Positions 1 through 64,000 of a stretch of DNA of 64,000 nucleotides are shown here, piece by piece. The notes under the pieces were generated by a model. The model saw only the letters and a program-made list of their open reading frames with translations. It was not told where the DNA came from and searched no databases. A program made the position numbers and the translations under genes. The stretch comes from Heligmosomoides polygyrus polygyrus. Its lineage: Eukaryota > Nematoda > Chromadorea > Rhabditida > Heligmosomidae. Location: contig OX377203.1 in NCBI GenBank assembly GCA_947396885.1, positions 3,596,001 through 3,660,000 of the forward strand. Reading direction: 5' to 3'. Every line of letters starts with the position of its first letter. Position 1 is the stretch's first letter.

Positions 1-692
1 TTCTTCTTCGTTCGTTCTTCACCGATCTATTAGGTTGATCGAAAACTCTCGCAATACTTTACCTCCTACAGTATTGATCTTGTGTGGTGACGTCACAGTA
101 CATCAGTTCGAATACAGCAACAATGTCAACGACAAGCAGCAGTATCTTCCGACCTATCGTCTACTACGAATGTCTGCAAGGCCATTCCGCAAGGAGTGCA
201 GCCTCCAACGTCTGCGCTGCATTCAGGGAGGAAGTCATTCACTATTCCACAGTGGCCCGTCGGTATCAGCGCTTTAGGGCTGGAGATATCTCGCTCGAAG
301 GTTGACCTCGTTCCGGACGCCCCTTTGTTGTGGAAGAAGACAGCTTGCGCGAAGCCTTCGAGGTGAAGCCAAACTCGACCACTCGCGAGTTGGCGGCGAC
401 ACTTGGATATACGCAAACTACCGTCGTGAGGCAGCTGAAGATCCTTGGGTACCGCAAACTTCTGTCGTCTTGGGTACCGCATGAGCTGCAGGACTCTGAC
501 AAGACATGCCGAATCAGTGCTGCCGAGTTGCTGCTTCTTCGCCCGCACAGAAAGGACTTTCCGAAGGACATTGTTACTGGTGATGAAAGCTGGGTTCTTT
601 ATTTTAACCACACCCGCAAGAGCCAATGGCTCCCACGTGGAGAACCGGCTCCAAGACAACGGAAACATGAACACCACGAAAAGGTTCGGATC

Positions 693-1212
693 TATCCTAG
701 TCCGGGGGGCCAAATAACTAAAAAGTAGGCAACAAAATTAATTGAAACTTGAAGAAAAGCGGCTCCTAGAGAGCGAGCTGGATCCTAAAAGAAACCAAAA
801 ACGAACGAACAAACGAAAAAATTAAAAATCGCCGCTCTTTGTCCGCCGAGGCGGTCTACAACCGCCTCGGCGGACAAAGAGCGACGGAATGGAGGCATAC
901 CGCGTGTTAGTCCCCGGCTGACATGTCATAACTAGCACTTGACATGATGGGGAATGCGTATGAAGCCGCATCCCGCGTGCTGACCGCCGTCTGACATGTT
1001 AAAACCAGGATCTAACATGATGAGGAGGGCACATAACTTGCCTGTTTACAACCGCAGGAAACGTAACTTTTTCTTTTTTTTTTTCTTCATGACTTTTCTT
1101 GTTTAGGTCTCATGTTGTTTTGTAGGAGCCGCTCGGTAAGTATCAAGTGGATTTGTTACATATAATACTTTTGACTTATGTGGTCCTCCCCCCCTCCCCC
1201 CGGACTAGGATA
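693..1212. mobile_element. palindromic insertion element inside mariner
   Basis: The segment separates two parts of a mariner gene that would otherwise be in register. Its ends are inverted: TATCCTAGTCCGGGGGG on the left and the complement CCCCCCGGACTAGGATA on the right. The match also extends outward into the flanking GGATC/GATCC. Deeper in, both arms share GCGGCTCCTA. No open frame of note is seen. Similar C-run-plus-CTAGGATA or ATTAGGATA ends occur at about 49,187-49,215 and 30,180-30,200, so this is a dispersed family. No transposase class can be assigned. Confidence 0.7.
833..883. repeat. perfect 23-bp hairpin
   Basis: The left arm (833-855) begins CGCTCTTTGTCCGCC. The right arm (861-883) is its exact complement, and the loop is the 5 nt CTACA. 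It lies near the middle of the element inserted in the mariner copy and may be that element's central fold. Confidence 0.85.
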
Positions 1213-1785
1213 GATCCGAAGGTTCTTCTGTGTTGCTGGTGGGACTCAGAAGGCATGCTTTACTGGGAGTTGCTGGATAGTAAGACCATAATAACAGCAT
1301 CTGTCTACGCCACCCAGCTTCAGAGCTTGGCCGACGTCGTGCGCCGAAAACGTCCAGAACGGGAAAATGTCCACCTGCTGCACGACGACACGCGTCCTCA
1401 TGTCGCAGAAGTGAGTCGCGAGAAAATCCAGGAGTTAGGCTGGGAAGTTCTGCCCCATCCACCGTACTCTCCAGACTTCGCTCCTTCTGACTACCACCTG
1501 CTCAGAGCTCTGAAGCAGCATCTTCGAGGTAGAGAGTTCGATGATCGATGTCAACTGGAAATGGAGGTTTCTGAATTCCTCTCCTCACAGCCCTCGGAAT
1601 TCTGGCGGAAAGGAATTGAAAGATGGGACAGGATCTTAGACTTGGATGGGGAATATAGGGACTGAGTTTTTGTGTATTGTATTATATTGTATTGTATTGT
1701 AATATTGTTCTGCTAGTGTTGCAAGACTTTTCGATCAACCCAATATTAACTGGTGCTGATCTTCAGTGAGAAGTGAGTTAGAGCC

Positions 1786-2462
1786 TCCTGAGGCTCTCAA
1801 CTGGCTGTTGGTTCGTGAAGTGGGGATGCATCCGTAGAGTTCGTTTTCGTCGTTTTTTCCAGCTCGATGGACATGACTCATCCCATCGCTCTCACGTGTA
1901 TTTTTCGATTTTTTTTTGGTTTAGTGGGTAGTAAATGGTTTGCATTGCAAGGATCTCTATGATACCGTGTGAAAATCCATTGCATGGCGCACCTAAGGCG
2001 ACCGAATGACGTCGACTTTGCCTAGAAGCACACGATTCGGATCACGTACAGCCTGTTACGATTTACAGAACGGATTCATGGAGGAACTCAAATTGTAGAT
2101 GCCATCACAGGATTCAAGCCTACCCCTTTTCATCACTCACTTCTTCTGTTGAACTCCATTGAATTCGTTCTACAAGCCGTCGAATACGTCTGTAATGCTG
2201 TACGTGATCTCTGTCGAGTGCTTATAGGTAAAGTCTACGTCATTCAGTCGAAGCAGGGTGCGCCATGCAATTGATTTTCGTACGGTGTTATGAAGATCCT
2301 AGCTATGGGAGACATTTGCTACCCACTGAATCCAAGAAAAAAATCGCAAAATATGCTTGAAAGCGATGGGATGCGCCATGTCTATCGAGCTGGTACCACG
2401 ACGACGGTTTGGATGCATTTCTACCTCACGAACCAACAGCTAGTGGAGAGCCTGGAGCCCTA
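1786..2462. mobile_element. foldback element, arms about 300 bp
   Basis: The left arm begins AGAGCCTCCTGAGGCTC and runs on with GGCTGTTGGTTCGTGA. The right arm ends with the complement TCACGAACCAACAGC and a GAGAGCCTGGAGCCC tip. Internal landmarks pair along both arms, for example CCAGCTCGATGGACATG on the left with CATGTCTATCGAGCTGG on the right, and GTGGGTAG with CTACCCAC. The centre lies near 2,120. No coding capacity is visible, so it is a non-autonomous foldback. Confidence 0.8.
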
Positions 2463-2544
2463 AGTTCTCATTGAATGTCAATATCAGTTAACAGATTGTT
2501 AAGGAGCGAGTTTGGTGAAAAACTTGGTCGGCTGATAAATCTCA

Positions 2545-3872
2545 CTTGTATCACCTGTCACCTATCGTCCCGTTGATCATCGACTTGCTCGAGCGAGCGC
2601 CAGCAACGTCTCCATTCGTCCCTGTCGCGTGCCAGAGTGCTCCAATGGATCCACCTCGCTCGAGGGACACGAAGAGCGTCATATCCAATGCCAATGCGTC
2701 GGTGGGCGTCCTGGTGTTCTCTTGACATCCCGCGGAATCCAGTCGGTGATGGCTCTCGTCCAGCGGGTGTCTGCGAAGCGCATTACGTGGCCGACCCACC
2801 TAATTTTCGACAACTTGGCCCACGCGACAGCGTCTCTGATCTTCGAACGTCGGCGAAGCTCGGAACTCCGGAGGCCTTCTCTCACTTGCGTGAGTCGTGT
2901 CACTCCGAGCATCGTCCTCTCGATTCCACGCTGCGCGACGCTGATCGCGTGTTCATCCTGCTTTCGTATACCCAGGTCTCTGAGGCTTAGGCTTAGGGCA
3001 GGAAGAACGGTAGAGTCGAATAGGTGGGCCCGGAGTCGGACGTTCTTCGTCTTCTTCGCGACTTCTTCGACGCTCTTGAAAGCTCCCCAAGCCGCTCGTT
3101 CCTCCTGATCACCTCCGGCGCCAGGTCGCTGGCCATATTGACTTCGCGACTCAGATACACGTAGGTGGAGCATTCGGAGATGTTCGTTCCGTTGAGCGAG
3201 AATGGGGCATCAGAAACTTGTCCGTTTCTCATGAACATCGTCTTCGTAAGATTCAGCTGCAGTCCAACGTTCCCACATACACGGTCGAAGTCGGCCAGCA
3301 TTCGCTCCGCCTGGCTGATGCTCGGTGTTATGAGCACGGTGTCGTCAGCGAAGCGAAGATGGTGCAGCTGCTGGCCGTCGACTTTCACTCCCATGTCTTC
3401 CCATTCCAGTTCGCGCATGACGTTTTCGAGGGTGGCGCTGAAGAGCTTCGGGGATATGGTATCCCCTGCCGAACCCCTCTCTCCTCCGATGACGACGTCG
3501 TTGTAGAATGGAGAGATCTTGATCGTGAATCCACTGCACAGCTCTCGAGGGACTCTGATGTACTGAGTAGGAACGGCCTGAGCGCGCAGGGCTTCGATGA
3601 CCACTTCATTCTCGACGGAGTCGAATGCCTTCTTCAGGTCGATGAACGTAAGGCAAAGCGGTAGCTTGTACTCTCGCGACATTTCGATGAGCTTCGTAAT
3701 GGTGTGTATGTGGTTGATCGTGCTGAATCCTCTCCGAAATCCTGCTTGCTCGCATGGCTCTCGTTCGTCCAGCGTTCTGCTGATCCTATTCAGGATCACT
3801 CGAGTGAACAGCTTGTAGACTACGGACAGCAGGCAGATCGGGCGGTAGTTGCCAATGTCGTGAATGATAAAT
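2545..3872 (-). pseudogene. RTE-clade LINE reverse transcriptase, 5'-truncated
   Basis: Read on the minus strand, this encodes the C-terminal two thirds of an RTE-type polyprotein that copies its RNA at a nicked target. Landmarks in order are NYRPICLL, ILNRISRTLDE, EQAGFRRGFS, the catalytic aspartate motif FIDLKKAFDSVE, GDTISPKLFSA, the FADD active site (LRFADDTVLIT), AHLFDSTVLPAL, WVGHVMRFADTRWTR and TDWIPRDVKR. It ends near 2,551. The endonuclease domain is absent, as usual for 5'-truncated LINEs. Frameshifts move the reading frame near 3,480, 3,130 and 2,690, so it is dead. The protein resembles C. elegans RTE-1 and abundant hookworm copies, from memory of the family. Confidence 0.9.
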
Positions 3873-3929
3873 CTGAACCAAAATAAATGATTCGAACTCT
3901 AGAATCTAAACGTTAAATGATTCAAATCA

Positions 3930-4185
3930 GCTTCTTTAAGCCTGAAGTGACTGGTGTCGAGGTCGTCATAACGATGTTTTGTTGCGATCAAAACTTCCAG
4001 CGCCAGGCGGACTCGAACCCGCAACTCCCTCTGACCGGCGGGAATGCTCTACGCGTGCGATCACGCGGCGCCGATAGTGTAAAGGCGTAGAGGATTCCCG
4101 CCCGGTCAGAGGGAGGTGCGGGTTCGAGTCCCGCCTGGTGTTGGAAGTTTTGATCGCCACCAAAACAACATCGTTATGACAGCTA
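3930..4185. mobile_element. foldback with paired tRNA-like modules
   Basis: Two copies of a tRNA-like sequence face each other. The right copy (4068-4140) has an A-box-like GTGTAAAGGCGTAGAGG and a B box GGTTCGAGTCCC. The left copy (about 4000-4070) is its complement. Both arms then continue into GATCAAAAC-type sequence and the outer CGTCATAACGATGTTTTG / CAAAACAACATCGTTATG pair. The anticodon arm cannot form a standard 7-nt loop, so this is a tRNA-derived SINE module, not a tRNA gene. Related copies lie at 24.4, 24.8 and 58.9 kb. Confidence 0.75.
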
Positions 4186-4334
4186 ACCGCTAAAATGTTA
4201 TAGTGTGGCTCAATAAATGCCAGACATGTTTTTGAAAAGGCAGAAAACAAAATGCGGAAAGGAACGACTCAGAGGGGACCGGAAGCCGAAATACGGAAGC
4301 GGAAATAGTACCTATCTGCGGTTTGTACAAACCA

Positions 4335-4628
4335 AGGATAAGGATAAAGGATAAAGATCGGCGTTATTCAATCCTCTTTGGGATGCGCCACGCATTCGAC
4401 TTCTACTGGATGTCGTGGAGGCGTGTTGAATGCGTATTTGGCCATACGATGACTTGCGGCAGCCAGCCAATGTACACGTCAATGCTTTGTCCTTCCCAGA
4501 CAAGTCTGGTACCAATTCACCGACCCCGGAGGGATGGAACGCTTGGTTGGCCTGGGCAGGAAATCCAAACCAGGAACCTGGTGCCATCGGGTGCAGGCGA
4601 CAGCCGACGCCTCCTCCGACTGCGCTCC
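4335..4628 (-). mobile_element. tRNA-derived SINE (family A), full copy
   Basis: On the minus strand it runs from a tRNA-like head (AGCGCAGTCGGAGGAGGCG as A box, GGTTTGGATTTCC at the B-box position), through a body with CCTCCGGGGTCGG and CCAGACTTGTCTGGG, to the core GTAGAAGTCGAATGC plus GTGGCGCATCC, and ends in a TTTATCCTTATCC tail. An 8-bp direct repeat, ACAAACCA, flanks it at 4327-4334 and 4629-4636 and fits a target-site duplication. SINEs of this type are transcribed by RNA polymerase III and copied by LINE enzymes. Confidence 0.85.
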
Positions 4629-4784
4629 ACAAACCAGGACCACCTCAGATACCACTTCTATTGTCCTTTTGCTGATCCAAACTTTTAAAGGAGCAAGATC
4701 TCTCTCAGGTTAATGCTCTTATTCATCATCCATCACTACTACGATCACAGGGTTCAATACGTACGTCGGATGATGGTCACCTGT

Positions 4785-5670
4785 CACCTGTGTCACCAGT
4801 CGTACCGTTAATTATCGATTTGTCCGAGCGCGCGCCAACAGCGTCTCCATTCGTCCCTGTCGCGTGCCAGAGTGGTCCAATGGATCCTCCTCGCTCGAGG
4901 GACACGAAGAGCGTCATATCGGTGGTTCAGGGCTGTAACGAAGAAGTCCGACCTCCACGATGGTGGGCGTCCTGGGGCCGGATTCATCAACGACTTACAG
5001 CAGTTTAACAGAGAAATTGCAGCCGAAAAGAAGATAACGCGACTTAACAGCAATCGCTGGTGAAATCTCTGTAAAATTCCCTGTAAAAGATACGACGCTC
5101 TTGCCGTAGAATTATGGACCGCCTTACTTTCGCAACGTTTTTCATGAAACACAATTCGCCGTAGTTTTTCTGTAAGACCGTTGTGTTGTGAATCCGCAGT
5201 GAAATATTACCGCTGTAACGTTGATGAATCTCGCCCCAGGTGTTGTTCTCCTTGACATCCCGCGGAATCCAGTCGGTGACGGTTCTCGTCCAGCGGGTGT
5301 CTGCGAAGCGCATTACGTGGCCGGCCCACCTAATTTTCGACAACTTGGCCCACGCGACAGCGTCTTCAAACGTCGGCGAAGCTCGGAACTCCGGAGGCCT
5401 TCTCTCACTTGCGTGAGTCGTGCCACTTCGAGCATTGTCCTCTCGATTCCACGCTGCGCGACGCTGATCGCGTGTTCATCCCGCTTTCGTATAGCCCAGG
5501 TCTATGTTAGGGCAGGAAGAGCGGTGGAGTCGAATAGGTGGGCACGGAGTCGGACGTTCTTCGTCTTCTTCGCGACTTCTTCGACGCTCTTGAAAGCTCC
5601 CCAAGCCGCTCTTTTCCTCCTGCTCAGAAACTTGTCCGTTACTCATCGACATCGTCTTTCGTGAGGACAA
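4785..5670 (-). pseudogene. RTE LINE 3' fragment, second copy
   Basis: This is the same LINE family and orientation as the copy at 2.5-3.9 kb. Recognisable pieces are SKIRWAGHVMRFADTRW and TDWIPRDVK (5343-5260), and near 4,810-4,970 RYDALRVPRARR and DRDEWRRCW at the C-terminal end. A 270-bp MITE (4971-5240) interrupts it. About 100 bp seen in the other copy are missing near 5,625, and several frameshifts are present. It is a dead 3' relic. Confidence 0.85.
4971..5240. mobile_element. MITE with GGCCGGATTCATCAACG tip
   Basis: The element begins CCTGGGGCCGGATTC and ends with the complementary GATGAATCTCGCCCCAGG. It interrupts the RTE fragment. The inner arms are also roughly self-complementary, with CAGCGGT/ACCGCTG-type pairs and matching AAAATCTCTG stretches. 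The tip recurs at 17.07, 39.37 and, diverged, 41.6 kb, but the interior differs in each. Confidence 0.8.
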
Positions 5671-6600
5671 CTTATTCCCATTCAACTGCTCTTCTTCCAC
5701 GACCGTTTCCCTCTCTCAACTGGCCATTTTGACTCCTTTGCGACTGACTGCTTCTTTTGGCGTCCCGCTCCCGCTCCTGATTTCTGCCACTTATCCCCCA
5801 CGAAGAATCACGACTCGCCACCATGACAACCGTTTCGTTGTGCTCCGTTCTTTGACTCGCAACGACACTTCTCTGGAAATATTGACATTTCATTGCGTCG
5901 GCTTTCATGGCCAGAGATCCTTAAGTGCTAAGCCCCCGGGGAGTATGTAGTAGTAATCTCCTGAGAAACACTCAGTTTTCCTTTTCTTGTCGGGCACGTT
6001 CGCTGACTAGGAGCCCTTTTCCTGCAGGAAATGGCTTGTAAACGTTTCATCATTTGCTGGGTCTTGTCTTGCAGTTCACTTCCAGTTTCTGCGATTTAAA
6101 AAAGCATTTAATCCACTGTTTTTCCTCAAACAAGCAAATTTCTTTAAAACTTCAGACGTTTCTCTGAAAAACGAATGTTTCATTTAGAAGATGCCCAGTT
6201 TGATTTAAGATGATAGTTATATGAATGAAAATTCATTTAGTTTCATCTTAAGTTTTTTAAAATTCTAGCCTAATTTTAATTCAATTTAAAAATAGATTAG
6301 AATTTAAGAAAATTTCAAGGGAACATATAGAAATTTTCCTCGGACAAAAATTTTTTTCAACGATTTTGAGGAATTCCTAGTTTAATCTGGAAAACTCTTG
6401 ATTCATTTTTAAAACTTCCCGTTATTTAGAAAAGTGTCCAGTTTGGTTTAAAAAAGTGCACAAAATTTGCTTTGAAACTTTGAAAGGGGTTCGTTTGGTT
6501 TCTGTGTTGTTCAGTTTAATTTGAAAATTTTATTTATTTATTTATTTATTATCACTATTTCAGAGAGCTATTTGATATTACTATGTACTAACGAGGAGAG
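5671..6600. other. AT-rich intergenic stretch with family-C relics
   Basis: No gene is seen. After 6,050 the sequence is AT-rich and contains phrases such as GTGTCCAGTTTGGTTTAAA that match the arms of the foldback family at 22.9-24.2, 47.3 and 58.1 kb. A short TTTA run lies at 6,528-6,550. The part up to 5,940 is ordinary mixed sequence. Confidence 0.5.
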
Positions 6601-6760
6601 TAAGACATGCACTAGGCCAAGAATAAAGGGTAAAGGACGGCGTTACTCAATCCCTTCTGGGATGCGCCACGCATTCTACTTCTACAGGATGTCGTGGAGG
6701 CGATTTGAATGCGTATTTGGCCATACAATGACTTGCGGTGGCCAGCCGATGAACAAGCCT

Positions 6761-8050
6761 ATCAGTATTACATCGGTTTTTGCTCGTGTTTTTGAAAAGA
6801 TTATCAAAAAGGCGATCACTAGCCACCTTGAGCGCAATTCCGTGATCCCTAACGAACAGCATGGTTTCCGCAAAGGCGCTTCTACCGTAACTCAGATGCT
6901 GGACTCCTTGAATGACTGGACCAACAGTCTCAGCCTTGACCGTGCTGTTGATGTTGTGTATTTTGACTTTGCAAAAGCTTTCGATAAAGTACCTCATGAT
7001 AAGTTAGTTCATCAGTTGTCTGCAGTTGGGTTACACTTTAGGATTGTACAGTGGATCGAGGCCTACCTAGACAACCGTCTGTTTCGAGTGAATATTAACG
7101 GTCACCTCTCTGCTAGTAGAAGAGCAACTAGCGGGGTTCCTCAAGGATCAGTTCTGTCTCCCGTCCTTTTTAACATATACACCAGGAATCTTCCAGGAAT
7201 TATTGAGAGGATTGGAGTTTCTTGCAGAGCTTTTGCCGATGACATCAAAATTTATAGTAGCATTTCTGATTTCTGCGACGCTGCAAAAGGTCAAGAAGCT
7301 AACTCTCTGGTCTACTCTTGGTCTTTGTCATGGGAGCTTCCATTAGCGAAGGAGAAAACGAAGGTTCTCCACCTTGGTAAGAACAACTTGAAAGCTAGAT
7401 ATATCATTGACGGTGTTGAGCTTGAATCAGTTCAAGAAGTATCTGATCTCGGATTCTGGATTAACGAGCGCCTAGACTTCGGTAAGCATTGCGATGAAAT
7501 CTCAAGAAAAGGGATGGCAATGGTGTCTAGACTATTCAGGTCTGTGTCGTCTAGCGATCCTCAACTGCTGCTAAAGGCCTATAAAATATATATCCGTCCA
7601 GTATTAGAATACGGTACGACTGTCTTCTGTCCAGCAAGTGTTAAAAGTAGTTCTACAATAGAAAGGGTTCAAAACAGTTTCTCTAGGAAGCTTTTGCTTC
7701 GCACTGGCAGCTTTAACTATGCAACTATCCCTGAAAGCCGTTCGCGTAACGCTATTCTCGGTTTGCAGTCGCTCGTGTTGCGCAGGAAGAAGCTTGACTT
7801 AATAATGGTATATAAAATCCTACACGGACTCGTTCACCTTGAACCTAACAAATTCTTTCCTATGCGAAACTCCATTACTAGAGGCGCTAAAAATAAACTA
7901 TATCTACCTCATGCCGCTGCTTCGGTGCGGGCCAACTTCATCATACATCGTGCGGGTACAGAATATGTAAAAATGGCCAAGCGTTTTCCTCCAGCTCCTA
8001 CACTCTCCTCCTTTAAGAGGGCCTTGAACAAGTTTTTAAATTCTGGTTGA
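6761..8050 (+). CDS. LINE reverse transcriptase, partial but open
   Basis: The longest convincing coding sequence in the window. It has no internal stop from the insertion junction to the TGA. Reverse-transcriptase motifs follow in order: HGFRKGAST, the aspartate motif VYFDFAKAFDKVPH, TSGVPQGSVLSPVLFNIY, the FADD active site (CRAFADDIKIYSS), a thumb region with LHLG, and the C-terminal EYGTTVFCPAS, QNSFSRKLL and FINSG-like end FLNSG. Both catalytic aspartate positions are intact. The endonuclease and the N-terminal part of the RT are missing. The open frame runs upstream into the SINE (from 6521), but that part is chimaeric and not LINE protein. Clade assignment (CR1 or jockey type) is from motif style and uncertain. 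The intact frame suggests a young insertion. Confidence 0.88.
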   Translation: MSITSVFARVFEKIIKKAITSHLERNSVIPNEQHGFRKGASTVTQMLDSLNDWTNSLSLDRAVDVVYFDFAKAFDKVPHDKLVHQLSAVGLHFRIVQWIEAYLDNRLFRVNINGHLSASRRATSGVPQGSVLSPVLFNIYTRNLPGIIERIGVSCRAFADDIKIYSSISDFCDAAKGQEANSLVYSWSLSWELPLAKEKTKVLHLGKNNLKARYIIDGVELESVQEVSDLGFWINERLDFGKHCDEISRKGMAMVSRLFRSVSSSDPQLLLKAYKIYIRPVLEYGTTVFCPASVKSSSTIERVQNSFSRKLLLRTGSFNYATIPESRSRNAILGLQSLVLRRKKLDLIMVYKILHGLVHLEPNKFFPMRNSITRGAKNKLYLPHAAASVRANFIIHRAGTEYVKMAKRFPPAPTLSSFKRALNKFLNSG

Positions 8051-8267
8051 TGCTGTTTCCACAACTCCCACTACGTCTGCTAATTACTCTTGCTAATATC
8101 TCATGTTTTACACTTTCACCACCGCTGCTGTTTTATGCATTTCTCTCCCTCTGTTTGCCTTTATTACCGTTTTAGCGATTTGTTTTGAGTATTTTTATGT
8201 TGTTGTTTTACTTAATTCTCTTTCACATGTGTACTCACATGGTGCAATAAATAAATTCGGAAAAAAA
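6761..8267 (+). mobile_element. CR1/jockey-like LINE, 5'-truncated
   Basis: The insertion starts inside the reverse transcriptase at PISITSVF and ends with CAATAAATAAATTCGG followed by an A run. A few bases (AAG) are shared at both junctions with the host SINE. The 3' sequence after the stop codon (8,051-8,267) is the element's 3' UTR. The 5' truncation is typical of incomplete target-primed reverse transcription. Confidence 0.85.
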
Positions 8268-8439
8268 GTCAGCGCTCTATCCTTTCCAGACAAGTCTGGT
8301 ACCAATTCACCGACCCCGGAGGGATGGAAGGGCTTGGTTGGCCTGGGCGGGAGATCCGAACCAGGAACCTGATATCGTGTACAGACGACAGCCGGCGCCT
8401 CCTCCGACTGCGCCACACGGATCCTTAAGACATGCACTA

Positions 8440-8999
8440 TTCAATAATAAATCCTTCAAAACAACAGAAACAACAAACATACGATTAGAACTTCAGTAGA
8501 GCAACTTCTTAGCAACACATCTTAAGGGTTCAAAATTGCTCGGTGAAGGGTTTGAAGTACTTCTCAGTGTCGAAGAAGCAAAAAGTGCCCCGTTTAGTTT
8601 GATGTTTCCGGTTAGTTAGTTTGAGATGGAAGTTTTTTACGTGAAAATTGAAAATATGGGAGGGTTAAGCCGTCCATGCGTCTGTCTGTGCGTCTGTCTA
8701 GAGACACAACGGACTACAATAGAACTAACCTGCCGACGCATCTCTCTATATCACCCGTCCGTGCGTCTGTCTGTTTGTCCGTGAATTATAATACTCCGAA
8801 TGCCAATTTCTACCTGTTGCTGATCGATTGAGGAATGAAAATACGCGAGAATGGTGGCCACTGAAATACATGAGAACAAGTAACGAGAAGGGAGAGAGAG
8901 TCAAAAGGTATTGAGCTCGATTCCTAGCTCGAAGTGCTGGAGTCGTCCATCCATGTGGGGTGAATGGATTTTTGCAACAAAAATAGGGAATGAAAACGA
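8440..8999. other. intergenic, no gene seen
   Basis: It contains a phrase of the type CGTCCATGCGTCTGTCTGTGCG (8,667-8,770), repeated in related form at 14.1, 17.8 and 26 kb. Nothing else can be supported. Confidence 0.4.
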
Positions 9000-9235
9000 T
9001 AGGGCCCGTCTATACTTGATCAAGCGACGCGATCGATCAATTTGACCACTATGACCCCGTTTATACTTCGTCGCGGCGCGACGCGACAGCCACGCAATGA
9101 GACCCAATTGATCGATCGCGTCGCACAATCAATACGACCACTATACGTGGCGTCGCGCCGCGCCGCGACGAAGTATAAACGGGCCTTATATATGCCGTCG
9201 CGTCGCTCGGCGTCGGAAGTATAAACGAGGCCCTA
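9000..9235. mobile_element. two nested GGCC/TATAC foldback elements
   Basis: The outer palindrome runs from TAGGGCCCGTCTATACTTG to GGAAGTATAAACGAGGCCCTA. Inside it (9055-9184) is another of the same tip type: CCCCGTTTATACTTCGTCG on the left and CGACGAAGTATAAACGGG on the right. The inner arms are GC-rich (CGCGGCGCGACGCGAC), the outer arms carry GCGACGCGATCGATCAA. No protein is encoded. Confidence 0.85.
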
Positions 9236-9360
9236 GCAAGCGTTTAGTGTGCAGGCGACGCGCAACGCGATGACATGAATGGTGGCCAAATCGATCGAGC
9301 GACGCGATCAATCGATTTCGCCACTCACTATACATGTCATGACATCGCTCGCTTCCCGAC
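9236..9360. repeat. palindromic repeat, GCGTTTA-type tip
   Basis: The left side AAGCGTTTAGTGTGCAGGCGACGCG and central GACATGAATGG pair partly with the right-side TGTCATGACATCGCTCGC. The layout resembles the element at 12,757-12,895 (GCGTTTATTGTGCGCGC tip). Confidence 0.5.
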
Positions 9361-9549
9361 CTCTAATGGTCAGAAGACTGCGTTTCGGTATCAAACTGTC
9401 GAAGGCGTGATGCATCCCACATTTCCGCTGTTTATTGTTCAGGAGGACGGAATCTTCATTGTTTATGACAATGGTTTATCGATCGTTGACGGCTACGGGA
9501 ACGCATTCGTAGCTCCTAACTGTTCAGCAAGTGATCTACGATTAGTTTT

Positions 9550-9800
9550 AGCAGTAGCACCGGCCGTATCTTTTGGTCTTTGGGCGGAAAACGCCAGAAA
9601 ACATATTTTTCGCCACTTTTTGAAAGCGCTCTTCAAATTGCGTGCGGATAGATCATTCAGTGCCGATCCCAATGTCGGATTTGTTTTTCAAAGCACACAA
9701 TCTGAAGAGCGCTATCAAAAAGCGGCTGAAAAGGCGTTTTTTGCCGCTTTCTCCACAAAGACCCAAAGATACGGCCGGTATTCCAGCCGCTTCCCTGCTT
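9550..9800. mobile_element. foldback element, about 250 bp
   Basis: The left arm reads GGCCGTATCTTTTGGTC then TTTGGGCGGAAAACGCC. The right arm has AAGACCCAAAGATACGGCC. GAAAGCGCTCTTCAAATTG on the left pairs with CAATCTGAAGAGCGC on the right. A related, larger copy spans 15.4-16.95 kb. The plus-strand ORF from 9275 runs straight through it and is spurious. Confidence 0.75.
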
Positions 9801-10078
9801 CAAACATTCGGCTGACTTTGTTCTGCAGCTGGTGGATGCTGCTCGTGCCCTCCGGGCGCATCGTCGTCGTCGCTCATCTCATTCACGTCAAACGTTCCCT
9901 CTCTTCGGGACTTTTCGTTGCCGACGGCGGCGCCGATCGTTTGAAGAGACTTTTTCCAGCGGCGCCGGCCCATTCGACTCAGAATTGCCATCATCATCAT
10001 CGACTACAGGCCGTCGTTTCTCTGCCAGAACTGGAGGCTTTTTCGTGTCGATGGCGTTTCAGAGCTTTCGTGAGCACT
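9800..10078 (-). CDS. candidate charged exon, unrecognised
   Basis: On the minus strand two overlapping frames look protein-like. One encodes PVVDDDDGNSESNGP followed by a basic run RRRRRQRK. Downstream, in another frame, lies MSDDDDAPGGHEQHPPAAE ending at a stop near 9,800. The acidic-then-basic composition fits a nuclear or linker protein, and base composition here is more GC-rich than the flanks. No family is recognised. The frame change means either an intron, a frameshifted fragment or chance. A host exon is possible but unproven. Confidence 0.2.
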
Positions 10079-11793
10079 TTAGGGAACTCTTTTCCTATTT
10101 GAAGGCGTAGGTGCCTTTCTGCTCGGGCTTACTGGGCAATGAATAGATGAATAGAGTGCGTCGTGGAGATAACGCAGTTCATGAAGATCGTCTTCTGCAA
10201 TCGAGAATGGATTCATTTAAAGGAGCCTGAACGCACTGGGACGTTGTCTTGTCTCATATAAAGATGAAAGTGACGAAATATGTGTGGAGATACTATCGCT
10301 TGGTTAGTATTCCACGTCAGAGGGTACTTCAGCCAGGAATTCAGTAGCACTCCACGACTCTAGATAAAAGTAGAATGCGTGGCGCATCCAAAGCGGCACC
10401 AACAATTGTCCAGCGCCAATCTTGCTCCTTTATCCTTCAACATCGGCAGCCTAACCACCTGCTGAGGCCTTGCTGCCGAATTCGATAGTATCGATCAATA
10501 TTGATTGGACGACCATACTCTTTAGCTATTGTAAATGAAAGATATTCTTGTGGTTCCCTCTCCAGATGGAGGTATCCAGGCGGAAATTGACGCCATTATA
10601 TTGATCGATATTAATTGGCCGATCGATAAAGATTGCCGGTTGAGAACACTACCCATCGGGTGATATATTCGAGTGGCTTCCAATGTCAGATGGCTATTCA
10701 GGTCAGAACTGTCCCCCTATTGTGAAGTCTGCGCACTGGCCATTATGTTCGCTTGATTCCTTTTTCAGGCGGTCATTTGTAAACAAGGTCGATAAAATCG
10801 ATCGACATTGACTAGCCAATTCATGCTGTTTATCTGGCGTGAAATCTGTGCGTCGACTGTGGGTTGCTCCCCAAATGGCCACCTCTGGACTAGGACCGAT
10901 ATTGATTGGCCGATCAATAATGTTTGCTGGTTGTGAGGCCTACCCATCGGCCAATATGTTCGCGCGGTTCTCGCATTAAACAGCCATTTATGGCCAAACA
11001 ACAGTGTAATGATGGACCGATCGGTACTGTTTACTTCTCGTAAGGTTTTCCATCAGTCATCATATTCGCATGATCCCCTCGTTAGATCCGTTGGTTAGCC
11101 CCTGAGCCAGAATCAATATATCGACTGAGTACTTCAAGCGGCAGTTAATTTTGCGCGGACAGAGGGACAGACGCACACACTGGTGGATCATAGTGAGAGA
11201 AAATACGTTTTCCCATCCTTCGCCAAGATTTCTAAGAGCTGCTATGTTTCTGTGGTGTTTTTCGACCAGCTTCGACCACTAAAGATGCATCAAGTAAAGA
11301 AGCCAATTGCACGGCAGCTGACGTCAACCAGTGCGGCAGATTGATGACGGCATTGTACCCGTTTTTTTGTCCGCGAGGGTTTCTCAGGATAGCCATTATT
11401 TGTACTTGTGATCGATTGCTATGCGGTGATTAACACTCTTGCTCATTTGAAGCTGTTTTCTCGCAAGGGCTGCACTTTTCAGTAGTTTTTCAAATCGGAC
11501 TGCGTCATCCCGACTTCTTATTTGTCTGTTCTTCTTTAAGGTCTTCCTTTAGACACTTTTAAGGTTCGGATCTGTCAGGTACTCTTTAGCCTTCGCCCCA
11601 TATCCAGGTGATCATGTTCGTCGAAGGTTCACGGAACACATAGGATAGCGTCTCAGTGAGGGCCTTCCAGTTCCTTCCACTTTTCCTGCTCAGCAGTCAT
11701 TGATTCTACTTCAGAAGTAGCTCGCCGAATACTGAAATAACATGCCAGGTGCAGTCGATAATATGCGAGCAGAAAGCCGTCAAATTGGATCAC
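10079..11793. other. intergenic with degenerate tandem repeats
   Basis: No gene is seen. At about 10,470-11,060 diverged units share a phrase like GATCGATATTAATTGGCCGATC followed by GCCGGTTG and CTACCCATCGG, recurring roughly every 120-300 bp. A SINE core fragment (GTAGAATGC plus GTGGCGCATCC) is at 10,370-10,392. The TTAATTTTGCGCGGAC motif is at 11,147-11,162. Confidence 0.45.
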
Positions 11794-11815
11794 CTCAAAC
11801 TTGGGTATTTAAACC
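11794..11815 (-). repeat. solitary SL1-like sequence
   Basis: On the minus strand it reads GGTTTAAATACCC then AAGTTTGAG, matching the nematode SL1 leader at 21 of 22 positions. It is followed by GTGATCC, so a GT donor dinucleotide is present in the right place. No typical Sm-binding site (AATTTTTGG) is seen in the next 100 bases. It is either a degenerate SL RNA gene or the 5' end of a retroposed trans-spliced RNA. Confidence 0.6.
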
Positions 11816-12114
11816 TCTACGTTAACTTAAACAACGAACACGAATAGACACATCTAATGAAAAGCAGAGATAAATTCAAATACACAACAGGTAATTCGCA
11901 AATATCAATACAACGAAAGGCTTCAAACTATAGACTGATTAAATGAATAAGTCAAATACTCAGCATAACAAAGATCTGGAGATTGCTCCCCAATGTGAGC
12001 TCCAGCAATGCGCGTGCAAAGCCAAGTCCCCACGAAAGAGAGAACACCAGAGCACAAATTGAAGTAGACGGTCGAAAACCGAACAGAGAAGGGCATAAGG
12101 TCTAGTCGACCCGT
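11816..12114. other. intergenic, no gene seen
   Basis: AT-moderate sequence with short unrelated ORFs only. Nothing further can be supported. Confidence 0.4.
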
Positions 12115-12757
12115 TAGGCCCCATTTATAATTCTGACGCCGAGCAACACGGCGGCATTTAGGCCTATGGCCTATGTCATACCTTCGCTCACCCCGAGCGA
12201 AGGCGACGAACAGAGCGATGAGCGAAGTCTCTTCGCTAGCGTGAAGCTAGCGAATAGGCGCGCAGTTAATAGCGTTCTGTGCAGCTGCGTCGTAGCATCG
12301 CTACCGATGCTGCCCGACGCTCTGCTCAGCTCAGCGACGCGGTCGCATCGGTAGCGATGCCGTATCGCTCGAAAGTATGACACCCCGCTAGCGAGGCTTC
12401 GCTAGCGGTGGATCGGACAACTGCTACAGGCGTCTGCCCCTCCACAACGTCTGATACTGTCCCTTCCCCAATTATGTTAGTTGTCCATCGCCTTCGCTAG
12501 CGAAGAGCGATGGTATGACATAGGCCTATGTCATACCATCGCTCACCCCGAGCGAAGCCTAATGAAAGGCTCCCATATCGACTCATCGCTTCGCGCGATC
12601 GATATGGGAGCTTGTCATTAGGCTTCGCTCGGGGTGAACGGTGGTATGACAAAGGCCTTATAGTGGCCAAATTGATCGATCGCGCCGCTCGATCAATGTG
12701 GCCACAATACGTCGCGTCGCGTCGCGTCGCTCGGCGTCGAAGTATGAACGGGCCCTC
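12115..12757. mobile_element. nested stack of three palindromic elements
   Basis: The outermost element starts TTAGGCCCCATTTATAATTC and resumes after about 500 bp as GGCGTCGAAGTATGAACGGGCCC. Its interior halves, placed together, resemble the intact copy at 40,813-40,953. Inside are two elements with a different tip. One spans 12,166-12,522 (GGCCTATGTCATACC / GGTATGACATAGGCC). The other spans about 12,518-12,657, with CTCACCCCGAGCGAAGCC on the left, GGCTTCGCTCGGGGTGA on the right and a CCCATATCGA / TCGATATGGG inner stem. No coding content. Confidence 0.8.
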
Positions 12758-12895
12758 AGGGAGCGTTTATTGTGCGCGCAACGCGCGACGCGATATGATA
12801 AGCGCCCATATCGATTCATCGTGCGCACGATCGATATGGGGAGCCAAGCATAACGTCGCGTCGCGCGTCGCATGCACACAAAAACGATCCTTAAG
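12757..12895. mobile_element. palindromic element, CGTTTATTGTGCG tip
   Basis: The left arm is GCGTTTATTGTGCGCGC with CGCGCGACGCGAT. The right arm is GTCGCGTCGCGCGTC with GCACACAAAAACG. The inner stem is GCCCATATCGAT / ATCGATATGGGG around a CGTGCGCACG centre. It directly abuts the previous stack. Confidence 0.7.
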
Positions 12896-14160
12896 GTCCT
12901 GGCTATACTCCATCGCTGGCCATCTGCAGTGCGTCACTTGGCGTCGCGCTGTTTTGGAAGACGAGGAGCATTCTGAACAGCCGATGACGCCGTCACGTAA
13001 TTCCGCACAATTGTGTACTTGCAGACGCGTAATTGTGCACACATTTCCGGGTTCACCTCGGCTTCCTCAGTTTTCTTTACGTAGACGGCTTGAAACGGGA
13101 CAGGAATGGTCATGGAAAAAGCAAGAGCAACGAAAGGGTCATCAGCGACAAAAACAGAGAATTCACACAACGAAAAAGTGAAATTGAGCACCACTTAGCA
13201 TTAAAAATGCAAGAGAAACTCAGCTCCTGGAAAAGAAATCTCTTGGAATCTGGACCACTGATGAGACCTGAAGTATAGCGAAAAGTGTCGTGGATAAAGC
13301 AAAAAGAAGGAGAAAGACAGTGAATAGGAAGAAGGTCAATAAGAAAATAAAGAAATAATCATTGTTTAACGTTAAAAATGCAAGCGATACTCTCCTTCGG
13401 GTCGAAATCCGCCTTGCCCCTTACCAAACTGGTCGTATGCGACCTGAAACAGTACTGAAAAGGTTTCGAAGAAAGCAAAAACGAAACAAAAGACACCGTT
13501 GACGAAAAAATAAAGACCAAAGAACAAGAAAGGAAAGGAAGTGCGCGTCCATACTTCAAAGGACAACTGGAGCAGAAATACCGTGCCCCAATCCACCGCG
13601 ATCAATCACATCGCGCCAGTTTTGTGAGCGGCGCGATTTGAGGCCTTTGTTATACCACCGCTCACCCCGAGCGACGCCTAATGATATGCTCCCTGTTTAC
13701 CTTTTTACGAGCATTCGTGGACTATAGCAGAAGTTAACCATCAACCATACCCTGTTGCTGTTTGCTTTTGCAATGTAGGCGTCGTAAGTGCCGTTACCGG
13801 TTCAACGTGCCCATTAGACTAGTGTAAACGTACGCCCACTGAGTCACATTGTAGTGACACAGGGAAAAAAGGAAAGTGAACGCGTCGTTGACTCAGGTGA
13901 TCTCATACTGTAGGGTAAACTGAAGGACCACTCAAAGTGGTGGCTTGATCGATTATAGGCAGAAAGAACGGTTCGACGATACAGCGATCGTAGAACGCTT
14001 GAAGGGCCGAGGAATCCCATGCGAAAGGTGGCATTTGAGATAACAAACAACCTTGAACGTGCAGACAAACTCGCTATTGTCGACTGAAACCATTCACACT
14101 TGGGCGGACGGACGCACACGCAGACGTACGAACCAGATCATAGATTAGTCAAGACAAATC
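12896..14160. other. intergenic, repeat fragments
   Basis: No gene is supported. A left-hand fragment of the GGCCTATGTCATACC-type element is at 13,640-13,690 (GCTCACCCCGAGCGACGCC). A phrase TTAAAAATGCAAG occurs at 13,201 and 13,371. A GGCGGACGGACGCACAC stretch lies at 14,103-14,120. Confidence 0.4.
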
Positions 14161-15345
14161 TACAGGATGCGCCAAAATAACGGGTTGAGAGTCTGGTGTT
14201 TTCCTGTTCAAACGCATCAACCCCCAACACTAGGGCAATGGCGCCAATTGTTTCTGCACATCTTTTTGTACCGGTCAGTTTCCTCAGAGTTCAATTTGGA
14301 GCCATCAACCGTGTTCTGCACAATGTCAAACCAAAGAGCCACAATTTTGGACCTCCACCGTCGAGGAATGCGTCAGAGTGACATCGCTCGTTTGCTCGGT
14401 GTCGCTTAAACGACTCTTTCCAAAGCAATAATTCGGTACTAGGAGCTGGGCCATGGAGGTGACCTTCCAGGCCGAGGACGTGAGCGCATCGCCAACCCGT
14501 CCCGAATACGGAAAACCATCAAGAAGCGAGTTGACCGAAATCCGAAGACCCCATGAGGAAAATCGCTCGAGACATCGGTGTCAGCCCCTCTTCAGTGCGT
14601 TCTATAGAGAAGGACGAACTAGGTTTGAAGTCCTACAGGACCCTAAAAGTCTAGCTTCTAACGGACAAGAACAAGCGCGAACGGCTCTTTCAATGTGGCC
14701 AACTAAGGGTGTGGGCCGCAAGTCAAGGATGGGAACGGATACTCTTCACAGATGAGAAGCTGTTCGCCGTGGAGCAGAAGTACAACCGTCAAAATGACAA
14801 AAAGGCTCCGGACACCTTCTCTATCGTTGGACACTGCCAAAATTCACAATCGGTCATGGTATGGGGTGGAATTTGCGCCAGCGGCAAAGCACCCTTGCAC
14901 TTCGTGGACCGAGGAGTGAAAGCTAATCAAGATGTATACTGGCGTACTGCATACTATTCCTGAGGCTGTGATCCTTCCTTGGGCTCGACAGCACTTCGGC
15001 AACACGCGTTGGACGTTTCAACAGGACTCTGCACCAGCGCATAGAGCAAAGAACACGCAGGAGTGGTGCAAGGCCAACTTCCCCGAATTTATACCATCGA
15101 AGGAACGGCCCCCAAACTCTCCAGACTTGAACCCGATGGACTACAGCGTGTGGTCGATTTCGAAGTCGAGGACCTGTGCGGAAGTCACTGCAGTCTCGAG
15201 TCCTTGAAGCAACCCTTGCGCCGAGAGTGGGACCGTTTCTCTCCTGATGACCTGCAGCCCATCGCAGAAAACTTTGCGAAACGCACTCTGCATTCGCGCC
15301 AAGAGATGCCATTTCGAAACCAATCGGACATGATGTCGCTGTAAG
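14161..15345 (+). pseudogene. DD37D mariner-like transposase pseudogene
   Basis: The element starts at a TA with TACAGGATGCGCCAAAATAA, a terminal repeat I know from nematode mariner-like elements. The N-terminal helix-turn-helix is seen as ILDLHRRGMRQSDIARLLG. Later landmarks are VMVWGGICASGKAPL, FQQDSAPAHRAKNTQ with the second aspartate, and SPDLNPMDYSVW with the third. There are 37 residues between them, the DD37D signature. Several frameshifts and stops break it between 14,405 and 14,960. No convincing 3' terminal repeat was found, so the right end may be lost. It is inactive. Confidence 0.85.
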
Positions 15346-15419
15346 TGTATGTTGTTGTTATTTGTTGATTGTCCATCGAAATTCTCAGCCGTGTGATTTG
15401 GCACGGGTTCGGTTCCGAT

Positions 15420-16950
15420 GGGGAACCACTTCAATATCGGCCGTACCTTTTTGTCTTTGTGCGCAAAAAGCACAAAGAAATGTCTTTTCCTCCTCTTTTT
15501 TACAGTGCCCTTCAAACTGCATACTTTCAAAAATAAATCCGATATTTGGGATTAGCATCGAATGATCTATCCGATGAAGAGAAAGACGCCCAGTAAATGT
15601 CAAAAATGTTGATTCGATGAGCTACATTCTGGTCGCGTGGCAGACCCTCCTCTCTCGCGGGAGATAATTACACCCAAAGGTCACATTTTGAATCTAGCTC
15701 ATCGAACATTTCAAGCATTTGCTCGGCGTTTTTCACTTCATCGGATAGATCATTCGATGCTAAACCCAAATGTGGGATTTATTAGGTTGTCCCATAAGTC
15801 TTCGCCGTTTTTTTCAACGATTCACTGCAGATTTCGCCGCCGGTCTCCTGCATAGCGCTGCATAGCTTTCGAAAGAGAATAATTTGCTCTATCATAACAT
15901 GTATTGCATTTCTTTCTTGATCATGAACTTTGTCAATTTTTAGGTCGTTGAAGTGAAAAGTGAAAAAGTGAAAAAGTGGCCATCTGCGGAGTTGCTTCTC
16001 TCCGCTTAGGTTTGTAATTTTTTGCGCAGTTTTTTCGAGCATTTGGAAGGCAATGTACTGTTCCACAAGAATATGTGTTAGTGCTATCTGCTCATTTGTC
16101 CCTCATTGATTTTTAGGTCATCAAATTGGGACGTCCGAAGGAGGATGGTTATTTTTGCCGACAGCTCCTGCTCTGTGTTTGGACTTTTTGGGTTGGTGTT
16201 ATATGTCATTCGAAAGAGAATGTCTTGCTCTATGAGAATATATGTCGCGCTTATTGATTTCTTTTGAATATCAACAAAATGTCAAAAAAAGAAAAATCGT
16301 CTTCACCACAACTTCTTCTCCTTCTTCAGTTGTTGATATTTGACAGAAATTAGGGTGAGCCAATAAACACGACATAAATTCTTACTGAGCAAGGCATCCT
16401 CTTCCAAACGACATATAACACCAAGCAAAAAAGTCCAACCACAGAACCGGAGTTTTGGTAAAAATTCGGACAGAAAAGTCGGACGCCCCAATTTGATGAC
16501 CTAAAAAACAATAAGGGACAAATGAGCAAATAGCACTAACAAATATTCTTGTAGCACAGAACATTGTCTTCCAAATGCACGAAAAAACTGCGCAAAAAAT
16601 TACAAACCTAAGCGGAGAGAAGCAACTCCGCAGATGGCCACTTTCTCACTTTTTCACTTTTCACTTCAACGACCTAAAAATTGACAAAACTCACGATGAA
16701 AAAAGAAATGCAATACATGTTCTAATAGAGCAAATCATTCTTTTTCAAAGCTGTGCAGCGCTATGCAAGAGACCGCCGGCGAAATCTGCAGTGATTCGTT
16801 GAAAAAAACGGCGGGGACTTATGGGACAACCTAATATTTTTGAAAGTACGCAATTTGAAGGGCACTGTCAAAAAGCGGAGGAAAAGGCATCTCTTTGCGC
16901 TTTTTCCGCTCGAGACCAAAAGGAACGGCCAGCATTGTAAGACCGCTTCC
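15420..16950. mobile_element. foldback interrupted by a larger palindrome
   Basis: The left arm (about 15,420-15,540) contains GGCCGTACCTTTTTGTC and CAGTGCCCTTCAAACTGC. The right arm (16,838-16,950) contains the complements GCAATTTGAAGGGCACTG and GACCAAAAGGAACGGCC. The inner pair GGATAGATCATTCGATGC / GCATCGAATGATCTATCC is at 15,553-15,763. The 1,053-bp mariner-ended palindrome (15,782-16,834) is inserted at a TA in the right arm. It is related to the element at 9,550-9,800. Confidence 0.8.
15782..16834. mobile_element. 1.05-kb mariner-ended giant palindrome
   Basis: It starts TTAGGTTGTCCCATAAGTC and ends with the complement ATGGGACAACCTAA, flanked by TA on each side (15,780-15,781 and 16,835-16,836). 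Arms of about 500 bp are self-complementary throughout: GATTCACTGCAGATTTCGCC pairs with GGCGAAATCTGCAGTGATTC, and AAGCGGAGAGAAGCAACTCC mirrors its partner near 16,000. The centre lies near 16,310. The tips belong to the mariner class, but no transposase is encoded, so an enzyme supplied elsewhere would have to move it. Confidence 0.88.
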
Positions 16951-17064
16951 CTTGATAATCATCTAATGCTAGATGTGACCGGGCTGAGAGGTTTAAGCTA
17001 TCCTCTGGTTCGTTCTAGCAAATATAAAACGTACTTCGCTTCCTCTCCTCGTCCTAGTGTGCAA

Positions 17065-17236
17065 CCAGGGGTCGGATTCATCAACGACTTACATAACTTT
17101 AACAGAAAATTCACAGCGGAAAACTCAGGGAACACGGCTTATCGCTCACCATATCGCTTGGTAAGCCGCGTTATCTGAGTTTTCCGCTGTGATTTCTCTG
17201 TTGAAGTTATGTAAGTCGTTGATGAATCCGGCCACT
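17065..17236. mobile_element. MITE with GGCCGGATTCATCAACG tip
   Basis: The left arm GTCGGATTCATCAACGACTT continues with ACATAACTTTAACAG and CAGCGGAAAACTCAG. The right arm mirrors it with CTGAGTTTTCCGCTG and AAGTCGTTGATGAATCCGGCC. A central hairpin is GCTTATCGC / GCGATAAGC-like. The arms are much better paired than in the 4,971 copy and have different sequence. Confidence 0.85.
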
Positions 17237-18984
17237 GTTCCACTATGAATCCTTTCAATCGATATAATAGATTTTCGCTTAAAATTTTGAGGCTGTTTCT
17301 TATCTAAAGCTCACATTTGGGCTTCTTCGACGCTCAAAGCGTTGTAAAGTCGACGCATTCTTCAGCGGACCCTAATATTCCTGTAAAAAGCCGGCTTTAG
17401 AGTACGTCCCCAGGATGCAGAATATAGATATCAGTGCATTGTGTGCTTTGCTCGGGCATCAGCTCTAGTGAAGCGTTTCACGTTCACAAATAACCAGGTG
17501 TCAGCCGTCGCCGGAGGCATCAGATTACACACGGATGACGTAGACGCACCAGAATTCGGCTCAGCCGAAAAAGAGGTGACGCGCGGAACGGCTGGGTAGA
17601 GCAAGGAATAAGACTTCTTCAGTCATTGCTGGAGCAGATGTTATTCGATGGATGTATAACTCAGTCAATGCTGTTATAACAAAGGGCCAGAGCTCTTGAA
17701 ACTCCAGTGATCGACAGTTTAGAAGCCGGATGTTAGACACAAAATAGAAATAGCCTTGAAATTCTATGTGGAATCGGTATTATTGCAAAAAAAACTTTCA
17801 CGCTCGGACGGACGCACATTCAGACGTACGGACGAACACATGGAAGTACTTTGTGCTCAGAATAGCAGGCTATTATACGGATTAATGCTCCAGCCTGTTG
17901 TTCTGAATATAAATTGGCTATACCACGTCTGGCATCATGATGAGCATGCACAAAACGTTGACTGCGTTGAATATTCCAACCTATTTTTCTTCGCTGTCAT
18001 AGCAGACAGGCAGCCAAGCGCTTTCCTAGTTTGGTGGGACCATCCGAAACATGTGTGCAATACTGCGTAGGGATCGGGACGCCACGCGAAACACCTTCTG
18101 GTGCGCGCAATATTGCACAATGTGATCATTTGAAGTAAAAAACATAAATATTTTGAACGGAAATATGAGAAGGCAGTTGACGAAGCGACACCTACAAATC
18201 TACGAGGGTATAGTGTTCTGTCGTAAACTAGGCAAGTTGCTAAAAATTCGAAAAATATGAGTGAAAGCACTGCAATTCTTGTGAAAATGTGGAATATGTC
18301 GTGAAATTAAAAGCTTTACGGAGTATTGCCCACAATCAGAGTGGCCCCACCCAACTGGGAAGGCGTCATTGGCCATTAATCCATCGGCACCCTTTACGCA
18401 GCAGGACGTTGATATGTGTGGATTTTCGCTGTCCTCGTCCGCAAGATCGAATAAGTGTCTATTTTGAGACTTTGGTTGAATGTGATTTTAAAGTCATTTT
18501 TGGTACAGTATGGGTAGTGTCCCTGGGCGTGTCAAGTGGCAGTGCGCAAGAGAAGCGTGTGTGTGTGTGATTGGCTGCTCACATGTAAACGCCCAGAATC
18601 ACTTCTAATAATGACAGACATTTTTCTTACATTTCGATTATTTTTTGTGCAATAAAACAGGACAGCATATGAGGACCAGAATTTATAAATTGAGGGTAGA
18701 GCTTCAAAGTTGTCTGAAAATTTTAAAATTACAACGAAAAAAAAAATGAAAATGTGCAATACTACCCCAAGATTATGTTTGCGCTGCCATGCGGCGCGGC
18801 ACCACGATCACCGTAAATATCGATTTTTCGCGCCGCCCGATCGATGTCCAATCCGGCTATGGTGCTGTGCACAACTATGAACCGGGGCTAAGACTGTGAT
18901 GACCACGAAGTTAGCACACACATTCTGTATGACCCCACCGAAATAGTTAAGCGCCATTGCCCATTTACGCTGAACTAGACGACG
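17237..18984. other. intergenic, no gene seen
   Basis: Short ORFs here show no recognisable domains. A GGACGGACGCACATTCAGACG stretch is at about 17,800-17,820. A phrase AGTGTCCCTGGGCGTGT at about 18,516-18,533 has an inverted counterpart near 19,783-19,801. A partial palindrome with ATCGATTTTTCGCGCCGCCCG lies near 18,815. Confidence 0.4.
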
Positions 18985-19655
18985 TTCGTTGGAGAAAATA
19001 GCCCTAGTCGCGAATGTGGACAGCATTGGACGGTGGAAACACACCAGCCAATCAATCTCCGCCCCGCCACATCGGGCGGGCGCGTCATTCAGGGAGGATG
19101 TATACAGTCGGTGTCCCGATTAGCTGGCGTGTGTTCGGTCGGTGCTCTGATTGGTTATGATTGGCTGGCGCGTTCCTACCGCCCTAGCCCCAGTGATGTC
19201 CATATTCGCGACATTGTTCAAGGAAATTAGGGGCTGAATTTTGTCTTCGGCTTCTGGGGGTGCTGTTAATAAGTAGACCAGAGGGTGCTTTATCCATAGC
19301 ATCGGCGAGATGTCCCTGGCCGATCGTAATAGGTGGTGCTAAGGCGATTGGGAGATGGCGGCATTGGAACGTTCGTAAGAGAAAATGGTTCTAGTCGCGA
19401 ATGTGGGCAGCATTGGGAGGTGGGAACACACCAGCCAATCAATCTCGGCCGCATCGAACAGGCGTGCCATTCAGGGAGGGCGTGTATAGTCGGCATCCTG
19501 ATTAGTTGACGTGCGTCCGGTTGGTGCTCTGATTGGCTATGTTTGGCTTTCGCGTTCTCACCGCCCCAGACCCAATGGTGTCCATATTCGCGACATGGTT
19601 TAACGGAATTAGGTGCTGAATTTCGTCTCCGGCTTTTGGAGGTGATGTTAGTAAG
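18985..19655. repeat. tandem pair carrying two MITE-B copies
   Basis: Two units about 387 bp apart share flanks (GGAGAAAATAG / AGAGAAAATGG on the left, GAATTAGG and GCTGAATTT on the right). Each holds a MITE: 19,005-19,214 and 19,392-19,595. The MITE tip is TAGTCGCGAATGTGG with the inverted CCATATTCGCGACA. Each MITE contains the phrase TCTGATTGG plus CTATG or TTATG and TTGGCT. Other copies are at 28.7, 35.6, 36.9, 56.6, 60.4 and 60.9 kb. Confidence 0.75.
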
Positions 19656-20639
19656 TGACAAAAACCTTATCCAAACGTTGTCGATATGTCCTTGGCTGAT
19701 CATGATGGGCGATGCCAAGACGAAGCCAGCCAATCGCAGGCTCTGGTGGACAGCGAAAGAGGCGTGTGATTCGTCGACCCTCTTACACGCCCAGGGACAC
19801 TTCCCATGTAGTACCTTGTCTTTCTAAATTCTTTTTTTTTCGCCAGTTTTGGTATACTTCTATAGTTCAACGCTTTCCACCCTCGACTGAGACAATTCTG
19901 TGTCTGAAGAGGAACGCTGGAGGATAGCAGGCTGGAATGACACATTCTGGGCATGGCACGTACCACCCCGAAGACCGAGGCTAACGTCTCATCCTACGAG
20001 GATTTTCCCTAAAAACGTTCTTCTCCACAGAAGCTCATAAATCCTGGGGATAATTTGTTCAATGGTTCGGTGCCAGGCAAGATTCTCCCCTCCTTTCTAG
20101 GGAGCAGGGTTGGTTTGAATGCCTCGACTCTCCATTCTTTCCGAGAATCTTTGCGGGACCATTCGTCCTCTCATTCGGCTATATTCCTCGTTTTTCTCCG
20201 ACTCTTTGCAATCCAATGTGTTGAATTTTTTGATCCATGGCTAATATGACGCCCCTTCCTTCTACCCATTCACCTAAGGTTTCTGAAAGTTGACTGGAAT
20301 TCCGGAACAGGTTCTGAAGTGGCCTCAGTTGAGGAGACTTGAATTTTTCCTCAACAAAAACACAGGTGTCGTCTGCTTCCACTTCAAATTCTCCAAGTGG
20401 ACGGAGTACATGGCGCATACCAGGAACACATTGTCGGCGTAGAGCGCCTTCTTTAAAAATCTCGTGTTTAGATCTGAAGTAATCAAGCCATATAATTGCT
20501 GACTTCCTAGAATTCTAAGTAGTTCAAAACTGCTTGTTTTCGATTAGCAGGTCAGTTCTGGATGGTAGTAGATGTGTTGTTGACCTTCAAAAATGCCAAT
20601 AAATTTCAAAATTAATTTTTAAATCCAAAAATAGAGATT
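19656..20639. other. intergenic, no gene seen
   Basis: Only short unsupported ORFs. The inverted counterpart of an 18.5-kb phrase is at 19,783-19,801. Nothing else stands out. Confidence 0.4.
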
Positions 20640-21000
20640 TCACCCGCATCACCTCTCATTTCGTTGACGACCGATTTGTTCGAGGTAGCGCCATCACCGT
20701 CACCATTTGTCCCCGTCGTGTGCCAGAATAGCCCAGTGGACCGTCATTGCTCGGGGCGCGAAATACCCACTACTCAAGTTTTCCATGACGCGCTGCCGAG
20801 CATCCTGGTGTTCTTTTGCTGTCTCGTGAAATCCGGTCGGTTACAGCTCTCACTCACGACACCATAGTCAGAATAGATATCGATCGGGCAGCGCGAAGAA
20901 TCGATATCTGTGGCCATCGTGGTGCCGCGCTCATTGACGGCGCAAGTATAAACTAGGGCTAAGCGTGACTGGTCCACCTAAATTTCGATGACTCTACTTA
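20640..21000 (-). pseudogene. RTE LINE 3' relic with palindrome inserted
   Basis: The plus-strand sequence from about 20,650 (CGTTGACGACCGATTTGTTCG, GTGTGCCAGAATAGCCCAGTG) follows the 3' end of the RTE copy at 2.55 kb at reduced identity. A GGCTC-type palindrome (about 20,855-20,965, with ATCGATATC pairs and a GCAAGTATAAACTAGGGC tip) interrupts it. RTE-like sequence resumes as CCACCTAAATTTCGATGAC. It is an old, dead fragment. Confidence 0.65.
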
Positions 21001-21509
21001 GCGTTTTTGCTACTCGAATCTCAAGAAGAAGCAAAACGAAAAAGATATTTGTATAAGCAGAGATAGAAGCGGAGAAAAGAGTAAAAATTAAAAATTCGAA
21101 CAATTTGAGAACAAAATTATTTTTCTAGTTCTTAGCTTCAATATTGCGATTCTGAACACACTATGGCCAAGGTGTCTTCTAGAAAATTCCGCCCATTCTA
21201 CTATGCTTTTTGGCAAGGAGGCAGCCAGTCCATCTGTCCGTATGTCTGTCCGAGCGAAATTATTTGCCGCTCGAAGGAGATTGCAGCACGCCGCGCACAG
21301 ATTCAGAAACCGATCAGTATCGATTGATGTCCATGGATCAATATTATCGATTTTTCGTGCAGAGTCCACCGTTTTAATCCAAAATCTAACGAATATGGGA
21401 GCGATAGACAATGGTTGCGACATACAGACACATAAAAACTCAAGTTCTGTGCGGAAATCGATAATATCGACGAATTAGTCGGGACGAGGTCGATATGTTG
21501 ATCATGCGT

Positions 21510-21592
21510 TCTGTAATGTCGGGCTCTGCCGACTAGTACCAGATTCGTGTGAAGCGAATCTGGTACTAGTCGGCAGAGCCCGACATCACAGA
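21510..21592. repeat. near-perfect 38-bp hairpin
   Basis: The left arm (21,510-21,547) and right arm (21,555-21,592) are complementary except at one position, around a 7-nt loop TGTGAAG. The stem contains GTCGGGCTCTGCCGACTAG and TACCAGATTCG. No matching copy was noticed elsewhere in the window. Confidence 0.9.
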
Positions 21593-21629
21593 AGCGGAGG
21601 ATCGAGATTAGTCATCCGCCACTTGATGT

Positions 21630-21905
21630 CGAATTGCACGAGCTGACGTTAATAACTTCTCCATTAGTTCCTATCGCGTGCCAGAGTGATCCAGTGGGTC
21701 CTTGTCGTTGCAGCGACTCGAAAAGGTTATATCGCTTTCACGAAGATGCTCGATGGGCGACCTGGTGTTTTTGGCATCTTGCGAAATGCAGTCGGTGACA
21801 TCTTCGTTCGATCGGCCCACCTATTTTTCGACGACTATGCCCAAGCGACAGTGTCTGTGATTTTCGAACGTCGGCGATGCTCAGAACTCCGGGATCAGTA
21901 GGCCT
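21630..21905 (-). pseudogene. RTE LINE 3' relic
   Basis: Plus-strand phrases GCGTGCCAGAGTGATCCAGTG, ATGCAGTCGGTGACATC and TTTTCGAACGTCGGCGATG match the 3' coding part of the RTE copy at 2.55-2.9 kb in the same order. The sequence is much diverged and partial. It is a dead 3' end. Confidence 0.75.
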
Positions 21906-22054
21906 TGACAAGTCGTAGAGGGCGCTAAGATTCTTCGAAGTCTTTGCGGTTCGAGTGCAGAATGCATGGCTTATCCCAAGTCCCTGACCTCTGCTCTAGA
22001 CGCTCTTTGGGCTCTACGAGTTCCAGACCGCTAAAGAGCGTTCAAGTCGCGAAA

Positions 22055-22325
22055 AGGAATAATAAAGGATGAAGGGCGGAGTTAATCAATCCCTTTACGG
22101 ATGCGCCGCGCATTCTACTTCTACGGGATGTCGTGGAGGTAATTTGAAGGCGTATTTCGCTATACAATGACTTGTAGTGGACAAGTCCGTGTTTTTGCCT
22201 TCCCAGACGAGTCTGCTTCACCGACCCCGGAGGGATGGGAGGTTGTCGGGGCTGGAAAATCCGAACCAGGAACGCCTGGAATCGGGTGAACGCGAAGATG
22301 GCGCCTCCTCCGACTGCGCTACCAT
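22055..22325 (-). mobile_element. tRNA-SINE (family A), diverged copy
   Basis: On the plus strand the tail AATAAAGGATGAAGGGCGG is followed by the core complement GGATGCGCCGCGCATTCTAC, the body phrases CAGACGAGTCTG and CCCCGGAGGGATGG, and the head end GCGCCTCCTCCGACTGCGC. Small deletions in the body mark it as old. Confidence 0.8.
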
Positions 22326-22904
22326 GGGTCCTCAGTCTCCGTACCTTGTGATTTTCTTGGGTTCATCTCCCAAAAATTCGGGAAATTAACCAAACGGGCC
22401 GTGCCATGAATGGGCGTGGTCACCAGCAGTCTAGACAACTCGTCCTCTTGCCCGTCGCCACTCTGTTTACTCTATGAAGTGGTTTGTTTGCCTTGCTGGA
22501 AGAGGGGGGGGGGGGGGCGGCGGCAAATGCGTCGAGCGATGCACACGTGCGTTTTTCGCCACATTCACCTTCATCAGCAGCCTTTCGCCCTGCCTTCGAA
22601 GCCCTCTGAACCATGTGCGTCATCGAATGGAGCTGGCGCACAGCTGCCGGGATTCGGCGGCAGTTTTTCGTCCGGAGCAGATCCCGCAATTCTGCGTCAA
22701 CGGTGGTGGCTTAAGAGGCACCGCTGCAGATGTATGACGTTCGTCGTCGTTCACCGGCACATTCCGCCCCCCGCTCGGCCAGAAGTTCCGACTTCCATCA
22801 CTCATCCACGTCTTCCGCAGACAGACGGAGCTGACCGCGCATTGCTTCCGCATAGGGTCTCTTGTGGATTGTCTCGAGCCATATCCCTATCATTAGATAT
22901 ACCA
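22326..22904. other. GC-rich stretch, no gene supported
   Basis: A G run lies at 22,505-22,517. ORFs are open on both strands because the base composition is GC-rich, for example a serine/proline-rich frame at 22,420-22,689 on the minus strand with APPPPSSSK. No domain is recognised and no convincing splice signal was identified. Confidence 0.35.
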
Positions 22905-24162
22905 TTTCGACGTCAAACTTCTTCTACGTCTTCTAAACAAAATTGATGCTTCTGAAATCATAGTGAACGTCTTCCGAAAGGAAACGAGCTTCTTACAGGC
23001 TAAACTACAGACTCTCCAGGGTGGTTGGAGTAACATTTTATCCGAGGAAAATTGGGTGCAACTTTTTCTGAAATTTTTTAGTTTATTAGGGCGTTGCATA
23101 TTTAATGGCCGATTTTGACCAAAAATTTTAACGGGCCATAACTTTGCTTTAAGCTGTTTTGTTAATCGAAATAAGCACCTTTACAATAAATACACTTTTT
23201 CCAACGCGACAACAGCTTACACGTTCCATCCTTATAGAAATCAGAGCCACGAGAGCTAATAGAACATGAGAAGCCGTTTTTGACATCATCTTGGTTGCCG
23301 ACGTCGATGATCTTTATTCGGATTTGAATATTTGAATTCCAGTATTCAAAAAATCGCATTTTTGAATGCATTTCGAATATTCATGAAATCGCATTAATGT
23401 AATGCACTCGAATTTGAGTATTCAAAAGGAAATCGCATTTTCGAACGTTTTCATATTCGAATATTGAAAAAAAACCAATTTTTTTCGAGTATATTCGAAT
23501 TGGAATATTCGAAAAAAATAGGAGAGCATAGCTATAGCTGACTGCAACAAATTTTATGAAATTTTTACTTCTTGAGAAAAAAGTAATAAATTTTATTTTA
23601 TTTTAAAGCGCATCAAGGCCGCGATTAGTGCATTAAAAGATGAGTTTGCGCCATGCACTCGAAAAGCTTGTCGCGATTTTTATTTTATAATGCTGGTGTA
23701 AATGCTGCTTATATGAAGCGTCTCTGTGAGAATACGGTCTGTGTGTTCATTACAATTGTTTTTTTTTGTATCGTTTAAGATGTGAAACTTCATGCAAGCA
23801 GAAATTTTGCTGTCAATCGAATAAAATTTGCGGCGGCTTAGACGAGGGCATGGCGCAATCTCTTCTTTTCGCACTAAAAATGACCGTCTTTCTACTCTTG
23901 AAAAAAGCTATAAACGATTGTTTTTCCTTAAAAAAATGAGAATTTTGAAAAAAAAAATTCAGGTAATGTGTTCACTTATTGGGTAGGTGAACTGAAGCAT
24001 CAAAGAAATTTATACTAAGTTTTGAACAAAATTATTTTATCCTTTTTGGCAAGTCCCTACGTTAATGAGGAAGGAGCTCGTTTTGATTTGGAAGACGTTC
24101 AGTTTAACTCCAAAAGTGATTGGCCTGTTTAGAAGCGTGGCCAATTTGGCGTGAAAATGGCC
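22905..24162. mobile_element. long foldback, TTCACGTCAAATTGG family (C)
   Basis: The left end has ATTTCGACGTCAAACTTC and the right end GGCCAATTTGGCGTGAAAATGG. Arm landmarks are TCTTCCGAAAGGAAACGAGC and, in the middle, TTTGCGCCATGCACTCGAAAAG paired with GGGCATGGCGCAATCTC. Copies or parts are at 31.7-32.9, 47.3 and 58.1-58.9 kb. The span is about 1.26 kb with no coding sequence. Confidence 0.65.
23330..23515. repeat. AATATTCGAA-rich palindromic patch
   Basis: The motif GAATATTC, or close variants such as TTCGAATATTC and GAATTGGAATATTCG, occurs about ten times in under 200 bp, mixed with repeated AAATCGCATTTT. It lies inside the family-C foldback. Confidence 0.6.
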
Positions 24163-24369
24163 TTCGTTTGTCTGTGTATCCGTCCGCGCCTAATTAATGA
24201 CCGCTGCGAGAGCTTCACTCTGTTTTCCAGAATACTTCGATCGATATGTAGTTGTCGGCCGAAGCTAACATGATCGTCACTGTATGAGGCTCCTTTGAGG
24301 AAGGCAGTATCGATCGAAAATGATCGATATTGCCTCTTTCAAGTGATAATCGATGATGGTCAGCTTTAT

Positions 24370-24560
24370 CCAAATCATTTTCTTTAAGCCTCAAGTGGTT
24401 TTTTGAGGTTATAAGCTGTTGTAGTCCTGTTTTGTTGCGATCAAAACTCTAGCAGCAGGCGGGACTCGAACTCGAACCGCCTACTTTCCGGGCGAATTGC
24501 TGCGCCATTACACCACCGGCGCTGCTTGTTGGTCGAACACAACGTGCACGCCTCGTAGGA
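24370..24560 (-). mobile_element. tRNA-like SINE module (family 2)
   Basis: On the minus strand GGCGCCGGTGGTGTAATGGC is the A-box region and GTTCGAGTCCCGCC the B-box region, followed by GTTTTGATCGCAACAAAAC. The flanks match those of the copies at 4.0 and 58.9 kb. A second copy in the opposite orientation lies at 24,770-24,935, making an inverted pair. Confidence 0.7.
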
Positions 24561-24769
24561 CCTGCAAAAAGAACATGGCGTGAACCATGTCTGTTAGAAC
24601 ACCCAGCTGAAAGGGCTGTTTATAATCGAGCGACATGAGCGGCCGGTCACTTGGGCAAAGAATACATATCGATTTTCCCAGGCGATCTTTTGGCACTAAT
24701 CGATTCGTATGCATTGTCACTCTCGTCGCTGACTATGAACAGGCGGTTAAGCCGAATATATGTTGCGTC

Positions 24770-24935
24770 CAACCAAGCAGTGCCGGTGGTGTAGTGGTAT
24801 AGAGCATCCTGTCCGGCAGGAAGGGTATGCGAGTTCGAGTCCCACCTGGTGCAAAACACAGATTTTGGTTGAGACACTCTGTACAATGCATGGCGTATTC
24901 TGTAACGAAGAGTCTTTTCTGATCTACGAAAGCCC
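24770..24935 (+). mobile_element. tRNA-like SINE module, opposite orientation
   Basis: The head runs GTGCCGGTGGTGTAGTGG then ATAGAGCATCC, with GAGTTCGAGTCCCACC as the B box. The T stem (GCGAG/CCCAC) is not complementary at every position and the anticodon loop is only 5 nt, so this is not a working tRNA gene. Confidence 0.65.
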
Positions 24936-25648
24936 CTCCTAGCTAGAACTTATAACTTGTATTTTTACAAAATTAAAAAAAAGATCGATTGGACGAAGAA
25001 AATGCCGCTTGCTAGTGCAAACTTTTCCGGGAAAAAAGGCCCGTGCTGGTTTTTATAGGCCTATAACACACTGCCTCCGCCGCCGATGCCGGGGTGCGAT
25101 TAAGGTGACATGTGCGCGTCGGAGTTTTTTCTGCTCGTTTCGCAAAGCTGACTGTAGTGAGAGTGGGAGGCCTTGTACTATGGCGCTGAAGAAACGGGTA
25201 GACCGCCGCCTGGATGCCTAGAACGTGCTTCGTCACGAACTTTGGTGAACGGCAACGGACCGAAGATTCAGCACCAGAAAGCACTGAGCTGAATCCCATC
25301 CGCAGAAAACTGGATCAGCCGCGCTCTGCTCTCAATTTCCGACTCGACTTCCTTCGGCTCGGCTTGTCAGCTCATCGTCATCATGCATTCTGAATAGCCT
25401 CCTTCCTTGACTTCTTGCGCGAATATCCGACGCTACTTGCCATGCTCCGGGATCTCGTCCATCGCATTGATGCGGCCTACTCGTCTAAGTAACAGAAAAC
25501 ATCGCCTACGCGATTCTGGAAAGTTCTACCGCTCGATTCGGCTTTTGCTTGGGCACGGAAGAGCCTTATTCGTAGTTGCTACGGGGTTGTCTGGCTTGGA
25601 CCAGAGATATGCAGCAGCATAAATACTTCTACGATATCTCGCAGACCT
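24936..25648. other. intergenic, no gene seen
   Basis: ORFs are short and without recognisable motifs. A SINE core fragment begins at about 25,650. Confidence 0.35.
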
Positions 25649-25848
25649 GAAATGCATGGCGCATCCTTGGTCAGTCTCTCTGTGTGCGTTTTTACTACAC
25701 ATGCGGATGCTAAAGGAGGCTGTCCATTTGCGCCGTTGTTCGTTTTGTCGATTACAAATGAATTTCTGTATCTCCGTACAAGTTGGAGAAGAATGCGTGG
25801 CTTATTTCGAAGCTGCTGCCGTTTGATGTTAAAGGATCGCATGCTTCG

Positions 25849-27700
25849 AGGTAGCCCGTCCGTTTGTCCATTTGTGCGTCTCCACAAAATTATTGGCCGC
25901 TGGGTTGAACGTGCTTATTACCGTGAACCAAGACGATCCTGCGAACTATGTGATGAACTAGAATTTTGTGCGGTAGATCATTCTGTCGACCAGAGATGCC
26001 TTTGGGTCTCTTTGCGCAGTCACGTAGAAGTAGAATGCGTGGCTTATTTCAAAGAGGTTGCCATCTAATCGATTGATTTAAGGTGTACAGAACCAGTGAC
26101 GAAAAAACAGCTTTGAGGTGTGTCCGTCTGTCCATTTGTGCGTCTGTGCAAAATTATTGGCCGCTGGACTGAACGGGCTTATTACTGCGAGCCGAGACAA
26201 TCCTGCAAACTATGTAATGAACTAGAACTTTGTGGGGTAGATCATTCTGTCGACAAGAGATGTCATTGTGTCCCTTTGCAAAGGCACGTAGAAGTAGAAT
26301 GCGTGGCTTATTCCAGAGACCCCGTCATCTAATCGATTGATTTGAGGTGGGTGGAAGCAGTTGCGAAAAACTGCGTGCTTTGAGGTGTCTGTCCGTTTGT
26401 GCAGTTATGCGTCTGCGCAAAATTATTGGCCGCTGGATTGAACGGGCTTACTGCTGTGAGCCGAGATGATCCTGCAAACTATGTATGAACTAGAATTTTG
26501 TGCGGTAGATCATTCTGTCAACCAGAGATGCATTTGTGCCTCCTTGCACAGCCATGTAGAAGTAGAATGCGTGGCTTATTCCCAACTGGCTGCCATTTGA
26601 TGTTAACAGAAGCAGCGGCAAAAAGTCACTTGCTTTGAGGTGTCCGTCCGTTTGTCCAGTTGTGCATCTGCGCAAATTTATTGGCCGCTGGATTGAAAGG
26701 GCTTATTGTGCATGTAATGAACTACGATTTTGTGCCGTGGATCATTCTTTAGACTAAAGAGGCAGTCTCCATGCACAACCACGAAGAAGAAGAACGTGTG
26801 GTTTATTCCAAAGAGGCTGTCATCTAATCGATTATTGTAATCGATTATTTAAGGTGAGCAGAAGTACTGACGAAAAAACTGTGCTTTGAGGTAGTCTGCT
26901 TGTCAGTGTGTCCATTTGTGCGTCTGCGCGAAATTATTGGCGGCTGGACTGGAAGAGAGCCAAAGAATCTATCATTATCGATTTTCCTGCACAGCCGGAG
27001 AAATGTCGAATGCAGGATTAAATGTCGCGGGACTGAGAGATAGCTTAAGAATCGATCATTGTCGATTTTTCTGTACTTCCATTTATAAAGGAGTTCATCT
27101 GTTACTACGTCCGCGCAAAATTAATGGCCGTTCGACTGGGAGTGACTTGAAAAACCGGTGATTAGCGATTTTTCTGTACAGCCAAAAAGAAGTCGAGTGC
27201 ATGACTGATCTCGCCGAAGCGGTTGTTCCGAAGTTAACTGGAACGATGGCAAAGAGTGATGTACTTCTAACTATAAAGGAGCCCGTATGCTTGTGTGTCC
27301 GCGCAAAATTAATGGCCGCTGGACTGGGAGAGGATTGAAGAACCGATCATTATCGATTTCCCTGCACAGCCAGACAGAAGTCGAAGCGTGGCTCATCTCG
27401 CTCAGAAGTTGATTTCTGCAGTCAGCCAAAATGACGACAAATGTCACCGTGTTACCTGTGCAAAATTAATTGCCGCTGGACTAGGGAAAGTTGTAGAACC
27501 GGGCATTATCGATTTTTCTTCACAGCCAAAGAGAAGTGGAATGCATGGCTGATTCCGCCGAACCGGTTGTTTTGAAGTCAGCCCAAACGACGGCAAATAG
27601 TGGTGTACTTCTATTATATTTATGAAGTTGTCCATCTGTTTGTACGTCCGCGCAAGATTAATGGCCGCTGAACTGAGAAGGAGCTAAAGAATCGATCATT
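25849..27700. repeat. tandem array, two unit classes
   Basis: The first part has four units starting near 25,849, 26,117, 26,382 and 26,637, with a fifth start at 26,887 (spacings 268, 265, 255, 250). Each contains CAAAATTATTGGCCGCTGG, a GTAGATCATTCTGTCGAC stretch and the core AGTAGAATGCGTGGCTTATT. The second part has shorter units with GCGCAAAATTAATGGCCG near 27,113, 27,301, 27,459 and 27,651 (spacings 188, 158, 192), plus CATTATCGATTTTTC and ACAGCC. Frames through the first two units give similar peptides (GRWVERAYY / GRWTERAYY), which follows from DNA identity. Confidence 0.85.
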
Positions 27701-28679
27701 ATCGATTGACGCGACAATGATGGGCGCTGGTGGGAGAAGGGATGTCGACTGACCGCTTAATATTGATCGTTATTATCGATTTTTCGCATATTTTTCCATT
27801 TGACATGGAAGTCTCCCGAATAACTACTGATTTCTGGGCCGGTTAGTCTCTAGATGTTCGGAGTCGTAGAGAAACATCTCTCGACGTTATTTTTTTTCGA
27901 ATTTTTCGACGAAAAAAAATCGACGTCGTTTTCAAACAGCAGCAACTGCTTCCCTACAGTCTCGTCTTCAGCGCCACACATCACGGACCGGGGAGCTCTA
28001 CCTGAAGCGGCCTAAAAATCGATGAACCCAGTATAGATTCCGGTGGTCGTTTGTAGCCATTGACCTTGAATCAGGGTAATCATGCGTACTAGCCAGCCAG
28101 ACACCTGTCGTCGCGCGCCTGGCGTTCCAGCACTACTGTCTGTCGTCGGGGTGATTAGTGACGGCGATTGCGCCAGTCGGCGGTGGTGGCCGTCGGAACT
28201 TTTTGCCCGTTCGTGCTTGTCCTCCGTCGTCCAGAGTACGGTACGCGGTGTTCGAGTTGATGTCGATGCTGCTTCAGTTTCAGTTTCAGTCGTTTGTCAT
28301 GAAGTGCGTCTCAGAAATATACCTATAACGGCTATTAATTTTGCGAGGATGCACAAATGGACAAACAACCGGACTACATAGCCCATAGAGCATCGTTCTC
28401 TCTCGCTTTTTTACAATTTAAAAATTTATTTATTTATTTATTTATTACATCGATATCCATCTGGATGATACAAAACCGCTGCCGCATTACAAGCAAGAAA
28501 ACAAACAAAAACTAATAAACAAGCGCTCGAGCTGAAAGAAAAGATGTGGGAGGTATGTACTGTGAAATTTCGCAGGCTCAAATAGAGTAATTTTTGAGAA
28601 AAAAATAGCGACCTGTCTAGAATAGGCCACGCGTTCTATTATTAGGTGTTGCTAAATGGACGCAGAAACGCATTTTTAT
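27701..28679. other. intergenic, no gene seen
   Basis: A TTTATTTATTTA run lies at 28,428-28,446. The motif GGCTATTAATTTTGCGAGG is at 28,331-28,350. The plus-strand ORF at 28,082-28,381 has no recognisable domain. Confidence 0.35.
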
Positions 28680-29030
28680 GTCGCTGGAATGGACGACGGA
28701 GCAACGGTCGATGCTCTGATTGGTTACGAATGGCTCGCGCTGCCCTCATTCGCGACATCGACAAGACTTTGTTCGCGTAAGATCGTTTGGAAAACTTTAG
28801 TCGACCGTTAATTAAGTCAACATTCGTGTTCCCTAACAATCGTGTCTTCGACCACACCATCGTATCTTGGACATCGCAGTCATGGCGTAGATCACACCTT
28901 CGTCACAAGCTCCTGAGGATCGGTCTGCTGTGATTGGCCCACGTGCGTTCGTCTAGTGCTCTGAGTGATTGTGATTGATCGTTGCGTTCTCGTCCCCTCA
29001 TGTAGGCCACATTCACGACAAGTTCAGGTT
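28680..29030. repeat. MITE-B relics, two right halves
   Basis: Both pieces end with the MITE-B right tip: CATTCGCGACATCG near 28,758 and CACATTCACGACAAG near 29,020. They are preceded by GATTGGTTACGAATGGC and GATTGTGATTGATC respectively. The left tips are not clear. Confidence 0.5.
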
Positions 29031-31227
29031 TTGTCAGGATCGGCTCCACGAATCCAAGTTTGACATCTGGTTTTACCCTTCTTTTCTTTCACTATGAATC
29101 TCGTTCTATAGCGCTTGCTGCGGCAAAGAAAAGCTGATGGCTAGAGTCCAGCACAGGTGGATAGTTGTGTCATGTGCGCCCCCCCCCCCCCCCCTCCGCC
29201 ATACTTGCCACAATCTGTCTATCGTGCACTTGAAGCTTCAACCGTTAGAAGCGCGCCTACTGCCATCAGATGACGAATTCCGATAGCTTCCTCGCCGCCT
29301 AAAAATAACCGCACCACCCTCTGCTGATGATGGATCGTAGGAGGTGTCGGCTTTTGTCGCGCTCGGTGAGGAGTTGCTGGAGTGTTTTTTGCGTGTCTGT
29401 GTGTCAGTTGTCAGTGCCAAGCACATTGGCGACACGATGCGTGTGTCCAAATTTAGCCGCTCGAAGCGAGCAGCCTAGTCATATTCGTCGTTCATCCTTT
29501 ACAATGACAGCTCAACCTCTCTACGACCTCTCTCAATGCCGTGTTTACTCGAAATTTGCCATTGGGTTACTTGTACTCAGGACGTCTATCTTGACAGCAT
29601 GTTTGGCCGTTGAAAGAAAGCTGGAACTACCAAGATGACGCACTGGAGAGCGCCGAACCCCTAGCGGTGAACTGCGGGTGAACTTGCTGCGAAACGGAGG
29701 CGCAACTCGTCGCCTGAAATTCACCGATAGTTGACAGGGTTTTCACCCACTGGTGACTTTACCCTTTCCGGACAAGCATGGTAGCATAGCAATGCGCCGA
29801 CACCGAAGATATGAACGGCTGGTTCAGCAAGTTGGCCTGGGCGGAGCCTGAACGACGAGTCGATTAAGGAGCTGGCATCTCTTGCGAAATGTTCCGCTTT
29901 GTATGTGAAGCGTAGTATGATTATTATGGACAAGATTCTCGGGAGACTTTCAAGTAACTGAAGTAGTTGAACTGTTTCTATGAAAGACGAAATACACATG
30001 TTAATTTTTGAGAAAAAAAAGCAAAAATCGCATCCATCCTAGTCTTTGTGGGGGAAGATCCAGAAGAGGCAGTGTACATACTCTTCATGTCTTGTGTATC
30101 CCCAAGAGCTAATCAGTGATCAGCTACTGACGCTTTTAGACGCACTAAGGAGAGGGAATGGTGATACAAATACCCTGTGCCCCCTTCCGACTAGGATAGC
30201 TCCCTAAAACCCTAGTCATATGTATCGATCAAGTAAAATGCACGGCGCACTCCATGCCAGGCATTGCCGACCGTCAACATCTCTCGCTGACGTCTTCTGC
30301 CCGTATAACTTCGCATATCAGGTAGCTAAAGATGCGCCATGCATTCTGCGGAGAATTTGCGAGTTTTCGACCAGATTTAGACACTAAACGCTCAGTTTCT
30401 AACGCTCCGCAGTAGGCGTTGAGCTTCAAGACCCATGCCGAAGAAGCCGTCCGTCTGCTGTTGCGTGCTATCCATAACAATGCATCTGAATCAGCTGGTA
30501 CGCCCATTCGTCGTCGATTCAGAGCGGCTTCGCGGGACTAGCAGCGCCTGGCCATCCGTCACAATGGGCGTTTTTTCGACTGACAGCTGGGCGATGCTTT
30601 AACGTATGGCCTCGGCAGACAGGCACACACACTTCCTCCGATATGCCGTCAGGGATTTGGGAGATAAACGGCAGTGCTCATCAATCCTCGCCTGGTTGCG
30701 CCGTGCACTCTACTTTCACATGAAGCCAATTTGACTGCGCCTTACCTTCACGATATCGCTTTAAAGTAGAATGCGTGGCGCATACTGTAAAACGATTGAC
30801 TAACGCTGTCCTTTACTCTTAGTTGTATGTATTGTTAGACCGAGATAAATGAATGAAATGTAAAAATTGTGAAGCGTAAGCAGCACTCAGTGATCAACTT
30901 TCATTTTTAAAATTGAAAAAATCGACCAATTTTTTATATTTTTTATTCACTTTCATCATTTATTTTCTTATTTCTCTAATATTTTTTGTCTTTAGAATCT
31001 TAAATACTAAACGTTGCTCGAATTCAATTACGTTTAAGGGCGAAAAATTAGAAAATACTCCGTAAATTATTATTATAAATTAGAAAATTATTCAACTACA
31101 TTTATTTTATGAAGGATTTCAATGTTTTTTTAATCATTGGTTTAATTCTTCAGATTTTAAAATGTATGTCGGTGAATTAAGTCTACCAATCGCTACGATG
31201 CTAGAAATTTCGCCTAGTACCAGTCTT
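29031..31227. other. intergenic, one serine-rich ORF
   Basis: A C run lies at 29,177-29,195. A minus-strand frame (29,450-29,238) encodes a serine-rich peptide with HSSNSSPSATKAD and SYRNSSSDGSRRAS. This could be a host exon fragment but has no family assignment. A relic end of the mariner-inserted element is near 30,180-30,200 (GACTAGGATAGC). SINE-core relics are at 30,235, 30,330 and 30,765-30,790. The segment after 30,840 is AT-rich. Confidence 0.35.
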
Positions 31228-31532
31228 TTGGGCACGTGTAGCGCAGTCGGAAGAGGCGCCGGGTGTCGCGTGCACCCGATACCAGGTCCCTGGTTCGGAT
31301 TTCCCGCCCAGGCCAACCAAGCCTTCCATCCCTCCGGGGTCGGCGAATTGGTACCAGACTTGTCTGGGAAGGATAAAGCGCTGACTTGTTCATCGACTGG
31401 CCACCGCAAGTCATTGTATGGCCAAATACGCATTCAAGTCGCCTCCACGACATCCCGTAGAAGTAGAATGCGTGGCGTATCCCAAAAGGGATTGAGTAAC
31501 GCCGTCCTTTATCCTTATCCTTACCACTTTTT
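31228..31532 (+). mobile_element. tRNA-SINE (family A), left arm copy
   Basis: Head GTGTAGCGCAGTCGGAAG, B box GGTTCGGATTTCCC, body CCTCCGGGGTCGGCG and CCAGACTTGTCTGGG, core GTAGAAGTAGAATGC plus GTGGCGTATCCC, tail CCGTCCTTTATCCTTATCC. This is one of the best-preserved copies and shows the complete SINE architecture. Confidence 0.9.
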
Positions 31533-33061
31533 TCTCAAATAAAAGCTAGATTTATGATGTCGCTCAAGTTTCCTTTATTTATCGCCTGAAATTATGCGCT
31601 CTTATCTGTTTATATAGTAAGATATATGTATTAAATTATTTTGTACATATTTTTATATATTATTATACTATCACGTTAAATAATTTTGTATTATTAAAAA
31701 TACAATTTCGACGTCAATCGGGCACTTTTGACGTCAAGTTAGCCATTCCTCTAAGCCAGCTTCAGACATTTGAAATCAAAGCGAACTCTTCCAAATCTGA
31801 ACGAGCTTCTTCTACTTTAAACAAGTGGCTCTCCAAAGAGGTTAGAATAATTTTTTATCGGAAAAATTGTTAGTATACAATTAATTACATGAGCACGTTG
31901 TCTGAAATTTTATAAAATTCTCTTCTTTTTTTAGGGAAAATAATGGTTTAAGGCTTGTTTTAAAGAGCAGGGGGACTGCCATTTTTTAGTGCCAAATAGA
32001 GAGAGCGCCATGGATCCGTCCAAGACGTCGCGATTTTTATTCGATTGATAGCGAAATTGCTGTTTGCATGGAATTTCACATCTGTACAAAAAAATAATTG
32101 TAAGGATCCCACATATTCTCACTTTGGTGCTTCATGTGAGCAGCATTTACACTATCAATCAAGTAAACATTGCGAAGAGCTTTTCGAGTGCATGGCACAA
32201 TCTGGCCTTTTAGTGCACTAAATGATTGCTACCTTTCTGAGCTTTAAAACGAAGTTTAATTTGTTGTTTTTCACAAAAGATAAAATTTTGATAAAATAAG
32301 TTATACCTACTGAGACAGGTGAACTAAAACATTTCGAAGAAAGCTACAATAAACAATAAAATAAAGTTTTTTTGAACAAAAAATGAAATTGTGAACACTG
32401 TCGAATTTGATCTGAAAAGTGTCCAATTCGACGAAAAAATTATATATTTTCCATATTTTTATTCTACATTAAAATGTTTCTTTTATCGAGCCTTAAACTT
32501 ACAAATTTGTCAAGAATTTCTTCAAATAAAAAATAGTTTTTATTTTCTCGTAATTTTTCGTTTTTAAATACATTTTGAAATCGCGAATCTTAAAGTATTA
32601 AGAAGAAGAATTTGCGAAGAGCTTTTTGAACGCATGGCGCAATCTGAATTTTTGATGGACTAAATGATCGCTGCCTTATTGCGCTTTAAAATGGAGTTTA
32701 GTTTATAATTTATTCTATTGTTAAAACAAAAATAAATTAAAATCAAAATTAAAATTAAGGGCAAAGGACGGCGTTACTCAATCCCTTTTGGGATGCGCCA
32801 CGCATTCTAATTCTACAGGATGCTGGCTTAGAGGAGTGGCTAACTTGACGACAAAAGTGCTCGATTGACGTCGAAATGGTGTATTTAATAATACAAAATT
32901 ATTTAACGTGAAAGTACAATAATATATAAAAAATATGTATAAAATAACTTAATACATATATCTTACTATATAAATAGATAAAAGTGCATAACTTCAGGCT
33001 CGATAAATAAAGGAAACTTGAGCGACATCATAAATTTAGCTTTTATTTGAGAAAAAAAGTG

Positions 33062-33356
33062 GTAAGGATAAGATAAAGGACGGCGTTATTCAATCCTCTT
33101 TGGGATGCGCCACGCATTCTACTTCAACGTGATGTCATGGAGGCCATTTGAATGCGTATTTGGCCATACAGTGACTTGCGGTGGCCAGCCGATGAACAAG
33201 TCAGCGCTCTATTCTTCCCAGGCAAGTCTGATAGCGATTCACCGACCCCGGAGGGATGGAAGGCTTGGTTGGCCTGGGCGGGAAATCCGAACCAGGAACC
33301 TGGTATCGGGTGCACGTGACAGCCGGCGCCTCCTCCGACTGCGCTACACGCGCCCA
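33062..33356 (-). mobile_element. tRNA-SINE (family A), right arm copy
   Basis: The minus-strand partner of the 31,228 copy. On the plus strand it starts with the tail GGTAAGGATAAGATAAAGG, then the core complement GGATGCGCCACGCATTCTAC, and ends at the head complement CCTCCTCCGACTGCGCTAC. Small differences from its partner show the arms have diverged since they formed. Confidence 0.9.
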
Positions 33357-33637
33357 ATAAAGAGTGCATTTCAATAAATAAATAAATGAAAAACAAGAGA
33401 AAAAAGAGAAATATGTGTTGAAGGAGTTCATAGAGGACTGAAGGCAATCAAGGCAAACAACTGACTGTATTAGGTGTATTCGGAACGGTCTGGAGTGCGC
33501 CATGCTCCTGACTTTCGTGCTTGTTTGATTGCCCGTCACAATGTGTTTCCCAAACTGATCGCTCATCAATCGGTCACTTTGCCCGCCAGGGTGGTCCGGA
33601 CCACCGAAGTGAACAGCGCTCCCTCCATCCGATCTAC

Positions 33638-33833
33638 CTCCCAGATCGCGCCACCTGACAGGTGTGTCCGTCGCCGCGGACAATTGCTCCTCGACAGCGC
33701 GAGCTTTCGGCGGGGTTTTTGCGCTGCTCTGCTGAACATGTGCTCTGGAGCTACTGTAGGCTGCTTGAAGTTCGGCCTCCAGAATCCTGGCACCGACGGC
33801 GGCGGTGCCACTGCCGCCAGCCATGCCAGCCAT
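33638..33833 (-). CDS. candidate first exon, unrecognised protein
   Basis: On the minus strand an ATG at 33,833 opens a frame starting MAGMAGGSGTAAVGARILEA, followed by an alanine/serine-rich stretch with AYSSSRAHVQQSS. The region is GC-rich, unlike the AT-rich SINE next to it. Possible splice donors are GAG/GTAGAT (exon end 33,638) and CAG/GTGGCG (exon end 33,655). The same frame runs on into the SINE at 33,356, which is not coding. No domain is recognised. A host first exon is inferred only from composition and the donor sites. Confidence 0.3.
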
Positions 33834-34304
33834 GGTGATGGCCCGCTTTCTTCCCGCGTTCGTCCGTCATCGATCCAGCCAGCCACCCGGACGAAGGCCG
33901 GGCGGGGGCCACCAGGCCCTGCCAGGCTGCACAGCGTGCACAGCCGCCTGGCGCAGCTGATCGTCCCGTCCGTCCGTCCCTCGCTCGCTCGCTCGTCTCC
34001 CGATGGCCGAGTGGCCGCCGGAGATGCTCCGGCTCGCGCTGGAGGATTCTTCTTGTTGCTCCTTTCGCGCCCTCTGACATCGATCTTTTGAGTGTTTTTC
34101 GACTTCTGAATCTTTCACGACGTCGTCGTCATGTGCGTCACTCTGAACATCTGATTGATAGTGTGAATACGGCTTGATGAAGCTTCGAGGTGGAGATATG
34201 TCAAATGAAAAGCGGAGCATGTTAGACGAACGCATGGCGTGATCTTTTCTCATGGCGGCCGGACAATCAGAAGAAATAATCGAACGACCAGAATTCAAAG
34301 TATA
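33834..34304. other. GC-rich stretch upstream of the candidate exon
   Basis: A CGTCCGTCCGTCCC then CTCGCTCGCTCGCTCG microsatellite is at 33,965-33,995. If the minus-strand exon is real, this would be its promoter and 5' UTR. No specific promoter motif can be supported. Plus-strand ORFs here are compositional. Confidence 0.3.
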
Positions 34305-35025
34305 GCCCTGATTGAAGCCGTTACGATTGCAAAAGCTAACAAGCTCAATGAGAGGTCTTCCAGAAGAAACCGAAGAGGAGACCAGAATCAGAAGAACCAG
34401 AGATTTCGCAGCATCTTCACAACAGCTTCTTACGATACCACCAGTGGTGACTTTTCTTGGTAAAGGCAGTCCGAGCGGGTAGCCTTTCCAGCAGCATGTC
34501 TGTCCTTCAGAAGTCATTCTAGACGCTATAGAGGTTGTTCGGCTGGTAACAATGCTGTCTTCACATCAAGGTATGTACGATAACTAGCCAGCAGGAGGGC
34601 GAGTTGATAGGACGGCTTCCAGAAAGTGACGAAGATCCTTTCATAAGACTTTGAAGGATGGGAAGAAGGCCAACCTCTGGCCCCCTCATCTTCTGAAGTC
34701 TTCTGAAGTCTTCGTCACTTTCTGGAAGCCGTACTATCAATTCATTCACCAGGTAGTTATCGTACCTTGATCTGAAGACGGCGCTGCTACCAGCCGAACA
34801 ACGTATAGAGCGTCTAGAAGGACTTCTGAAGGACCCGCTGCTGACAAGGCTACCCGCTCGGACTGCCTTTACCTAGAAAAGTCCGCTGAGGAATTCCGTA
34901 AGAAGCTGTTGTGGAAGTGCTCCGATCTCTCTCGTTCTTCTGATTCTTTACTCTTCTTCGGTCTCTTCTAGAAGACCTCTTCGAGCTCGCTTTATTTCGT
35001 CGTAACGGCTACACTGCTCTGAAGA
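34305..35025. mobile_element. foldback element, arms about 340 bp
   Basis: Paired landmarks are GCCGTTACGA (left) with TCGTAACGGC (right), AGAGGTCTTCCAGAAGA with TCTTCTAGAAGACCTCT, GGCAGTCCGAGCGGGTAGCC with GGCTACCCGCTCGGACTGCC, and GGCTTCCAGAAAGTGACGAAG with CTTCGTCACTTTCTGGAAGCC. The centre is near 34,670. No coding sequence is visible. Confidence 0.85.
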
Positions 35026-35040
35026 TGCCATTGATGCCAG

Positions 35041-35310
35041 ATGACTCACCCATTACGCATTCTGGTGCCTATTTCGGAGCCGCGTTTGGATGGCTTTGAC
35101 GTCAAAGCGTCACAGCACATGGAGGACTGTGTTTGCTTAGCTGATATCTGCTCAGAAAGTGTTCGTTTACTAGTGGAGGAGTCATCTAATGGACCTTTTC
35201 TGGTTCCAGGGCCTACATTCCTATGGGTAAAAGATAAGCGGACCAGGTTAGATGAGCGGGTATGGGCAAGGTTCCCGTTCGGGAGGAGTATGAAAGTGGA
35301 CATGGTTTGA
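35041..35310 (+). CDS. 89-aa ORF, unrecognised
   Basis: An ATG-to-TGA frame beginning MTHPLRILVPISEP, with EDCVCLADICSESVRLLVEE in the middle and DERVWARFPFGRSMKVDMV at the end. It immediately follows the foldback element. A GT at 35,227 (TGG/GTAAAA) would also work as a donor. No membrane segment or known motif is seen. It may be chance. Confidence 0.2.
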   Translation: MTHPLRILVPISEPRLDGFDVKASQHMEDCVCLADICSESVRLLVEESSNGPFLVPGPTFLWVKDKRTRLDERVWARFPFGRSMKVDMV

Positions 35311-35560
35311 GGCTGTCCATAGTCTGCGTTAAGAATGACTGAACCGCTGGTGCAGAGCATACGTATCGATTAATGCCACGCGATCGCCCGAAAAAAATCG
35401 ATATCTATGTTTTGCACAGGCGACCAGTCATTACCGCGTCCTTGCAGCGGACTGTGAACACGTCCCTTTGCGGCTAGCTTGACCTAGTCGTAAATTATCA
35501 ATGGAGCGCAATACTGGGATGCACGGTTACCTCGATCGTTAGGTAAAGTGACATCGGTAC

Positions 35561-35781
35561 TAGTCGGGAATGTAGGCAGCATTGGAGGGTGGGAACGCAC
35601 AGGCCAATGAGAGGGCGCATCGGTAAGACTGTGTCACTCAAACAGATGATGCCCTAATTGGTCAGTGCATATTCGATTGGGTATGACTGGCTAGAGCGCC
35701 GATCGGGTCTGACTGGCTAGAGCGATTGGGTATGACTGGCTAGAGCGCTCCCACCTACTAATGCTGCCCACATTCGCGACA
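35561..35781. mobile_element. MITE-B copy
   Basis: The left tip is TAGTCGGGAATGTAGGCAGC and the right tip GCTGCCCACATTCGCGACA. The interior holds GATTGGGTATGACTGGCTAGAGCG about three times (35,676-35,755), a small local expansion of the family's usual phrase. Confidence 0.75.
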
Positions 35782-36019
35782 TGGACCGTCAGTTCGCGGC
35801 AAAACGCGTTCTGGAATCGGGTGGAGGGCATGGCGCTTGCTAGCAAGGGCTTTATTCACGCAGGTCGCTTTGAGGTTCTTTTTCACGTTTTGATACAGTT
35901 TTGTGCAGTATTTGCTACTTTAAAACATAGCGTTTCCTTTTGATTGAAAAAGTTTTGCTTTTAAAGAAGCGGCAAGTATTTCTGCGACAACTTTTGGAAT
36001 GCATTCAGCTGAGTTTCAA

Positions 36020-36200
36020 AGCTAGGTGTCCGGCGTTCGGCCTGGTTTCGATCTTGAGCGAGTGTCCAAAATGTCTCCTCCCCATCCTCTCGCGTGCCAA
36101 AATAGCCCAGTAAGTCCTCGTCGTCTCAATGGACACGAAGGGCAACGCACTCTTCGTTCAGGGCTTGCACAAAGAAGTCCGAGTGAGGAGTTGATGGGCG
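36020..36200 (-). pseudogene. RTE LINE 3' relic
   Basis: Plus-strand phrases CGCGTGCCAAAATAGCCCAG, GGACACGAAGGGCAACGCAC and GCACAAAGAAGTCCGAGTG follow the 3' end of the RTE copies at 2.6 and 4.9 kb, where the last phrase corresponds to the final coding stretch. It is short and diverged. Confidence 0.6.
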
Positions 36201-36459
36201 TTCCGGTGTGTTCCTTCCCAGTGGGAGCTCGTTACCGTAGTCCCTACATGGCTGAGTCACCACTGAGACCTTGACCGTGGAGTGGAATGCGATGCGCTGG
36301 AGCTCAGTGGGGAGTTTCGTAACGCCGGGCGGCTGCATCAGCAGCAGTTCGTCTTGTGCCGCTTTTTTCGGTCTTGACGCAGAGGGGGGGGGATATTGGC
36401 AGAGGGGCCGTTTTTCGCGTTCCGAATGAGTCAGTGGACGGACAGAGCGTCGGACGGCT

Positions 36460-36728
36460 CATTTCGAGATCTGACGGGTAGACAAGAGCCGGGCTGAGCA
36501 GCAAAAACCCCTCCCTCGTCCCTGGAGCTCTCGCCGCGTTCGTTCGGCGATCTCGTCCTCTTTCTCCCTGTCGCTCTTCTCCTTCGAGCGCTTCTCAGAC
36601 GTCCGTTCTTCGGGGCGTTGATGGGTTCCTAGGGGAGCTTCGGTCAGCTCATCCTTCTGCTTTCTGGAAGATCGGTAGCCGGTCTGCGCGTAGGCCTTCC
36701 TCGTCCAGTCGGTTCCGACAGTCCTCAA
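36460..36728 (-). CDS. candidate charged exon, unrecognised
   Basis: A minus-strand frame starts at the ATG at 36,728 (MRTVGTDWTRKAYAQTGY) and continues with a strongly charged stretch, EKRSKEKSDREKEDEIAERT. Codons favour G or C in the third position, unlike the flanking repeats. An alternative frame over 36,740-36,645 also looks protein-like (NLVKLAVEDCRNRLDEEG, ending at TGA). Both cannot be right. A host exon is possible, and no family is recognised. Confidence 0.25.
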
Positions 36729-36863
36729 CGGCTAGTTTCACCAAATTCTGATGAAATTCAGCTCACTTACCGGTGAAATTTCGCTGGTAAATTGTAGGTA
36801 ACCCTCTAGTTCACCCCCTCGACTGTCAGCTCATCGAGCAGATACATGTATGTTCCGCCGGTA

Positions 36864-37073
36864 CTGGTCGTTAATATGGCCTACGTGGATGGTGGGTGCG
36901 GTGAGAGCACAAGATCAATCACGCCGCGTCGAAGAGGCGTGCCACCAAAGGGGGCATTTGCAGTAGGTGCCCTTAGATACTGACAAGTTTTCGATCGGCG
37001 TTCTGGTCAGATGTGACTGGCTGGCGCGTTCGTTTCTCCTCTCCCCACCCATGTAGGCCACATTAGCGACCAG
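36864..37073. mobile_element. MITE-B copy
   Basis: The left tip is TGGTCGTTAATATGGCCTACG and the right tip GTAGGCCACATTAGCGACCA. The tips are a sub-variant of the TCGCGAATGTGG type. The interior has GATGTGACTGGCTGGCGCG. Confidence 0.75.
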
Positions 37074-37185
37074 GGTCCATATATGTTTCGTCAATCTTTA
37101 ACTGCGCTCCCAAAATCAGACTTTCGAAGAGTAAACTTCATCGAACTTTGGTGAAATTAACAAAACCGTTTGTTGTCAGAATAAA

Positions 37186-37470
37186 GGATAAAGGATGAAG
37201 GACAGCGTTGCTCCTTTTATGGGATGCGCCACGCATTCTACTTGCAGAGGACGTCATCTAGGTGACTTGAGTGCGTATTTGGCCATACAATGTCTTGCGG
37301 TGGCCAACCGATGAACAAGTCAGCGCCCTACCCTTCCCAGACAGTCTGGTACCAATTCTCCACCCAGTAGGGATAGAAGGCTAGGTTGGTCTCGGCGGGG
37401 AATCCGAACCAGGAAGCTAGTATCGGGTACACGCGACGGTCGGCACCTTCTCCGACTGCGCTACACGTGC
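37186..37470 (-). mobile_element. tRNA-SINE (family A), diverged copy
   Basis: On the plus strand the tail AAAGGATAAAGGATGAAGG is followed by GGATGCGCCACGCATTCTAC, GGCCATACAATGTCTTGCGG, and the head complement CTTCTCCGACTGCGCTACACG. Scattered substitutions mark it as older than the 31-kb copies. Confidence 0.85.
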
Positions 37471-37743
37471 CCGTTTCATTTTTAGTATATCCTTTTTAAA
37501 TGGTATTTTGTAATGTATTGACATTAATTTTTATTTATTCATTCTTTTGACATCAAATAAAGAATAGAGGACGCCAGGCAAACCCTATCTGGGGCGCGCC
37601 ATGTACTTTGTTTTTGTGCCCTGTGTGAGCCCTTTTAAGAGGTCTGCCGTCTGATAGAGCCACTGAGATTAAAGGCAAAAACCTGGGTTATAAAGAAGGA
37701 CACGTAGTGCAGTGGGTAGGAGGCTTCCGAGTCGATTCTACTA

Positions 37744-38797
37744 TTAGGTTGTCCCATAAGTCTTCGCCGTTTTTTTCAACGATTCACTGCAGATTTCGCC
37801 GGCGGTCTCCTGCATAGCGCTGCATAGCATTCGAAAGAGAATGATTTGCTCTATCAGAGCTTATATTGCATTTCTTTTTTCATCATGAACTTTGTCAATT
37901 TTTAGGTCGTTGAAGTGAAAAGTGAAAAAGTGAAAAAGTAGCCATTTGCGCACTTGTTCTCTCCGCTTAGGTTCGTAATTTTTTGCGCAGTTTTTTCGAG
38001 CATTTGGAAGACAATGTTCTGTACTACAAGAATATGTGTTAGAGCTCTTTGCTCATTCTGTCCTTTATTGATTTTTAGGTCATCAAATTGGGACGTCCGA
38101 AGGAGGATGGTTGTTTTTGCCGACAGCTCCTGCTCTGTGGTTGGAATTTTGGGGTTGGTGTTATATGGCGTTCGAAAGAGAATGTCTTGCTCTATAAGAA
38201 TATGTGTCGCGTTTATTGATTTCTACTGAATGTCAACAAAATGCCAAAAAGAGAAAAATCGTCTTCACCAACAACTCCTTCTCCTTCTTCAGTTGTTGAT
38301 ATTCGACAGAAACCAGCGTGAGCCAATAAACGTGATACAAATTCTTACTGAGCAAGACATCCTCTTCCAAACGACATATGACACCAAGCAAAAATGTCCA
38401 ACCACAGAACCGGAGTTTTGGTAAAAATTCGGACGGAAAAGTCGGAATTCCCAATTTGATGGCCTAAAAATCAATAAAGGACAAATGAGCAAATAGCACT
38501 AACACATATTCTTGTAGGACAGAACATTGTCTTCCAAATGCTACAGAAAACTGCGCAAAAAATTACGAACCTAAGTGGAGAGAACAAGTGCGCAAATGGC
38601 TACTTTTTCACTTTTTCACTTTTCACTTCAAGGACCTAAAAATTGACAAAATTCATGATGAAAAAAGAAATGCAATACAGGTTCTGATAGAGCAAATCAT
38701 TCTCTTTCGAAAGCTATGCAGCGCTATGCAAGAGACCGCCGGCGAAATCTGCAGTGAATCGTTGAAAAAAACGGCGGGGACTTATGGGACAACCTAA
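37744..38797. mobile_element. 1.05-kb mariner-ended giant palindrome, copy 2
   Basis: The same tips as at 15,782 (TTAGGTTGTCCCATAAG / ATGGGACAACCTAA), flanked by TA at 37,742-37,743 and 38,798-38,799. Length is 1,054 bp against 1,053 bp for the other copy, and the arms follow the same sequence with scattered differences. The centre lies near 38,275. It interrupts a short tRNA-like sequence (GTAGTGCAGTGGGTAGGAGG, about 37,703). Confidence 0.88.
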
Positions 38798-38799
38798 TA

Positions 38800-39350
38800 A
38801 GTTCGATTTACGTTCTTTCCCAGCAAGCTTTGCATAGGATTCCGCTAAAAACTGATAAAAATCAGCATGGACAAAGAAATGTAACGTATGCTTTGACAGA
38901 GCAATGCATCCTCTTTCGAACGACATATAACACTTCTTTAAAAAAAAGTCAATCAAAAAGTAAGAGCTGTTGGTAAGAAATAATTTGCATTTTCTGGACC
39001 CTCTATTTTATTGCCTGAAAAATAAACAAAAATTAAAATAAACGAAAAAAACCAGCACAAGCTCTTTAAGAGCAGACCACCCTCTTTCGAAAAGTCTCTA
39101 ATGTTGCCCAAAAAAAGACTCAAAGATTAGCAGAGAAAAGGTGCTGTCGGCGAAGGATATTTTTTTCTGAATTTCTACGTCAATGACAAAAATCGACGAA
39201 AATCGACGCGCGAAAAAAGTGGCGCATACTTCTGATAGGGTAGATCATTCTCTTTCGAGGAGTATGTAACCTTATTCAAAAATCTTTCAGCAAAATTCGG
39301 AATAAAGGCAGTGACTTCGTTTGCGAATTAATGTTTGGCTCCGAGCTTAG
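38800..39350. repeat. diverged repeat units related to the giant palindrome
   Basis: Phrases of the form AGAGCA, a few bases, then CATCCTCTTTCGAACGACA recur near 38,905, 39,075 and 39,245. The same phrase occurs several times inside the adjacent palindrome (near 37,830, 38,180, 38,360, 38,700). The element may therefore have grown from an older tandem repeat. A lone relic is near 59,175. Confidence 0.6.
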
Positions 39351-39370
39351 AGTAGGCTAAATCAGAACGT

Positions 39371-39540
39371 CCTGGGGCCGGATTCATCAACGACTAACCC
39401 ACGGGTATAGGAGGTAGAGATACCCACGAAGGTGCCTGCGTCTCTGACTCCCACCTTATCTCTACCTGATTCTTATCTTATCTCTAGCCCTTATATCCCG
39501 CATACCCACGGGTTTAGTTGTTGATGAATCCGGCCCCTGG
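39371..39540. mobile_element. MITE with GGCCGGATTCATCAACG tip
   Basis: It runs from CCTGGGGCCGGATTCATC to GATGAATCCGGCCCCTGG, the cleanest tips of the family. The arms carry AACCCACGGGTAT / ATACCCACGGGTT and AGGTAGAGAT / ATCTCTACCT. The arm sequence differs from the copies at 4.97 and 17.07 kb. Confidence 0.88.
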
Positions 39541-40263
39541 AAGTACGGAAGGTATACCTACTCCAATTGAGTGGCTTTACCCTGAAGGTCCCCTCTCAAG
39601 TCCTCTTTGTACCCCTTATATACCCATTACCATCCCTGGTTTGTCCTTTAGTAGAGCAGCGGCTAATTGAGCGCTGGGCCTGTAGAATGACGTACATTGA
39701 GGCCTTCGCTAAGTCCCGCTGCCCTTTTGATTGCTCTAGAAGTGCCGTGGTGTGGTAATTGAGCTAGTGGCTTCGGAGCTATTCGCAGCCGAGGCGAGGA
39801 ATTCACGTGCATTGCTGACGTCGTCTCGACGGATTGACGCAGCCTTCTCCACCTGGTTGGTAGGTCAGAAGAGCTAACCGCAAGACATGGAATGGAAATC
39901 GGGATCTCCTAAGGATCCTGTAGTACGGCCTAAGCCGTCAACCACTCGAAAAACGCGAAAATTGAATTTTCAAAGTCGAAGCGTCGCCATCCGAGAGAGC
40001 ATCAGAGGCAGCTGCAGCAGTTGCACTTTGGAGAGCTGCTGCTGCCGCTGCCGCTGCTCGTCCGCCAAAAAAGTCGCCGAAGAGCCGCGTGATGAACTCA
40101 TAATTTCCGCCCACCACGTCCTCCTCCTCCTCCTCAGTCGCTCATCAGCCAGCCAGCCAGCCAGCAAGTTAGGCCAAACGTTTCGCCATCAACTCCCACA
40201 CACACACACGCTCGCACTTCATCGCCGACCCCGTCGTGATAATTGACGCTGAGTGTCTGTGGC
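39541..40263. other. GC-rich stretch before a possible exon
   Basis: Simple runs are seen: CTGCTGCTGCCGCTGCCGCTGCTCG (about 40,035), CCTCCTCCTCCTCC (40,122), CAGCCAGCCAGCC (40,149) and CACACACACAC (40,198). This could be the promoter and 5' UTR of the exon at 40,264. The plus-strand ORF at 39,887-40,246 is compositional. Confidence 0.35.
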
Positions 40264-40351
40264 ATGGAGAACGAGTCTTTCCGGTCCTCGACCGCTGAAC
40301 TCTGCTCTAATTGCCCAGCGGGTGCAGCAGCAGCAAGTAGCAGCAGTTCAG
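40264..40351 (+). CDS. candidate first exon, unrecognised protein
   Basis: An ATG opens MENESFRSSTAELCSNC followed by an alanine/serine run, and the frame meets a good donor, TTCAG/GTACAT, at 40,351/40,352. The 88-nt coding part leaves phase 1. GC-rich simple sequence upstream fits a 5' UTR. The next element is a SINE (from 40,386), which is normal intron content. No family is recognised. A host first exon is inferred from the start, donor and composition. Confidence 0.4.
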
Positions 40352-40385
40352 GTACATTTTTATGGAGTAATTGCCTCATAGGCGG

Positions 40386-40632
40386 GTGGTAGCGCAGTCG
40401 GAGGGGGCGCGGCTCTGATTCAAGGCTCTTAGTTCGGATTTCCCGCTAGGTCAACCAAGCTTTCCATCTCTCTGGGAGGAGGAGGTGACAGCAGACTTGT
40501 CTGGGAAGGGTAAGGCACTGGTTTGCCCGTCGCCTAGCCCTCGCAAGTATACGCATTCAAATTGCAACCACGATTTCCCGTAGAAGTAGAATGCATGGCG
40601 CATTCCGCAAAGGGATTGACTAACGCCGACCT
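40386..40632 (+). mobile_element. tRNA-SINE (family A), shortened copy
   Basis: Head GGTAGCGCAGTCGGAGGGGG, B box AGTTCGGATTTCCC, body CAGACTTGTCTGGG, core GTAGAAGTAGAATGC plus ATGGCGCATTCC, and the tail start GATTGACTAACGCC. Internal deletions shorten it. It runs into a GGCCGGATTCGGCAACG sequence (40,630-40,800), perhaps another palindrome. Confidence 0.8.
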
Positions 40633-40812
40633 GCGGCCGGATTCGGCAACGCGTACAGCTTGTCCCTGGTCCTTTGGCCACACTCTCTCGCGTGCATTCT
40701 CCAGCTCGTCATGCCGAACTCCCGCGCTGTCGGCGACAAGTTGTCGACGACAGATTGTCGGCGACGGGTCGCAGCGTCGCTGACGTGTCGCCGAACTATA
40801 ACAGTATATGCC

Positions 40813-40953
40813 TAAGGCCCCGTTTATACTTCGACGCCGAGCGACGCGACGTCACGTATAGTGGCCATAAGGATTGAGCGACGCGATCGATCAATTTGGC
40901 TACTTTACATGCTGTCGCGTCGCTCGGCGTCGGAAGTATAAACGAGGTCTTAC
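40813..40953. mobile_element. GGCC/TATAC foldback element
   Basis: Left arm TAAGGCCCCGTTTATACTTC then GACGCCGAGCGACGCGAC. Right arm GTCGCGTCGCTCGGCGTC then GGAAGTATAAACGAGGTCTTA. The inner stem carries GCGACGCGATCGATC. This is the cleanest copy of this subtype and the reference for the interrupted copies at 9.0 and 12.1 kb. Confidence 0.9.
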
Positions 40954-41440
40954 CGCATTATCATGGGTATGTCAGCGGGTGGAGAATACTCGGCGACCGT
41001 CACGGGTATATTACCCGTGAAGATTTCGCGCCCCATTGACAAAACTGCGCTCCACATTGAGATCACCTGATACCGCGAAAGCGGCTAATTCGGCTAATTC
41101 TTTTTGTATTTTTTGTTATTTTATAATTATTTTTTCCTTGCATTCCCTGCTTCTTGAGAGATAAATGAACGAACATGCGAGAATATTCGTAGAGCAACTA
41201 GCTGATGCTGAGTGAGCAGATATATTGGGCCTTATTAGATCGAAGACGACTTGTGAAGGTGAAGACGCCCTCCCCCCCCCTCCATTAGGAGAAATCGTCG
41301 CAAAAAAATCGAAGCAACGAAGCGCAAAAGACTCAGAAATAAAACAGACCAGCTGATTATCGATTGGCCTTACCGTCCAATAAATTGGTTTCTGTAATTG
41401 CACTAAGCAATTTATTGCACGCCTATCGGGAAGTTCTACC

Positions 41441-41606
41441 TAAGGCCCCTGTTATACTCCCGCGGGAGCTTCCGCGGATGGGCGGAAATCGCGTCGGGAC
41501 CCCGCGCCGGGCCACTCGCCGCGCCTCGCCACGCCCGCCTCCGCCGTGCACCATTGGTCCGCGGACGTTCCGCGGATGCTCCCGCGGGAGTATAACAGGG
41601 GCCTAA
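41441..41606. mobile_element. GGCC/TATAC foldback, different arms
   Basis: The tips are TAAGGCCCCTGTTATACTCC and GGAGTATAACAGGGGCCTAA. The arms carry CGCGGGAGCTTCCGCGGA / TCCGCGGATGCTCCCGCG, sequence unlike the 40,813 element. The interior is very GC-rich. Confidence 0.88.
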
Positions 41607-41611
41607 CCCTT

Positions 41612-41720
41612 GATTCCTTTTATGAATACGAATCGTATCCGCTACCCACTGTAGGTAGTGGGTACGATTCCCTTACAGTATCTCTATCTATACCCATTGC
41701 TTGATGAATTCGGCTCCTAT
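41612..41720. mobile_element. diverged MITE, GGCCGGATTCATCAACG type
   Basis: The right side TTGATGAATTCGGCTCC resembles the family tip. The inner hairpin is CGTATCCGCTACCCAC / GTGGGTACGATTCCC. The left tip (GATTCCTTTTATGAA) is weak. Confidence 0.5.
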
Positions 41721-41734
41721 GTCCCTTTATACTT

Positions 41735-41876
41735 TTAGGCGAGGTTTATTGTGCAGACGCTGGGCGACGCGGCGCTATGAAATCTACTCGTATCGATTAG
41801 GCAGCGCGGACGATCGATATTGATGGCTTTCATGACGCCGCGCCGCTCAGCGGCTGAAGTATAAATCCCGCCTTAA
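41735..41876. mobile_element. GGCC/TATAC foldback, ATCGAT inner stem
   Basis: TTAGGCGAGGTTTATTGTGC on the left, GAAGTATAAATCCCGCCTTAA on the right. The arms have CGACGCGGCGCTATGAAA / TTTCATGACGCCGCGCCG and an inner TATCGATTAGGC / ACGATCGATATTG stem. A related but weaker copy is at 63,525-63,640. Confidence 0.8.
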
Positions 41877-42149
41877 TCGCCTCACATGAAAAAAGGTTTC
41901 GAAGGAAAATTCCTTGTGGATTTGGTATGGAAAACACTTATTTCATTTCATCCAATTAAAGACTTGACTTCCTGACGGCTATGGAACTTTCTGGCCCTTG
42001 TGAGGTTCAAGACTTCTAAACTTATGAAAATTGCCTGGGATGAGGTTAGATGAATGCGAAGAATGATGGACTGACCCTGTCTCCAGCTGTCGCTGTTTGT
42101 CGTCAGGTGGTCCGTTCCGATTTGCTGCCACTTGATACCGATCCTTAAT

Positions 42150-45100
42150 GTTTCAGACTTTTGGGTGGCGTAGTTGTAGAGCTTCGTATCCCTACTACAG
42201 CTCTTATCGACATGTATCTCTCTCTATTTTGTCACCCGTGGTCGCTATCGCCCAATGTCGCTCGTTGTCGCTCAGTCTCGCCCACTGTCGCCGTGTGTCG
42301 CTCGCTACCAAGATGTCTTCCATTTTTCCAATTGTGTCTCTCTTGGGATATTGGGAGAAGGGATATTTACTAATCAGCAGCCACTCCTAGACCACCCTGA
42401 AACCGTCTACGTAAAGCCTATAGCTTAAGCTATACTTGTCTAATGTGTTCGCTTGTTGTCGCCTGTCATCGCTCGACGTCGCCAACCATCGCCGGCTTCT
42501 TCATTAATATCATTTCGTTCGCTATTCATTATCGAAATGTATCTCTATCTCTACTTTGTCACCCGTGGTCTCTCAGTGTCGCTTCTTGTCGCTCAGTGTC
42601 GCCCACTGTCGCCGAGTGTCGCTCGCTACCAAAACGTCACCCACCTCTTTTCCAGCCGTAGCCCTCTTCACCGTTGTCTCCTTTCACTTATCGCCTGCTG
42701 ACGCCTCCCATCGCCAGCTAGAACCTCACGGTTTCTACTTCTGAATCCGTCTCTCAGTAGATCAAAGGGGAACCCATCTGCTCCCATTTCGCTCGCAGTC
42801 GTAATGTAGCGAAGGGTGCATAAACCAGGCCATGAGGATCGTTTAAGGCTTTTTTGCTCCGGCGTCGCTGTTTCGGTCACGTCCTTGCCATGACACGATG
42901 CAGTATCTCAACGACGACAGACTAGCTTCGGAGGTTTAGCTTTTTAGAGTATCTGAGCCCGTAAAATCGCCTCAGCTTCGACTTTTAGCTGCCTCCCTCG
43001 AGTTCTTTTCATTGGAGCGATAAGGGATATTTACTATTCAGCAGCCGTTCCTAGACCATCCTGAAACCGTCTGCGTAAAGCCTATAGCTTAAGCTATACT
43101 TGTCTAATGTGTTCGCTTGTTGTCGCCTGTTATCGCTCGATGTCGCCGACCGTCGCCCGCTTCTTCATTAATATGATTTCACTCGCTGCGTTGCTGCAGA
43201 GGCCCGTCCAAAGCTAACTTTTGTCTCCAGGTGTGGCACATTTGTGTCGTTTGTTGTCGCTCGTTGTCGCCTGATGCCGCCTGCCCTCGCCTGCTGCTAC
43301 ACTTGTCGCTTGGTGTCGCGTTCACATTCAATTTCACTTCTTTCAGATGGATGCGTCTGCGACCATTCTCTTGGAGCTTCTACTGAGGCCGATGTCGGCG
43401 GTATTATTGTCGCTCTCTGTCGCGCGTTGTCGCCCATTGTCGCCCAGTGTCGCCAGGTGTCGCTTCCATTCGCCAACATCCAACTGGCTTTACCCGCCTC
43501 TTTCTACTACTAAAAACCTCTTGTAACTTCGGTGGTTGAGCTGCTAATACTGCTGGTACTGCGTGTCTTCCAGATTGATTTTCTTCACATCCATTCTGTA
43601 CTTCATTCACAATGTCGCTCATTGTCGCCTATTGTCGCCGGATGTTGCCGACCAGCTCCTACTGTCACCAGACGTCCTCTGAGTTCTCTGATTAACGAAC
43701 ACAGCCTCCTAACAGTATCTACTGTTTTCGAGCTGTTTTTGAGGTACATTACCATCGCACCTTGTCGCCTGTTATCGCTCGATGTCGCCAATCATCCCCG
43801 CTTCTTCATTAATACGGTCGCTGAGTTCCTCCAGATGTCATCCAAAGTTAACTGTTGTCTCCAGGTGTTCTCGTGGCACATTTGTGTCGTTTGTTGTCGC
43901 TCGATGTCGCCTGTCCTCGTCTACTGCTACACTATCTCAGTTTCCCTCTCTGCCTCCAAGTCTCTCATCTTATGTGTCGCAGCTCGTCGCTGTTGTCGCC
44001 AACATTCGCCTATTGTCGCTTGGTGTCCCGTTCGCATTCAATTTCACTTCTTTCAAATGGATGCTTCTGCGACCATCCTCTTGGAGTTTCTACTGAGGCC
44101 GATGTCGGCGGTATTATTGTTGCTCTCTGTCGCGCTCTGTCGCCCAATGTCGCCCAATATCGCCCAATGTCGCCTAATGTCGCTTCATCCAGTCGCCAAC
44201 ATCAGACTGGCTTTACGCGCCTCTTTCTAATACTACAAATTTCTCGCAACTTCGCTAGTTGAGCTGCTAGTCCTGCAGGTACAGCCGCGTCGTTCAGGTT
44301 GATTTTCCTCACATCCATTCTGTACTTCATTCACGTTGTCGCTCATTGTCGTTTATTGTCGCCAGATGTTGCCGATCAGCATCTACTGTCACCAGACGTC
44401 CTCTGAGTGCTCTGACAGCCTACTAATAGTATCTACTGTTTTCGAGCTGTTTTTGCGGTACATTACCATCGCGCCTTGTCGCCTGTTATCGCTCGATGTC
44501 GCCAACCATCGCCCGCTTCTTCATTCTGAGTTCCTCCAGATGCCGTCCAAAGTTAACTGTTGTCTCCAGGTATTCTCGTGGCACATTTGTGTCGTTTGTC
44601 GTCGCCCGTTGTCGCTCAATGTCGCCTGCCCTCGCCTGCTGCTACGCCATTCCAGTTTCCCTCACTGCCTCCAAGTCTCTCATCTTATGTGTCGCACCTC
44701 GTCGCCTGTTGTCGCCAACATTCGCCTATTGTCGCTTGGTGTCGCGTTCGCATTCAATTTCACTTCTTTCAGATGAATGCGTCTGCGACCATCCTCTTGG
44801 AGCTGCTACTGAGGCCTGATTTCAGTGGTATTATTGTCGCGCTCTGTCGCGCCTTGTCGCCCAATGTCGCCAGGTGTCGACTCCATTCGCCAACACCCGA
44901 CGACTGGCTTAACAGACCTCTTTCTACTACTAAAAATCTCTCGTAACTTCGGTGGTTGAGCTGCTAATACTGCTGGTACTGCGTGTCTTCCTGATTGATT
45001 TTCTTCACATCCATTCTGTACTTCATTCACGTTGTCGCTCATTGTCGTCTATTGTCGCCAGATGTTGCCGATCAGCATCTACTGTCACCAGACGTCCTCT

Positions 45101-46250
45101 GAGTGCTCTGACAGCCTACTAATAGTATCTACTGTTTTCGAGCTGTTTTTGCGGTACATTACCATCGCGCCTTGTCGCCTGTTATCGCTCGATGTCGCCA
45201 ACCATCGCCCACTTCTTCATTCTGAGTTCCTCCAGATGCTGTCCAAAGTTAACTGTTGTCTCCATGTATTCTCGTGGCACATTTGTGTCGTTTGTTGTCG
45301 CTCGATGTCGCCTGTCCTCGCCTACTGCTACGCTATCTCAGTTTCCCTCACTGCCTCCAAGTCTCTCATCTTATGTGTCGCACCTCGTCGCCTGTTGTCG
45401 CCAGCATTCGCCTATTGTCGCTTGGTGTCGCGTTCGTATTCAATTTCACTTCTTTCAGATGGATGCGTCTGCGACCATCATCTTGGAGTTTCTACTGAGG
45501 CCGATGTCGGCGGTATTATTGTTGCTCTCTGTCGCGCTCTGTCGCCCAATGTCGCCCAATGTCGCCCAATGTCGCCTAATGTCGCTTCATCCAGTCGCCA
45601 ACATCAGACTGGCTTTACGCGCCTCTTTCTACTACTACAAATTTCTCGCAACTTCGCTAATTGAGCTGCTAGTCCTGCTGGTAGTGCCGCGTCGTTCAGT
45701 TTGATTTTCTTCGCATCCATGGAGTACTTCATTCATGTTGTCGCTCATTGTCGTCTATTGTCGCCGGATGTTGCCGACCAGCTCCTACTGTCACCAGACG
45801 TCCTCTGAGTTCTCTGATTAACGATCACAGCCTACTAACCCTTTCTGCTGCTTTCGAGCTGTTTTTGCGGTCCATTACCATCGCGCCTTGTCGCCTGTTG
45901 TCGCCAAGTTTCGCCTTTCGACTTTCGACTGATGTGTGGTTCTTTGAGTCATTAGTCTCATTCACTCTTAGGCCTATGTTATACTTCGGCGACGCTTTTG
46001 TCGGCGACGTCGGCGACAGTGTTGAGCGGGTGCTATGCAGTGCGTAGCAGCCCACAACCGACTGTTGCCGACGTCGCCTACAACAGCGTCGCCGAAGTAT
46101 ACATAAGCCTTAAGACAATTGCCGTCTTCGAGCGGCCTGATGCCTGATGTCACTTGTCGCTTGCTGTCGCGCATTGTCGCCTGGTATCGCCTAGTGTCGC
46201 TTGGAGTCGCGACATACGACTGCTGTATTTTACGCGTCCCTTTCTCTCAC
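42150..46250. repeat. higher-order tandem array of TGTCGC decamers
   Basis: The basic motif is TGTCGC plus four variable bases, for example TGTCGCCCAA repeated near 45,540-45,580. It is almost always on the plus strand. These decamers are mixed with unique text in units of about 700 bp. The anchor CCATTCTGTACTTCATTCA recurs at 43,591, 44,315, 45,011 and, changed, about 45,717 (spacings 724, 696, 706). A second anchor, GGGATATTTACTA, recurs at about 42,360 and 43,025. Plus-strand ORFs rich in C, R, S and L read through the motif and look spurious. Confidence 0.9.
45968..46112. mobile_element. GGCC/TATAC foldback inside the array
   Basis: TTAGGCCTATGTTATACTTC on the left and GAAGTATACATAAGCCTTAAG on the right. 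The arms have GGCGACGCTTTTGTCGGCGACG / CGTCGCCTACAACAGCGTCGCC. The same arm sequence appears in the short copy at 47,336-47,420. Confidence 0.88.
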
Positions 46251-46355
46251 TAAAGATCTCGGCTTGTTTCTGTTTTTTGTTCTGCCCGTGTTGTTTAGTA
46301 GATGTCACTCGGTGTCGCCGACTAGTAGCCCAATTACCCAGCGTCTTGCCATCTG

Positions 46356-46613
46356 TCAGCCGCTATTCCGTCCGAGCTTCGTGTAGAGCTTTCTCGATGT
46401 CGCTGTTGCCAGCAAGGCAGTTTTCCCTCTGAAGACCGTCGATTGTCCTTTGTAGCCTGACGTGACGGTCTGTGGTTTTTCAGCGTCCTTTAGTGTCGCT
46501 AATTGCGACGCTGATTTGACTAGAGCCAGCGGACGCTTCAGCTTTTTCGGTCTCTGAAAATTTCCCTCAATTTTCGCGAACAATTTAGTTTTCCAGCGTT
46601 CTATTTCTGACAT
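46356..46613 (-). CDS. 85-aa basic ORF downstream of an SL1-like site
   Basis: A minus-strand frame from an ATG to TGA: MSEIERWKTKLFAKIEG, then NFQRPKKLKRPLALVK, ending SRKLYTKLGRNSG. It is rich in lysine and has no transmembrane segment or recognised domain. An SL1-like sequence lies on the same strand 243 nt upstream (46,877-46,856). It has no homologue I recognise. It may be the body of a retrocopied trans-spliced transcript or a chance frame at the edge of the array. Confidence 0.3.
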   Translation of the reverse strand: MSEIERWKTKLFAKIEGNFQRPKKLKRPLALVKSASQLATLKDAEKPQTVTSGYKGQSTVFRGKTALLATATSRKLYTKLGRNSG

Positions 46614-46855
46614 CTAATTGCGCCTCCAGCGGCGGATTTCATGTCTCCCTAGAATCTTCGTGAGCTGCCGAACGGGAAGGAAAAAGTCTTTCAAAGTACC
46701 CTCCGCTAGCCTCCGTTGTACTTCTCCCGTACTTTACGGGCCTAAAGGTTTCTTGCCGCTTAAAATGGCTGAGTGCTTAGAGATTCGCTTAGTTAGGTGC
46801 TTCGGAATGCCACAAAGAAAGCCACGCGACAACATCGAACCAATCAATAAATGAC

Positions 46856-46877
46856 CTCAAACTTGGGTGATTAAACC
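46856..46877 (-). repeat. solitary SL1-like sequence
   Basis: On the minus strand it reads GGTTTAATCACCC then AAGTTTGAG, 21 of 22 matches to SL1, followed by GTCATTTATTG, so a GT is present at the donor position. No AATTTTTGG-type Sm site was found in the next 100 bases. Candidates are a degenerate SL RNA gene or the 5' end of a retroposed trans-spliced mRNA. Confidence 0.6.
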
Positions 46878-47274
46878 TCCACATCAAAATAGCGATTGAC
46901 CGAATATGACGTTTACTCTAGCAATTCCTTATACCGCCAATTTACAGAGCAATAGCTATTGGTCTCTCGGTTAACCTCGACATGGTTGAGCCATGAGGTT
47001 GCCAGGCGGTTTTCTTGGCGAAGATTTTGCCCGGATCGCCTTCCACAGAGCCTGAAAGGGTAAGATCAGTAAAGAGTTACCCCAAGAAGTATCGCCTCAA
47101 CCGTACGAAATTCAGCTTCATTTCTTTGAAATCGTGGGCGATGTAGGGAATCCAAGAATCGTGCCTCACCTTAGTCTACTGAAGGACCAGCAGAAGCCGC
47201 ACGGGGTAATAGAGAGGGTAAGGAACAGTACCTATCCCAGGTTAGAATGACAGGGTTTGAGGTTTTTAAAGGTG
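46878..47274. other. intergenic, no gene seen
   Basis: Nothing recognisable in about 400 bp. Confidence 0.35.
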
Positions 47275-47465
47275 AACGTTTTTCACGTCAAATTGGACAC
47301 TTTCCAAATCAAACTGGGCACTCTTCTAAGCTAACCTAAGCCCTTTGCTATACTTCGGCGACGCTGTTGTCGGTGACGTCGCCGACAACAGCATCGCCGA
47401 AGTATAACATAGGCCTAAGGCTTTGAAATCGAAGCGAACACTTCCAAATCGAAATAAGCTCCTTC
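47275..47465. mobile_element. family-C fragment with a short palindrome inserted
   Basis: TTTTTCACGTCAAATTGG and ACACTTTCCAAATC start a family-C arm, which continues after 47,420 as GAAATCGAAGCGAACACTTCC. Between them a short GGCC/TATAC palindrome (47,336-47,420) has arms GGCGACGCTGTTGTCGG / CCGACAACAGCATCGCC around a GTGACGTC centre. It is one of the smallest members of its family. Confidence 0.8.
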
Positions 47466-47469
47466 TACA

Positions 47470-48238
47470 TTAAGCTAGGGCCCAACTGTTGTATATGGAC
47501 AGAATCGCCTCTCTCTGGGAAACAGCAAAATGCAAGTATCTCGACCCCAATACAACTTTGCGCAGAGTTAGGGACGACAGAAGTTTGGCCTTTGCCTACG
47601 TTAGCCCTCTGCCTGCACGCGGAGGGCGAGCTCAAGCTGGCTGGAAACAGCGACGACGTCCCAGCAGTAGTGGCGCAGTGGATAGACGGGCGGCTTAGTG
47701 GACCGGGTGGTTTGTGGTTCGACTCCCTGGTGATCAGGATTTTTGCACTTCCTGAAAAAGACCTGCCACGATCAACCAACCAAAGCTCTATGTCAAATCG
47801 CAACGAAAACGGTCACCAGAAAGGAAACCAATTTCCTTTGTACTCTCCATACTTGGAAAACCTTATTTGCCTAAACACAGCCTAGAGAGGTTAGGGGAAC
47901 CAATTTCCTTTCTGGTAACATTTTCCGTTGCGATTTGACATGAAGAGCTCTAGTTGATCGTGGCGGATCTATTCTAGGAAGTGCAAAAACCCCGCATAAC
48001 CAGGGAGTCGAACCACAAATCATCACGCCGCCCCTCTATCCACTGCGCCATCACTGCTCGGCCATCGTCTCCTTATCCAGCCTACTTGAGCTCGCCCTCC
48101 GCGTGCAGGCAGAGGGCTAACGTCGCCAACGGCCCAACTTCCGTCGTCCATAACTCTGCGCAGCCTTGTATTGCGGTCGAGATACTTGTATTTTGATGTT
48201 TCCCGGAAAGTGGCGAGTCTGCCCATATACAACGCTTG
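47470..48238. mobile_element. foldback with tRNA-like modules in both arms
   Basis: The left arm includes CCTCTGCCTGCACGCGGAGG and a tRNA-like GTAGTGGCGCAGTGGATAG with TGGTTCGACTCCCTGG (47,665-47,735). The right arm (47,975-48,238) repeats both in reverse complement (CCAGGGAGTCGAACCAC; CCTCCGCGTGCAGGCAGAGG). An inner pair is CAATTTCCTTT and its neighbours near 47,830 and 47,905. The arms are about 320 bp. The plus-strand and minus-strand ORFs here are mirror frames of the same sequence. Confidence 0.85.
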
Positions 48239-49080
48239 GGCGGCTCCGACCTACCGTTGAGATGGCCCTCCTGATTAGGCTTAGGCTTGGAAGAGTGTCC
48301 AATTTGACGTGAAAAGGGCGTCTGAATCCAATGATATCCACGAAAGCCACGGCTATCCCTGAGGGTTTCCGTCATTGTCACATTCCGGTCGCTCGAGTGT
48401 TGTTGTTGTTTTTGCGATGGCAGCGAAAACGCACACGACCAGTTTCATCGGCTTCGAGAACGGCAGACGCGCTCTGACGGCGAGGGGATGGCTTCGGAAG
48501 AGGCTTTAGCTCTTCAAAGCTCTCACTCTTCTGCGTCCACATTTGTTGCGAGCGCTAGCGCATAGACTTCTCGGTCTCCAGGTGAGTTAGGTCTGGTACT
48601 GGACTCGCCTAGCTAGGTCAAAACACTGACTTGTCCATCGGTATAGCCCCGTAGAAGTCGTGGAATGCGTGGCGCGTCCCTCACAATGCGCATGATTCCC
48701 ATCGGAGGCGCAGCCTTCTAGCATCCAGTGTTGGTCTTCCCTCACCTTTTGGCTGATTTGACACCAGCAAGGTCTGCATTCGTGTTCCCCACAGTGTGCC
48801 AGAATGACCCAGTCGGTATGCCTCTCTCAGGGGACACGATGTGACAAGGGAGTCCGGCGAAGGTCTCACTGAGCGTTACGTCGCTGTGTCGTCCCGTGAG
48901 TGTCATTCCGCCGCTTTATGCACTACCGTTTTTTCGCGTTTATTCTGCCCAAAAATCAAAGTACAGAAGAGGTATTGTAATGGGATTTATCCTAATTGGG
49001 AGGGGCACTTCACTCAATCGAGCAGAAATTCGATTCACGACGAGGATAAAATGGAAAGTCTGCTGTTTTACGGAGGCTAT
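48239..49080. other. mixed relics, no gene
   Basis: A family-C phrase (GTCCAATTTGACGTGAAAAG) at 48,297-48,317. A SINE body/core fragment at about 48,600-48,700 (GTAGAAGTCGTGGAATGC). A diverged RTE 3' relic at about 48,740-48,870 (GTGTGCCAGAATGACCCAGTC, minus-strand LINE). Confidence 0.5.
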
Positions 49081-50180
49081 CCCCTGAGCTGACCTACGAG
49101 AGGATTTTTCTGTTTTCTGCAGTTTCCTTCCGGGGATGAACCATTCTGATTGTGTTTGCTGCACTTTTTATCAATGCCCTCCCCCCGTTCCCCCCCCCCC
49201 CCCCGATTAGGATAGATCCCATATAGTGTTCATAAGGCTTCGGATGGTCCTCGGACGTCGATGAGGCTGGTCGGCAGCTGATATAGCAAAATCGTCCAAA
49301 ACCTATTGTTGTCAAGGGACGGCAATCAATATCAATCGATTTTACGCGGACCTCACCATAGGAGGTGAGAGTCTGACGGATATGGTAAGATTCCACGGCA
49401 CTATCAATCCCCTAATATCTAACACTGGCGCAATTAACCGACAGCACAGTATCCTACTAGATTTAAAGGACTTTTTCCATCTGTTTTTCGGTCCGTCAGT
49501 CCGCGCAAAATTAATAGCCGCTGATCGGGTTTCGCAGTTGGTGTAGCAGCGTACCAAACTGATTGTTATCGTCGAGGGACGTGAACAGGATGAACAGTAG
49601 ATGGACAGATTTCCAAGCAGTGAAACAATATGGAATGATCGAGCAATCAATATCAATCAATTTTTACGCGCACTTCGCCATAGGAGGAATGAGTCTGACG
49701 AAAATGAAACGTCGTCTGACGAATACGAACGTCTTGCACACTGTGGTCGTTAATTTTGAGCCGACTCACTATTTTTCTATTATAAAGGACTTAGTCCGTC
49801 CGTTTTTCGGTCCGTTAGTCCGCGCAAAATTAATGACCGCTGCGATGCTTCACAGCTATTATGGCATATTCATCCAAAATGTATCGTTGTCGAGAGACGT
49901 CGAGGAGCGGTATTGTAATAGGAGCGATCCTAATTGGGAGGGGCACTTCACTCAGTCGAATAGGGATGCGATCCACGACGATAAGACGAGGTAGGATTGA
50001 AAATGTGCTGTTTTATAGAGGCTATCCAATGAACTAACCTATGAGGATGTCTTTCTAAGCGGTTTTCTTCCGAAGGTACGTATGACTGCGCTTGTTTCGC
50101 ATTTTTAGCGGTGCTAGATCCCATCTAGTGTTCATAGGGCTTCGGATGGTCTTCGGACGTCAATGAGGCTGATCAGAAAC
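49081..50180. repeat. dispersed repeat units, GCGCAAAATTAAT family
   Basis: A C run (49,187-49,204) leads into GATTAGGATAGATCCCATA. The phrase TAGTGTTCATA, GGCTTCGGATGGTC and CGGACGTC then occurs at 49,213-49,262 and again at 50,119-50,162. GCGCAAAATTAATGACCG or its variants are at 49,503 and 49,826. GGGAGGGGCACTTCACTCA is at 49,002 and 49,937. Confidence 0.7.
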
Positions 50181-50474
50181 TCTAGATCTAACTGAAAACT
50201 TGGTATCTACGTTACTTTTCAAGATCCTGGATTCCATGTCAGCATGGCGCGCTCCGAACCATCCGGCGAGGTCTCTTCTACCATACTATTTGCGCATGCC
50301 TCGCCGTCCGTCTACTGCTCACTCGGGGGCTATCAGACCTCCGTTCCCCTGTCCTCCGATGCCTTTCGCGTTCGAGGCAGAGAGGGATTTCCCCCGGCGC
50401 TCTATAAGCTCTCGGGCATCGATCGCCGGCACTTCATTTTTCCGCGAGAGCCTCTTGAATTGATTATACGGTGA

Positions 50475-50577
50475 ATGGGAGCTGTGTGTTGCCGGCACGA
50501 GGACGACGACGGCTACGACCGCCGCCGCCACCACCACCATCAGCAGCAGCAGCAGCAGAGGCCGCTGCAGCCCGAGG
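50475..50577 (+). CDS. candidate first exon, MGAVCC start
   Basis: The ATG opens MGAVCCRHEDDDGYDRRR, followed by four histidines, six glutamines (a CAG run at 50,541-50,558) and RPLQPEG, meeting a donor GAGG/GTAACC at 50,577/50,578. Glycine at position 2 with two early cysteines is a classic myristoylation-plus-palmitoylation pattern, so the protein would sit at a membrane. The 103-nt coding part leaves phase 1, the same as the candidate exon at 40,264. The ORF runs open to 50,705 if not spliced. No family is recognised. Confidence 0.4.
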
Positions 50578-51059
50578 GTAACCAGTTTCGGCCGGAAGGG
50601 GAGGAGGGCTTGTGCTGGCGAGTATTTGTCACAAGTTGCCGCCGCCGTCTCTCATGTGGGTTAGTCGAGCAGCGACCAGTTTCGAGCATCGGCGCGCGCG
50701 CGTGATTCGTTGTGTATGTCGTTGTGCAGACGGCTGCAGATGTGCTCCTGATTCATTCGCTGGTCCATCGACCAGACATCGCCATCGGGGGTGTTCTGCC
50801 CCCGGTGATGTCATTTCTGTTTATGGACCTCCTCATCAGGTTCTACCCCCTGTATTCGTTTCACCGCTCAATGGCGAGGTGCTGCAGTATCGAGCGTACG
50901 AAAGTCTGTCTCCTCAGCCTCGCTCAACGGCGTGGCAAATCGAGAATGCGCATCCAAAATGTCCCCTGAAAGCAGAATGCATGGCGCATTCCTTGGTTGA
51001 CAAAAACGCCGCCGTTCTGTTGGTCGATCGCTATCATTTATTTGTGAACTCTCACTGTT

Positions 51060-51945
51060 TATTGTAATCATATTTGTCCATGGTTTCCACCTCATGTAAT
51101 GAAATCCACGTAAAAATCGATTGATATTGATTGCTCGATCGATCGCTACCGTATCATTCTCTACAAAGCTGTCCATTCTAACGTTCGTCATGTTCACGTC
51201 CCTAGACAGCGATAGGTATTGGATCTGTTTGCTGAGTCGGCTGTGAGACGACTCAGCAAACAGATCCAATACCTATCGCTGAGACGCTCAGCGGACATTA
51301 ATTTTGCGCGGACTGACGGACCGAAAAACGAACGGGCTAAATCCTTTTTACACAATAGTACGATAATACGCTGTCGGTTAGTCGCTTCAAGGCGGTTCAC
51401 GTTCCCGTGGAGTCTGTAGGCCGGCCACCATATTCGTCAGACTCACGCTTCCTAGTGAAGTTCGCGTAAATATCGATTAATATTGATTGCTCGACTGATC
51501 GCTATCGTTCCATTCCCGAGGTGCCTGTCCATCTAACGTTCATCGTGTTCACGTCCCTAGACAACCATAGGTTTTGGCTGATTTTGCTATATCAGCTGTG
51601 AAGCACGTTCAGCGGCCATTAATTTTGCGCGGACCAACAGACAGAAAACGGACGAAGTCCATCATATACACTAAAATAGTCGTTTGTCATCTGAATAGTC
51701 AATCATTTTCCCATAGTGGTGGTCTTGGCTACTGGGCGAGGGAGCTTCTGCCGTGAGACATTGCCGCGGTCGTTAATTTTGCGCAGACGGACAGACGGAA
51801 CGACAGGCTCAGTTGTTTTCTTCATGATGAGCTTGGCCGTCTGGCGGTTGTTGACTTTGTACCGCTCGAGAGTCGATTGCTCGATTTGATACAGACATGT
51901 TGCAAAGTCCATCGAGCGGTCATTAATTTTGCGAAAATCGCCTAG
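51060..51945. repeat. two inverted-orientation repeat units with hairpin
   Basis: Two units (about 51,100-51,310 and 51,440-51,625) share ATTGATATTGATTGCTCG / ATTAATATTGATTGCTCG, GTTCACGTCCCTAGACA and CATTAATTTTGCGCGGAC. They are related to the 49-kb units in opposite orientation. Further TTAATTTTGCGC copies are at 51,774 and 51,926. A perfect 32-bp hairpin (51,208-51,239 / 51,249-51,280) contains CTGTTTGCTGAGTCG and a 9-nt loop. Confidence 0.8.
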
Positions 51946-51947
51946 GT

Positions 51948-52610
51948 GTCTAGTCCATTTCTTAGAGACTTCCAGGTGACTACTAGGAGATTTTCAGATG
52001 AGTTGCAGGTGCCTACTAGATGACTGCTAGGTGACTAGGCGACTTCTAGGAGACTTCTAGGTGAATTCTAGGTGGCTAGAAGACTTTAGAATGTTTGCAG
52101 ATGGATAGGCGACTTTTAAGAGACTTCTAGGTGTTCACCAGCGAACTACTAGGAGAATTCCAGGTAACTACAAGGATGCCATCAGGGAAGTTCTAGACTT
52201 CCAAATGACTAAAGCGACTCGACTTCAAGGGGACTACTAGAAGGTTCTCGATGACTGCTAGGAAACTTCAAGGTGGCCTTCAGGTGACCACTAAATGGCT
52301 AGGTGACTTATAGGAGACATGTAGTTGACTACTAGGATTAATACCAGATGACTAAATGACTAGGCTTTTTCTATGAGGCTTCTAGGTGACTACTAGGTGA
52401 ATACCAGGTAACTACAAGGATGCCATCGGGGAAGTTCTAGACTTCCAAGTGGCTTTCAGGTGACCACTAGATGGCTGGGCGACTTCTAGGAGACATCTAG
52501 TTGATTAATAGGAAACTACCAGATTATAGATGACTACTAGGTGACTACCAGGTGACTACCAGGTGACTACCAGGTGAATACTAGGAGACTTCCAGGTGAC
52601 CGGACGGATT
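51948..52610. repeat. minisatellite of TAGGTGACTAC-like units
   Basis: About 650 bp are built from roughly 11-bp steps: GGTGACTAC, CTAGGAGACTTC, CAGGTGACTAC and related words. A cleaner run of TACCAGGTGAC is at 52,540-52,575. No open frame is implied. Confidence 0.85.
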
Positions 52611-53419
52611 TATGTCTTCGCATGTATAGTTGGACATTCTGAGGATTGCTGCCTCCCTGCCGTCTAGTCCCAAGACACTGTTGGTGCCCGGCATATGGTA
52701 GGTATTTGATGCCTGGTGCTGTAAAGTGCAGGCGTTTTTCCGACCGGCAGTTGACGAGCAGCAGGCTATACGTCGACTCGGCTAGGCTATGTGGGGGCGT
52801 AGCCCGATAGCGGCGGAAAGACACAGTCGTCGGTCGCCGATTGAGTCACCTACATACGCGTGATTGAGCGGCGCTTTCCGAGTTCACAAAGAGGAATTGG
52901 AGACCCACGTGCTCGGCGCATGACTCCCAGGTCGTCTCTGACGGTGCCGCTGCTGCTCCTCTGGCGAAATGAGCACTGCGTCATGAATTTCGTGACCATG
53001 GAGACGCGGCGAGCGACGACGGGAACGGCAGCGACGGATGGAATGGAACGCGAGCTATTATGTGGGAATTTCATTTCTCGGCGATGAGCTCGTCGAACGT
53101 AGCGTGCTCGAGAATTCCGACGGCTTTTTGCTCGCTTCGTTCTGGACGTCGTCGTTTGCAGATTGAGTTTTTCTAAGATGGTACTAGGCGGGGGTTTGCC
53201 CAGTAGAAAGCGCGCTCCAATCGCAATAGCGCCGGTTCACTTCTTCAAGCCATATGTATCGTTTTCGCGTTAGTCTGAAGACTTTACTTTTCTAATTGAG
53301 TTGGACGACTTTTCAGCCAAAATGGACGTTTTTCAGGAATTAAAAATATTGTTTTAATATTATTTAAATTATTCAGAAAATTTGAGCGTCCAACGACGAT
53401 TACAGTGTCTAAATATCCA
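52611..53419. other. mixed sequence, no gene supported
   Basis: GC-rich at 52,860-53,150, where both strands carry 74-75-codon ORFs (plus: NFVTMETRRATTGTAATDG; minus: NSSRSIPSVAAVPVV). Either could be an exon, but no motif or splice evidence separates them. The remainder is AT-rich and featureless. Confidence 0.3.
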
Positions 53420-53550
53420 ATGATAAGTCTGGTATCAATTCGACTGCTCCGAAAAGTTGTGCGACTTGATTGGCCCGGGCGGGACCCGAACCCGGAATCG
53501 ATATGAGGTTCATGCGACAACCATCGTCTCTTCTGACTGCGCTTCCACAG
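53420..53550 (-). mobile_element. tRNA-SINE head fragment
   Basis: On the plus strand GATAAGTCTGGTATCAATTC, GGCCCGGGCGGGACCCGAAC and the head complement CTTCTGACTGCGCTTCCAC follow the SINE order in reverse complement. The core and tail are missing. Confidence 0.7.
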
Positions 53551-53639
53551 GTCTATTTTATTCAAGCTGAATACAGCTTTAAATCTCAAGAGCGCCTGAA
53601 GAGATCGTGTTCGGCTTAGGGAAGTTTGTAGGGAGCATG

Positions 53640-53845
53640 GAATGTGGCGCAGTTGTCTAAGGCATCGTGAATCAAGGCTCCTGGATCAGGTCCCGCCCAG
53701 GCCAGCGAATCCCTCCATCCCATCGGAGACCGTGATTTGCACTCCACTTGCTGATGAACTTGAAGCTATGCGGCCACTAGCCGATGCATTTGCCTTTGTG
53801 ACTTCTGTAGAAGTAGAATGCATGGCGCATCCCCACGTCCTATAG
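53640..53845 (+). mobile_element. tRNA-SINE, diverged subfamily
   Basis: Head AATGTGGCGCAGTTGTCTAAG, B-box region TGGATCAGGTCCCG, body GCCCAGGCCAGCGAATCC, core GTAGAAGTAGAATGC plus ATGGCGCATCCCC. The body between head and core differs from family A, yet the core is intact. Confidence 0.75.
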
Positions 53846-54699
53846 TCCTTGAATGGAAGCAGAACATGTGGCTCTGATTCTGTGCCGATTGGTTGCAGTA
53901 CAGCGCCTTCGAAGTATAGGAGTTAGTGCGTCCGTTTATCCAAGTGTTCTTCCACGCAAAATTAATGGCCACTAACCTTAAAGAGTAAAGCCATCGACCA
54001 TTATCGATTGAGACGAAGAAAATGGTCGCTGGTGGGCTTCTCAGAAGGGGATCAACTGTCAGCTCGCCAATCAATACCAATCGATATTGCTTGTAGAATT
54101 TTTTTGCGAATTTTTCGCAACTTGGAGGGCATTCATTCGATTCTTAGCGTCCTTCTCGCACTTTTTTGGACCAATTAGTCGGGATTTATGCGTCTGAAAG
54201 AAGCTGCGGATGAATGTCGTTGAACGCCTGTTACCTGTACGACAACGCGATGATTCAATCACGCCCACCACAGGTCGCTGTTGAATTCGTTCCGGTGTTT
54301 GCCGGAGTTCCCCGGCATTCCGCGTAATTACATTGATCTAGTTGTTGACGCTGGCGGACTATCTTCGCGTCAGGTTCAGTTAGCAGCCGGAAGGCACCGA
54401 TTTCCTCGTTTCTGCGACGTTTTTCGCACGCCCGGACGTTAAGTGCGCGTTTTTATACCCTATTGTTGAGCGCTTATGGCTCAGTCGGTTGATGGCGTCA
54501 TTTATTATCGTCATATCGATTTTTGCCGCAATTTCGCGGCGGTTCCTGTGATCAAACGAGCTTCTAAGACTCGCAGAGCTGTCTGATGCTGTTCTCAACC
54601 AGATGAAAAGCACCATTTGTGATGAAACCTGTTCATCCGTTTGTCCTTCTGTTCCTCCACGCAAAATTAGTGACCACTGGACCGATATCAGAACGTGTG
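53846..54699. other. intergenic with GCGCAAAATTAAT-type motifs
   Basis: ACGCAAAATTAATGGCCAC is at 53,956-53,974 and ACGCAAAATTAGTGACCAC at 54,660-54,678, each near a CGATTATCG-type palindrome. No gene seen. Confidence 0.45.
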
Positions 54700-55225
54700 C
54701 ACTGCTTGAAAGAACTGATCAGAACCTATAGATAGATGCGATTATGACGGTCACAGGACTAGATCATCAGGAAGAGGATAAAGATAAGATAAAATTGCCA
54801 ATCAATATCGATCGATAGTTTTTATTTTCGCTTCAAGTTCGCCATTTGATGTGAGATTCGTACATAGATATACGGTCCGATGAGCAGAGTTCTCCAATTA
54901 TAGGTAGACGCGAATATGATGGTCACAATGTTGTCAGGAAAGAGATGAAGTATAAAGTTGCAGATCAATATCGATCGATATTTTTTATTTTCGCGAAGTT
55001 CACCGTTTGCTGCGAGACTTACATAGATATAAGGTCCGATGAGGAGAATTCTCCAATTATAGGTAGAAGCGAATATGATGGCCACAGGGCTAGATCGTCA
55101 GAAAGGGGACAAAGTATAATATAAAGTTACCAATCAATATCGATCGATATTTTTTCGAAGTTTGTCGTTTGATGTGAGATTCATATAGATATGTGGTCCG
55201 ATGAGCAGAATTCTCCAAAAGAAGA
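54700..55225. repeat. tandem repeat, period about 165 bp
   Basis: Units are anchored by ATCAATATCGATCGATA at 54,801, 54,964 and 55,133 (spacings 163 and 169), with TTCTCCAATTATAGGTAG and GGTCCGATGAG between. There are three to four copies. The minus-strand ORF here shows the repeated peptide TYNWRILLIGPYIYV, a consequence of the repeat. Confidence 0.85.
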
Positions 55226-56572
55226 TAGTATTGATCTATGAATCAAAAGGCAGATTGTTGCAGCTTCCTAGAAATCGATAATGATCGATCGATATTGATT
55301 TGCCGAGGATTTCTTCTTCTTGGGAAGCATGCCGACCAATCGTGGCTGACCAATCGTTGCTCTTCTTTTTCCTAGCGCGTCGAAAAGGTGCATAAAAATC
55401 TTTGTATCTCTAAGTTTTCTTTAAAAAGCCACTAGATTCTAGGAGTAGGTAAGCCTGGGGGATGGCGAGGGGGCGGGGTTGAGGAGGGGCGTGCCAGGTA
55501 GGACGAGGGTGAAGAACGCACAGCCTTTAACGATTATCATATTCTGATCGGTCGATGTTAGCAAGAGGATTGGCGCCGCATATACTCTGCAAAATGCTCC
55601 AAGCGGCCATTAATTTTGCGCGGAAGAGCATTCGGACATACGGACGGCTGACGATGTCATATAAAGTATAGGATGCCGCATGAAGTCTACTACTGACCGT
55701 GTCACAGTGAAGCGTCAACCAGATCAGTAATCGTCTATTATGACCATCTCCACAGTGTTAAGAGGAAGTCGAGCGTGTGGCGCATTCGAGCGACCTTATC
55801 TTCCCTTCATTAAAGGGAGAAGGCTGCTCAAGCGATACCCGAAATCGATCAATATCGATTAGTTGCGATGCTTAATCGATACGGTGCTGCGTTTGGTGGC
55901 TCAACCCTAAGCTAAGTCCTATTCCTCTAATGTTCTTCTGTTTTTTCTCAGTCGGCTTCTGGTTTTCTTCTGGTTCAAGAGTGATCATTGACTAAAGCGA
56001 ACGGATGCGGATTCTTGCGGTCCCACAGCGATTGTCATCGTCCGAGAAACTCGTCCACCTGGCTTAACGCCATCTAATTCAGCTTTTTAGGACAAGAGCT
56101 CATTAGGTTCGATCTCATTAATCCGCCCGGATTCAGATGACCCGAACGTCATGAAGCGAAGCGGAAATGAGAGGAGTTCTCCCGCGCGATCATCCTGTGA
56201 CGAAAGAGCCTCAGCGGCTGCACTCTCTTTGCCCGCGAGCGAATTCAATTAACGGCCGACGGGGCGAACGAGCGCCGACGGCTTCGTCTGAAAGCTATTC
56301 GATGAGGCCTCGGCGCGGAAAGGCAGGGGAAAACAGCTCGCGTGCTATTTTGGCCTCATTTCTTCTGGGATCCCATTGTTTATGTTGGTTAAACCTTCGT
56401 TTTAAAGCATGTTTTGGGCTCAGGACTCTGTCATGCTCGGCAAGAAGTGAGTATGAAGTCATAGCTCCCTCTTTACGCCATTGACCCTGTCTATTATCCC
56501 TATTCCTATGAGATTCCCAACCCTATTAGAGTAGAGGACCTGTCCCAGTCTGCCCATTTGGTACTTGTCGTT
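55226..56572. other. intergenic, no gene seen
   Basis: GGCCATTAATTTTGCGCGG is at 55,608-55,626. ATCGATCAATATCGATT-type words recur near 55,280 and 55,845. The ORF at 56,167-56,484 has no recognisable motif. Confidence 0.35.
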
Positions 56573-56749
56573 AATGTGGCCTACATGAGGAGGGTGTGGA
56601 GAAGGAGCTTCTTACCACCAGTCAATCAGGTTGCATCGAACGTGTGTGCCACCTAAAGAGAGGCCTGTGATTGGTTGGTCGGTGCTCTGATTGGCTATGA
56701 TTGAGTAGCTTGTTCCCGCCTTCCCACGTGCTGGCCATATTAGCTACTA
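56573..56749. mobile_element. MITE-B copy
   Basis: Left tip CTTGTCGTTAATGTGGCC, right tip GGCCATATTAGCTACTAG. Interior GGTGCTCTGATTGGCTATG. Confidence 0.7.
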
Positions 56750-57260
56750 GTGCCTCTTACTATTCCCTGTTTTATCGGTTACCTTCTCACATCTTCACAT
56801 AATAATAGCCTATAGGTAAATAATAATTGATAGATATTTAACTATCATATATTTTTATTCTATTTTATTATATATTCTATTATTTTCTATTTATTTATTG
56901 TATTTTCTTGTATAATTTATTATCATATTTGTATTCTTCATCCTTTTTGCGTTAGCACCATGTTTTTTCTAGTTGTTTTATGTTATGGGATCCTCTCTGT
57001 AGTTTACTAAATAAATAAATGAATAAATAAATAAATATTAACATAGTAGATTGTTTATTATTAACAGGTAATGATTTTTCCAGTATTGTAGCTCTTACTT
57101 TCTGCCGTTTTTTTAATTTCCTTTTTAATTTTTTAATTTTTTATTTTTTTTTATTTAATTTTTTTATTTTTTAATTTATTTTTAATATTTTTATGGGTTG
57201 GTCCATGTTTCGCTTCCTTGAATTTAATTAATTAATTCAAGCGTTGAAGTTTTGAGGTTT
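56750..57260. other. AT-rich low-complexity stretch
   Basis: TAAATAAATAAATGAATAAA at 57,008-57,035 and long T/A mixtures to 57,190. No gene. Confidence 0.5.
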
Positions 57261-57525
57261 GAGGTATAGCGCAGTCGGAGGGAATGCCGGCTGTCGCGCG
57301 AACCTCGTATCGATTCAGAGTTCGAATCCCGTTCAGGGCTAGCGAAACTGTCCATCTTTTCGGGGTCGATGAAGGACTAGAATTGTCTGGGAAGGGTGTA
57401 GTAGTGCGTTTGTCCACCGGCGGCCCGCAGTAAGTCGTTGGTGTGGGCCACCTCCACGACTTTGCGTCGATGTAGAGTGCGTGGCGTAACCCGTAAAGGA
57501 ACTGGCAAGCGCCCGCCTTTTTCCC
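57261..57525 (+). mobile_element. tRNA-SINE, variant subfamily
   Basis: Head GGTATAGCGCAGTCGGAGGG, B box AGTTCGAATCCCG, body GGGGTCGATG and TTGTCTGGGAAGGG, core GTAGAGTGCGTGGCGTAACC. The body has replacements relative to family A, and the core is diverged. Confidence 0.75.
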
Positions 57526-57874
57526 TTGCCTGACGCTGGCCTAATCTGACCTCTACATGATTCCAAAAGAGCTCGATTCTTCAGCTCTGCGGCTGATTTT
57601 CAGCTGATGAGTTTCCCCAGCTGACTATGAGGCCAAATCGCCCAGGCACGAGTCCTGTGGAGGCTCCGTTTTCATGGCAGCCACTTCCGAAGGGTGGCGA
57701 TGGCTGATCGAGTAGGTCGACCAGTGGCATCACCGCCGCTGCCGGTTCTCAGTATGACAGAAGCAGGTGTCGTGGCTTGTTGTAAGCTCCGACGAAGTTT
57801 TCTCAGCCGAACGACGACGACGTGACTCGTCACGCGGCTGTTGTTCAGCAATTTTTCATCGGCCATTGTCCTTC

Positions 57875-58058
57875 CGCGTTTCTTTTTTGGCTGAATCGAT
57901 ATGTCTGGGAAGGGTATGACAGTGCGTCTGTCGATCGGATGATCGGCGTAAGTCGTTGGTATCGGCCACGTTCATCTGCAGTCGAACTGCCCCCTCGACT
58001 TTGCATGGAAGTAGAGTGCATGGCGTAAACCGCAAAGGAATTGGCAAACGCCTGTGGT
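57875..58058 (+). mobile_element. tRNA-SINE body fragment
   Basis: GTCTGGGAAGGGTATGACAG, CGTAAGTCGTTGGTATCGGCC and the core GGAAGTAGAGTGCATGGCG match the 57,261 copy in order. The head is absent. Confidence 0.65.
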
Positions 58059-58129
58059 GGTGCCGCTCAGATTAGGGGTGCAAACTGCAGCATCCCATTT
58101 AATTTTACCTGCTCGAATAATGAATATAG

Positions 58130-58916
58130 CATTTTCACGTCGAATTTGGCACTTTTGAAATCGAATTGGACACTTTTCAGATCAAATTGGACACTCTTCT
58201 AAGCTAGCCTGAGACTTTCGAAATTAGTGCGAAGTCTTTTAAATCGAAATTACCTTCAGGCAGGTTAAACAACAGACTCACCAAGATAGTGTAATTTTTT
58301 GTTCAAGAAAATTTTGGTAGAACTTTCTTTGAATTTTTTTATTCAGCTGCCGCCTCCCCCCCCCCCCCTTTCGCAACAAGTGTAAGACGCCGTTTATACT
58401 TCGTCGCGGCGCGACGCGATGGCCACGCAATGAGGCCAAATTGATCGATCGCGTCGCACAGTCAATATGGCCACTATGCGTGGCGTCGCGTCGCACCGCG
58501 ACGAAGTATAAACGGGGCCTAATAGTTTGATAGAATTTTTTTGAGAAAAAATTATGAAATTAAATTTTGTTTTGAAGCGCAACAAGGCAGCAATAATCGA
58601 GTAGTGCACTAAAAGACTGGATCGCGCCATGCACTCAAGAAGTTCAAGGCAATGTTTATTAGAGTGATAGTGTAAATACTGCTTACATACAGCAAAAAAG
58701 TTGCGATATGTGTATTTTTTTGTAATTGTTTATGCTGCACCGCCGCTTGCCGGTGTGAGACTGCATGCAAACGGAGATTTTGCCACCATTCGAATAGAAA
58801 TGGCGACGTTTCGCACGAGGGCACGGCGTAATCTCCGTTTTAGCAATATAAAACGGCCGCCTTCCTGTTCTTCAAAATTGGCGTTGAATCATTGTTTTTC
58901 CTCAAAAAAAATTTTT
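58130..58916. mobile_element. family-C element with inserted palindrome
   Basis: It opens with TTTTCACGTCGAATTTGGC and ACACTTTTCAGATCAAATTGG. A C run lies at 58,357-58,370. A GGCC/TATAC palindrome (58,383-58,522; CCGTTTATACTTCGTCGCG / CGCGACGAAGTATAAACGG) follows. The family centre then comes as GATCGCGCCATGCACTC and GGGCACGGCGTAATCTCC. The same arms and centre occur at 22.9-24.2 and 31.7-32.7 kb. Confidence 0.75.
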
Positions 58917-59060
58917 TTTCGATCAAAACTCTTGCGCCAGGCGGGACTCGAACCCGCACCTCCCTCTGACCGGGCGGGAATGCTCTACGCCATTACACCA
59001 CCAGCGCCGTTTGAACGAACGCAACATCCACACCTCGTGGGACCGATCAGCACCCACCCG
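58917..59060 (-). mobile_element. tRNA-like SINE module (family 2)
   Basis: On the minus strand: GGCGCTGGTGGTGTAATGGC, then GTAGAGCATTCCCGCCC, then a perfect T arm GCGGGTTCGAGTCCCGC, then GCAAGAGTTTTGATCG. The acceptor ends pair only with wobble and the anticodon arm is irregular, so a functional tRNA is unlikely. The best-preserved copy of this family. Confidence 0.75.
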
Positions 59061-60031
59061 TATATATATTGCTGGGTTCTGACTTCTATTGGGTTGGAAA
59101 CTATGTCTCTGCCGTTTTTAAACATTTTGTTCTAAGGTTCGCTCAAATTATTCTGCATCTCGTTGCATACCATTTGAAGGAAGTGATTTGCTCTATCAGA
59201 AAGTATGATTATCATTTCTCCGTTTCGTATCCTTCCTCTTTTCCTTCTCATTTTTTGCTTTATCGTTAGAATCATCCTGTTCTTCATCCTTGTGTTCTCA
59301 TGTTCTGATATAGTCCTTCTCCCTTCGTCGTCGTCTTCTTCTTAATCATCTTCTTCATTTCCGTTTTATTCATTCCTCCCTTTTTCATCCTCATCTGCTA
59401 GATTTGTTCATGCTTTTTCTCTTCACCTCCGTCAGCCTTTTCTTCTTTTCTTTTTTTTTATTTTCCCCCCTTTCTTTGTCGTCTTTCGCCATATTTCCAT
59501 TCTCAGTCGTCGTCTTCTTCCTTCATATTCTTCATCCTCCCTTTTATCAGCATCATTTTACTCGTCTTCATTTCCGTGCTTTTCGTCCTTTCTTCCTTAT
59601 GGCCTTCCTTTCGTTCTTCCCTTCTTCTTTTCTTTATCATCTTTTTTCATTTTTGTCATTTCTCCTTTAACCGTCTTCCTTCTTCAGCTTTTCTTTCCCT
59701 TTTCTTCCTTTTCCTCTTCGCTATCTCCCTCTTTAATATCATTTGTTGTTCTCTTGGTTCTCTTCATTATCTTAATTTTGTTTTCGTCCTTCTTGTCGTT
59801 TTCGTTCTTTTCTGCTGTTTCCTTCTCATCGTTTTCATACAGCCTTCCTCCTTCATACTGCTTCTTCTTCTGTCGCTGTTTTCTTTGTCCACATTCTTCA
59901 CCTCTATCCTCCTCCTCCTCTCTTTCACTTTCTCCATCAGCGTCTTTTTGGTATTTTCCATCCGTTTCGGCTCTTCCGCTTCATTTCCTTGCTGCTCTTC
60001 ATCACCATGGTCACTAGCTTCTTCGTGTTTA

Positions 60032-60296
60032 AGAGGGGATAAAGGATAAAGGACGGCGTTATTCAATCCTCTTTGGGATGCGCCACGCATTCTACGTCTA
60101 CGGGATGTCGTGGAGGCGATTTGAATGCGTATTTGGCCATATCAGCGCTTTATCCTTCCCAGAAAAGTCTGGTACCAATTCACCGACCCCGGAGGGATGG
60201 AAGGCTTGGTTGGCCTGGGCGGAAAATCCGTAAAAGGAACCTGGTATCGGGTGCAGGCGACAGTCGGCGCCTCCTCCGACTGCGCTACACGAGCCC
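60032..60296 (-). mobile_element. tRNA-SINE (family A) with 12-bp duplication
   Basis: On the plus strand the tail GGATAAAGGATAAAGG starts it and the head complement CTCCTCCGACTGCGCTACACG ends it. The direct repeat TCTTCGTGTTTA at 60,020-60,031 and 60,297-60,308 is a target-site duplication. The element therefore inserted by retrotransposition into the polypyrimidine tract. It lacks part of the usual body (no GACTTGCGGTGGCC section). Confidence 0.9.
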
Positions 60297-60359
60297 TCTT
60301 CGTGTTTATCCCTTTATTATTCTATTATTTTTAGATATTTCCTTTTCACACCCTTCTTC

Positions 60360-61210
60360 ATTATATTGCTTACGTCATTATTGGTTCCAGACGCTAATTG
60401 GAAGGTGACAGTGTGCCCACCAGCTAATTAGGCTGCATCGAGCCGGTGTGTCAGCCAGACGGGGCTGTGCGGTCGGTGCCCTGATTGGGCAGCGCGTGTT
60501 GGGTCGGTGTTCTGATTGGTTATGATTAGCTGGCGCGTTATCCTCTCGTAATGTTACCCCCCGTTCGCGGCATGGACGCTTTGTCACCGTTTTCTTCTTC
60601 CTCCTTCAGATCATCACTATGATCTTCTTTATCCTTCTGTTCTCCGTCGTGCTGTTCTTCTTGCACATCTCCGTCTCCTTTAGCTTCTTCTTCATTCTCT
60701 ACATTTTCTTTTCAAGGTTTCACCATCACGTTCCTCATCCTCCATTTTGTCGACATCCTGTTACTCGCCTTCATTTCCGTGCTTTTCATCCTTTTTTCCA
60801 CCATCTTCATCAGCCTTTCGTTCTTCCTTTCTTCCTTTCCTTATCATCTTCTTTTTCATCCTTCATAATCTTATCTTGCGTATGTCATTATTGGATCCAG
60901 TCGCTAATGTGGGCAGCATTCGGAGGTGGCAGCGTATCCACCAAATCAGGCAGCATCGAATCGGCGTGTCAGTCAGAGAGGGCGTGTACGGTCGGTGCTC
61001 TGATTGGGCAGCGCGTGTTCGGTCGGTGTTCTGATTGGTTATAGTTAGTTGGCGCGATCCCGCGGCATGGACGCTCACCGTTTTCTTCTTCCTCCTGTAG
61101 ATCGTCACTATGATCTTGTTTATCCTTGTGTTCTCCGTCGTGCTCTTCTTCTTGCACATCTCCGTCTTCTTCAGCTTCTTCTTCATTCACTATATTTTTC
61201 TTGTCAAGTT
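60360..61210. repeat. tandem duplication with two MITE-B copies
   Basis: Two blocks about 511 bp apart share CATTATTGG(T/A)TCCAG, a MITE-B (60,388-60,573 and 60,899-61,070), the right tip GCGGCATGGACGCT, and then a pyrimidine stretch with ATCTCCGTC and TCTTCTTCATTC. The block was duplicated after the MITE inserted. Confidence 0.75.
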
Positions 61211-61420
61211 TTGGTTGTTTCACAACTTTCTGCTCCTTGCAGTCATTTTATTCTTCCTTCCCTCTTCTTTACGCTCATTATCCTCATAGTTTTTTCCTCT
61301 TCTTTTTCTTCTTCATCTTCTTGGTCTTCTCTCTAACCATGATCGGCATCATCTTTTTTTCTAAATGCTCCCTCCCCCCCCCTCTTCCTCAGCTTTTTCT
61401 TCATCGCCCTCGCCTTGCTC

Positions 61421-62397
61421 CCTTTTCTCTCCGCGGCTTTCGCTCGGTCCTTCCGTGGTCTTTTGAGGCGACAGCTTTTCGTTCCAACGACAGCCTCGAC
61501 GTGCTCCAGCTCAGCTCAGACTCTCTAATCCTGAGCACGAGGCGCGACCCATTTACCCGTAATGAATAGGCTGTGCGACGGCGGCGGCGATGTTCTGTTC
61601 GATTTTCGTCCAGCGAGCTCAAATCGGGCCGGGTGCGTCCGTGTTCACTGCCTGTGCTCGGTGTTTGTGCGCGTTTCTCGACTTACAACGAGTCGACCGT
61701 CGTCCCGGCTTCTTCTTCTCGCTCGCGATTTCTTTGGTGTTTTCGCGTTTCCGTCGCAGACCTCGCTCTGCTCTGCTTTAACTTTGACGGCTGCTGAGCA
61801 AACAATCACGTTGTGAACACACTCCACACACCGGTCGCAAAGCCATTTCTCATTCTGGTGCTGCCTTTGTGTCGATATTTCACTCAGTTAGCGTTAGTTG
61901 TCGATTCTTCTTCATGCAAACGCTTCAGATCCAACGCTAGCAGGGAGGTCGCCTTAACTTTTGGGGCCAGACTGACCCTAGAAGGCCTTAGATTCATCGA
62001 ACAAATGGGCCTATATGTCTTAACGGCATGTATTGCTTCAAACGGAAAAGGAGAACGCGGAAGAAAAGCAATAGTTTGGTTTCCGTTTCTTTCTTTTTTT
62101 CGGGTAAATGTCGCGAAGGCGCACAGCGGGGGTGCGGGAACGTGCTGCTGCTCCTACCGTAACGGCGGCAGCCAATAATGTGCACTGCCTGTGCGGCTGA
62201 GCCGATGCCTAGTTGTTCTTTTTGTTTACGTGCCCTTATTCAGAAACCAGACAGCGTAAGACTCCCGCATAGTCCTTTTTTTCTTACTATCCTTGGATTC
62301 TCTTCCTCTATTTTTGTTTGCTTTGCTCATCAGTAAGGGTAGTAAGGACGGGTCAGAAGATGAGAAAGGAAGGAGCAGGAAATTTAATGAGTTTTAT
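61421..62397. other. GC-rich then mixed sequence, no gene supported
   Basis: A plus-strand ATG at 61,562 opens MNRLCDGGGDVLFDFRP with a possible GG/GTGCGT donor near 61,633. Overlapping frames are open on the same strand, so coding is not established. The rest shows nothing recognisable. Confidence 0.3.
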
Positions 62398-63225
62398 CTC
62401 GAACTTGGGTAATTAAACCAACGTATAGAAGCTTGATGTCGGTAAAAGTAGAACGCATGGCGTATCCCAATACGTATTGGATTTTGTTGGAAAAAGACGA
62501 TCTAGCATGAGTAGAAGTACAAGTCATGCGATTCGTTGTTTATATATATATATATATCTCAAACTTGGGTAATTAAACCATCGTGTGGATGACTTGATGT
62601 TAGTAGAAGTAGAACGCTTGGCGTATCCCAGCATATATTGGAATTTGTGTGAAAAAGACGGCCTTGCATGAGTGGAGGTCCTCATGCGAGTCGTTGTTAG
62701 TGTTTATTTCAAACTTGGGCAATTAAACCAACGTATAGAAGCTTGATGCCGGTAGAAGTAGAACGCATGGCGTATCCCAGCACTTACTGGATTTTGTTGG
62801 AAAAAGACGGGCCTTGCATGAGTTGAGGTAGAAGTCATGCGAATCGTTGTTTGTATTATCTCAAACTTGGGCAATTAAACCAACGTATGGAAGCTTGATA
62901 TCGGTAGAAGTAGAGCACATAGGGTATCCCAGCACGTATTGGGTTTTGATGGAAAAAAACGGGCCTTGCATGAGTAGAAGTAGAAGTCATGCGAGTCGTT
63001 GTTTGTATATATTTCAAACTTGGGTAGTTAAACCATCGTATGGAAACTCGATGTCAGAAGTCGAACGAATGGCGTATCCCAACATGTATTGGAATTCGTG
63101 TGAAAAGAAAGGACCTTGCATGAGTATAGGTCCTCATGCGAGTCGTTAGTGTTTATCTCAAACTTGGGTAATTAAACCAACGTATGGAAGCTTGATGTCG
63201 GTAGAAGTAGAACACATGGGATATA
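62398..63225 (-). repeat. tandem array of SL1 spliced-leader units
   Basis: Read on the minus strand, six copies of the 22-nt nematode SL1 leader (starting GGTTTAATTACCC, ending AAGTTTGAG) begin at 63,178, 63,034, 62,881, 62,729, 62,579 and 62,419. The first and the fifth are exact; the others differ at one or two positions. Unit spacing is 144-160 bp. After SL1 comes ATAAAC or a variant where an SL RNA gene would have GTAAAC, so the donor GT is missing in every unit. A conserved stem (GCATGAG / CTCATGC) follows in several units. No Sm site is evident. On the opposite strand each unit carries the core GTAGAAGTAGAACGC plus ATGGCGTATCCC that is shared with the SINEs. This looks like an SL-RNA-derived repeat, not working SL genes. 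A TA run lies at 62,541-62,556. Confidence 0.88.
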
Positions 63226-64000
63226 TCATAATTTAATTATATCTATTATAAATTTTTAATGTTAGTTTAACTATTAATAATATTGTTATATAAGTAAAAT
63301 AATTAATGAACAATAGGTTAAAATTTGTTTGCAAAAAATGAAATTCTTACAAAAATTTCAAACCATATCGTCACTTATTTGAAAGGTGATTAGAAAAATG
63401 GCGAAAAAGTCATAGGAAAATTTCCGCAAACAAAAAATTATTGGAAAATGTTCAGTTTCATTTAAAAAGTGTCGAGTTTCCTTAGAAGAGTGTCTAGTTT
63501 GAGGTGAAAATTCTATATTTTTAGTCGCTGAGTAGCGCGGCGTGATGAAAGCTGCTAATATCGATTAGGCTACGCGGCTGCGATCGATATTGGTGTCTTT
63601 TATAATGCCGCGCGCTGAATGAAGTATAAATCTCGCAATAAACCTACAAAGTGCCAGAAAATCTGCACTTCGGCTTGATATACGACAGCGATTCAAAGCT
63701 GTTACCAGCTGTGACCCACTCGTGAGTCACACTGACGTCGTTGCATCCGAGTAGATGGGCCCAAAAAGCTGCCGCTGTCTAGAAGAGGCGATCAAAGCCG
63801 CCACTAATAGGCTTATCGGCTGGCTTCTCACGCACGTAGTGGTTAGATGACGTGAGTCGTCGGCGCATAGGCGTGCCTCCACGCTCCTTCCTTTCAGCTG
63901 CCGTCCGTCGCCGGCGGCTCGTTCGCTCAGCTCGAGCTTCTGACTGGCAGCGGCGCCGTTGGTTCTTACTCCTGACTGCTGTTCTGCTTCTGAAGCGCTC
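63226..64000. other. AT-rich then GC-rich end of window
   Basis: 63,226-63,520 is AT-rich and ends in a family-C phrase (GAGTGTCTAGTTTGAGGTG). A diverged palindrome is at 63,525-63,640 (GCGCGGCGTGATGAAAGC; ATATCGATTAGGC / GATCGATATTGG; GAAGTATAAATC). From 63,880 it becomes GC-rich (GCCGTCCGTCGCCGGCGGC), possibly a promoter edge of a gene beyond the window. Confidence 0.4.

Follow-up and report, generated by a model that had tools for sequence, protein, structure and literature searches.

A Tandem Array of SL1 Leaders

The window studied here (the whole 64,000-nucleotide stretch of Heligmosomoides polygyrus polygyrus DNA that was analyzed) contains an array of spliced-leader SL1 sequences arranged in tandem on the minus strand (Table 1). 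Tandem Repeats Finder reported it as a repeat extending from 62394 to 63219 with a period of 152, 5.4 copies, and 80% matches, and in a second row as extending from 62395 to 63224; the monomers lie head to tail, as is characteristic of satellite (tandem repeat) DNA. A search for the 22-nt leader located six minus-strand matches to SL1 between 62398 and 63178, with zero to two mismatches each and with start-to-start distances, from 62398 upward, of 160, 150, 152, 153, and 144 bp. These results bear out an earlier note on this DNA, which had described six minus-strand leaders, 144–160 bp apart, two of them exact. A chance origin of the six leaders can be ruled out, as 100 shuffles of the window gave 0 matches. 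Searches for the exact leader in viral and prokaryote contig collections returned 0 matches.

The monomer of approximately 152 bp is a composite, consisting of the SL1 exon, some 65 bp of other sequence, a 38-bp segment of a tRNA-derived SINE in antisense orientation, and a spacer of about 20 bp. A comparison of its two halves (A versus B) was equaled in score by 83 of 2,000 shuffles, and a half-unit duplication within the monomer is therefore unproven.

Table 1. SL1 leaders, SINE-homologous segments, and SINE copies in the window
Feature	Position	Strand	Details
Tandem array	62394..63224	-	Period ~152 bp; five full units and a partial unit at either end
SL1 leader copy 1	63157..63178	-	Exact; then ATAAAC
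SL1 leader copy 2	63013..63034	-	Two mismatches, last exon base A; then ATATAT
SL1 leader copy 3	62860..62881	-	One mismatch; then ATAATA
SL1 leader copy 4	62708..62729	-	Two mismatches, last exon base A; then ATAAAC
SL1 leader copy 5	62558..62579	-	Exact; then (AT)n run
SL1 leader copy 6	62398..62419	-	One mismatch; then ATAAAAC; array stops just beyond
69-nt repeat segment with SINE-homologous stretch	62432..62500	+	Plus strand is the SINE orientation; family D16, 6 copies
Same 69-nt segment (D16), other copies	62593, 62742, 62894, 63044; 63191		Copy at 63191 partial
tRNA-derived SINE, representative copy	33057..33355	-	Families D3, D5, D8; tail with TTTATCC repeats
Further tRNA-SINE copies	near 4335, 6614, 22053, 31457, 37176, 60030		
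Solitary SL1 copy	11794..11815	-	One mismatch, then GT; degenerate protein-like segment ~270-560 nt downstream
Solitary SL1 copy	46856..46877	-	One mismatch, then GT; ATG 20 nt past the leader

Absence of a Splice Donor and of an Sm Site

In none of the six units is the leader followed by GT. Instead, the dinucleotide directly after it is AT in all six, and the trinucleotide is ATA in all six, an invariance that is most simply attributed to one inherited ancestral state rather than to six independent losses. The earlier note had reported AT or AA at the donor position and had proposed a comparison of this position among the copies; that comparison upheld the absence of GT and the presence of AT in every unit, whereas AA proved to reflect the last exon base, which is itself A in two of the six units (GAA followed by AT). 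Nor did the SL strand of the interval 62350–63330 match any of three Sm patterns (A-T(4-6)-G-R, RA-T(3-6)-GG, and A-T(3-6)-G), in keeping with the earlier statement that no Sm site is seen in the array. Judged by the features of a nematode SL1 RNA gene, the array has the leader and lacks both the GT donor and the Sm site. As had been foreseen, a repeat built on SL1 in this way, with AT in 6/6 units and no Sm match, should be unable to donate its leader in the normal manner.

Could the units nevertheless be working SL RNA genes that donate the leader through an AT donor? The invariance of AT in all six units would fit such a scheme, but shared ancestry accounts for it, and none of the three Sm patterns is matched. 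Moreover, what we take to be the U12-type AT donor consensus is absent after the leader. In flatworms, three donorless SL loci have been regarded as possible pseudogenes with negligible evidence of trans-splicing (PMC12582326). We reject AT-donor trans-splicing as exceedingly improbable.

An Antisense SINE Segment in Each Unit

The window is rich in tRNA-derived SINEs, and we derived a SINE consensus from eight copies, out of 21 core matches located outside the array. The head of the representative copy resembles the tRNA boxes when set against what we take to be their consensus. Alignment of the unit consensus with the SINE consensus revealed 38 bp of homology in antisense orientation, and none of 2,000 dinucleotide shuffles scored as well; in the sense orientation the similarity was at the level of chance (1,279 of 2,000 shuffles). 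A 29-nt stretch of this segment had 19 near-matches (nine or fewer mismatches) elsewhere in the window, as compared with a simulated mean of 0.025 (n = 40). The 38-bp segment is all that the unit has in common with the SINE: ARAGORN, used to look for a tRNA-like head, made 0 predictions in the array and three in the window.

The SINE motif that had been noted on the strand opposite SL1 is thus genuine. The broader proposition that it links SL1 and tRNA-SINE biology goes no further than a stretch of DNA common to both, in antisense orientation. We considered and rejected the idea of a SINE carrying SL1 in the sense orientation, because the SINE segment runs opposite in orientation to the leader, and the orientation would likewise be the wrong one for a chimera of SL RNA and SINE generated by template switching, which we also rejected.

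The SL1 array, the tRNA-SINE copies, and a 264-bp tandem repeat all contain a motif near GTAGAAGTAGAATGCGTGGC, which is weakly present (9 mismatches in 29) in a 156-bp tandem repeat as well. Sites of this kind are found at 25858–26707, at 27303–27598, and in SINE copies across the window. The motif would seem to resemble a core common to otherwise different repeats.

Limited Resemblance to an SL RNA Gene beyond the Leader

The main alternative explanation for the array is that it descends from tandem SL1-RNA genes in which the donor G and the Sm site disappeared ahead of amplification or at an early stage of it and in which SINE sequence replaced a part of the gene. We consider this possible, albeit somewhat doubtful. 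The tandem layout and a unit big enough to accommodate an SL RNA are in its favor, as is an internal hairpin, GCATGA..TCATGC, that is unchanged in all five full units. Runs of five or more T are also present in four of the five full units, with C next in each (the AC?T form was judged by inspection only); counted from the donor position, they start 53, 54, 51, and 62 nt downstream in units 2–5. SLIDR by default looks for an Sm site of the form A-T(4-6)-G at 20–60 nt past the donor and, in its setting for C. elegans, for AC?T(4-6)G at 40–55 nt, a distance to which the runs in the array come near (PMC7986045). The succession of hairpin, T-run, and hairpin is found in three of the five units, as against 90 of 4,000 random positions in the window and 0–3 of 1,000 shuffles per unit, although the criteria of this test were fixed after the sequence had been seen and, because the units are relatives, it counts about once. 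Finally, compared with what we take to be the intron sequence of C. elegans SL1 RNA, unit 4 has 13 matches in 21 positions (background P = 0.00045), but the remaining five units have only 7–10 of 21.

Other observations weigh against descent from SL RNA genes. The terminal (3'-like) hairpin lies almost wholly within the 38 bp of SINE homology, although its first half aligns poorly. RNAalifold detected a compensatory change in only one of 29 predicted pairs, with a covariation term of +1.12, and folding z-scores for the five units were -3.20, -1.13, -0.02, -1.84, and -1.13. When three of the six units were tested singly against the Rfam SL1-RNA model (RF00198), two scored 14.0 and 13.1 and one gave no match (E up to 10), all far below the gathering cut-off of 75; at gathering score the whole window contained one tRNA only. 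The two solitary SL1 copies described below scored higher than the three tested units, at 21.5 and 18.6, still under 75, a comparison that is confounded because the solitary copies have GT and GT itself adds score. The solitary copies had folding z-scores of 0.69 and 0.10. Given the low intron match, the Rfam scores, the z-scores, and the single compensatory pair, little in the unit beyond the leader need derive from SL RNA. Whether the repeat should be called SL-RNA-derived, as had been suggested, is uncertain: the layout in three of five units speaks for it, and the Rfam scores below those of the solitary copies and the SINE-homologous terminal hairpin speak against it.

Two Solitary SL1 Copies

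The window also contains two solitary SL1 copies, neither of which appeared in the earlier list of leaders. No further SL1 match was found in the window on either strand at six or fewer mismatches.

The segment downstream of the copy at 11794 resembles a 96-aa protein (P0121), which was the single protein match for the frames in this region; in a tblastn comparison the two were 87% identical at 11521–11432 and 84% identical at 11420–11235, in two different frames. P0121 itself had no Pfam or PDB match, and for the frames past 11794 the best PDB match had an E value of 0.71 and the best Pfam match an E value of 0.096, below the Pfam cut-off. The frame past the copy at 46856 contains three stops in 160 codons, the last one counted. 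It constitutes a weak hint of a coding sequence, because 520 of 20,000 random points had such a frame with up to two stops allowed and the 46856 copy fails even that standard. For this frame Pfam yielded nothing at E values up to 1, a protein search with 88 candidates gave no match at E up to 10, and the PDB gave only chance matches to zinc fingers (best E value of 0.56).

Judging from these sequences, the copies at 11794 and 46856 may possibly be SL1-tagged retrocopies. It is also possible, in view of the RF00198 scores and the cut-off given above, that they are decayed SL genes.

The solitary copy at 46856 is flanked by near-palindromic elements at 45966–46115 and 47335–47420, whose arms at 45967–46018 and 47368–47419 are 92% complementary to each other.

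Age of the Array and Conservation of the Leader

Pairwise divergence among the five full units, taken over ungapped columns beyond the leader, is 10.8–22.5%. With this degree of divergence the array is not very recent, and the earlier view that it had been recently amplified finds no support.

In an alignment of the five full units from which 20 gapped columns were excluded, the leader was less variable than the rest of the unit (3 of 22 columns versus 43 of 120), a difference that is marginal (one-sided Fisher p = 0.03), that was tested post hoc, and that ignores the relatedness of the units. Of 142 circular windows, ten were as invariant as the leader, and every one of them overlapped it. 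The lower variation of the leader is the only hint of use and might be due to function, to exchange with live SL1 genes, or to chance.

Its bearing is on the notion that SL1 has been kept in the array as a DNA or RNA element, whether a site that resembles a promoter or binds protein or a decoy RNA for factors that bind SL1, such that loss of the donor would not be decay. In Ascaris, the 22-nt leader of the SL RNA genes acts as an internal promoter element, and this, along with the lower variability of the leader columns, can be counted in favor of the notion. Against it, four of the six leaders have one or two substitutions, and the statistical support is of the marginal kind just described. 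We regard the retention of SL1 as such an element as unlikely. A stronger form of the idea, in which selection maintains the leader for some role apart from splicing, such as that of a promoter element or of a decoy RNA binding SL1-specific factors, and in which loss of the donor would be adaptive by preventing splicing, we judge slightly less likely still. The regulatory or decoy use entertained in the earlier note retains this one weak hint and nothing further.

Comparison with Other SL1-Bearing Repeats

In Brugia malayi, 316 SL1 elements have been described, of which 120 are integral copies situated away from SL1 or 5S arrays; 60 of the 120 are within 1 kb of PAO retrotransposons, and the authors infer that trans-spliced transcripts became integrated (PMC7181701). 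The array resembles these integral copies in that the leader is found outside SL1 or 5S arrays and beside repeat elements, and differs from them in that its copies are arranged in 150-bp tandem and are fused to an antisense SINE segment (PMC7181701). No PAO domain was found in the 20 of the window's 75 open reading frames that were scanned with Pfam, two of which lie in its last 7 kb.

A parallel in satellite DNA is offered by Meloidogyne, in which the monomer of MelSat01 / INC satellite (Mi-SL1b) also holds the SL1 22-mer (PMC9673304). The splice donor and Sm site of MelSat01 are preserved from species to species, whereas the array has no GT and no Sm match (PMC9673304). As an instance of SL genes that are able to form satellites, MelSat01 lends support to the descent of the array from SL1-RNA genes (PMC9673304). 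In Heterodera glycines, SL1 has been found at 180 loci, 22 of which are near an Sm motif, so that by subtraction 158 of 180 loci resemble the array in having SL1 without a nearby Sm site (PMC6362198); the accessible part of that report makes no mention of a tandem layout or of a fusion to a SINE, both of which are found here (PMC6362198).

More distant systems show related features. In flatworms, no more than partial leaders were present at 597 loci that lay close to mobile elements and had been discarded, and integration was suggested (PMC12582326). Like the flatworm SL-bearing loci near LTR and LINE elements, the array has a leader beside mobile elements but no remainder of an SL RNA, and like some flatworm SL loci it is donorless; unlike them, it belongs to another phylum and contains another leader, and the examined part of that report describes no tandem composite of this kind (PMC12582326). 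The relic leaders reported in dinoflagellate retrogenes after retroposition of trans-spliced mRNA provide a model for the solitary copies, whereas the array is not evidently a copy of a gene (PMC6050394, PMC12014239). Haemonchus has HcRep, an expressed array of seven repeats of 111–182 bp (PMC3156134). None of the open-access titles listed in our literature searches names a SINE-fused SL1 satellite, and the composite satellite looks like a variant of known SL1-bearing worm repeats.

Other Repeats and Open Reading Frames in the Window

Arrays of TGTCGCCC-type 10-mers occupy approximately 4 kb at 42246–46221 and form higher-order repeats about 700 and 1,400 bp apart, some pairs of which are 96–97% alike. 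An inverted repeat of 215 nt that is 86% complementary, with further nested arms, is located at 47480–48241. The Pfam scan of 20 of the 75 open reading frames identified transposase domains in two and reverse transcriptase in two. These correspond to pieces of a mariner-type transposase, in two frames, and to two reverse transcriptase frames, at 306–1665 (plus strand), 2993–3898 (minus strand), and 6476–8050 (plus strand). The reverse transcriptase frame at 6476–8050 is 51% identical to its best relative among the matches listed. Eighteen of the 120 matches listed carry the name of an organism, and 14 of these are from nematodes (Ancylostoma, eight; Haemonchus, three; Caenorhabditis, three); the remaining named relatives among the matches listed are from a lizard and an archaeal metagenome-assembled genome (MAG).

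Origin of the Array

The reading that we favor, with a probability of about 0.5, is that the array is an old, nonfunctional composite satellite built on a captured SL1 exon, with A already in place at the +1 base by the time of amplification. The leader would have entered the genome as an exon that was already spliced or fragmentary. Its simplest carrier would be a transcript to which SL1 had been added by trans-splicing and which ran antisense through SINE-derived sequence; such a transcript might have been reverse-transcribed and then integrated. The founder monomer would already have had A at +1, and tandem duplication would have amplified that founder. Capture of a spliced exon leads to the expectation that sequence runs on past the exact end of the exon with neither GT nor an Sm site. 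In the array the leader stops at the exon boundary and is joined there to other sequence without a donor or Sm site, as would be expected of an integrated SL1-tagged transcript.

Our preference for capture over descent from SL1-RNA genes is moderate, because no direct marks of retroposition were recognized at the array: inspection of its flanks disclosed neither a poly-A tail nor a target-site duplication, nor the body of a retrotransposon or mRNA, and the AT-rich flanks have only TTAAATT in common. Three further observations count against capture. Both solitary copies have GT, which copies of the exon alone need not have; the hairpin, the T-run (in four of five units), and the weak intron likeness of one unit occur at the places expected for an SL RNA; and conservation is slightly higher in the leader columns than elsewhere in the unit. 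Whichever its origin, the array is most likely without function in trans-splicing.

Significance

The array illustrates how SL1 sequence can escape from the SL-RNA gene and be incorporated into repeats. Two solitary copies and one array in 64 kb would represent a high density if the window is typical of the genome. This is of relevance to tools that count genomic SL1 sequences as a guide to SL genes, and to estimates of the frequency with which trans-spliced RNA finds its way back into the nematode genome. If, in addition, it were true that the donorless leader is under selection, this would raise the question of functions of SL1 beyond splicing.
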